This document shows positions 1-33,529 of a DNA stretch of 33,529 bases, piece by piece (positions within the stretch are counted from its first letter, which is position 1; each line of letters opens with the position of its first letter). The position numbers were made by a program, and so were the translations under genes. The notes below the pieces were generated by a model. The model did not search any database and had not been told where the DNA came from. It worked only from the letters and a program-made list of their open reading frames with translations. Source of the DNA: a virus; the IMG/VR virus record IMGVR_UViG_3300032285_003600, positions 1 through 33,529 of that record; one strand, 5' to 3'.

Positions 1-603
1 CATTACGGAGATGGAAGTAATTTGACTGGAGTAATACATACACAATATGTATTGCCTACTAATACTGTGTTTAGTTCTGTTAGTGCTTTGGCTTTAAGTG
101 GTACCCATTACGGAGATGGAAGTCATTTAATCAATTTACCAACTTCTAATCCTTTTGATCAATCTCTCAATACTACTAATAATGTTAGGTTTAGTAGTTT
201 AAGTCTTACAGATGGATTAACTGCCCATTACACTACTATTATTGGTGACTTGTCTTGTACCGGTAGGATATATGCTGGTGATGTACATGCTCCATTAAGT
301 GTTACAGATTTAACCACTACCACCAAAACTCTTGCTTTGTCTGATGTTAATAGCATTATAACGGGATCTAGTACTTCTGATATGACGGTTACTATTCCTT
401 TGAATAGTAATGTACCATTTCCGGTTGGAACCGAAATAAAGTTTATACAATTAGGAACCAAGAAAATAATATTAACGGGGGCCTCTGGAGTAAATTTGGC
501 TAACATCAGCAATCAATTCAAGACCAAAGGGCAACACGCAGTGGCTTGGTTGTTTCAAGTCTCTGCAAATCAATGGATATATGCCGGTGATACTTCACCT
601 TAG
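1..603 (+). CDS. Tail-fibre protein, C-terminal part (5' end outside window)
   Basis: The reading frame is open from base 1 and gives 200 residues before the stop, so this is the 3' end of a longer gene. Residues 1-10 and about 36-45 carry the fibre motif YGDGSxL(T/I), each preceded in the full module by a SALxLSG segment. The same module occurs in the fibre genes at 30771 and 33156. The last ~110 residues have a beta-rich pattern with VPFPVGTEI and AVAWLFQVSANQW, which resembles a C-terminal knob widespread on phage fibres. The role is inferred to be trimeric fibre and receptor contact. A terminator follows 18 bases downstream. The N-terminal half may be the gene starting at 33156 if the two window ends belong together. 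Confidence 0.8.
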   Translation, partial: HYGDGSNLTGVIHTQYVLPTNTVFSSVSALALSGTHYGDGSHLINLPTSNPFDQSLNTTNNVRFSSLSLTDGLTAHYTTIIGDLSCTGRIYAGDVHAPLSVTDLTTTTKTLALSDVNSIITGSSTSDMTVTIPLNSNVPFPVGTEIKFIQLGTKKIILTGASGVNLANISNQFKTKGQHAVAWLFQVSANQWIYAGDTSP

Positions 604-621
604 TTGATGATATTACAAAAC

Positions 622-657
622 AAAAAAAGACCTAGAAGAAATCCTAGGTCTTTTTTT
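622..657. terminator. Bidirectional intrinsic terminator
   Basis: A perfect 14-bp stem (622-635 with 644-657) encloses an 8-base loop, with an A tract on the left and a T tract on the right. It lies between convergent genes ending at 603 (plus) and 675 (minus), so it can serve both. Confidence 0.9.
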
Positions 658-674
658 TATTATTAGAGGGAAAT

Positions 675-842
675 TTATTCTTTTTCTTTTGCCATTTTAG
701 CTTTGGCCTTTTTACATTTGGTACAAGGGCATTCTTTTTTCTTACAAACCTTACCTTCTGTACAGGGACAAGGTGTTGTTTCTTTTTTTTCCAAAATAGT
801 TTGGTAAATTTCTTCCATGGAGATGTAATCTTTAGTGCGCAT
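675..842 (-). CDS. Small Cys/Lys-rich protein with head-targeting-like N-terminus
   Basis: This 55-residue protein begins MRTKDYISMEEIYQTILE. That stretch is nearly the same as the N-terminus of the protein at 16013-16381 (MRTKDFIALEQTYSLIRE). It resembles the T4 capsid-targeting sequence (MKTYQEFIxEA) of internal head proteins. The second half has Cys pairs (CPC, CKKKECPC, CKKCKK-like spacing) and a Lys-rich tail, which could bind metal or nucleic acid. I chose the ATG at 842 rather than the in-frame start at 869 because the promoter element GATAAGTA lies 5 bases before 842 and because the paralogue starts at the same place. Packaging inside the head is inference. Confidence 0.7.
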   Translation of the reverse strand: MRTKDYISMEEIYQTILEKKETTPCPCTEGKVCKKKECPCTKCKKAKAKMAKEKE

Positions 843-847
843 AGATA

Positions 848-855
848 TACTTATC
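848..855 (-). promoter_or_regulatory. T4-late-like promoter element GATAAGTA
   Basis: The element reads GATAAGTA on the minus strand and ends 5 bases before the ATG at 842. The adjoining bases are nearly identical to those at 16388-16395, upstream of the paralogous gene. Confidence 0.6.
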
Positions 856-904
856 TTAATCAAAAACAATTGCAGAAATTAATAGTGACCTAGTAAAGAC
901 TGGT

Positions 905-912
905 TATAAATA
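905..912 (+). promoter_or_regulatory. T4-late-like promoter element TATAAATA
   Basis: This is an exact TATAAATA, 5 bases before the methyltransferase ATG at 918. No Shine-Dalgarno sequence is present. Confidence 0.65.
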
Positions 913-917
913 TTTTT

Positions 918-1490
918 ATGATAAACATCACACCCACCGGAGCGTGGAATTATAATGAAAGCCTGTACAATGAAAATCATTATTTAGATGAAGGAGTGGC
1001 AGAGTATCTGGCAAAATTAATAGGAAATGATGGTACTCTTTTAGACTTTGGTTGTGGTGCTGGATATTATTTAAAATATATACAAGATAAGTCAAATAAT
1101 CTAGAAATATTAGGAGTAGAACCTTATGCTCAAAATCATCATGATTTGAAGACTAATCATATTGTTAGTAGAGATTTAACTGTAGATTTTGACCTAGGAA
1201 AAAGGGGTCATTTGATGTGCATAGAGGTTCTAGAACATATTCCATCTAAGCTAGAAGGTAATGCCGTAGAGAATATAATCAGGCACTGTAATGGTTATCT
1301 TATTATCAGTTGGGCAAAAATAGGACAAGGTGGGCACGGACATATTAACTGTAAAAATCAGGTAGATGTAATAGCTTTATTTGAAAGTAAAGGTTATTCT
1401 TTTTTAGAAAAGGAATCTTTGGAAATAAGAAAAGTGGCTCATTTGTGGTGGTTACAAAATAATTTGTGCATTTTTAAATATCGAGAATAA
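918..1490 (+). CDS. Class I SAM-dependent methyltransferase
   Basis: The 190-residue protein has the SAM-binding motif I LLDFGCGAGYY (residues 41-51), an acidic residue after strand 2 in GVEPY (66-70) and the post-motif CIEVLEHIP (101-109). These are typical of a Rossmann-fold class I methyltransferase of the small methyltransf_11/23 type. The C-terminal part has GQGGHGHIN, a small-loop feature seen in phage homologues. The substrate cannot be read from the sequence. Its position next to the fibre genes suggests modification of a glycan or of a virion protein, but RNA is also possible given the RNA-repair genes nearby. It stands alone on the plus strand with its own TATAAATA element. Confidence 0.85.
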   Translation: MINITPTGAWNYNESLYNENHYLDEGVAEYLAKLIGNDGTLLDFGCGAGYYLKYIQDKSNNLEILGVEPYAQNHHDLKTNHIVSRDLTVDFDLGKRGHLMCIEVLEHIPSKLEGNAVENIIRHCNGYLIISWAKIGQGGHGHINCKNQVDVIALFESKGYSFLEKESLEIRKVAHLWWLQNNLCIFKYRE

Positions 1491-1538
1491 ATGAAAGATT
1501 TATTCATCGTTGTTATAACCAATTATAGCCCATTCTGA
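1491..1538 (+). other. 15-codon ORF, possible gene remnant
   Basis: An ATG directly follows the methyltransferase stop codon (TAA-ATG) and opens the frame MKDLFIVVITNYSPF, then a stop. The hydrophobic beta-strand pattern VVIT-NY is what the first strand of a glycosyltransferase or similar Rossmann protein looks like, so this may be the stump of a deleted downstream gene. It may equally be chance. No continuation was found in another frame. Confidence 0.2.
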
Positions 1539-1706
1539 TGGGAGAAAAGGTATTAAAAATTAATGTGTTTTCCTCGCGAGACTTGTCACACTGTTCAACG
1601 ATCGACCGGCAAGAGCCAATCCTTTAACGTCTGAGGCCAGTGTTTAGAATAAGAGCTAGAGATACAAAACACAAACTGACCGAAACTTTCTCTAGGTTGT
1701 CCGGCT
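1539..1706. other. Intergenic stretch with paired segments, possible structured RNA
   Basis: There is no convincing ORF. The stretch is visibly richer in G and C than its neighbours. It contains several complementary segments: ACACTG (1588-1593) with CAGTGT (1638-1643), CTAGAGA (1656-1662) with TCTCTAG (1689-1695), and AGAGCC near 1612 with GGCTCT at 1703-1708. The 10-mer GTCCGGCTCT is repeated at 1699-1708 and 1713-1722. It lies just before the tRNA cluster. I do not recognise a known RNA family. Confidence 0.3.
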
Positions 1707-1952
1707 CTATGCGTCCGGCTCTGAATTATTTATTTCTTCTATAATATCTTCTTCTGCAAAAAAAGCAAAATCAAAGAAGGTGTGATCTCTTTCCAGATCT
1801 TTAAAGACATACAAAAATCCTTTAGAGAGATCTTGTTCATCACTGTCTTCTTCAATCTCTCCGGTAAACCTAGCAGGGCCTTCATAGCTGGCTATATCGG
1901 AATAAGGATCTGTGTATTTAATTTTATAGAATTTATCTTTTTCAGGTATCAT
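1707..1952 (-). CDS. Small acidic protein, paralogue of the protein at 7902-8144
   Basis: The 81-residue product starts MIPEKDKFYKIKYTD. It shares a pattern with the protein at 7902-8144: M-x-PE-x-D, then Y-x-I-x-Y, then SY-x-GP-x-x-F-x-G-x-I-x-E, and a final FF/WF-x-x-x-DI. The two are therefore likely duplicates of a small beta-rich domain of unknown function. An in-frame ATG further upstream at 1988 would put the N-terminus inside a tRNA gene, so I take the ATG at 1952. The C-terminus overlaps the 10-base direct repeat at 1713-1722. No enzymatic motif is visible. Confidence 0.6.
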   Translation of the reverse strand: MIPEKDKFYKIKYTDPYSDIASYEGPARFTGEIEEDSDEQDLSKGFLYVFKDLERDHTFFDFAFFAEEDIIEEINNSEPDA

Positions 1953-1963
1953 ATTAAAAGCGG

Positions 1964-2051
1964 TACACCAGGTGGGAATTGAACCCACACCTAGGAGTTA
2001 TCAACTCGAAACGCTTATAAGGCGCCTTGCTCTACCGTGAGCTACTGGTGC
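1964..2051 (-). tRNA. Unusual 88-nt tRNA-like gene with two anticodon-type arms (Ile GAU or UAU)
   Basis: Acceptor strands GCACCAG and CTGGTGT, D arm GCTC/GAGC, and T arm GTGGG-TTCAATT-CCCAC are all standard; the discriminator is A and the next bases are CCG, not CCA. The middle can fold in two ways. (A) A class II-like fold: stem GGCGC/GCGTT with loop CTTATAA (anticodon UAU, 2017-2019), then an extra arm GAGTT/AACTC. (B) Removing 18 bases (2007-2024) gives a perfect stem AGGAG/CTCCT with loop TTGATAA (anticodon GAU, 2000-2002) and a normal 4-base variable loop. Both would be isoleucine tRNAs. It may be interrupted, hybrid or non-functional. Confidence 0.7.
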
Positions 2052-2057
2052 ATAAAA

Positions 2058-2145
2058 TGGTCGCCTAGGCCGGACTTGAACCGGCACAGGGGATGCCCCC
2101 CGACAGATTTTAAATCTGTTGTGTCTGCCATTTCACCACTAGGCG
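2058..2145 (-). tRNA. tRNA-Leu (anticodon UAA)
   Basis: Acceptor CGCCTAG pairs with CTAGGCG. The anticodon stem-loop is ACAGA-TTTAAAA-TCTGT, with the anticodon at 2110-2112. A long variable arm (GGGG-GCAT-CCCC) and T arm GCCGG-TTCAAGT-CCGGC follow. The 3' ACCA is encoded. It starts with C1-G72 rather than the usual G1. It reads UUA, a common codon in this AT-rich DNA. Confidence 0.95.
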
Positions 2146-2167
2146 TTAAACTATTAAAGAACAAAAA

Positions 2168-2243
2168 TGGTGGGCCCGGAGGGATTTGAACCCCCAACCA
2201 AGCGATTATGAGTCGCCTGCTCTGACCATTGAGCTACAAGCCC
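2168..2243 (-). tRNA. tRNA-Ile2 (anticodon CAU, lysidine type)
   Basis: This is a 76-nt tRNA with encoded CCA, acceptor GGGCTTG/CGGGCCC and anticodon arm GGCGA-CTCATAA-TCGCT (anticodon at 2208-2210). The anticodon arm and the following TTGG match the bacterial minor tRNA-Ile2 that TilS modifies to read AUA. Initiator and elongator Met tRNAs have a different arm. AUA codons are frequent in the window, so it likely compensates for codon bias. Confidence 0.9.
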
Positions 2244-2253
2244 GAAAATTTAC

Positions 2254-2520
2254 TTACAATTCAAACGCGAGTTCATTATCACCACATTGTTCAGCAAATT
2301 CAACAAATCTTTCAAAATCATCTACAGCGTCTTGTACGGTTTCAAATTGATCCCAATAAGCAACACCTTCTTGATGTTCTGCTTCTACGATGTATTCAGA
2401 GAGAAGATCTTCCAAGGGTTCTGCGTAAGGAACAACTACCTGAGTGGCGTCAATAAAAGCCGTCTTGAAAGGATGCTCCAAGGTGTTCATGTCGTGGTGG
2501 TTTGGATTGCTGTATTTCAT
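2254..2520 (-). CDS. Small acidic protein of unknown function
   Basis: The 88-residue product starts MKYSNPNHHD and is rich in Asp and Glu, ending in helical acidic segments (DAVDDFERFVEFAEQCG). I chose the ATG at 2520 because the in-frame start at 2586 would overlap the upstream ORF at 2553-2711. It lies 10 bases before the tRNA-Ile2 gene and probably shares a transcript with the tRNAs. The small acidic character is typical of phage accessory or inhibitor proteins, but no family is recognised. Confidence 0.6.
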   Translation of the reverse strand: MKYSNPNHHDMNTLEHPFKTAFIDATQVVVPYAEPLEDLLSEYIVEAEHQEGVAYWDQFETVQDAVDDFERFVEFAEQCGDNELAFEL

Positions 2521-2552
2521 TGTGATAATATTAACGGAGGTTGACGGGAAGT

Positions 2553-2711
2553 TCAAGAACAAAGAGCATGAGTCCAGGTGCTCCAATCTGGAGGATTTTG
2601 TGTGGAAGCTAATTCATTAAGAAGTTCTTGTTCTTCTTCAAAAATAAAAGACTGAACCAAATTTTGTTCAGCCATCCATTCTGCATATAAACCTGCTAAC
2701 TCGTTGTCCAT
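2553..2711 (-). CDS. Very small acidic protein (52 residues)
   Basis: The frame starts MDNELAGLYAEWMAEQ and ends STWTHALCS. It is acidic in the middle (FEEEQELLNE) and has four Trp/Tyr residues that could form a contact surface. Its ATG lies one base after the stop of the upstream gene at 2713-2940 (TAA-T-ATG), a spacing that suggests co-translation in the same operon. No homologue is recognised. Confidence 0.55.
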   Translation of the reverse strand: MDNELAGLYAEWMAEQNLVQSFIFEEEQELLNELASTQNPPDWSTWTHALCS

Positions 2712-2712
2712 A

Positions 2713-2940
2713 TTAGTTTAAGAATTGAATTTTTTCTACGATAGGATGATCTACGGTAATAGGTGCTCGGTTATAATCAAAATAACGATCCAATAATTCT
2801 GGTTGAAGCTGCTCTAAAAGAATAGATTCTGCAGTAGAAAGATCTTCTCCTGATTCCAATTTAAATATTAGCTCTTCATAATCTACTTCTACTGGAACCA
2901 TTTCATTGAGGAGACCACGGATGTATACGGTGTAATGCAT
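2713..2940 (-). CDS. Small acidic protein of unknown function
   Basis: The 75-residue product starts MHYTVYIRGLLNEMVPVEVDYEE. The first part looks like two beta strands, followed by an acidic helix (LESGEDLSTAESILLEQLQPELLDRYFDY). It is the first gene of the small-protein run 2254-2940. Its 134-base upstream leader contains the large inverted repeat at 2981-3072, so it may be controlled by that structure. Function unknown. Confidence 0.6.
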   Translation of the reverse strand: MHYTVYIRGLLNEMVPVEVDYEELIFKLESGEDLSTAESILLEQLQPELLDRYFDYNRAPITVDHPIVEKIQFLN

Positions 2941-2980
2941 AATTTAATAGTAGGTGAGGTTGTGGGGAACTGAAAGAAAA

Positions 2981-3072
2981 TTTTTGTATCACGGTAGGAT
3001 TTACGTCTTGCTACATTCCAATTACAAGAAGACCTAAATACCAGTGGGGTTGTGGTTACCGTGATACAAAAA
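2981..3072. repeat. 16-bp perfect inverted repeat with 60-base spacer
   Basis: Bases 2981-2996 (TTTTTGTATCACGGTA) are exactly complementary to 3057-3072. The spacer holds a smaller complementary pair (GTCTT near 3005 with AAGAC near 3030) and purine-rich GGGGTTGTGG close to the right arm. It fills the gap between minus-strand genes at 2713-2940 and 3075-3695. It could be a structured leader RNA, a terminator/attenuator (T-rich end on each strand) or a protein-binding site. Confidence 0.75.
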
Positions 3073-3074
3073 TA

Positions 3075-3695
3075 TTAGGCATGATGCAAGTTGTTAATTC
3101 CTTTGGTTTCCATAATATCTTCAATTTCTTTGATATGTAAAGGTTTTCTATGAAGATCCCATCCACAATCTAAAATCTTATAGGTCTTATCTTCTGGTCT
3201 AGAAACTTCTAAAGTACCGTGACTATGACCACAAAGATGCATAGCACCGTGACCCATATTATCCCAGACCCGCATAGGAAAATGAAAACAAACAAAAGTC
3301 TTTCTCCCTTTACGAAAAGTAAAATAATGTTCTAGATATTTAATAAAGGTTCCTTTAATACAAGCTGCTACCTGTATACGAGTTCCACCATAAGATTTTT
3401 GAATAGGATTATTATGATTACCCCAGAGCATCCAGACCTCTTTAACTCGAAGCTTGCTCATAATATCTTCATACTTTTCTCGGGAGGTATTCAAACAAAA
3501 ATCTCCGAGATGCAATAAAATACCGTCTTCTCCTACTGTCTCGTTGATAATACGAATCATGTCTTCCGTCATTTCTGTGGCATTATTATAACCACGCGTG
3601 CCATAAACAAAATCTCTATCATGATTAAAGTGTGTGTCTGAAGTAACAAACAGCTTATCATAATCTTCCTCTGAGAATTTGTACATAACTTCCAT
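3075..3695 (-). CDS. Calcineurin-like metallophosphoesterase
   Basis: With the start at 3695 the product has 206 residues and every metal-binding motif of the family in order: DTHFNH (20-25), GDF (64-66), GNHN (92-95), His in CFHFP (138) and GHSHG (156-160). These coordinate two metal ions for phosphodiester or phosphomonoester hydrolysis. It resembles short phage phosphoesterases whose substrates are unknown. Longer in-frame starts (3713) overlap the opposite gene. The element TATAATAG lies 5 bases before the chosen ATG. It sits close to an Rnl1-type RNA ligase, so RNA 2',3'-cyclic phosphate or 3'-phosphate removal is a reasonable but unproven role. Confidence 0.85.
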   Translation of the reverse strand: MEVMYKFSEEDYDKLFVTSDTHFNHDRDFVYGTRGYNNATEMTEDMIRIINETVGEDGILLHLGDFCLNTSREKYEDIMSKLRVKEVWMLWGNHNNPIQKSYGGTRIQVAACIKGTFIKYLEHYFTFRKGRKTFVCFHFPMRVWDNMGHGAMHLCGHSHGTLEVSRPEDKTYKILDCGWDLHRKPLHIKEIEDIMETKGINNLHHA

Positions 3696-3700
3696 AAATA
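3693..3700 (+). promoter_or_regulatory. Promoter element CATAAATA, overlapping a divergent start codon
   Basis: CATAAATA ends 7 bases before the ATG at 3708 and overlaps the start codon of the divergent phosphoesterase gene (3693-3695). The opposite strand carries TATAATAG at 3701-3708. The two promoters therefore interlock. Confidence 0.5.
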
Positions 3701-3707
3701 CTATTAT

Positions 3708-3977
3708 ATGCAATTCGATGCTTTGGTCAACACATTATTAGAAAAACATAATTCACCTTGCACCAAGGTGACCGGACAACAACCTTCTACTCGTAAAGAT
3801 AAAAAATATATGAGATGTGCCAGAGTGGGCGGCAAACTCAAAAGAGTTCATTACGGGGATCCTAATATGAGAATCAAGAAGTCTAACCCCAAGCGTCGTA
3901 AGAGCTATAGGGCTAGACATCATTGTAGTTCTGCTAAACCAGGAACCGCAGAATATTTCAGCTGCAAGAATTGGTGA
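3708..3977 (+). CDS. Basic conserved phage protein with SYRARHHC motif
   Basis: The 89-residue product is strongly basic. The core reads KKYMRCARVGGKLKRVHYGD, then PNMRIKKSNPKRRKSYRARH, and it ends in a C-x-W type tail (SCKNW). This arrangement (K-RV-x-YGDPxMxIKKxxPxRRKSxRARHxC) is one I recognise from small phage proteins and from the C-terminal ends of some phage structural or protease proteins. Its biochemical role is unknown; the His/Cys pattern could bind metal. Its last 20 bases overlap the convergent RNA ligase gene. Confidence 0.7.
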   Translation: MQFDALVNTLLEKHNSPCTKVTGQQPSTRKDKKYMRCARVGGKLKRVHYGDPNMRIKKSNPKRRKSYRARHHCSSAKPGTAEYFSCKNW

Positions 3978-5061
3978 AGGTCTTCCACAACTTGTGAGGG
4001 TCCAACTCCTTTCCGTCTAGTAACGAAAAGCCAATCCAAGCATATTCAGGAAACAATTCTAGAATCTTCTGAGCCTTGCCTTTACGATCCAATTCTACAA
4101 AATCTGGATTTTGCAAATACATGATCACCCAGAATACTTTTTTTGCTATAATCAAAGTCTTTTCATAGAGCTCATCTAATAGAGGTTTTAAAGTAGTTAC
4201 TAACTCCCAATCAAAATTAGTAGCTAACTGCTTTTCAAACTCTTCTCTAGGAGGTTGATTATATTCCACAAATATATCGAACAAATGATCTACAGTCTTA
4301 ACTCCTGTAAACACTCGATGTAATTCTAGATAACGAAGGGTCTTGATCTTCTTTAAAATTTGATTGGTATCAAGTTTATCTGTTTCATCATAGATGACCA
4401 CTCCTTCAATGTCTTTAAGAGGTTCTATGCTCTTTTTGAAGTCTTCTACATTATCACTCAAACGAATTCCAAAAGATTTAGGTCTTTCGACTTCCATCTC
4501 TTTGGCATACACATTCAAATTGTGTTGAGATGCATAAGAATAATCTGAATGTCTAACCATTCCAATCAACCACAAAGTGGGTTCTGCAGTTTCATTTAAT
4601 ACAATACGATTAGTGGGAGTAGTCCATTCAAAAAGAAGGGTAAACAAACCACAATCTAACCATTCATTGTCAAATGCTTTTGGATACTTCTTCTTGAGTA
4701 GTTCTATTTCAAATCCATTATCTAGCTGTGTTGCGTCTATTGTGCCTCTAGTGCGAACAATAAGTTCATCCTTATAATTGCTAACAATTAAACAAGAACC
4801 ATCAATTTTTTGAACGGCACGAAAGGTTAATTTTTCTGGCAAAGATTCAAAATTGGGCTTTTCACCGTAGTTCATAAACTTACGGAAACCCAGAGATACT
4901 GGATGCATGTCGGACTTGCGCCAGATAGAAGAACGAAAGTACTTGTTATCTTCATTCCAATTTACACTCATGTCTTTAGGAGTAACCAGAACACAGTCTT
5001 CACCTGCTATGACACAGTCTTTGATAAAGAATTCTTCTAACGAAGGAAGGGTAAATCTCAT
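3958..5061 (-). CDS. rnlA: T4 Rnl1-type RNA ligase
   Basis: The 367-residue length matches T4 RNA ligase 1 (374). The nucleotidyl-transferase motifs are in order: motif I KIDGS with the AMP-accepting Lys at 85, motif IIIa LLFEW (142-146) followed by TPTNRIVL as in Rnl1, motif IV EGVVIY (219-224) and motif V KIK (238-240). A helical C-terminal domain (about 245-367) completes it. In T4 this enzyme reseals tRNA cut by host anticodon nuclease after end healing by a kinase/phosphatase. It uses ATP and acts in the cytoplasm. Here a phosphoesterase gene lies 260 bases downstream and a P-loop kinase at 8165. The start follows the upstream gene's stop by 17 bases. Confidence 0.88.
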   Translation of the reverse strand: MRFTLPSLEEFFIKDCVIAGEDCVLVTPKDMSVNWNEDNKYFRSSIWRKSDMHPVSLGFRKFMNYGEKPNFESLPEKLTFRAVQKIDGSCLIVSNYKDELIVRTRGTIDATQLDNGFEIELLKKKYPKAFDNEWLDCGLFTLLFEWTTPTNRIVLNETAEPTLWLIGMVRHSDYSYASQHNLNVYAKEMEVERPKSFGIRLSDNVEDFKKSIEPLKDIEGVVIYDETDKLDTNQILKKIKTLRYLELHRVFTGVKTVDHLFDIFVEYNQPPREEFEKQLATNFDWELVTTLKPLLDELYEKTLIIAKKVFWVIMYLQNPDFVELDRKGKAQKILELFPEYAWIGFSLLDGKELDPHKLWKTFTNSCS

Positions 5062-5078
5062 GACCCATTATGGATCCA

Positions 5079-5423
5079 TTAACAAGAAGGGGCACGTTTT
5101 TTCTTTCGAGTTCTGCGAGCTGGTTTATGAGAAGCCTTTTTAATTTTCTGAAATTGTTCCCATTGCCACCAAGAAAGCCAAAAAAAAGTTAAAGACATTC
5201 CGACATTAAGAAGTATCTCTGTTCTATTAGGAGTAGATAAAGTTAATACATTTAAAACGGCTCCACATACTGTAACAGCTAATCCAAATTTTGCAGACCA
5301 GGCTTTTATATGATTATCCCAAATAGAATTGTCCGGATCGCCAAAAATATGTATTAAAAGAGCCAAAGACGAAAAGGCTATGGTGCAATTAGAAAATACA
5401 TTAATTAAAGTATCCAAGTTCAT
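5079..5423 (-). CDS. Holin-like small membrane protein with basic tail
   Basis: The 114-residue protein has three predicted membrane segments (about residues 10-29, 48-65 and 72-91) and a very basic C-terminus (HKPARRTRKKKRAP). Size, topology and charged tail fit a phage holin or antiholin. It is separated by 4 bases from the stop of a second protein of the same kind at 5428-5763. Both follow the papain-like protease gene in the same direction, which resembles a lysis cassette. No family name can be assigned from sequence reading alone, and a different membrane function is possible. Confidence 0.6.
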   Translation of the reverse strand: MNLDTLINVFSNCTIAFSSLALLIHIFGDPDNSIWDNHIKAWSAKFGLAVTVCGAVLNVLTLSTPNRTEILLNVGMSLTFFWLSWWQWEQFQKIKKASHKPARRTRKKKRAPSC

Positions 5424-5427
5424 ATCT

Positions 5428-5763
5428 TTATTTACGGCGTCTTATTCTTTTTGATGTAGATGGAACTGGGGCTACTTCTTCTGGTAACAATTTTGCGGTA
5501 AAATATTCTATGCCCTTCAACCCTAAAAATCCTAAAAGAAAAGCTATACTATAATGATAATGAGTATCATCTAATTTAGTTACGGATACTATAATAGGTG
5601 TTATATAATTGGCAGATGCTGCTCCACCTATTAAACTAGAAATGGTTCTAGTCAAATTCATGGCAGAATTTTTAGAAGTTAATAAAATGGCACCAAACAA
5701 CCCACTTATGAGTAATCCAATATCTATACCATATTGCTTTAGATTGAATTGCTCGTTGTCCAT
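5428..5763 (-). CDS. Holin-like small membrane protein
   Basis: The 111-residue protein starts MDNEQFNLKQYGIDIG. It has three hydrophobic segments (about 13-31, 40-62 and 76-93) and a basic tail (SKRIRRRK). The pattern is that of small three-pass phage holins. I chose the ATG at 5763 over the in-frame start at 5844 because the element GATAAATA lies 5 bases upstream and the longer form would run deep into the protease gene. Stop and start spacing with the next gene (4 bases) indicates an operon. The role in lysis is inferred. Confidence 0.6.
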   Translation of the reverse strand: MDNEQFNLKQYGIDIGLLISGLFGAILLTSKNSAMNLTRTISSLIGGAASANYITPIIVSVTKLDDTHYHYSIAFLLGFLGLKGIEYFTAKLLPEEVAPVPSTSKRIRRRK

Positions 5764-5768
5764 CTTAT

Positions 5769-5776
5769 TATTTATC
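5769..5776 (-). promoter_or_regulatory. Promoter element GATAAATA
   Basis: The element overlaps the stop codon of the protease gene (5772-5774) and ends 5 bases before the ATG at 5763. The holin-like pair could thus be transcribed separately from the protease. Confidence 0.6.
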
Positions 5777-6731
5777 GAAGAAAAACAAATAACAGAGAAA
5801 TGATAGCAGATGCAATTAATATATAAGTGCCTGGTTTTTTCCATATACTCACCGGAGAAGGAAAAGGAGGGACTATGGGTTCTGGAGAGGGTTGAGGAGG
5901 AACCGGTATTGGTTCCGGTTTTGGTGGTTCTGGAAAAGGATCTGGATCTTCTGGAGTTTTTTCTTCAGATCTTATAGTCCAAAAATCCATACTTAACGCT
6001 GGATTTAAAAGATACTCTATTGGAAAATTATGATAACCGTTTAAACCGACATAATTACCCCAAGAATTTCTTACCATTATTTGTATAGACGTATCTGATG
6101 CACTTAAATAACCAACTGCTAGCATACAATGTCCGCCTAATAATTTTTCATTAGTGGTATCTGGTATAGGTACTACATTATTAATAATAAAACCACATTG
6201 GGTCTTTGTAAAGGATTCATACAATCTAGCTCCGAAAGTAAATGGATAGCCTTCTGCTAAACAAGAAAGTATATCATTTTTAGTCTGTGGTACACTGTAA
6301 TAGGTCAATGCTTGGTGTAATTGGCCTTCATTCCAAACAGAAAGTGGAGGGTTTTCTGTAAATTTTTCTACAATATAAGGCCAAGTTGTTTCTTTGACTA
6401 CTCCGTCTTTAACTGTAGATTTAAGAGCATCTCTAACTGATGCTCCAGAATCTGTAGATATTGTATTTTCTATTTTACGGGTTGAATAATAAGTGAAAAG
6501 AGGTGAAGCATCCCATTTTAAGAATCCTTGTTTATTTCTAACATATTCTACCATAGCAGTAGTAGCAAAAGCTGTACAAGCTCCTAGATCTCCTTGATTC
6601 TTAATAGGCTGTAATCCGTCTCTTAAATCTATTCTAGGCGGTAAATTTTCTATTACAGACGCTTTAAAAACAAAATCTCTAGAATCCGGAAAATCTGGAA
6701 CATGGCCGAAAAAAAATACATTAGTAAGCAT
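5772..6731 (-). CDS. Papain-like cysteine peptidase (C1A) with Pro-rich stalk and membrane anchor
   Basis: The 319-residue protein has the C1A catalytic set: oxyanion Gln46 in IKNQGDLGAC, nucleophile Cys52, His201 in GGHCMLAVGY and Asn222 in RNSWG. No long inhibitory prodomain is seen; the mature-like domain begins by residue ~12 (PDFPDSRDF). A proline-rich linker (about 260-294, repeats of P-E-P and P-x-P) leads to one C-terminal membrane helix (302-318). There is no obvious N-terminal signal. I chose the ATG at 6731 because TATAAGTA lies 5 bases upstream. Two holin-like genes follow. Possible roles are envelope-protein cleavage during lysis, virion-protein processing or attack on host surface proteins. 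Confidence 0.85.
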   Translation of the reverse strand: MLTNVFFFGHVPDFPDSRDFVFKASVIENLPPRIDLRDGLQPIKNQGDLGACTAFATTAMVEYVRNKQGFLKWDASPLFTYYSTRKIENTISTDSGASVRDALKSTVKDGVVKETTWPYIVEKFTENPPLSVWNEGQLHQALTYYSVPQTKNDILSCLAEGYPFTFGARLYESFTKTQCGFIINNVVPIPDTTNEKLLGGHCMLAVGYLSASDTSIQIMVRNSWGNYVGLNGYHNFPIEYLLNPALSMDFWTIRSEEKTPEDPDPFPEPPKPEPIPVPPQPSPEPIVPPFPSPVSIWKKPGTYILIASAIISLLFVFLR

Positions 6732-6736
6732 GTATA

Positions 6737-6744
6737 TACTTATA
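6737..6744 (-). promoter_or_regulatory. Promoter element TATAAGTA
   Basis: The element ends 5 bases before the protease ATG at 6731 and overlaps the last codons of the upstream gene (stop at 6740). Confidence 0.6.
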
Positions 6745-7453
6745 AAAAAGTACAATGGCCTAATAAATTTTGAACAAAATCTAAAAGTAAATTATGTTGC
6801 AAAGGATTTTTCCATCCTTCGTGTATTTGAGTCTGTGAGTAAAACCACCAACGCATAGCTTCTGGATGAGGTCCTATTACTCCAATAGTTCCTTGCCATA
6901 AATGCTGAATCAGGGCTGCGGGGTCACCATTTTCATAAAAAGCTTGTATAGTAGCATAACATGCATCCCCTCTTCCTTCTGTTACAACAAAAGAAGCACC
7001 GTCATGAAAGTAAGCTAAATGTGGACCAGTGTTTCTCCATTTTAAAGGTACAATAGCCGGACCAGATCTACGAGTAGAAGCACCTGGTCTTTTAATATGT
7101 TGTACCGCTTCTATATCACCTAATAAATCAAAGTAATGTTTACTAGCAAAATAAGCTCCTTGACAAATACCGAGATACTTGCCTCCAGAAGATACATAAT
7201 CATAAACCATTTGTTTGTGATTTATGAGATTTTCATCAAATTGATCTGCATCACCTAAACCACCCGGAAAGACCAAACAGGTAGCTTTAAAAACATTTTC
7301 TGCATTAAATTCTAGATAGGGATACGAACTGGGTCCTATCATTCTAACATCATATAGCCCAGATTGATTTAATACTTCACAAGTAGCATCTGCACAGTCT
7401 ATACTGCACATTGGATGATCTGTGTAGACCAAAAATAAGGGCTTAGGTTTCAT
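6740..7453 (-). CDS. Class I glutamine-amidotransferase-like protein (BPL_N type)
   Basis: The 237-residue protein has an FPGGLGDAD loop (62-70) and the nucleophile elbow LGICQGAY with Cys97, the hallmarks of the class I amidotransferase / DJ-1 superfamily. The spacing best fits the biotin-protein-ligase N-terminal-like family (PF09825). A partner synthetase domain is absent, so it may be a hydrolase rather than an amide donor. His164-like HLAYFHDGASF and a final HPEAMRWWF match the C-terminal part of the fold, where a catalytic His normally sits (GPHPEA). The start overlaps the upstream stop as ATGA (7450-7453), so translation is likely coupled. Confidence 0.75.
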   Translation of the reverse strand: MKPKPLFLVYTDHPMCSIDCADATCEVLNQSGLYDVRMIGPSSYPYLEFNAENVFKATCLVFPGGLGDADQFDENLINHKQMVYDYVSSGGKYLGICQGAYFASKHYFDLLGDIEAVQHIKRPGASTRRSGPAIVPLKWRNTGPHLAYFHDGASFVVTEGRGDACYATIQAFYENGDPAALIQHLWQGTIGVIGPHPEAMRWWFYSQTQIHEGWKNPLQHNLLLDFVQNLLGHCTFL

Positions 7454-7752
7454 TTTATATATTCCAAATTATAAATAGAATTTAAAGTTTTAAAACCAGT
7501 TTCTGTAATTTCTGTAACCAAAGAAGAAGAAAAAATTCCACCCATTTTAACCCCGCATCGAATTTCTCTTTGCACTATCACAGATTTACCTATAATAGGT
7601 TCTGCAACAAGATAACCTTCTAACCAATAGTCTACTGGAATAGATACTTCTCCATTATGTTTACCAACTTCATATTCATCCATAGAAGGGGTAATGTATT
7701 CTGGATTATCTACTGCAGATAATTTACTAATTCTTACATATTTTTTTTTCAT
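7450..7752 (-). CDS. Conserved small beta-rich phage protein
   Basis: The 100-residue product starts MKKKYVRISKLSAVDNPEY. The second half (SVIVQREIRCGVKMGGIFSS, then VTEITETGFKTLNSIYNLEY) resembles a small protein common in T4-like cyanophages. That protein has an R-x-G-V-x-x-G-I-F-x-T/S-S core and ends in a T-x-NS-x-Y motif. The fold is probably all beta, and its role is unknown. It overlaps the following amidotransferase-like gene by 4 bases and begins 1 base after the stop of the ORF at 7754-7927, so it belongs to one operon. Confidence 0.65.
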   Translation of the reverse strand: MKKKYVRISKLSAVDNPEYITPSMDEYEVGKHNGEVSIPVDYWLEGYLVAEPIIGKSVIVQREIRCGVKMGGIFSSSLVTEITETGFKTLNSIYNLEYIK

Positions 7753-7753
7753 A

Positions 7754-7927
7754 TTATTTTGTGGCTTCTTTTTTCTTTAAAAATTCTGCCCATTTAATAA
7801 TAGTATCCCTATCCATATGCCAGATTCCTTCCCATTCTCCTAATTTTTTAAGAAATGTAGTTGCCTCTTCCATGGTCATAGATGCTTCTGGGTCTTTGTA
7901 ATTAAGCGGTTTCTCTTTCTTGTTCAT
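7754..7927 (-). CDS. Small Lys/Glu-rich protein (57 residues)
   Basis: The frame starts MNKKEKPLNYKDPEASMTME and continues with a helical segment containing KKLGEWEGIWHMDRDT and IIKWAEFLKKKEATK. The ATG overlaps the last 26 bases of the gene at 7902-8144, and its stop lies one base before the next ATG. This tight packing supports it as a real gene. No family is recognised; it looks like a small helical protein. Confidence 0.55.
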   Translation of the reverse strand: MNKKEKPLNYKDPEASMTMEEATTFLKKLGEWEGIWHMDRDTIIKWAEFLKKKEATK

Positions 7928-8144
7928 ATTTTAATTCTGCTTTGATATCTGAAGAAGAAAACCAACCACCGTCTGTAAAGCCATATTCCATTAACAGATT
8001 AATCATCCAGTATAATTCTTCTCCATCCGGAGTTTCTGTAATCTTTCCGGAAAATATACCCGGACCTTGATAGCTAGTCTCCGAAAAATCTTTTCCATCT
8101 GCTTGATAATCTATAAAATAGCAACAATCTTGTTCTGGTTTCAT
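7902..8144 (-). CDS. Small acidic protein, paralogue of the protein at 1707-1952
   Basis: The 80-residue product reads MKPEQDCCYFIDYQADGKD at the start and shares SYxGPxxFxGxIxE and a DIxxE tail with the protein at 1707-1952. The Trp/Phe-rich segment YGFTDGGWFSSSD sits near the C-terminus. The two copies are probably a duplicated small beta-rich domain. Neither contains catalytic motifs. It is the first gene of a tight run reading into the amidotransferase-like gene. Confidence 0.65.
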   Translation of the reverse strand: MKPEQDCCYFIDYQADGKDFSETSYQGPGIFSGKITETPDGEELYWMINLLMEYGFTDGGWFSSSDIKAELKYEQERETA

Positions 8145-8164
8145 AATATAATATTAATTTATTA

Positions 8165-8590
8165 TTAAATAATATCTACTGGAGGAATTTGAATACAGTT
8201 TGAATATTCTTGCCATCTAGCTTTCATTTTTTTAAGAGTTTCTTCCGGTACATTATGAATATTATCAAAAGAATTATTCATCTGATATACCTTAAACTCT
8301 GCATTATATTTCTTTGCTATCAATTCATAGGGTTTAATTTCCTTAACTGTGGTAAAAGTATTAGACACCACTACATTAAAACCTCTGTTCAAATAATCTT
8401 CGGTCTTTGCTTGACACCATTCATGGGCCTTACCTAGTTTAGATGCATCGAAAATATATTCTTCTCCTAAGATAAAATACATATCAGCTTCTAGATGTCG
8501 TGTAAAACCAGAAGTTCTTGCTTGAATTTCTTTGGCTTTGGTAGATTTTCCAGAACCTGGAAGACCGCGAATAAGAGTAAGATTGGCCAT
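8165..8590 (-). CDS. P-loop kinase, polynucleotide-kinase-like (AAA_33 type)
   Basis: The 141-residue protein opens with a Walker A motif GLPGSGKST (9-17). It continues with EADMYF in the position of the substrate/lid Asp, a CQAKTEDYLNRGFNVVVSNTF segment typical of AAA_33 / N4BP2-like kinases, and an NVPEETLKKMKARWQEY tail. Members include 5'-OH polynucleotide kinases and sugar or nucleotide kinases. With two RNA ligases in the window, a 5'-kinase role in RNA end repair is attractive but not proven. T4 Pnkp is about twice as long because it has a phosphatase domain, absent here. The start at 8590 is the first ATG of the conserved N-terminal strand. Confidence 0.78.
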   Translation of the reverse strand: MANLTLIRGLPGSGKSTKAKEIQARTSGFTRHLEADMYFILGEEYIFDASKLGKAHEWCQAKTEDYLNRGFNVVVSNTFTTVKEIKPYELIAKKYNAEFKVYQMNNSFDNIHNVPEETLKKMKARWQEYSNCIQIPPVDII

Positions 8591-8621
8591 GCTATTATAT
8601 TAGAAAAAATAAATAGGAACC

Positions 8622-9830
8622 TCAATCTCTAAATCCAAAACCAATAGGTCTCTTTTCTTCCTTTTCATTGTTGCTAATTTGATCTTCGTGATTAAAAATA
8701 TCTGCTAAAGTCATAGCCCCTGTTATCTCTATATCTTTGTTAATTTTATCAGCTAGTTTTTGAGCTTTGTCTTTATTCAATTTATCAAATTTGTATTCTG
8801 CCTTCAAACGACCTTTACGAAGCAATGCTGGGTCAATTAAATTGCGATCACAATTATAGGTGGCAATAATAGCCAGTTGACCCAGATCTGCATAAAGACC
8901 ATCTGTTAAATTTAATACAGAAGACACCAGGGTAGAATTAGCAAAACCATCTTCTGATTCTCTTTTCATCAATGCTTTCTCCGCATCTTCTAAAATTAAA
9001 ACAGATCCCTTGTGACTGTCTGTGATAATATCTGCAAACTCTGGAGCAGACAAATGACTAATCATTTGAGGTGGAATAAAAATAAAATTACGTTTTACCT
9101 TCTCGACCAAATGTCTAATAGCCGAAGATTTACCTGTACCCGGTTCACCGTGAAAAAGAAATAAACCTGGTTTCTTTTCAGATAGAATATTGATTATATT
9201 CTTTTCAAATTCTTCAAAATCTTCATTATAATGATCTAGACTAAATTTTTGATCTGTGGTAAGAGATAATTTGGAAACATACATTCCCGCTCTTCCAGAT
9301 TTAATAATACCTATTTTAGGTTTGACGGGTTGAGAAGCCTCTTTAAACTGCATAATGTCTTCATATGGCAAACCATTTTCTATCAAATAATGAGCAGTTA
9401 AACCTGTGACGGTTATTTTTTCATCATCCTCTTTACACCCCAAAGATAAGTGGAAAAAAGCATTTTTATATAAAAACAAATATGAACAATCTGCTTCATT
9501 TTCATAGGTTATTCTATGAATACAAACTGCATTATCTTTAAAAAATTTTAACAAACCGTAATTTAATTTTGTAGCATGGAAAGAAAATTCAGATAAAGGT
9601 TTTTTAAAATAATGTGAAGCAATTATGTAAGCTAACTCCCAAGTACCGTCTGGTTTATTTTCTAATTTGAATTCTGTAAATTCTGGAAGTACTACATTTT
9701 TTTCTGAGAATTCTGCTTTAAGATTTTCAATATGTTCTTCTCTGTTAAAATTACCAGATTTATCTTTTATAGATAAAGAAAAATCTGTACTTAATTCTAA
9801 CTCCCTCATTAAAGATGACGCAGATTGCAT
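8622..9830 (-). CDS. AAA-type ATPase
   Basis: The 402-residue protein has a C-terminal AAA module: Walker A GEPGTGKS (228-235), Walker B VLILED (277-282), sensor-1 ATYN (323-326) and an arginine-containing DPALLRKGR (333-341), the layout of classic AAA proteins such as the Bcs1/FtsH-like group. The ~200-residue N-terminal region is specific and not recognised; it probably selects the substrate. Such single-module ATPases act as ring-forming remodelling factors. Which phage or host protein it acts on is unknown. CTAAAATA lies 5 bases before the ATG. Confidence 0.85.
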   Translation of the reverse strand: MQSASSLMRELELSTDFSLSIKDKSGNFNREEHIENLKAEFSEKNVVLPEFTEFKLENKPDGTWELAYIIASHYFKKPLSEFSFHATKLNYGLLKFFKDNAVCIHRITYENEADCSYLFLYKNAFFHLSLGCKEDDEKITVTGLTAHYLIENGLPYEDIMQFKEASQPVKPKIGIIKSGRAGMYVSKLSLTTDQKFSLDHYNEDFEEFEKNIINILSEKKPGLFLFHGEPGTGKSSAIRHLVEKVKRNFIFIPPQMISHLSAPEFADIITDSHKGSVLILEDAEKALMKRESEDGFANSTLVSSVLNLTDGLYADLGQLAIIATYNCDRNLIDPALLRKGRLKAEYKFDKLNKDKAQKLADKINKDIEITGAMTLADIFNHEDQISNNEKEEKRPIGFGFRD

Positions 9831-9835
9831 TAATA

Positions 9836-9843
9836 TATTTTAG
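9836..9843 (-). promoter_or_regulatory. Promoter element CTAAAATA (variant)
   Basis: This variant of the NATAA(A/G)TA element lies 5 bases before the AAA ATPase ATG at 9830. It deviates at one internal position. Confidence 0.45.
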
Positions 9844-9866
9844 ATTAATTTAATCAAAAAACACTA

Positions 9867-12830
9867 TTAATTTACATAAGCTGCTTCGTTGGAAAATATT
9901 AAAGCTTGTATTAAGGTTTCCCACGGAGAAAATGCTACACGTTCTACCAATTCTCCTTGATTAACAATAGCTCTTTTTGGATCTTTATTATTTTGTAATT
10001 GTTTAAATTTAGCTTCTGCTAATTTTTTAGCTTGAGCTGTGATTGTTTCTGCTCCAGTTTTAACATTGGCCTGTTCTTTATTTTCTTTAACTAAAAAATC
10101 TAAAGCCATTTTTCTTTCCTTAGCTGTTGGGTAACGTTGCAATACAATTTTAAATACAGCTGTAATCCCTTTATCTGTATTCTTTTCTTTTGCCACAGCC
10201 TCTACTAATTCCGCTCGTTGAGATATCTTTTGCACCACTTCTGCTACTAACGGACTATTCATAAGGAATAAAGCTTGTTGAGGAACAACTGTTGAAGCTC
10301 TCCTTGTATTTGGTTGATCTGGATTAGACATATCAAATTGCATTAGTACGTCCGGCATATCAGATCTGTCAATATAAGCATAAGCTGTTCTTCTGAAAAT
10401 AATAGGTTCTTCTGAAACATTGAATGAAGGTCCGCCATATGGTTCTCTTTGTAAAACTCTACCCATACTCAACAATGAATCTCTGTATGCTTCAAAATCT
10501 AATCTTCTAACATTAGCTCTCCACAACAAATTATTACCAGGATCAATTTTACTGTATTCTTTTAATGTCTCTACACTAAAGGTGTTGCTAGATTGTTGAT
10601 ATACTTTAGAAAGCATAATTGCTTTGTGCAGAGCCTTAACACTCCAAGCTGGCTTTTGAGGACCATAATCCGCCATGAACCAAGTAGCCAAGAAATCTAA
10701 CAACTCTGGATGGGTTGGAGTACCGGCAGAATTGCCGAGATCATCCGGAGTCTTAACCAAACCTTCGCCAAAATGATACATCCAAACTCTATTGACTAAA
10801 ACTCGAGCTGTTAAAGGATTGTCTTTGGTTGCAATGGCTTCTGCTAATTCTAAACGACCACTTTCTTTATCACTAAAAGGAGTCTTTTCTGGATTTAATA
10901 TTTCCAAAAATCTTCTCTGAACAATTGTAGCTTGACCAGCAGCCGGTGGATTACCTCTCGGAAATAGTGGAGAATTTGTAGGCTTAACGGCGTCTTCTAC
11001 TGCCATTGCTCTAACAAGACCGTTGGTTGCTGTAAGCTTAAATTCATTGATCTGTTGTATGGTATTAGACGCTCTCAACTTATCTTGCATTTCTATAGAC
11101 CATTTTTTAGCTTCTACCCTCATGGTCTCAAAGTTCATATTTTTAGCTAAATTTAAAGCAGAAGGAAATACTGATATATTGTAGGCGTCTTTATCATCTG
11201 GATCAAAACTAGCATTTGTTATTTGAGCAAATAAATTAGCCCTTTGAGGTTCTACTTCTGCAAACAATTTACCCACTAATTCTGCTACTGTGTGAATATC
11301 ATCTGTCAAAGGTTGTGGTTGTTGTTTGAGAAAATTTAATACAATAGGAGAATATGTTTTTGTATCTTGTAACATTTTAGATAAAACATCGTCTCTATTT
11401 TCTTTAACATGAACCAATTTAAAGAAGGGTCCTAAAATTTTGTCATTAGGATTGAAATGACGCCCTACAGCACTTTCAATATGTCTAGCTATTCTCGCAT
11501 CCCATTTGTGTTTTGTTTGAATTTCTCCTGCCAGTTTTTTACGATCGGCATTTGTGTCTTTACCCATTAGAATAATATATTCTGTAATAGGAGAAGCATT
11601 TTTACCAAAGAAGTCTGCTTCTTCTCTTTGAATTTTGTAATAGGCATCAATAGATTTTTGTTCTAGTTCATTTAGTTTGGCTTGAAATTCTTGAAAGCCT
11701 TCTTTCTTATTAATCACTGGACCTTCTGTCGGTTCTGTACAGCTAAGAAACACTCCTTTCAATGCGTAATAATCTGCTATAGTCAAAGGATCAAATTTAT
11801 GATCATGGCAACGAATACATGCCAAAGTCAAACCTAGCATGCCTCTTCCCACTACATCAATACGATCATTAATAGTGTCATTGGCATTGTTAAATCTTTG
11901 ACCCACTGTTAGGAATCCCAAAGCCGCTAAGTTAGAAACATTGTTATCAGGAATTCTATCTGCCGCCAATTGATTTTTTAAAAACATATCATAAGGCATG
12001 TCAGCATTAATTGCATCAAAGACCCAATTTCTGTAAGTCCATGCATATGGTAGACGATAATCATCTAACCTTTGAAAAGTAGTAATACCTGTAGTGTCAG
12101 AATATCTTGCAGTATCTAACCAATGTCTTCCCCATCTTTCTCCGTAACCCTTATCCGCCAAAAGTCTATCAATTACTTTTTCATAAGCCTTTGGCGATTC
12201 GTCTTGAATGAATTGTTCAATTTCTTTAGGAGTTGGGGGTAAGCCGATGAGATCAAAATATGCTCTACGAAGTAGTGTTTCTTTACTAGCAAGAGGAGCT
12301 GGAATAATTTCTTTTTCTTCTAGTTTAGAAAGAATAAAATAATCAATTTTATTAAAACACCAAGATTCATTTTTAACTGTCGGTACTTTAGGAACTTGAG
12401 GTAATTTAAATGCCCAGTGATCTCTCTTGTCTTTAAGTTCACCAGAAGCCCTGGTGTCAAAAGCGCCTTGTTCAATCCATTTAGTCAGTAATGCTATTTG
12501 CTGATCAGAAAGCTTTTTCTTCTCTGGCATTCGAAGATCTCCATCCCAGTTAATAGCTTTTATGAAAGTGCTTTCTTTAACATTATGAAAGTCTATTACC
12601 TTACCGTTCTCTCCTCCTTTAAGAAGGCTTTCGTGAGAATCTAAACTAAGACCTCCTTTGGTTTTGCCTTTAGCTACAGAATGACAATCCATACATTGCT
12701 CTGTAAGCAATGGTAATATCTCTTTGTCAAAAGTTTGTTGTTGCTCTGGAGTAGGATCTACTTTACCAAAAGAACTTACGATGAGCAGTGAGCTCATCAC
12801 CACACATAACCCAGCGTATAGTTTTTTCAT
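9867..12830 (-). CDS. PSCyt1-DUF1549-DUF1553 secreted cytochrome-like protein
   Basis: The 987-residue protein has a signal peptide (MKKLYAGLCVVMSSLLIVSS). A PSCyt1 domain follows, with heme-binding CMDCH (46-50) and DLRMPEKKKLS near 100. DUF1549 contains ERWGRHWLDTARYSD (~230) and a second CIRCHDHKFDP (~337). DUF1553 has NRVWMYHFGEGLVKTPDDLG (~680) and continues to the C-terminus. Domain order and length match intact proteins abundant in Planctomycetes and Verrucomicrobia, where they are paired with DUF1501 proteins; their biochemical function is unknown. It starts one base after the DUF1501 stop (TAA-T-ATG), so the two are co-transcribed. There is no internal stop or truncation. Finding it among phage genes is unusual. 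Confidence 0.93.
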   Translation of the reverse strand: MKKLYAGLCVVMSSLLIVSSFGKVDPTPEQQQTFDKEILPLLTEQCMDCHSVAKGKTKGGLSLDSHESLLKGGENGKVIDFHNVKESTFIKAINWDGDLRMPEKKKLSDQQIALLTKWIEQGAFDTRASGELKDKRDHWAFKLPQVPKVPTVKNESWCFNKIDYFILSKLEEKEIIPAPLASKETLLRRAYFDLIGLPPTPKEIEQFIQDESPKAYEKVIDRLLADKGYGERWGRHWLDTARYSDTTGITTFQRLDDYRLPYAWTYRNWVFDAINADMPYDMFLKNQLAADRIPDNNVSNLAALGFLTVGQRFNNANDTINDRIDVVGRGMLGLTLACIRCHDHKFDPLTIADYYALKGVFLSCTEPTEGPVINKKEGFQEFQAKLNELEQKSIDAYYKIQREEADFFGKNASPITEYIILMGKDTNADRKKLAGEIQTKHKWDARIARHIESAVGRHFNPNDKILGPFFKLVHVKENRDDVLSKMLQDTKTYSPIVLNFLKQQPQPLTDDIHTVAELVGKLFAEVEPQRANLFAQITNASFDPDDKDAYNISVFPSALNLAKNMNFETMRVEAKKWSIEMQDKLRASNTIQQINEFKLTATNGLVRAMAVEDAVKPTNSPLFPRGNPPAAGQATIVQRRFLEILNPEKTPFSDKESGRLELAEAIATKDNPLTARVLVNRVWMYHFGEGLVKTPDDLGNSAGTPTHPELLDFLATWFMADYGPQKPAWSVKALHKAIMLSKVYQQSSNTFSVETLKEYSKIDPGNNLLWRANVRRLDFEAYRDSLLSMGRVLQREPYGGPSFNVSEEPIIFRRTAYAYIDRSDMPDVLMQFDMSNPDQPNTRRASTVVPQQALFLMNSPLVAEVVQKISQRAELVEAVAKEKNTDKGITAVFKIVLQRYPTAKERKMALDFLVKENKEQANVKTGAETITAQAKKLAEAKFKQLQNNKDPKRAIVNQGELVERVAFSPWETLIQALIFSNEAAYVN

Positions 12831-12831
12831 A

Positions 12832-14199
12832 TTAAGCTATAATATCTTTAATTACCTCACCAAAATTATCTGTCAATCTAAAATTACGACCGTTATAATT
12901 GTAAGTTAATTTTTTATGATCAAAGCCCATCAAGTGCATGATGGTTGCGTGTAGATCATGAATAGTAACGATGTCTTCAACAGCTTTGGCACCTGTTTCA
13001 TCTGTCTTACCATATCTCATTCCGCCTTTAACATTTCCACCGGCCATCCAGATAGAAAAGGCTTTGCCATTATGATCTCTACCAGGAGTTCCAGCTCCTC
13101 CACCAGCTGTTGCTGTACGACCAAATTCTCCACCCCAAATTACTAGAGTAGAATCAAGTAAACCTCTTTGTTTTAGATCTGTTAATAAACCGGAAATTGC
13201 TGTATCATACTTTGCAGCTGTGTTTGTCATGTTCAACTTGATATTTTCATGATGATCAAATCCTCCAACATTTACTTGAACAAAACGCACTCCTCTTTCC
13301 ACTAAACGACGAGCCACCATCAGCTTAGCACCGTCTTCTGTGCGACCGTATAAATCTTTAATATTTTCTGGTTCTTTGGTTACATCAAAAGCATCTGTAG
13401 CTTCTGTTTGCATTTTGAAAGCAGTTTCAAATGCTTCAATGCGAGATTCTAATTGAATATCTCTTTGAAGTTTTTCCATATGCATGAAATTCATGTTACG
13501 AGAAAATTCAATCTGTCTGCGTTGTCTTTCTAATGTAGAGAATTGACTCGTAAGGTTTGCTAAAATTTCATCAGAACGCATTCCTTGACGATATTGAACA
13601 TTACAACCTTGGAACATTCCTGGTAAGAAAGCACACTGTCTCCAATTTGGATTACCATTCAATGAAATAAATCCTGGCATGTTTTGATTAGCGGTACCGA
13701 GTCCGTATACCATCCAACTACCAACACTGGGTTTGGGCAATTGTGAATCTCCTGTATTCATCATCTTAGCAGCTAGATCATGATCTGGAATGGGTGTTTG
13801 CATAGAGTTAATAATAGCCAACTCATCTGCATGAGATCCTACCTTACTCCATACTTCTGAAATGTTTAACCCAGATTTACCAAATTGCGGAAATTCAAAA
13901 GGCGAAGCAAATAACAGCCCACCATTCTCAGCTTTCATTCCGTCTTTAGATTTTAGTTCTGGCTTATAATCAAAAGTATCAATATGAGAAGGAGCTCCGC
14001 TAGCAAACAGCTGAATAATTGCTTTGGCTTTCACAGGAAAGTGAGGATTTCTAGCAGCCAAAGGAGAAGCAGCTTCTGCTGTATTTGCGTTAATACCATA
14101 TAGAGCAGCTAGTGATAGACCACCCAGACCTGCTCCAAAGTCTGTGAGGAATTCTCTGCGTGTGAGAGGGGAATTTGGATGATTGCCGCAGTCGCTCAT
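12832..14199 (-). CDS. DUF1501 protein with Tat signal
   Basis: The 455-residue protein begins with a twin-arginine signal (TRREFLTDFGAGLGG, RR at 14-15) and a likely cleavage near TAEA. The body has DUF1501 landmarks: FASGAPSHIDTFDYKP, FVQVNVGGFDHHENI, the GGEFGRT segment followed by GRDHN, and the end motif DLHATIMHLMGFDHKKL with NGRNFRLTD. The family belongs to the alkaline phosphatase/sulfatase-like superfamily and is exported folded. It is normally encoded next to PSCyt1/DUF1553, as here. GATAAATA, the same element that precedes the phage structural genes, lies 6 bases before its ATG. Length and motifs look intact. Confidence 0.93.
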   Translation of the reverse strand: MSDCGNHPNSPLTRREFLTDFGAGLGGLSLAALYGINANTAEAASPLAARNPHFPVKAKAIIQLFASGAPSHIDTFDYKPELKSKDGMKAENGGLLFASPFEFPQFGKSGLNISEVWSKVGSHADELAIINSMQTPIPDHDLAAKMMNTGDSQLPKPSVGSWMVYGLGTANQNMPGFISLNGNPNWRQCAFLPGMFQGCNVQYRQGMRSDEILANLTSQFSTLERQRRQIEFSRNMNFMHMEKLQRDIQLESRIEAFETAFKMQTEATDAFDVTKEPENIKDLYGRTEDGAKLMVARRLVERGVRFVQVNVGGFDHHENIKLNMTNTAAKYDTAISGLLTDLKQRGLLDSTLVIWGGEFGRTATAGGGAGTPGRDHNGKAFSIWMAGGNVKGGMRYGKTDETGAKAVEDIVTIHDLHATIMHLMGFDHKKLTYNYNGRNFRLTDNFGEVIKDIIA

Positions 14200-14205
14200 A
14201 TAAAG

Positions 14206-14213
14206 TATTTATC
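14206..14213 (-). promoter_or_regulatory. Promoter element GATAAATA upstream of the DUF1501/DUF1553 pair
   Basis: GATAAATA ends 6 bases before the DUF1501 ATG at 14199. It is identical to the element before the holin-like gene at 5763 and one base away from TATAAATA of the fibre genes. Confidence 0.6.
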
Positions 14214-14265
14214 CTATTAATACACTAGATTACAATTATAGCACGAAAAGAGATAATTATTTTAC

Positions 14266-14745
14266 ATGACTCTTATAGAGGAATTGTACAGTTCTAATGC
14301 CGTAGATCTAATAAGGGATTTATACAAGGATGATCTCAGTGCTAAAGAATCCTTCTATGAAGCCTTCGGTAATAAAATATTACAAAGTTCAGAAAAGGTT
14401 TTGTTGTCTAAACCTCTTGACATATTAATGTTAATTTGTTCTACAGCTAAATTTGCTTCTTCCAAAGATGAATCTTCTCAAGTAGCTGTTATAGTCTACA
14501 AAAGAATTAAAGAACCTAATCCTTTACCCTATGTTTTGGATGACAGAGGAATGGATTTGGCTGAAAAAAGTTTGGTAGCATTATCTTTTTTTAAACCAGC
14601 TTTAATGGCTCGTTGGAAAAAAGGAGGACCACATCCAGATTTTTATCGTTCTTATTCTAAAAGAGCTTTTGATTCTAGTGGTTATTATGATGTAGCAGAA
14701 CATCACGAACAATGGGAAAACTTTTTTAGTGAATTTTTTATTTAA
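14266..14745 (+). CDS. Protein of unknown function
   Basis: The 159-residue product starts MTLIEELYSSNAVDLIRDLY. It is mixed helical, with an acidic N-terminal half and an aromatic C-terminal half (ARWKKGGPHPDFYRSYSKRA, then YYDVAEHHEQWENFF). There is no signal peptide, membrane helix or known motif. GATAATTA, a variant of the common element, lies 6 bases upstream (14252-14259). It is an isolated plus-strand gene divergent from the DUF1501 gene, and its last 8 bases overlap the convergent small membrane gene at 14738. Confidence 0.65.
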   Translation: MTLIEELYSSNAVDLIRDLYKDDLSAKESFYEAFGNKILQSSEKVLLSKPLDILMLICSTAKFASSKDESSQVAVIVYKRIKEPNPLPYVLDDRGMDLAEKSLVALSFFKPALMARWKKGGPHPDFYRSYSKRAFDSSGYYDVAEHHEQWENFFSEFFI

Positions 14746-14887
14746 AATATAAAGCACAAGCACTCGCTACGATTGAAGCTGCTAAGTATATTTTTTCTAC
14801 TATACATATTTTCAGTGGTTGTATTATTGTAAATCCGATAAAAATATAACACAAAAAACCAACTGTTTGTATTATTGAGTCTAACAT
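14738..14887 (-). CDS. Tiny two-helix membrane protein (49 residues)
   Basis: The frame starts MLDSIIQTVGFLCYIFIGFT and holds two hydrophobic stretches (about 4-24 and 33-48) separated by a short polar turn with Lys/Glu. The ATG lies one base after the stop of the upstream RNA ligase (TAG-T-ATG), so it is likely co-translated. A small two-pass protein like this could be a holin, antiholin or membrane regulator; nothing more can be said. Confidence 0.5.
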   Translation of the reverse strand: MLDSIIQTVGFLCYIFIGFTIIQPLKICIVEKIYLAASIVASACALYFK

Positions 14888-14888
14888 A

Positions 14889-15920
14889 CTAATCTTTAAA
14901 GTTCTGATTGATAATTTTTACACTAAGCATCTTTTGTAGTTTTTGACTGTACATTAAACCGTTGTTGGAATTATAACCCCTAAAGACAACTCCTTCTGCA
15001 GGTTTGCCGTTGGCATAATTAATTTGATTGACCCATTTTTGCAAATCATCTATGGTCCAAAGATCAAAATTTTGAAAAACTCTAACAACCGGAACTCCGG
15101 GAATATCTGAAACAACTCCGAGGCCATCTATCCAATTTACCGGAAGAACTGGTTTACGTGAAGGCACTTCAAACATGTTAAACAAATACAACTTAACTTC
15201 CGAGAAACCTGCTGGATTGCTTTGAATTCCGGGACCCGCAATCTCTCCTTGAATACAGTATCCTGGGCGAAGGTGTTCTTGGATATTATATTTGCGAGCC
15301 ATTTGCCAATAAACATTTTCTTCTGTATCTTGTAATTCCATATTCCGAGAACAAACCCGAAAAGTTCCATTCTCTTCTTTGATGTAAGTTGCAGAGGTTC
15401 CGTCTATTTTCAAAGTAGCTTCTACATATTCAGCTTCTGCTAATTCTTCTAAAACTTTGATATTTGATTTAAGATTGTCTTCATCGGTCTTACTAACCAA
15501 ATGAGTAGGAAAATTACCCTTAACCTTACCAGTCAATGATGCTGGCACTGGTTTCTCATATTTGGTGATACCAAGCATTCCAGCAATAGAGACATCCTCC
15601 GAAGGATCCTCCATATGATCCCAGATTTCTTGAGCACTGACCAAAGTCCTCGGAAAGATAAGTCCTTGAGAAATTGTACCACGAAGCTTGACTGTCTTGA
15701 CTCTGATAGGCTTTGTAGGATCTTTCTTGTCCCAAAGAAATTTGTTCCATTCAGCTGGAGGTAACACTGTATCAATGGGAACAAAAATAACGGTGTCGCC
15801 TACTTTATATTCGTCTTTTTTAATAACTGATTGCCATCCCTGAACCCGGGCCAATTCAATTCTATCTGCTCCTTCAATGGGGAGAATTTCAGTGATAACT
15901 TCTAGAGATGCTAATTCCAT
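14889..15920 (-). CDS. RNA ligase of the DRB0094 (Rnl5-like) family
   Basis: With the start at 15920 the product has 343 residues. An N-terminal OB-like domain (ELASLEVITEILPIEGADRI through GDTVIFVP and LRGTISQGLIFP) precedes the ligase core. The core has motif I TLKIDGTS (AMP-accepting Lys near 183), GEIAGPG, motif IV AEGVVFR and motif V SVKIIN near the C-terminus. This order matches the Deinococcus DRB0094 family, which seals nicks with a 3'-OH RNA strand. The in-frame start at 15980 would read through a terminator hairpin, so it is rejected. It is the second RNA ligase in the window and is unlike the Rnl1 type at 3958. Confidence 0.88.
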   Translation of the reverse strand: MELASLEVITEILPIEGADRIELARVQGWQSVIKKDEYKVGDTVIFVPIDTVLPPAEWNKFLWDKKDPTKPIRVKTVKLRGTISQGLIFPRTLVSAQEIWDHMEDPSEDVSIAGMLGITKYEKPVPASLTGKVKGNFPTHLVSKTDEDNLKSNIKVLEELAEAEYVEATLKIDGTSATYIKEENGTFRVCSRNMELQDTEENVYWQMARKYNIQEHLRPGYCIQGEIAGPGIQSNPAGFSEVKLYLFNMFEVPSRKPVLPVNWIDGLGVVSDIPGVPVVRVFQNFDLWTIDDLQKWVNQINYANGKPAEGVVFRGYNSNNGLMYSQKLQKMLSVKIINQNFKD

Positions 15921-15958
15921 ATAATTAATATAGAAGCAAGAGACTGGAAGATCAACAA

Positions 15959-15988
15959 AAAACCCCTTGGATTTTGCCAAGGGGTTTT
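15959..15988 (-). terminator. Intrinsic terminator
   Basis: A 12-bp perfect stem (15959-15970 with 15977-15988) has a 6-base loop and is followed on the minus strand by a T-rich tract. It ends the transcript of the gene at 16013-16381 and separates it from the RNA ligase gene. Confidence 0.85.
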
Positions 15989-16012
15989 GTTTTTTAGTGC
16001 TTCTATAGGAAA

Positions 16013-16381
16013 TTACATTTCTGGCATAGGCTCTTCAGAAGGCATTTCTTCTTCCGGCATAGGCTCTTCTTCTGATTGTTCTTGAGAAGATATTCTGCTT
16101 TGCAATTCTTGTGCTGCGGCAGAAACTGCTTCTACAGCTTGCATCAAAGATTGAAAATCTTGTCCCATGCCTCCTTCTTCAAAGGTACCGATTAAAGGTT
16201 GAATGGTTTGTAAATGAGCTGCGGTTGCATTTAGGTCTTCAGTGATAGCTTTGATTAAAGTTTTTTCAACTGCTAGGGCTTTGGCAGATTCTCCGGCTGT
16301 TTGGCTTTCAATACCGGCTGCTCTGGATTCTCTGATTAAGGAATAAGTTTGTTCTAAAGCTATAAAGTCTTTGGTGCGCAT
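16013..16381 (-). CDS. Acidic helical protein with head-targeting-like N-terminus
   Basis: The 122-residue product begins MRTKDFIALEQTYSLIRE, matching the start of the Cys-rich protein at 675-842 in 10 of 18 positions with conservative changes elsewhere. The middle is Ala/Glu/Gln-rich and helical (ESAKALAVEKTLIKAI). The tail is very acidic and Met/Pro-rich (repeats of PMPEEEM type). A helical acidic body behind an M(K/R)T-x-x-(F/Y)I-like start is what T4 internal head or core proteins look like. GATAAGTA lies 6 bases upstream and a strong terminator follows, so it is a single-gene unit. Confidence 0.7.
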   Translation of the reverse strand: MRTKDFIALEQTYSLIRESRAAGIESQTAGESAKALAVEKTLIKAITEDLNATAAHLQTIQPLIGTFEEGGMGQDFQSLMQAVEAVSAAAQELQSRISSQEQSEEEPMPEEEMPSEEPMPEM

Positions 16382-16387
16382 ATCATA

Positions 16388-16395
16388 TACTTATC
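16388..16395 (-). promoter_or_regulatory. Promoter element GATAAGTA
   Basis: The element ends 6 bases before the ATG at 16381. The context AGATAAGTATAT is shared with the element at 848-855. Confidence 0.6.
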
Positions 16396-16456
16396 TAGAA
16401 ATAGATCAATCTCAAAAAGTCTTGAGGTTCCCTTTTGGATTGCTTAAGATCTAACC

Positions 16457-16798
16457 ATGATTGAAACCTGTACAAAACAAAAAATTCAAAAATTTGTGAC
16501 AACTGTGATTTACGCGTCTGGTTTATTTGGAGCTACTATTTGTGGTTCTATAAATGCCTACAAAAGGGGATATGAACACGGAAAAGAAGATGCAGACAAA
16601 TCTTGGCATGCTCAATTAATTGACGCTGATTATGCAGAATATGAAAGAAAAACGGGAAAATGGAAACTAAGATCTATGGAAGATGTTTTAATGTCTGGCA
16701 CTATTTTGGGTAGAGTTAAGCCAGAAGGTTGGTTTCCGGAACCAGAGGTAGATTCTAAAGAGGTAAAGCAGCAACTTAAATCTGGGAAGAAGCCATAG
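16457..16798 (+). CDS. Single-pass membrane protein of unknown function
   Basis: The 113-residue product has one hydrophobic segment (about 13-30, FVTTVIYASGLFGATICG) after a short basic start. A Lys/Glu-rich soluble part follows (RGYEHGKEDADKSW), and the C-terminus is basic. It is probably anchored in the inner membrane with the bulk outside or inside depending on topology. No Shine-Dalgarno site is seen. It overlaps the convergent gene at 16776 by 23 bases. No family recognised. Confidence 0.6.
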   Translation: MIETCTKQKIQKFVTTVIYASGLFGATICGSINAYKRGYEHGKEDADKSWHAQLIDADYAEYERKTGKWKLRSMEDVLMSGTILGRVKPEGWFPEPEVDSKEVKQQLKSGKKP

Positions 16799-17075
16799 AC
16801 TTATTTACCTCTTCCAAAATTTGAGACCTTAAATGTTCTGGGTAGGAATTAACTATCGAAAGAACAAAATCATTTAATATATTTTTTTCACGGACATAAT
16901 CTTCTACTTTTTCCCTATTTTTAGCATCCGGACAACAATTAGTTAAAGCTTCTAAATGCCCTAAAGGATTTATCTTTTCATCTACTGGTTCTGTTTCTTT
17001 TATAAAAGATATTTGAGGAGAAATGCTTGAAACTTTCTTAAAAAGATCTTTAGTAATTTGTATAGCATCCGACAT
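16776..17075 (-). CDS. Protein of unknown function
   Basis: The 99-residue product starts MSDAIQITKDLFKKVSSISP. It is mostly helical and charged, with an HLEALTNCCPDAKNREKVED segment containing a Cys pair. No signal, membrane helix or known motif is visible. It is a lone minus-strand gene between two plus-strand genes and overlaps the one at 16457 tail-to-tail. Confidence 0.6.
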   Translation of the reverse strand: MSDAIQITKDLFKKVSSISPQISFIKETEPVDEKINPLGHLEALTNCCPDAKNREKVEDYVREKNILNDFVLSIVNSYPEHLRSQILEEVNKSMASSQI

Positions 17076-17155
17076 ATAATAAAAATTTAATCGTGATTTC
17101 TATTTCAAGAGATTTAAAATAAACTGGAATAGTAAATTACTATTTACAAATACAT

Positions 17156-17944
17156 ATGACAAAAACACATACATATGCTGTCGCGGCTCTTATTGCAGCT
17201 GCATTCACCGCTCAGGCTGGCTCCTCGAGCATTTCCACAAACACAGTTGTATCTAATGGACTTCCAGCTTTGGAAGGATCTGTAGGTATTGACGTAGCCA
17301 CTGGTTATGATACTAAAGGTATTCATATTGATTCCAAGGCTTCGACACAGCCGTATTTGAATCTGCGAGTTCCTTTTACGGTTAATGTCTATGAGATTGA
17401 TTCTGCTTCTGTCAATTTTTCGACAAGGCAGTTTTCTAATCCAAATGCTACTCTTAATGATTGGTATCGTTCAGAAGTTAATGCAGGGGTCACCTTTAAT
17501 AGTGGATCCTTTGCTATTACACCTACCTACCATTCCACCACTAGTCCCAATAGTGTAAAGGGCAGTGATCAAGCCGTCAATTTGACCGTAAAGTATAATG
17601 GTCTTCTCGGACTCAATCCACAGGTGATGGTTTATCGAGGCCTAGCTGGCACTCCGGGTTATGGTACCGGAAACGGAACCTATTATGTAGCAGGAGTTAC
17701 TCCTTCTACTAGCTATCTAGGTACGACCCTTTCCTTGCCAGTTAATGTAGGAGTTGGTTCTGATAATTTTTATCCTAAAAATCAAAAATACGGATATGTT
17801 TCAGTTGGTTTGGGTACCAAGACTCCGGTTCTCAAGAATGTTTTCTTGAACACCAGCACTACCTATTACAATGCTAAGGAGACATTAAATCCTACTAATA
17901 CCAACCACTGGGTTGCCAGTGCTGGTTTGAGTTTGGAATTCTAA
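17156..17944 (+). CDS. Predicted outer-membrane beta-barrel (porin-like) protein
   Basis: The 262-residue product has a signal peptide with an AQA cleavage site (YAVAALIAAAFTAQA, residues 7-21). It continues with alternating beta strands (VGIDVATGYDTKGIHID, PYLNLRVPFTVNVYEI, LNPQVMVYRG, YGYVSVGLG) and ends in WVASAGLSLEF. A C-terminal Phe after an alternating strand is the usual BAM signal of outer-membrane barrels. It resembles small porin-like proteins of Gram-negative bacteria. Codon choice is slightly richer in C than its neighbours, suggesting a more recent bacterial origin. TACAAATA lies 3 bases upstream. It is followed by a terminator. Confidence 0.75.
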   Translation: MTKTHTYAVAALIAAAFTAQAGSSSISTNTVVSNGLPALEGSVGIDVATGYDTKGIHIDSKASTQPYLNLRVPFTVNVYEIDSASVNFSTRQFSNPNATLNDWYRSEVNAGVTFNSGSFAITPTYHSTTSPNSVKGSDQAVNLTVKYNGLLGLNPQVMVYRGLAGTPGYGTGNGTYYVAGVTPSTSYLGTTLSLPVNVGVGSDNFYPKNQKYGYVSVGLGTKTPVLKNVFLNTSTTYYNAKETLNPTNTNHWVASAGLSLEF

Positions 17945-17960
17945 GAAATCTCTATTAATA

Positions 17961-17987
17961 AAAAACCCCTTCTTGGAAGGGGTTTTT
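17961..17987. terminator. Bidirectional intrinsic terminator
   Basis: A 12-bp stem (17961-17972 with 17976-17987) has a 3-base loop, an A tract on the left and a T tract on the right. It lies between convergent genes ending at 17944 and 17994. Confidence 0.85.
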
Positions 17988-17993
17988 TTGTGC

Positions 17994-18443
17994 TTAAATC
18001 AATTTTTTATCGTATTTGGTTGTGTAAAGAAATACAAAACCTTTATGAGCTTCACTTAATTCCAGAGCATAGATTCTATCATTTTTCTTTTCTACAATAG
18101 CTCCGGCAAAATGGCCTCCCTTGGCAAATACAAAACCAAATTGAGCATCCTCTTTATTGTTTATATTTCCGATTATATGCAATAAACCATCACTTTCCTC
18201 GGTCTTGGTTACTATTCCAGTATAAAGTGTGCCATCTGGTCTATAAACTCGGATATTATCTCCTACTTGTAATAAAGAAACTGTTTTGATGTTTATTAAA
18301 CCATTGGTATCAGAAAGATAAACTTCTTGATTTAATTTAAGTTTATTAAGATCTGGGGTACGAATATTTGGAATTTCTCTAAAAGAACCTAATGTGGTTA
18401 TAGGAATTAATAAGCTAGATAGAATTATATTTTTTATTTTCAT
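17994..18443 (-). CDS. Secreted protein of unknown function
   Basis: The 149-residue product has a signal-like N-terminus (MKIKNIILSSLLIPITTLG). A beta-rich body follows, with two small-domain segments (GDNIRVYRPDGTLYTGIVTK and FGFVFAKGGHFAGAIVEKKN) and an end motif YALELSEAHKGFVFLYTTKY. No catalytic residues stand out. It overlaps the upstream gene by ATGA (18440-18443), so the two are co-translated. Together with the outer-membrane barrel next door it suggests a small envelope module. Confidence 0.65.
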   Translation of the reverse strand: MKIKNIILSSLLIPITTLGSFREIPNIRTPDLNKLKLNQEVYLSDTNGLINIKTVSLLQVGDNIRVYRPDGTLYTGIVTKTEESDGLLHIIGNINNKEDAQFGFVFAKGGHFAGAIVEKKNDRIYALELSEAHKGFVFLYTTKYDKKLI

Positions 18444-18646
18444 TTTTTCTTGGGAGGTGTATTATGAGGTTTAACTAACCAGGTTCTTCCTTTAATCATA
18501 ATAGAAAAAGCTTCTTGTTTGATTTCAAACCCTTCTGCTTCTAGGTAAGCATTAAGAATTGCTACTTCGGCTGTATATTCTTGAGACGTGTAAAAATCAT
18601 GATCAAACACGCCATTACTGTCTATCGGATCAATACGAAAGCCCAT
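18440..18646 (-). CDS. Small protein of unknown function
   Basis: The 68-residue product starts MGFRIDPIDSNGVFDHDF, has an Ala/Glu helix (YTAEVAILNAYLEAEGFEI) and ends in a basic, Pro/Lys tail. No motif is recognised. CATAAGTA lies 5 bases upstream of its ATG, and the gene overlaps the next one by 4 bases, making it the first gene of a two-gene operon. Confidence 0.6.
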   Translation of the reverse strand: MGFRIDPIDSNGVFDHDFYTSQEYTAEVAILNAYLEAEGFEIKQEAFSIMIKGRTWLVKPHNTPPKKK

Positions 18647-18651
18647 GTATC

Positions 18652-18659
18652 TACTTATG
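18652..18659 (-). promoter_or_regulatory. Promoter element CATAAGTA
   Basis: The element ends 5 bases before the ATG at 18646 and would drive the 18646-17994 operon. Confidence 0.55.
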
Positions 18660-18702
18660 ATAGATATATATTAAAAGCTAGTATGGTTTAATATAATATT
18701 AA

Positions 18703-20322
18703 CTAAGATAAAGAGCCTACAATAGTGCCTCTAGCTGCTAAGGTAGCATAATTGCTATTCTTAACGGCGATGCCGTTAGAACCAGCTGTTATAATGCCGT
18801 AATTATAAATAGTTGTAGATTGTCCTAAAAGTACTGTAAACGGATGATTGTCAGTAAAAGTGGGGCCGGTGTATGTATTTTGAATTGTGCCGTAATTTGT
18901 TATAGTTATTATAGGATTTCCAATCGAATTAATATTTAATGCTGCATAGTTTACTGCAGAGCCAGTTCTACTATAACCAGTGGCAGTATGAAAGACATCT
19001 AAAATTGTACCAGGTTGTAAGGTTATATTAATTGATTGTGGGTTATTATCTTGAATTTGATTGAAAACATATAAATAACCACTTAACTCAAAATTATCAA
19101 CTACACCTGGAGATAAAGTAATATTATAAGAGCCTCGATAAGATATAGAAGTACCTGTTAGTGTGCCTTGATTTATCCAATTAACAGATCCCCCAGTTGA
19201 AATAATATAAACTGGGCGTCCTGCGCGCCCGCCGGAACCAAAAGTTCCAACTGAGCTACCTTTAAAAGGTAAATGTCCTGCTCCACCAGCAGAACCTAAT
19301 GAACCTCCTTGACCTCCCTGACCACCGACTGCAACTGATTGATTGTATTTGTTGATGAGATAGTCATCAACATATGGAAACGTAGGAATAGACATACCAA
19401 CACCGCCTATATCATTTGTGGGCATACCTCCTGGTCCGTTTATATTACCCGCTGGGGCAAAAGAAGTATAAGAATTGGAAAAAGGCCAACCCAAACCAGC
19501 TGCATTCGGCACCCAACCTCCCGGTATTCGAGCGGGTCCAGTATCACCACCGAGGCTAGTTCCATATCCCTGTCCACCGCTTCCGCCGCTTCCGCCAACA
19601 ATAATTGCCGGATCACTGGCTGTTCCGGAAAATGCAGCCATACCACCGCCTCCACCTCCGCCTCCGCCTATAATAGTTCCTCCTAAATTATCTATTGTAA
19701 CTGGTCTATAAACTGTAATAGCATCTCCTCCAGGTGCTCCTGGTTGGGGTTGTAATATTCGCCGACCGCCAGAACTACCTCCTATTCGCGGAAACCAACT
19801 TTTCAGACCAAAATAAGTTGTTTCAAAAGAATCATTATAGTCTGAAAGATCATAGCCAGATCCTCTACCGCCAGAACCTCCCATACCCATTATAGTGCCT
19901 CTATTGTTTATAACAATATTACTATCATTTGTAAAAGCTGCATCAATAATTAAAGGACCTATAGTTTGTCCGGACGGTATAGTAATTGTGACATCTACAG
20001 GAGCTCTTCCGTCCCATCCTTTTCCAGTCAAATAAATACTAATTAAAGTGTTGCTATTATAAGAATTAATTGTTGGATAAGTTGTATCATATTCAGCTTT
20101 TGTTAATGTAAAAGAACCAACAAATTTTCTAATAGCACCATAAAAACTTTTAATCCCAATGGCTCCGGATGTTGGAACATTAGAATTAGCTGAATTTACA
20201 AAAGAACCTCCCCTATAATGGGATATTAAACTTGTATTAGAACCCGCAAACGTTCCACCCGGATGAAATTCTGCAAAAATTTCAGACATTGATATAGGAG
20301 CGGAATCATTGTGAATGGCCAT
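18703..20322 (-). CDS. Glycine-rich tail adhesin-like protein
   Basis: The 539-residue protein starts with a ~65-residue domain (PISMSEIFAEF through FYGAIRK) shared with the protein at 21030-22043 and typical of T4-like cyanophage tail genes. The middle has many glycine runs (IIGGGGGGGGGMAAF, GGSGGSGGQGYG, GGQGGQGGSLGSAGGAGH). Such runs form polyglycine-II sandwiches in T-even gp38-type adhesins. The C-terminal ~130 residues are beta-rich, with TLT/NYGTI-type turns. It is likely a tail-tip or fibre receptor-binding protein. TATAAATA lies 6 bases before the ATG. Its family assignment is by pattern only. Confidence 0.75.
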   Translation of the reverse strand: MAIHNDSAPISMSEIFAEFHPGGTFAGSNTSLISHYRGGSFVNSANSNVPTSGAIGIKSFYGAIRKFVGSFTLTKAEYDTTYPTINSYNSNTLISIYLTGKGWDGRAPVDVTITIPSGQTIGPLIIDAAFTNDSNIVINNRGTIMGMGGSGGRGSGYDLSDYNDSFETTYFGLKSWFPRIGGSSGGRRILQPQPGAPGGDAITVYRPVTIDNLGGTIIGGGGGGGGGMAAFSGTASDPAIIVGGSGGSGGQGYGTSLGGDTGPARIPGGWVPNAAGLGWPFSNSYTSFAPAGNINGPGGMPTNDIGGVGMSIPTFPYVDDYLINKYNQSVAVGGQGGQGGSLGSAGGAGHLPFKGSSVGTFGSGGRAGRPVYIISTGGSVNWINQGTLTGTSISYRGSYNITLSPGVVDNFELSGYLYVFNQIQDNNPQSINITLQPGTILDVFHTATGYSRTGSAVNYAALNINSIGNPIITITNYGTIQNTYTGPTFTDNHPFTVLLGQSTTIYNYGIITAGSNGIAVKNSNYATLAARGTIVGSLS

Positions 20323-20328
20323 ATAATA

Positions 20329-20336
20329 TATTTATA
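20329..20336 (-). promoter_or_regulatory. Promoter element TATAAATA
   Basis: An exact TATAAATA ends 6 bases before the adhesin ATG at 20322. Confidence 0.65.
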
Positions 20337-20345
20337 CAAAAATAA

Positions 20346-20379
20346 AAAACTTGTGTACTAATAAAAATACACAAGTTTT
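20346..20379 (-). terminator. Terminator of the hsp20 transcript
   Basis: A 12-bp stem (20346-20357 with 20368-20379) has a 10-base loop, followed on the minus strand by a T-rich run. It lies 37 bases after the hsp20 stop codon and just before the adhesin promoter element. Confidence 0.75.
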
Positions 20380-20388
20380 AAAAAAGTC

Positions 20389-20399
20389 TCTGGTGCTCA
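20389..20399 (-). repeat. Downstream arm of an 11-bp inverted repeat flanking hsp20
   Basis: The minus-strand sequence TGAGCACCAGA, in the 3' untranslated part of the hsp20 message, is fully complementary to TCTGGTGCTCA at 20959-20969 in the 5' leader. The arms would bring the two message ends together. Confidence 0.6.
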
Positions 20400-20415
20400 G
20401 GCAGGACCGAAAATT

Positions 20416-20910
20416 TTAGTCTACGTCAATAGTAATATCTGTAGGTTTGTGTTTGATCAAGGGTACATAAACTTTAAGTAACCCTTCTTTAAATTTACTG
20501 TTAATATTAGTAGCATCTACTTCTTTGGCTAAACTAAATTCTAGCGTAGCTCTGCGATAGCTAATGCCGTTTCGCAAATAAGAAATAAAATGATCATCTG
20601 GTGTTTTCTCCTCTGAAGGATTAATGCTGATGATCAATCTATTTTCTTTGATCTGGATCTTAATATCATTTTTGTTTAATCCCGCCAATGCCACTTGAAT
20701 TTCATATTCAAATGGTTCATTAGTTTCTTGTGAGCTATGAGCCAAGATATTATACGGATAATGAACTCCCGGGGCTTCAAAGGCTTTGTCTACATCTTTG
20801 AAGAATGAATTAAACCAATTGTCGTTAAACAAAGCTGGTAATTGGTTGTAACCAAACTCTGTGCCAAAAAATGGCTTAGTATTATTTGTGGTAATAATTT
20901 TAGTTGTCAT
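20416..20910 (-). CDS. hsp20: Hsp20 / alpha-crystallin small heat-shock protein
   Basis: The 164-residue protein has an alpha-crystallin domain (about 62-152). It includes FEYEIQVALAGLNKNDIKIQ, the RLIISI strand, the SYRRATLEFSLAKEVD segment and the signature GLLKVYVPL (143-151). N-terminal (GTEFGYNQLPALFNDNWFNS) and short C-terminal extensions are present. The family binds unfolding proteins without ATP. Hsp20 genes are common in T4-like cyanophages and may help virion assembly. Unlike the other genes here it has a real Shine-Dalgarno AGGAG at 7 bases. It also has a promoter element 67 bases upstream and a ~60-base leader, so it is translated and controlled differently. Confidence 0.93.
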   Translation of the reverse strand: MTTKIITTNNTKPFFGTEFGYNQLPALFNDNWFNSFFKDVDKAFEAPGVHYPYNILAHSSQETNEPFEYEIQVALAGLNKNDIKIQIKENRLIISINPSEEKTPDDHFISYLRNGISYRRATLEFSLAKEVDATNINSKFKEGLLKVYVPLIKHKPTDITIDVD

Positions 20911-20917
20911 ATTAATA

Positions 20918-20924
20918 CTCCTCT
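20918..20924 (-). promoter_or_regulatory. Shine-Dalgarno site of hsp20 (AGAGGAG)
   Basis: AGAGGAG ends 7 bases before the hsp20 ATG at 20910. It is the only strong Shine-Dalgarno sequence I can find before a gene in the window. Confidence 0.8.
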
Positions 20925-20958
20925 TTCGAGCAAGTGTTGTTTTTGATTCCAGTCTACT

Positions 20959-20969
20959 TGAGCACCAGA
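20959..20969 (-). repeat. Upstream arm of the hsp20-flanking inverted repeat
   Basis: TCTGGTGCTCA on the minus strand lies at the predicted 5' end of the hsp20 message, 9 bases after the promoter element, and pairs with 20389-20399. Confidence 0.6.
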
Positions 20970-20977
20970 ACTAATAT

Positions 20978-20985
20978 TATTTATC
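20978..20985 (-). promoter_or_regulatory. Promoter element GATAAATA of hsp20
   Basis: This is the same element found near other genes, but here it sits 67 bases before the ATG, leaving room for a leader with a Shine-Dalgarno site. Confidence 0.55.
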
Positions 20986-21029
20986 TTTGTAAAGTCTTAA
21001 AAATCTATAATTTTAATATATTATTAAAA

Positions 21030-22043
21030 TTAATACAAAGTTGGACCTGAAACATTTTGAGTAATGCCTATAGAACTTTGACTTATATATTGAAAACCGG
21101 TTATAGCATAACCCTGAATACCTGCCATACCAGGTAATGCTGAAAAATCAGTACTAATTTTATTGTTGTCAATCGTGTAAGCATAATTTCCATCCAAACC
21201 AGCTGAACCACCGGCACCTCCGCAAAAATGACTATAATTGTAATTATTATAATCACCACCTAGACCACCTGAGCCCTGAGTTATGACTGGAGTATTGCCT
21301 TGTAAGCAACTAAAACTACTATTTGAGCCATTAGTTCCATCTCTCCGAGTTCCGGCAGCTCCATAACCTACCCGAGATCCGGCACCTCCAGAACCACCCA
21401 CAGAAGAGGTAAACCCTCCTCCTCCTCCTCCACCACCTGCGATTACTCCATAGTATTGGTTGAAATAAAATCCAGCACCACCACCTCCTCCACCAACTCC
21501 TCCCATAATTTTACCGTTATTTGTTATAAATAATGTTGTGGGTCGTTGTACTAATAAAGCGGGTCCACCGTTTTCGCCGTTATAACCGTCATGGTGATTT
21601 GTAGTACCACCGGCACCACCGTTTCCTCCTTTTCCTGCTATAATGCCGCCGTTTATGTATAACGACACAGTGGTTCCTAGTGGAAGAGAATCTGGAATTG
21701 TAAAGGCATAAGTACTTGTAGAACTTGCCCATATATTCACACAAGGTCCGATAGTTACAGTTAATGCTAACGGAACTATACCGTCCCAAACACCAGTAGA
21801 AAGAGCTGCATTGCGTAAATTATAATCCAATGCTGAATTGGTAATTAATATATTCAACGGCAAAGCATTTCTGGCGCCATAAAATTGTGACATTTTAATT
21901 TGACCAGAAAAAGGAACTCCAGGAGCTCCTGAGCCGACATAATCACCATCTCTATAATATTCTTTTAAAGAAATAGGATTACTACCTCCAAATTCAGTCT
22001 GAATTTGGCTAAGAGAAATAGGTCCGGTAGTTTGCAATGCCAT
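21030..22043 (-). CDS. Glycine-rich tail adhesin-like protein, paralogue of 18703-20322
   Basis: The 337-residue protein starts MALQTTGPISLSQIQTEF and reaches FYGARN by residue 60, the same N-terminal domain as the protein at 18703-20322. Glycine runs follow (GGIIAGKGGNGGAGG, GGVGGGGGGAGFYF, IAGGGGGGGGFTSSVGGSG), with a shorter C-terminal end. The pattern fits a polyglycine-II adhesin at the tail tip. Two such proteins could be alternative or cooperating receptor-binding tips. ACTAAATA, a variant element, lies 5 bases upstream. An AT-only hairpin (21009-21031) overlaps the stop region. Confidence 0.75.
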   Translation of the reverse strand: MALQTTGPISLSQIQTEFGGSNPISLKEYYRDGDYVGSGAPGVPFSGQIKMSQFYGARNALPLNILITNSALDYNLRNAALSTGVWDGIVPLALTVTIGPCVNIWASSTSTYAFTIPDSLPLGTTVSLYINGGIIAGKGGNGGAGGTTNHHDGYNGENGGPALLVQRPTTLFITNNGKIMGGVGGGGGGAGFYFNQYYGVIAGGGGGGGGFTSSVGGSGGAGSRVGYGAAGTRRDGTNGSNSSFSCLQGNTPVITQGSGGLGGDYNNYNYSHFCGGAGGSAGLDGNYAYTIDNNKISTDFSALPGMAGIQGYAITGFQYISQSSIGITQNVSGPTLY

Positions 22044-22048
22044 ATCAA

Positions 22049-22056
22049 TATTTAGT
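22049..22056 (-). promoter_or_regulatory. Promoter element ACTAAATA (variant)
   Basis: The element ends 5 bases before the ATG at 22043. Confidence 0.45.
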
Positions 22057-22057
22057 C

Positions 22058-22264
22058 TTACGGACTAATAGTATTGATTATAGCTTCTATACAAGTCTCC
22101 ACAGCTTCTTTAGCTTCATGAACTGAGAGTTTTTCGTCAAAATCAACTGGCCAATAATCATCACAAAATACAGAAGGAACATCTGACAAGGTTAAGCCGG
22201 TTTGTTTTTGACATTCCTTTTCAACCATTTTTTGAAAATCATCGAAAGAGATATGGAGACTCAT
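22058..22264 (-). CDS. Small acidic protein of unknown function
   Basis: The 68-residue product starts MSLHISFDDFQKMVEKEC and ends with a helical EAKEAVETCIEAIINTISP. I use the ATG at 22264 because it lies 13 bases after the DUF932 stop; the in-frame ATG at 22291 would overlap that gene. A short amphipathic N-terminal segment and the PSVFCDDYWPVDFDEK core do not match a family I know. It is probably in an operon with DUF932. Confidence 0.55.
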   Translation of the reverse strand: MSLHISFDDFQKMVEKECQKQTGLTLSDVPSVFCDDYWPVDFDEKLSVHEAKEAVETCIEAIINTISP

Positions 22265-22277
22265 ATTATTAATAAGA

Positions 22278-23114
22278 TTAATTATCTCCAATAATTAGAT
22301 TCTTAGAACGTTCCTTTTTAGGAAAGAGACCTTTGAGAACAGTTTGTAATTCTTCTCCTTGATAAGAAACTGCCTTATCAATTCCGGTCCAGAGCTCTTG
22401 GTTAAATCTCAATTCATCTTGAAATTGAGTAATTCCTTTACCGATTCGAGAACCACCATGCATTAGATTTTCTTGAATGACATTGAAAGTGGTCCAAAGA
22501 TCATTCTTTTGATCTACAGGTCGGCGAGCTTTAAGAAGCTCATTGACATCTACTTTCTTAGGCTGCATCATGCGATAACGGAATCGAATGTAATAGGCAT
22601 ATCGAGCCAACATGGTACGTTCTGTATCTGTCAATTCTCGATTTTTCATAACATCTGTTCGCTCTACCACGGTACCAAATTGATCAAAGGCTTGGTTTAA
22701 AGATTCCATAATCTCCCCGTCTTTAAAAATACCAGATCGATGAAGAGTCGGTTTAATGGAGTGACACATTCCGGTCGGAGCAATAAGACCGTTAGAACAG
22801 ATCAAACGGAAAAATCCCAGATTCAAAGAAAATCTCCGAGACAAATTATGACTATTCACCAGACTAATCTGTGGAAAACCTTCCGTATAATTAAATGCAG
22901 TCTGAGATTTGTGAATCAAGTTTACTTGATGCATTCCGTGAATACCTCTGCCAGCTTTGGTGTCGCGAATGACCCAATCATTTTCCAAGGCCTTGCGAAC
23001 AATTTCTCCAGTAGAAATGAAATTGTATTTTTTAGATGCCTTGCTAGAAGGTTCTTTGGCTTCAATAGCCGGGCACTTCTGAACGGCTTCTTCGTATGTC
23101 AATGTGTTAATCAT
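22278..23114 (-). CDS. DUF932 family phage/plasmid-like protein
   Basis: The 278-residue protein matches DUF932 in the order of its conserved segments: FISTGEIVRKALENDWV, the HQVNLIHKS segment, FPQISLVNSHN, and the central FRLICSNGLIAPTG, followed by helical repeats and a WTTFNVIQENLMHGG segment (typical T-x-W-x-x-x-N-x-x-x-E-x-x-x-x-GG). The family is widespread in phages and plasmids and is often close to replication or anti-defence genes; the biochemical role is not established. The length is somewhat shorter than many members (300-400), lacking a C-terminal extension. Confidence 0.85.
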   Translation of the reverse strand: MINTLTYEEAVQKCPAIEAKEPSSKASKKYNFISTGEIVRKALENDWVIRDTKAGRGIHGMHQVNLIHKSQTAFNYTEGFPQISLVNSHNLSRRFSLNLGFFRLICSNGLIAPTGMCHSIKPTLHRSGIFKDGEIMESLNQAFDQFGTVVERTDVMKNRELTDTERTMLARYAYYIRFRYRMMQPKKVDVNELLKARRPVDQKNDLWTTFNVIQENLMHGGSRIGKGITQFQDELRFNQELWTGIDKAVSYQGEELQTVLKGLFPKKERSKNLIIGDN

Positions 23115-23159
23115 GTAATAATCTTACTACAGGGAAAGGGGAACTGCAACCAAGAATTC

Positions 23160-23915
23160 TCAAAAACCTAAAGGACACTTAGATTTTTTTTCAGATCCTT
23201 GTTCATAAGTTTTAGCAGAACGAAAAAATTTTTGATACCTTTCAAAAAAAACTGTATGAGCTTTGGTCCAAGCTGTTTTAAGTAAATTTCCTTTGTCCCA
23301 AGAAAAGGAAGAGGTGAAATGTTCTCTTTTAAAGGGAATAATTTGAATCATGGGTGTTCCTTTAGGAATCAAGCCGTCAAAACCTTTACGAAGAAAAAAG
23401 GGTAAATGAACCGGAATAGGATGTTTGTCTGTATCCACTAAAGCTGATAGTGATCTAAAAGGCAATTCTTCGTGGTGTTGAGGATGTACAAATAAACAAG
23501 ACCACCCAGGCGGAGTTTTAACTGTCCACGGATTAATCCACTTAAATACTGTATTATAATAACCAAAAGGAATCGGGTATTTAGTATATTGTTCTGGTTT
23601 TTGAATACTAACAATTTCTAAAGTATCCCAGGACCATTTAAAGGATAAATTATCTTCTCCTGCATTTTCTAACCAAACATCTGAATATAAAGGAATGTGA
23701 TAACCAGCTCCAATCATATCTACTACCGGCATACATTTTTTAATAGTGCTATTTGGATCACTGAAAGAATCTATATCTTTGATTCCGTTAACATATCTTT
23801 CACAATGTTTAAACCATTCTGGTGTATTTTGAATGGCCGGATAAGGTCTTTCCAAGAGACTTAGCATATCTTCTTTACCACAAATAAATTCTAATTGAAT
23901 TTTTTTACAAAACAT
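23160..23915 (-). CDS. Conserved phage protein, DUF6065-like
   Basis: The 251-residue product has a conserved-looking order: RPYPAIQNTPEWFKHCERY, KKCMPVVDMIGAGYHIPLYSD, INPWTVKTPPGWSCLFVHPQ, LSALVDTDKHPIPVHLPFFL and GTPMIQIIPFKRE. I recognise this set from a family of ~240-residue proteins in T4-like marine phages (DUF6065-like), with no experimentally known function. Several Trp/Pro/His residues suggest a cupin-like or beta-sandwich core. The short Cys/Lys C-terminal tail (SEKKSKCPLGF) is a family-typical ending. Confidence 0.65.
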   Translation of the reverse strand: MFCKKIQLEFICGKEDMLSLLERPYPAIQNTPEWFKHCERYVNGIKDIDSFSDPNSTIKKCMPVVDMIGAGYHIPLYSDVWLENAGEDNLSFKWSWDTLEIVSIQKPEQYTKYPIPFGYYNTVFKWINPWTVKTPPGWSCLFVHPQHHEELPFRSLSALVDTDKHPIPVHLPFFLRKGFDGLIPKGTPMIQIIPFKREHFTSSFSWDKGNLLKTAWTKAHTVFFERYQKFFRSAKTYEQGSEKKSKCPLGF

Positions 23916-23947
23916 ATACAGATATTAATTTAAAATCTTGCTTTTGC

Positions 23948-23955
23948 CATAAGTT
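23948..23955 (+). promoter_or_regulatory. Promoter element CATAAGTT (variant)
   Basis: The element ends 6 bases before the ATG at 23962 and is the first such site of the plus-strand fibre block. Confidence 0.4.
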
Positions 23956-23961
23956 TTTTAT

Positions 23962-24213
23962 ATGCCTTTGGAAGAAATCATACACAAAACAGATTATTTA
24001 AGTAATGGTCGAACAGTTTTTGGCAGTTTTCCAATTACTATAAACGGAAACATTAATTGTGTTGTTTTAAATGAGTCACCAGATTCACGTGATGTAATTT
24101 TATCAGAAGGAATGGATCCTTATCTTTTAGCCCAAAAACAGTACCTTCAAACTTTTGATGGTAATTATTACAACCTTAACAACGGGCGAGGAGATTTTAT
24201 TTTATTTTTTTAA
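23962..24213 (+). CDS. Small protein of the fibre operon
   Basis: The 83-residue product starts MPLEEIIHKTDYLSNGRTVF and is beta-rich, ending NYYNLNNGRGDFILFF. It lies 6 bases before the beta-helix fibre gene and is probably a chaperone, connector or small structural protein for it. No family is recognised. Confidence 0.6.
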   Translation: MPLEEIIHKTDYLSNGRTVFGSFPITINGNINCVVLNESPDSRDVILSEGMDPYLLAQKQYLQTFDGNYYNLNNGRGDFILFF

Positions 24214-24219
24214 ATTATT

Positions 24220-25779
24220 ATGGCAAACAAAACATTTGCAGATTTTTCTACTTTAGCAAAATCTACTAACGACTTACAAAACAAAGATTATTTGGTTGGT
24301 TATAGGCCTTATACATACGGTAATGATGAAATTAAAATATCTGCGTATGATTTTGCTAATTCTTTAAATCTCCTTTTAGAAAATGGCGCCATTGAAGCAG
24401 ATCAAATACATTTTGAAGGAAACGGAGCCACTGCAGTTACGACAGTTGCAGACAAATTAAAACAGTTTATAGATTATGCAGATTATACAGACGCCACCGT
24501 ATCAGCTTATAATGCTTATGATAAAAGGTTTTTTATACCTAAAGGTATAACTATTACTATAAATTTGACAGATGTTAATAATACAAACCTTTCTTTGCCT
24601 TCTATATTATCTAAAATAACAAGTTGGCATATAGATGGTACAGTTAAAATAAACCTAGGCCACGGGCAGTGGAATATATACGAATCTGTAATTTTAAACC
24701 ATTCATACGGACAAAATATACAAATAATTGGAGACACGTCTTATCCGAATTTGGTTAAACTTCAAATGATAGGATCTTCTTTTGATATATTAAAATGTAC
24801 CAATGGATGTACCTTTGGTTTAATAGACGGTATTACTATTATTGGAGTAGGAAATCAAATCTCTTATGCAGGTATAGCTGCTTACGGAGGTGCTTTAATA
24901 AATGTCGGAACATCTGTCATTATACAAGGATGTGTTTATGGAATTAAAGCAGATCAAGGAGCTATTGTGTTGGCTAATGGAGTAACCGTGAACGGTCCCT
25001 CTGGTTTGAATAGAACAGATGGAAATGGTTTTTATGCTTTAAATCGATCCCACATTTCCGCTTTAAGTGCTACAGCGTTTAATAACATCAACGGATATAA
25101 AGCAGAAAACCATTCTCAAATAAATGCAGAATATTCCACTGGTAGTAATAATCTTAAAAATGGTTACTTTGCTGGATCTAATTCAGAAATAGCAGCTTCT
25201 TACACATTTTCTAATTATAATTCAGGTTCAGGTTTTTACGCACAAAGTAATGGAACTATAGAATGTTATAATGCTGTAGCTGTTAACAATATTCGTTACG
25301 GGATAGAATTTGACAGTGGAGGAAATATTAATGGTGGTTTCAATTTACCAATTAATGCCTACACTTCCTTATCTGCTTGGAATAATCAATCATCAGTCTC
25401 TTCTAATGTTGGAAAATTGTACGTAAAAACTCCAGATAATAGTTCTGTATTGTTTAATACTAATAACAATTTAACACAATTTGAGGTATCTAATACAAAT
25501 AATGCAATTTCCCACATAGTAGTAAATGGAGGTAACAATGTTGGACACAGCTCTATTTCTGTTGTAAATGCCAATGCCAGTGGAGATGCTGTAGGATTAA
25601 AAATAGATGCCGGAACAAATTTAAGTGGTCAAGCAAAATATTTAGATTTAGGATCAAAAATACGATTTAGTAATTTTATAGCTAATGTTATTGATTTGGG
25701 AAATGGAAATATTAGTAGCGGTTATATTACTTGCCAAGACCTTAATGGTAATTTGTGTAAACTTTTAGTTTTAAAATAA
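24220..25779 (+). CDS. Beta-helix tail fibre/spike-like protein
   Basis: The 519-residue protein has a short N-terminal adaptor (DYLVGYRPYTYGNDEIKISA then YDFANSLNLLL) of the kind that starts phage fibres. It is followed by repeated beta-helix rungs, each with a V/I-x-N-x-G/A pattern (SHISALSATAFNNINGYKAE, NHSQINAEYSTGSNNLKNGY, SNSEIAASYTFSNYNSGSGF). The rungs resemble right-handed parallel beta-helix folds of spikes and pectate-lyase-like proteins. No clear catalytic dyad can be assigned. It probably sits on the virion as a spike or fibre shaft. It has no close promoter element and is likely transcribed with 23962. Confidence 0.75.
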   Translation: MANKTFADFSTLAKSTNDLQNKDYLVGYRPYTYGNDEIKISAYDFANSLNLLLENGAIEADQIHFEGNGATAVTTVADKLKQFIDYADYTDATVSAYNAYDKRFFIPKGITITINLTDVNNTNLSLPSILSKITSWHIDGTVKINLGHGQWNIYESVILNHSYGQNIQIIGDTSYPNLVKLQMIGSSFDILKCTNGCTFGLIDGITIIGVGNQISYAGIAAYGGALINVGTSVIIQGCVYGIKADQGAIVLANGVTVNGPSGLNRTDGNGFYALNRSHISALSATAFNNINGYKAENHSQINAEYSTGSNNLKNGYFAGSNSEIAASYTFSNYNSGSGFYAQSNGTIECYNAVAVNNIRYGIEFDSGGNINGGFNLPINAYTSLSAWNNQSSVSSNVGKLYVKTPDNSSVLFNTNNNLTQFEVSNTNNAISHIVVNGGNNVGHSSISVVNANASGDAVGLKIDAGTNLSGQAKYLDLGSKIRFSNFIANVIDLGNGNISSGYITCQDLNGNLCKLLVLK

Positions 25780-25820
25780 TAACCTATAAGATTTTTTGAT
25801 TTTAAAAATTGGAATTTAAT

Positions 25821-25828
25821 TATAAATA
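25821..25828 (+). promoter_or_regulatory. Promoter element TATAAATA
   Basis: An exact TATAAATA ends 6 bases before the ATG at 25835. Confidence 0.65.
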
Positions 25829-25834
25829 TTATTA

Positions 25835-28800
25835 ATGTCTAATTCATCAGAAAACTTAAGTCCACTAACCTTTGGCCAGTGGCAAATGCAACAAAGTTAT
25901 ACTGATGTAACCGGGGTCTCGGATAATGGATATATCCAATATTTAAAATTGTGGTATAAAAATAAAATTCAAGAACCTAGTAATGCTAAACAAATTACTA
26001 AACAAAATTTTATACAATTATTAAAAGATCTTAATTTTCTTTTTGGTGAAAATGAAGCTGATCTTTTCATAAAAGACATAGATTATTCTAATCAAGAAGA
26101 TCTTGTATTGGCTATACCATATTTTGCTAAAAAATTAACAGAAATAGCTAAAACTCTTAATTCTAAAAGAGAATCCATAAAAAGAGCTAAAAATAAATTT
26201 AATTTAATAGGTTCTAATAAAGGTTTAGAGTCTTTATTATATGATTATATTTTAAAAAGTTTTACACAACGTGACGGATATGCTGCAGAAATTCCAGTGG
26301 CACCTTTAAAATCTTTATTTCCAGAATTAAAAGATGTAAGTAATGATTTTTTTATAGAAATAGAAGAATTACATGACCCGGCAAATTATCATGACTCAGA
26401 TCCTTCTGTTAATATAAAAGAATATTTAGATTATACAGCTATTAAAGATTTTTTTCCTTTAATAGATTCAACAAATCCTTTTACAGAAACTGATATAATC
26501 AATATTATTTCTAATAGATTTCTTAACAGAACCGGATCTTCTACACTGTTTACAGTGTTTAAAAGTTACTTAGATAGTATAACTACAAATCCAACTTTAA
26601 GTTCTACTACTTTTGAAATAAACAATTTAATAGCGGCTAATCAAAAATATTTAGGTGAAACCATATACGGAGTGTCAGCTTTGCCAATAAGACAAATAAC
26701 AACTCCAGATTATATTTTAAATTTAAATTTTACAGCCGGAAATAATTGGTTTTTATGGCCTAGTGGATATCAGGAGTTAAATCATAATGTTTATAATAAT
26801 TCTTATAATCCCATTTCTATTCAAGATTCCTCTTTAATAAATGCCGGAGCAACTCCTGGAACTGATTTTACAAATTCTGATATAATTTTTTCAGATAAAA
26901 ACGGAACAGTAGAAGGAGCCTGGTTACAGGGGCCTTATCAAGTACCTGTAAAATCAAACATTCATATTACTTTAAAAGGAGGAGATGTAACAGAATTTTT
27001 ATATCCTTATGTTGGTTATGATTTAGATTCTAAAACTTTAAATTTTTTAAATTTCAATACTTCCAGAAATAATGAAAAATTATTTAATAGTTTAACTACT
27101 TCTCAACAACAAAATATTTTAACACAATATTATACGAATTCTTTTCCCTTAACATCAGTCCTTTCCACTTATCTCAATCAAACAAATTTAATAGTACAGG
27201 GAGCTACTTCTGGTGAATTTTCTAATGAAGCAGATTCTATTATTAAAAAAATACATGACTATACTGTACCTTTAATTCATTCTGGAGAAGATGCTCAAAC
27301 TGCATATTTGTATAAATTTAATAGAACAGATTTACCAATAAGTGCCGGACAAAATAATATTTACTGGCCATTACAAACTTTTAAAACTGCAGAAAATTTA
27401 ACTATAAATTATACAGAAAGAGATTGTTTGCCGGTAAGATTAGCCGATATCAATCCGTCTTATGTTATGGCAGGTGCCGTGGCTGGAGATTCCTTTTCAA
27501 CTTCTGATGTTATTTATAGATTAAATTCTAGAAGTGATTTGTCTCAGGCTATGGAAGCTGCCTGGTATGGCGGGGGGCAAATAAGTCAATTAAATGTTAC
27601 AACCAAGTCTATAAACATTTACGGATCTATGTCTGCGGTGGATTGTGCTCATAGTGTAAAAGGAATTATACAAGGAGCAGCTTCCTTTAAGGCAGATTCC
27701 AATCAAAAAGTTTCTTTTGTGTGGTGTGGAGAAGATACTTTTGCTGATGAAGTTTTTAAATATATTCCACACGAAAAAAATTGTGAATATGGTAAAACAT
27801 ATCCTCATCAATATTACAACGATCAAGACTTTATTAATCCGACTCCATTATATAATAAAAATTATTGGACTAAATGTTCTTGTAAAGCTGTATATTATTC
27901 ACCAATAGGACATATAGGTCACAACGTTACAGATTATAACGGCATGGCTGATTATCTATTTGCAGATCCGTTTGGTTTAGGAGTTCAATTTGCCTTAGGA
28001 TCTTGGCTAGATACCCGGCGTTTAACGATACAAAATAGTCCTCAATTTTCATTTTTTCAATTAGACGGAAAACATGGAGATAATAAAGTGGGTTATGGTA
28101 GTGGTAGGTGGAAAACTTCTGACAATTCTCTTTCACCTGTAGGAGATAGAATGATTTTAAAAACTGGTAAACGTTATACCTATTATCGTACAGGTTTAAG
28201 AACTAATAATAACAGTACAGCCGGAAATACAATAACTAATAATTTTTCACCTTATTTTATATCTAATTACATATACCCAAAAGTAAATGCTGTTATGTGT
28301 GACAGTGCTGGAATGAAATATGACATAGTTATAGCTATAGATTACAGTAGATCTCAATCTTTTAATTTTAAAGAAATTAAAAAAGCAGTTGCAAAAATAT
28401 GTACTCGTCTTATTAATGCTTGTGATAAAACCAAATCAAATTATTGTTTTGATAGACAGAACTCTGTACAAGTTGCAGTTGTAGGATTTGCCGCTAAAGA
28501 ATTGATAGTTCATTTTTTGACTAATCAAGATTATGAAATAGATCTTCAATTACAAGCGTTACAAGAGCCTCAACAATATCCAGATTGGCAAACCAATTAC
28601 ACTCCAATGTTGACAGTTGCTGATAAATTGTTATATGGAAATTGGTACGGTGCAGACAGTTCTTTTATAGATTTAACTAAATTATGTAGTGATGTAAATA
28701 CTACTATTCTTAATGCATCTGCTTTAACTAATGCTTTAAACACACCTCAAAATGGTGCTATTAAAAAATTAGTTATTATTAGTGACGGAGTTTCAACTAT

Positions 28801-30757
28801 AGATCCAACTGAATCTAATGAAAGTATTTTACAATTAGTTCAAAATTTAAAAAATAAAGGAACAGAGATACAATCTGTTAGTATGGGTGAATTGTCTGTT
28901 GCATCTAATTTAATGCAACAAATGGCTACTTCTTCTGATACTTATTTTAATCTTTACAAATATTTAATTTCTGGAGACGGAAATTATGATTCTTTTATAG
29001 ACTATATATCTGATCGCATAGATGGTTGTGTGTCTTATAGACCAATTTGGAGAAAAGCCATTAAAAATGCTCAAGGCAATTGGGTGGAAACTTCTCAAAT
29101 ATCAGACATGGCCTTAATGCCTAATGATTTTTTAATTTATGATCATAAAACAAATACTATGTATTATGATAATTTTACCGGAATAACCTTTGAGCAACCT
29201 AGTATATCCTTTACCATTAATGCTAAGCTAGACGGATGGAATTATATTACTAATAATTTTAACTCTAAAAATATAGGACCAGAATATGGAGCCAAACCTT
29301 TTTGGGCTAAAGTACCTAATAATCCTATAAGTTTTGCCGGACAGGTTCGATTTGTAGATGATTATGTACCGGTTCATCAACCAGAAATTTCAGATTTAAC
29401 TTTAGATCAAGGCAGTTATATACAATATAACAGGGTGGGTCTTACAGATTTAAAATGGAATCAACCTAGTAATTTTTTAGCCACTATAAACACTACTCAA
29501 TGGAATAAAATAATTTTTGATAAAAAATATTCTAACTTAGAATCTATTTTAAGATCAAATTTAACAGATTGTATAATAAACAACTCCTATGAACCTAGTA
29601 ATATGATACTAGAAAGCTATTCTGAATATAAATTAGCTCGTTATCATTATTATGCTCAAACTGGGTTTGTATATACAGAAAATTTATTTTTAAAAAATAG
29701 ATGTTTAGATAACTATGTTATCTTTTTATCTGGAGTATTAATTAATCCACCAGAACCTTATGCTAATTTAGATAATAGATTTTACCCAACAGTGGCTACA
29801 GTTTCTTTTCCTAGTTTAGCTGTATCTGAGGCCTCTGTGGGTGGTTATTTATTACCGGAAAATTTAGGAGTCTCAACTTATAGAGGACGAGGTTATAGTT
29901 ATGGTATAAATCAAAATACACTTTCTGCTATAAATTTAGCAAATGAAGAACCGGTTTTTTTGGATCCAGAAAAATATGGTTCTCGTAATAGAGGTTTAAC
30001 TAAAAAAGATCAATTATCTCCTGTAACTTTAAATGGCATAGATAATAAATGGATCATGGAACCATATGGTTCTGGGGCTAAGTCGGGTGTAATATTAAAT
30101 ACTAAGGAAAATCAAAAATTTACACCTTACCAAACTGATTATGAAATTTTAGGATACAATACTCATGGCTTGGCTCGACAACAAGATGATTTTCAATTTT
30201 GGAAATTTGATGCTCTGGATAATGCAACTTGGAAAGATAAAGATTCAAATTCTAATTACAGAAAAGAACTTTTGGCTGGTGTATATGGAGATAAAGTTAA
30301 TAAATTATTGGCTAATAAAGGTACTTTAGTACAATGGAGATCTGATATTTTTGGAAATGATTATGGCTTGTATAAACAATTACCATCAGAAATTATACAC
30401 ATTAAAATTGTTCCTCAACCGCCAGTTATTGTATTCCAAACCACTTCAGCTTTGGAAGTAGAACTAGAAGGAACCTTTGTATTAACAATCAGTGCTATAG
30501 GGGATCAGCCATTTAGTTATCAATGGTATCATAATAATGTTCCATTGTATGGAGCTGCTTTTGAAAATTATCAAGTATTTAAAGCATTACCACCTACTTC
30601 TGGAGTGTATGTGTGTCAAGTGAGTAATTTGGTTGGAGTTGCTACTAGTATTCCGATCTCAGTTACATTTAATCCCTATAACGAAGGCAATTATATAGAA
30701 GATGAATATCACTTTGATTTAGCGGGAGATGATCTAAAACCGATCACTTGGATCTAA
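25835..30757 (+). CDS. Giant structural protein with vWA and Ig-like domains
   Basis: The 1640-residue protein starts [20 protein letters not shown]. An N-terminal region of about 250 residues includes [15 protein letters not shown], like phage neck/baseplate-associated proteins. A long beta-rich middle follows, with two repeated segments: [11 protein letters not shown] near 310 and [11 protein letters not shown] near 505, each near PxYxxxGAxxGxxFxxSD. Next is a von Willebrand A domain (~828-1020) with a complete MIDAS: Asp836-Ser838-Ser840, Thr923 and Asp984. A mainly beta C-terminal region ends in an Ig-like domain (~1545-1625, [10 protein letters not shown] and [10 protein letters not shown]). 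Metal-dependent adhesion to the host surface by the tail is the most likely role. The middle is unassigned. Confidence 0.8.
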
Positions 30758-30758
30758 A

Positions 30759-30766
30759 TATAAATA
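30759..30766 (+). promoter_or_regulatory. Promoter element TATAAATA
   Basis: An exact TATAAATA starts 2 bases after the preceding stop codon and ends 4 bases before the ATG at 30771. Confidence 0.65.
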
Positions 30767-30770
30767 TAAT

Positions 30771-33122
<2,352 letters not shown>

Positions 33123-33140
33123 ACATTTCAAAGATTTTTT

Positions 33141-33148
33141 ATTAAATA
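33141..33148 (+). promoter_or_regulatory. Promoter element ATTAAATA (variant)
   Basis: The element ends 7 bases before the ATG at 33156, one base away from NATAAATA in the expected place. Confidence 0.35.
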
Positions 33149-33155
33149 ATATATT

Positions 33156-33529
33156 ATGGCCATCACAAAAGTAATTTTAGATATGATACAAACTCCGGCT
33201 AGTGGAGTTTTGGGGGGTGCAAACAGTACAGTTAATCATTCAAGTAGTTTTATTATCGGGGATAATATTACAACCTCAGCACCAGGGACTGTTTTTGTCA
33301 ATTCTCTCAGTGCCTCTGCTTTAAGTGGAGTCTATTATGGTGATGGTAGTAATTTGACTGGTGTTATTAAAACACAATACTCTTTGCCTACAGCTTCAAG
33401 CAGTGTTCTAGGTGGTGTCAAGACAGGTGGTAACATAACCATAGACGGCAGTGGTAATATTAATGCTCCAACTTACTCTTTGCCTACAGCTTCAAGCAGT
33501 GTTCTAGGTGGTGTCAAGACAGGTGGTAA
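33156..33529 (+). CDS. Tail-fibre protein, N-terminal part (3' end outside window)
   Basis: The frame is open to the window end (124 codons plus two bases), so the final TAA bases are out of frame and not a stop. It starts MAITKVILDMIQTPASGVLG, carries the module SASALSGVYYGDGSNLTG and then enters 32-residue repeats built on YSLPTASSSVLGGVKTGG, a pattern common in phage fibres. The module just after GDGSNLTG (VIKTQYSLPT) is close to the start of the window (GDGSNLTGVIHTQYVLPT). The two may be parts of one gene or sister genes. Confidence 0.8.
   Translation, partial: MAITKVILDMIQTPASGVLGGANSTVNHSSSFIIGDNITTSAPGTVFVNSLSASALSGVYYGDGSNLTGVIKTQYSLPTASSSVLGGVKTGGNITIDGSGNINAPTYSLPTASSSVLGGVKTGG
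33378..33433 (+). repeat. 56-base direct repeat, copy 1
   Basis: This is identical over 56 bases to 33474-33529 with a period of 96 bases (32 codons). It encodes the YSLPTASSSVLGG repeat of the fibre. Confidence 0.95.
33474..33529 (+). repeat. 56-base direct repeat, copy 2, ending at the window edge
   Basis: The exact copy of 33378-33433 stops at the last base of the window. That is where a short-read assembly graph would break. Confidence 0.95.

Follow-up and report, generated by a model that had tools for sequence, protein, structure and literature searches.

Computational analysis of a 33,529-base virus record, hereafter the window, showed that positions 1964 to 2051 hold a real, conserved, and apparently undescribed form of tRNA, in which two 7-nt anticodon-type loops, CUUAUAA and then UUGAUAA, stand in series. 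The two-arm design is no fluke; it recurs in many unrelated phages. On balance, we consider it probable that the gene encodes a functional phage tRNA-Ile that reads AUA codons through the UAU of its first loop and presents its GAU arm to IleRS as an identity element, a proposal on charging, folding, and decoding that we draw from patterns of conservation and pairing. More tentatively, and with somewhat less than an even chance of being right, we propose that the two jobs of an anticodon are split within one bistable tRNA, that positions 27-28 act as its switch, and that phages could thereby read AUA where IleRS rejects U34.

The gene was called as tRNA-Ile(tat) by ARAGORN at 1962-2051 on the minus strand, and the Rfam tRNA model RF00005 matched 1964-2051 on the same strand with 50.5 bits (E 6.7e-9), compared with a curated cutoff of 29 bits, which places the locus among cloverleaf tRNAs. 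Its first half reads GCACCAG UA GCUC ACGGUA GAGC A AG GCGC CUUAUAA GCGU UUC, and its second half reads GAG UUGAUAA CUC CU AGGU GUGGG UUCAAUU CCCAC CUGGUGU A. The discriminator is A73, and CCA is not encoded, CCG coming next. The parts of the gene and its two tRNA neighbors are as follows.

1964-2051, minus strand: tRNA-Ile(UAU) gene with two anticodon-type arms, 88 nt (ARAGORN, Rfam, family alignment)
2045-2051, minus strand: 5' strand of the acceptor stem, GCACCAG, pairing with 1965-1971 (7/7 pairs)
2029-2042, minus strand: D arm GCUC-ACGGUA-GAGC with a short, 6-nt loop (U12-A23 invariant in relatives)
2026-2027, minus strand: positions 27-28 (AG), the shared dinucleotide (complementarity in relatives, covariation of 27:43)
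2011-2025, minus strand: presumed decoding arm, stem GCGC/GCGU, loop CUUAUAA, anticodon UAU at 2017-2019 (UAU in relatives)
2008-2010, minus strand: linker UUC between the arms (2 to 6 nt in window-type relatives)
1995-2007, minus strand: second arm, stem GAG/CUC, loop UUGAUAA, pseudo-anticodon GAU at 2000-2002 (covarying stem, GAU in 52/52)
1993-1994, minus strand: positions 42-43 (CU), Watson-Crick partners of 27-28 (5-bp GAU stem AGGAG/CUCCU)
1989-1992, minus strand: AGGU, like a class I short variable loop, A44 G45 G46 N48 (G45 G46 in 52/52, the GG being fixed by search patterns or parse)
1972-1988, minus strand: T arm GUGGG-UUCAAUU-CCCAC (landmark parse of relatives)
2058-2145, minus strand: ordinary class II tRNA-Leu(UAA) (ARAGORN, Rfam)
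2168-2243, minus strand: tRNA with a CAU anticodon, anticodon arm GGCGA-CUCAUAA-UCGCU (called tRNA-Met(cat) by ARAGORN)

A sequence-only reading of this DNA had already pointed to the two loops, UAU and GAU, and both stand where it placed them. It had also described the acceptor, D, and T arms as normal, which is accurate for the acceptor stem, with its 7/7 pairs, and for the 5-bp T stem; the D arm departs from this description in its unusually short loop of 6 nt. The first arm, given there as a clean 5-bp stem, can be read instead as four pairs (GCGC/GCGU) followed by G28.U and A27-U. The suggestion of a class II-like isoleucine tRNA was borne out by the long hairpin between the anticodon stem and the T stem, by A73, and by U12-A23, and the observation that cutting 18 bases (2007-2024) leaves AGGAG-UUGAUAA-CUCCU turned out to describe a real, covarying property of the whole family. 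A recombination between two tRNA genes, also raised there, may fit the origin of the form; a recent accident does not fit, as many phages share it.

The same reading had proposed aligning related phage tRNAs, and we found that the two-loop design recurs in at least 96 distinct parsed relatives from viral contigs, at least 52 with the architecture of the window and 44 with an ordinary class II layout (the second type). They came from scans of viral contigs that fixed different parts of the molecule. The first was anchored on the CUUAUAA loop, on the T loop, and on the last part of the D arm, with the variable region free, and returned class II-length UAU tRNAs. With the D arm and GAUAA...CYAGG fixed and the first loop free, every tRNA-like match of the second scan had UAU in the first loop; UAU appeared again in the true family matches of a third scan, which left the first loop free and covered the largest clade. 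In a fourth, the second loop and the two following bases were unconstrained. Among the matches listed from the scans that did not demand GAU, no window-type member lacked it, part of the window-type set having come from a scan that demanded GAUAA. A pattern search for versions with longer V arms in a 6-bp register gave only chance matches beyond the sequence from contig L014.

A landmark parse of all scan matches defined the at least 52 distinct tRNAs of the window type. Their second loop has G34, A35, and U36 in 52/52, A37 in 50/52, A38 in 51/52, and always a pyrimidine at position 32; it is thus a copy of an anticodon loop, with GAU followed by A37 A38 on seven nucleotides. Position 33 is A in 49/52 and U in 3/52, the window among the latter, so that the loop keeps G34-A35-U36-A37-A38 and usually drops U33, a base that matters for decoding and not for identity. 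Compensatory changes accompany sequence variation in the stem of the GAU arm and in that of the UAU arm. Across the 52-sequence alignment, 98.9% of cells agreed with pairing in the whole structure (71.9% in shuffles), and the covariation score was 0.688 (0.152 in shuffles); MAFFT misplaces linker gaps in this alignment, and pairs of the UAU arm were counted on the landmark parse as well. The acceptor stem is paired at every level in 52/52, A73 is present in 52/52, and so is U12-A23, the GAGC of the D stem being fixed by the parse; U12-A23 is a pair that we take to be an isoleucine determinant.

Positions 27-28 stand between the two arms. In the window, this AG has two possible partners, the UU that follows the UAU arm and the CU at 1993-1994 that follows the GAU arm. 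In the MAFFT alignment of the 52, the pair 27:43 is G-C in 40, A-U in 8, C-G in 2, and unpaired in 2, and the competing partner of base 27 after the UAU arm, which gives 37 G.U, 6 A-U, 2 G-C, and 7 broken pairs, shows no compensation. A tree built without the 27/43-type columns was poorly resolved and required about five changes of base 27. When both architectures and two hand-read members (L160 and L199) were pooled, 27-28 and 42-43 could form two Watson-Crick pairs in 78/80 sequences (the exceptions being L014 and L137), completing a canonical 5-bp GAU stem. The combinations were GG/CC (40), GC/GC (25), AG/CU (9), CG/CG (2), AC/GU (1), and CU/AG (1). In 10,000 shuffles of the pooled 80, the mean number of complementary sequences was 29.4 and the maximum 43; as the shuffles ignore shared ancestry, 78/80 is not to be read as a probability, and the six combinations are the safer statement. 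Within the second type, 27-28 are complementary to the next two bases in 26/26 parsed tRNAs whose local GAU stem has 3 bp and in 0/18 of those with at least four local pairs. Position 28 is also Watson-Crick paired inside the UAU stem in 26/27 of the second type, so two partners compete for it there.

The anticodon stem of the window type can be read as four pairs plus G28.U and R27-U, and its positions 27-28 covary with the bases that follow the V arm. Nearest-neighbor energies, as used here without coaxial stacking, favored the plain class II fold over the fold with 27-28:42-43 by about 4 kcal/mol in 51/52 sequences, and RNAalifold also chose the class II fold on the 52-sequence alignment. 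Since covariation points one way and the energies and RNAalifold the other, we treat the two pairings as alternatives and not as one proven structure. In a charging form of the window type, 27-28 would pair with 42-43, so that a canonical GAU arm with a 5-bp stem sits on a body resembling class I; in a decoding form, 27-28 would pair with the bases after the UAU arm and lengthen that arm. A kissing interaction between UUAU of the first loop and AUAA of the second was also considered and rejected, as L001 and L014 break it yet keep GAU.

The second architecture came from the last scan of viral contigs, which demanded WGATNA in the variable region and a UAU stem in a 5-bp register. It returned UAU tRNAs whose anticodon stem is ordinary and whose V-arm loop is CAGAUAA, CUGAUAA, CAGAUUA, or similar; because GAU was demanded in that scan, finding it in those contigs says nothing about its conservation. 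GAU was not demanded when these tRNAs were compared by BLAST with cultured phages, and the loop proved to be kept in the Vibrio phages Thalassavirus, henriette 12B8, and V6Aob, in Acinetobacter phage qsb1, Aeromonas phage 1233, Synechococcus phage SynMITS9220M01, Stenotrophomonas phage DLP6, and Lactobacillus phage LpeD. Three Lactobacillus phages have lost the GAU heptaloop, namely Semele (UAGAAAA), 3-521 (GGACA), and ENFP1 (AGAUG), which indicates that the GAU loop is not indispensable everywhere. The UAU tRNAs of these three (L260, L277, and L278, respectively) are still of class II length. Cultured members came up only with second-architecture queries, BLAST of window-type tRNAs against cultured phages having returned nothing useful, and are annotated simply as tRNA-Ile or not at all. 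ARAGORN assigns the gene at 3965-4062 of contig L010 to tRNA-Leu(taa); its sequence better fits a UAU tRNA whose second arm is long and has the loop CAGATTA.

Other tRNAs from the same contigs served as controls. The motif YWGATNA occurs in the variable regions of 0/31 tRNA-Tyr, 2/83 tRNA-Ser, and 0/79 genuine tRNA-Leu genes, a count that leaves out an eightieth "Leu," the miscalled UAU tRNA of L010. Ordinary tRNA-Ile(GAU) genes have the anticodon loops UUGAUAA (29), CUGAUAA (11), CUGAUAC (1), CCGAUAA (4), and CCGAUAC (2), with U33 in 41/47 parsed and A33 in 0/47. The two-arm family hardly occurs in cells: when 84,980 bacterial and archaeal species genomes were scanned, one contig with a member turned up, which is short, metagenome-assembled, and rich in tRNA genes, and when 398 genomes of one bacterial phylum were searched for UAU tRNAs of class II length, there were nine matches, none of them tRNA-like in the matched strings. 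Contigs with two-arm family members also hold unusually long (84 to 86 nt) tRNA-Thr(UGU) and tRNA-Lys(UUU) genes (L013, 1598-1682; L050, 1184-1269; L004, 7744-7827), and ARAGORN found tmRNA genes in viral contigs L003 (2354-2755), L011 (9357-9718), and L013 (65-513 and 7114-7471).

The codon that the first loop would read appears to keep its standard meaning. In alignments of phage proteins that are 35 to 75% identical, AUA codons face I in 46%, V in 21%, and L in 17% of cases, and AUU and AUC face I in 56 to 57%, V in 18 to 19%, and L in 9 to 10%; AUA behaves much like AUU and AUC, so on the whole it stands for isoleucine. In the window, 37% of the isoleucine codons are AUA. By its anticodon arm, which resembles that of E. 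coli ileX, the neighboring CAU tRNA (2168-2243) looks like the AUA-reading tRNA-Ile2, and because of this neighbor, reading of AUA by a UAU tRNA looks redundant in the window.

Bacteria normally read AUA with a CAU tRNA that TilS modifies with lysidine, and acceptance by IleRS needs this modification too (PMC11938285). In Mycoplasma mobile, IleRS mutations were needed to charge a tRNA-Ile with U34 (PMC4014445). Isoleucine identity leans strongly on the discriminator and the anticodon, and its determinants include A73 and a pair printed in that text as U12-G23 (PMC9976931). A synthetic pseudo-anticodon placed in the V arm can recruit an engineered HisRS (PMC7590224). In the reading that we favor, the tRNA would be expressed in a host whose IleRS reads the anticodon loop and tends to refuse unmodified U34. 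The GAU arm, a copy of the anticodon arm of ordinary tRNA-Ile(GAU), would be shown to this enzyme as an identity element, and the UAU loop would read AUA on the ribosome. With UAU for AUA and GAU for the synthetase, the demands of decoding and of charging would both be met, and the phage could read AUA without TilS or an altered IleRS.

Other genes of the window give some indication of the virus and its host. Tail-fiber-like proteins, among them a 783-amino-acid protein with collagen repeats (30771-33122, plus strand), and a T4-type RNA ligase fit a tailed phage. A possible RNA-repair set on the minus strand (3075-3713, 3958-5061, 8165-8590, and 14889-15980) comprises a metallophosphoesterase, a T4 Rnl1-like ligase, an AAA_33 P-loop kinase-like protein, and a second RNA ligase (PHA02142 OB-fold). 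Two adjoining planctomycete-type genes (9867-14199, minus strand), PSCyt1-PSCyt2-PSD1 (DUF1549/DUF1553, E 1e-71) and DUF1501 (E 4e-129), either come from a host or hint at one in the Planctomycetes-Verrucomicrobia group. A papain-family cysteine protease domain (PF00112, E 1e-13) lies at 5772-6755 on the minus strand, and weak, subthreshold Rfam matches drew attention to an A/T-rich inverted repeat at 608-663, AAAAAAGACCTAG...CTAGGTCTTTTTT, that resembles an intrinsic terminator.

The GAU hairpin might have nothing to do with charging. It is conceivable, if unlikely, that the molecule is a class II tRNA-Ile(UAU) that IleRS charges through the UAU loop and that the hairpin is a relic or an otherwise conserved structural element, retained, for example, as a stable heptaloop or as a site for a modification enzyme. 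The preference of RNAalifold and of the energy evaluation for a plain class II fold would suit this explanation, as would the Lactobacillus relatives that manage without the GAU loop, and the motif may trace to one ancestor. However, nothing like this conservation is seen in the V-arm loops of the Leu, Ser, and Tyr tRNAs that the same contigs encode, and GAU has been kept across two architectures and many stem sequences while 27:43 and 28:42 covary.

Phage T4 uses tRNAs and ligases against host defenses that cut tRNAs. This precedent and the two RNA ligases, the metallophosphoesterase, and the AAA_33 protein of the window, which would fit an RNA-repair kit, lend some appeal to the improbable idea that the tRNA is built to withstand host anticodon nucleases or to titrate them, with the second loop as a decoy or the odd fold hiding the anticodon. 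A decoy, however, needs neither a covarying 5-bp stem nor isoleucine identity features and would be expected for further isoacceptors beyond Ile(UAU). Moreover, we searched the full records of the Acinetobacter, Synechococcus, Stenotrophomonas, and henriette carriers for both RNA ligase families, and neither is encoded in any of the four.

We regard it as very unlikely that the long variable arm makes the tRNA a substrate of SerRS, LeuRS, or TyrRS, with AUA read as another amino acid in the manner of an allo-tRNA-like recoder. Allo-tRNAs with 8/4 stems often carry UAU (PMC7609411), and A73 would be compatible with Leu or Tyr, but the stems here are 7 plus 5 bp, not 8 plus 4 or 9 plus 3, A73 differs from the G73 listed for E. 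coli tRNA-Ser (PMC9976931), and the residues that AUA faces are near those of AUU and AUC, though Leu is somewhat higher.

Weaker still is the intron raised in the sequence-only reading, by which splicing out the UAU hairpin would give a tRNA-Ile(GAU): removal of the UAU arm and linker leaves a GAU stem of at least 5 bp in all window-type sequences but two, and the window encodes RNA ligases, but the would-be intron is always a perfect UAU arm with U33 and anticodon UAU, even where this was not demanded, the would-be mature loop has A33 in 49/52 (the window itself has U33), against none of the ordinary tRNA-Ile(GAU) loops, the four carriers just named have neither ligase family, and we know of no splicing endonuclease of such a kind in bacteria.

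To our knowledge, every natural tRNA uses a single anticodon loop for the ribosome and also for the synthetase, if the latter reads it. We found no natural pseudo-anticodon tRNA in the open-access PubMed Central literature, and an earlier description elsewhere is possible. Should our preferred reading be correct, separate loops for decoding and for charging would explain how phages bypass the lysidine requirement for AUA, give engineered pseudo-anticodon tRNAs a precedent in nature, and supply genetic-code engineering with a new type of part.

Cellular forms of tRNA-Ile(UAU) are short class I tRNAs. The phage form shares its use of UAU for AUA with tRNA-Ile3 of M. mobile and a few other bacteria, which replaces the lysidine-modified CAU tRNA (PMC8450103 and PMC4014445). 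In those bacteria, IleRS and the ribosome are reported to have adapted, whereas here the tRNA itself bears a second, GAU arm and is found in phages of many hosts. Lysidine-modified tRNA-Ile2(CAU) also reads AUA but depends on TilS and lacks a second anticodon-type arm. Class II tRNAs (Leu, Ser, and bacterial Tyr) likewise have a long hairpin between the anticodon and T arms, but their V loops do not preserve an anticodon-loop sequence; the core of the window type, in contrast, looks like class I, with a 4-bp D stem and AGGN, and its 27-28 can pair with 42-43. Allo-tRNAs (8/4 or 9/3) are also noncanonical, with a long V arm and often UAU, but they have serine identity, and no GAU loop is described for them in the cited text (PMC7609411); the phage tRNA has 7/5 stems. 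The design is also shared with the synthetic pseudo-anticodon tRNAs of Mukai (2020), in which a copy of an anticodon arm in the V arm recruits the anticodon-binding domain of a synthetase (PMC7590224). That system combines an engineered allo-tRNA chassis with HisRS fused to an extra domain, whereas the phage two-arm tRNA is natural, is of the isoleucine type, and would presumably be served by an unmodified host IleRS.
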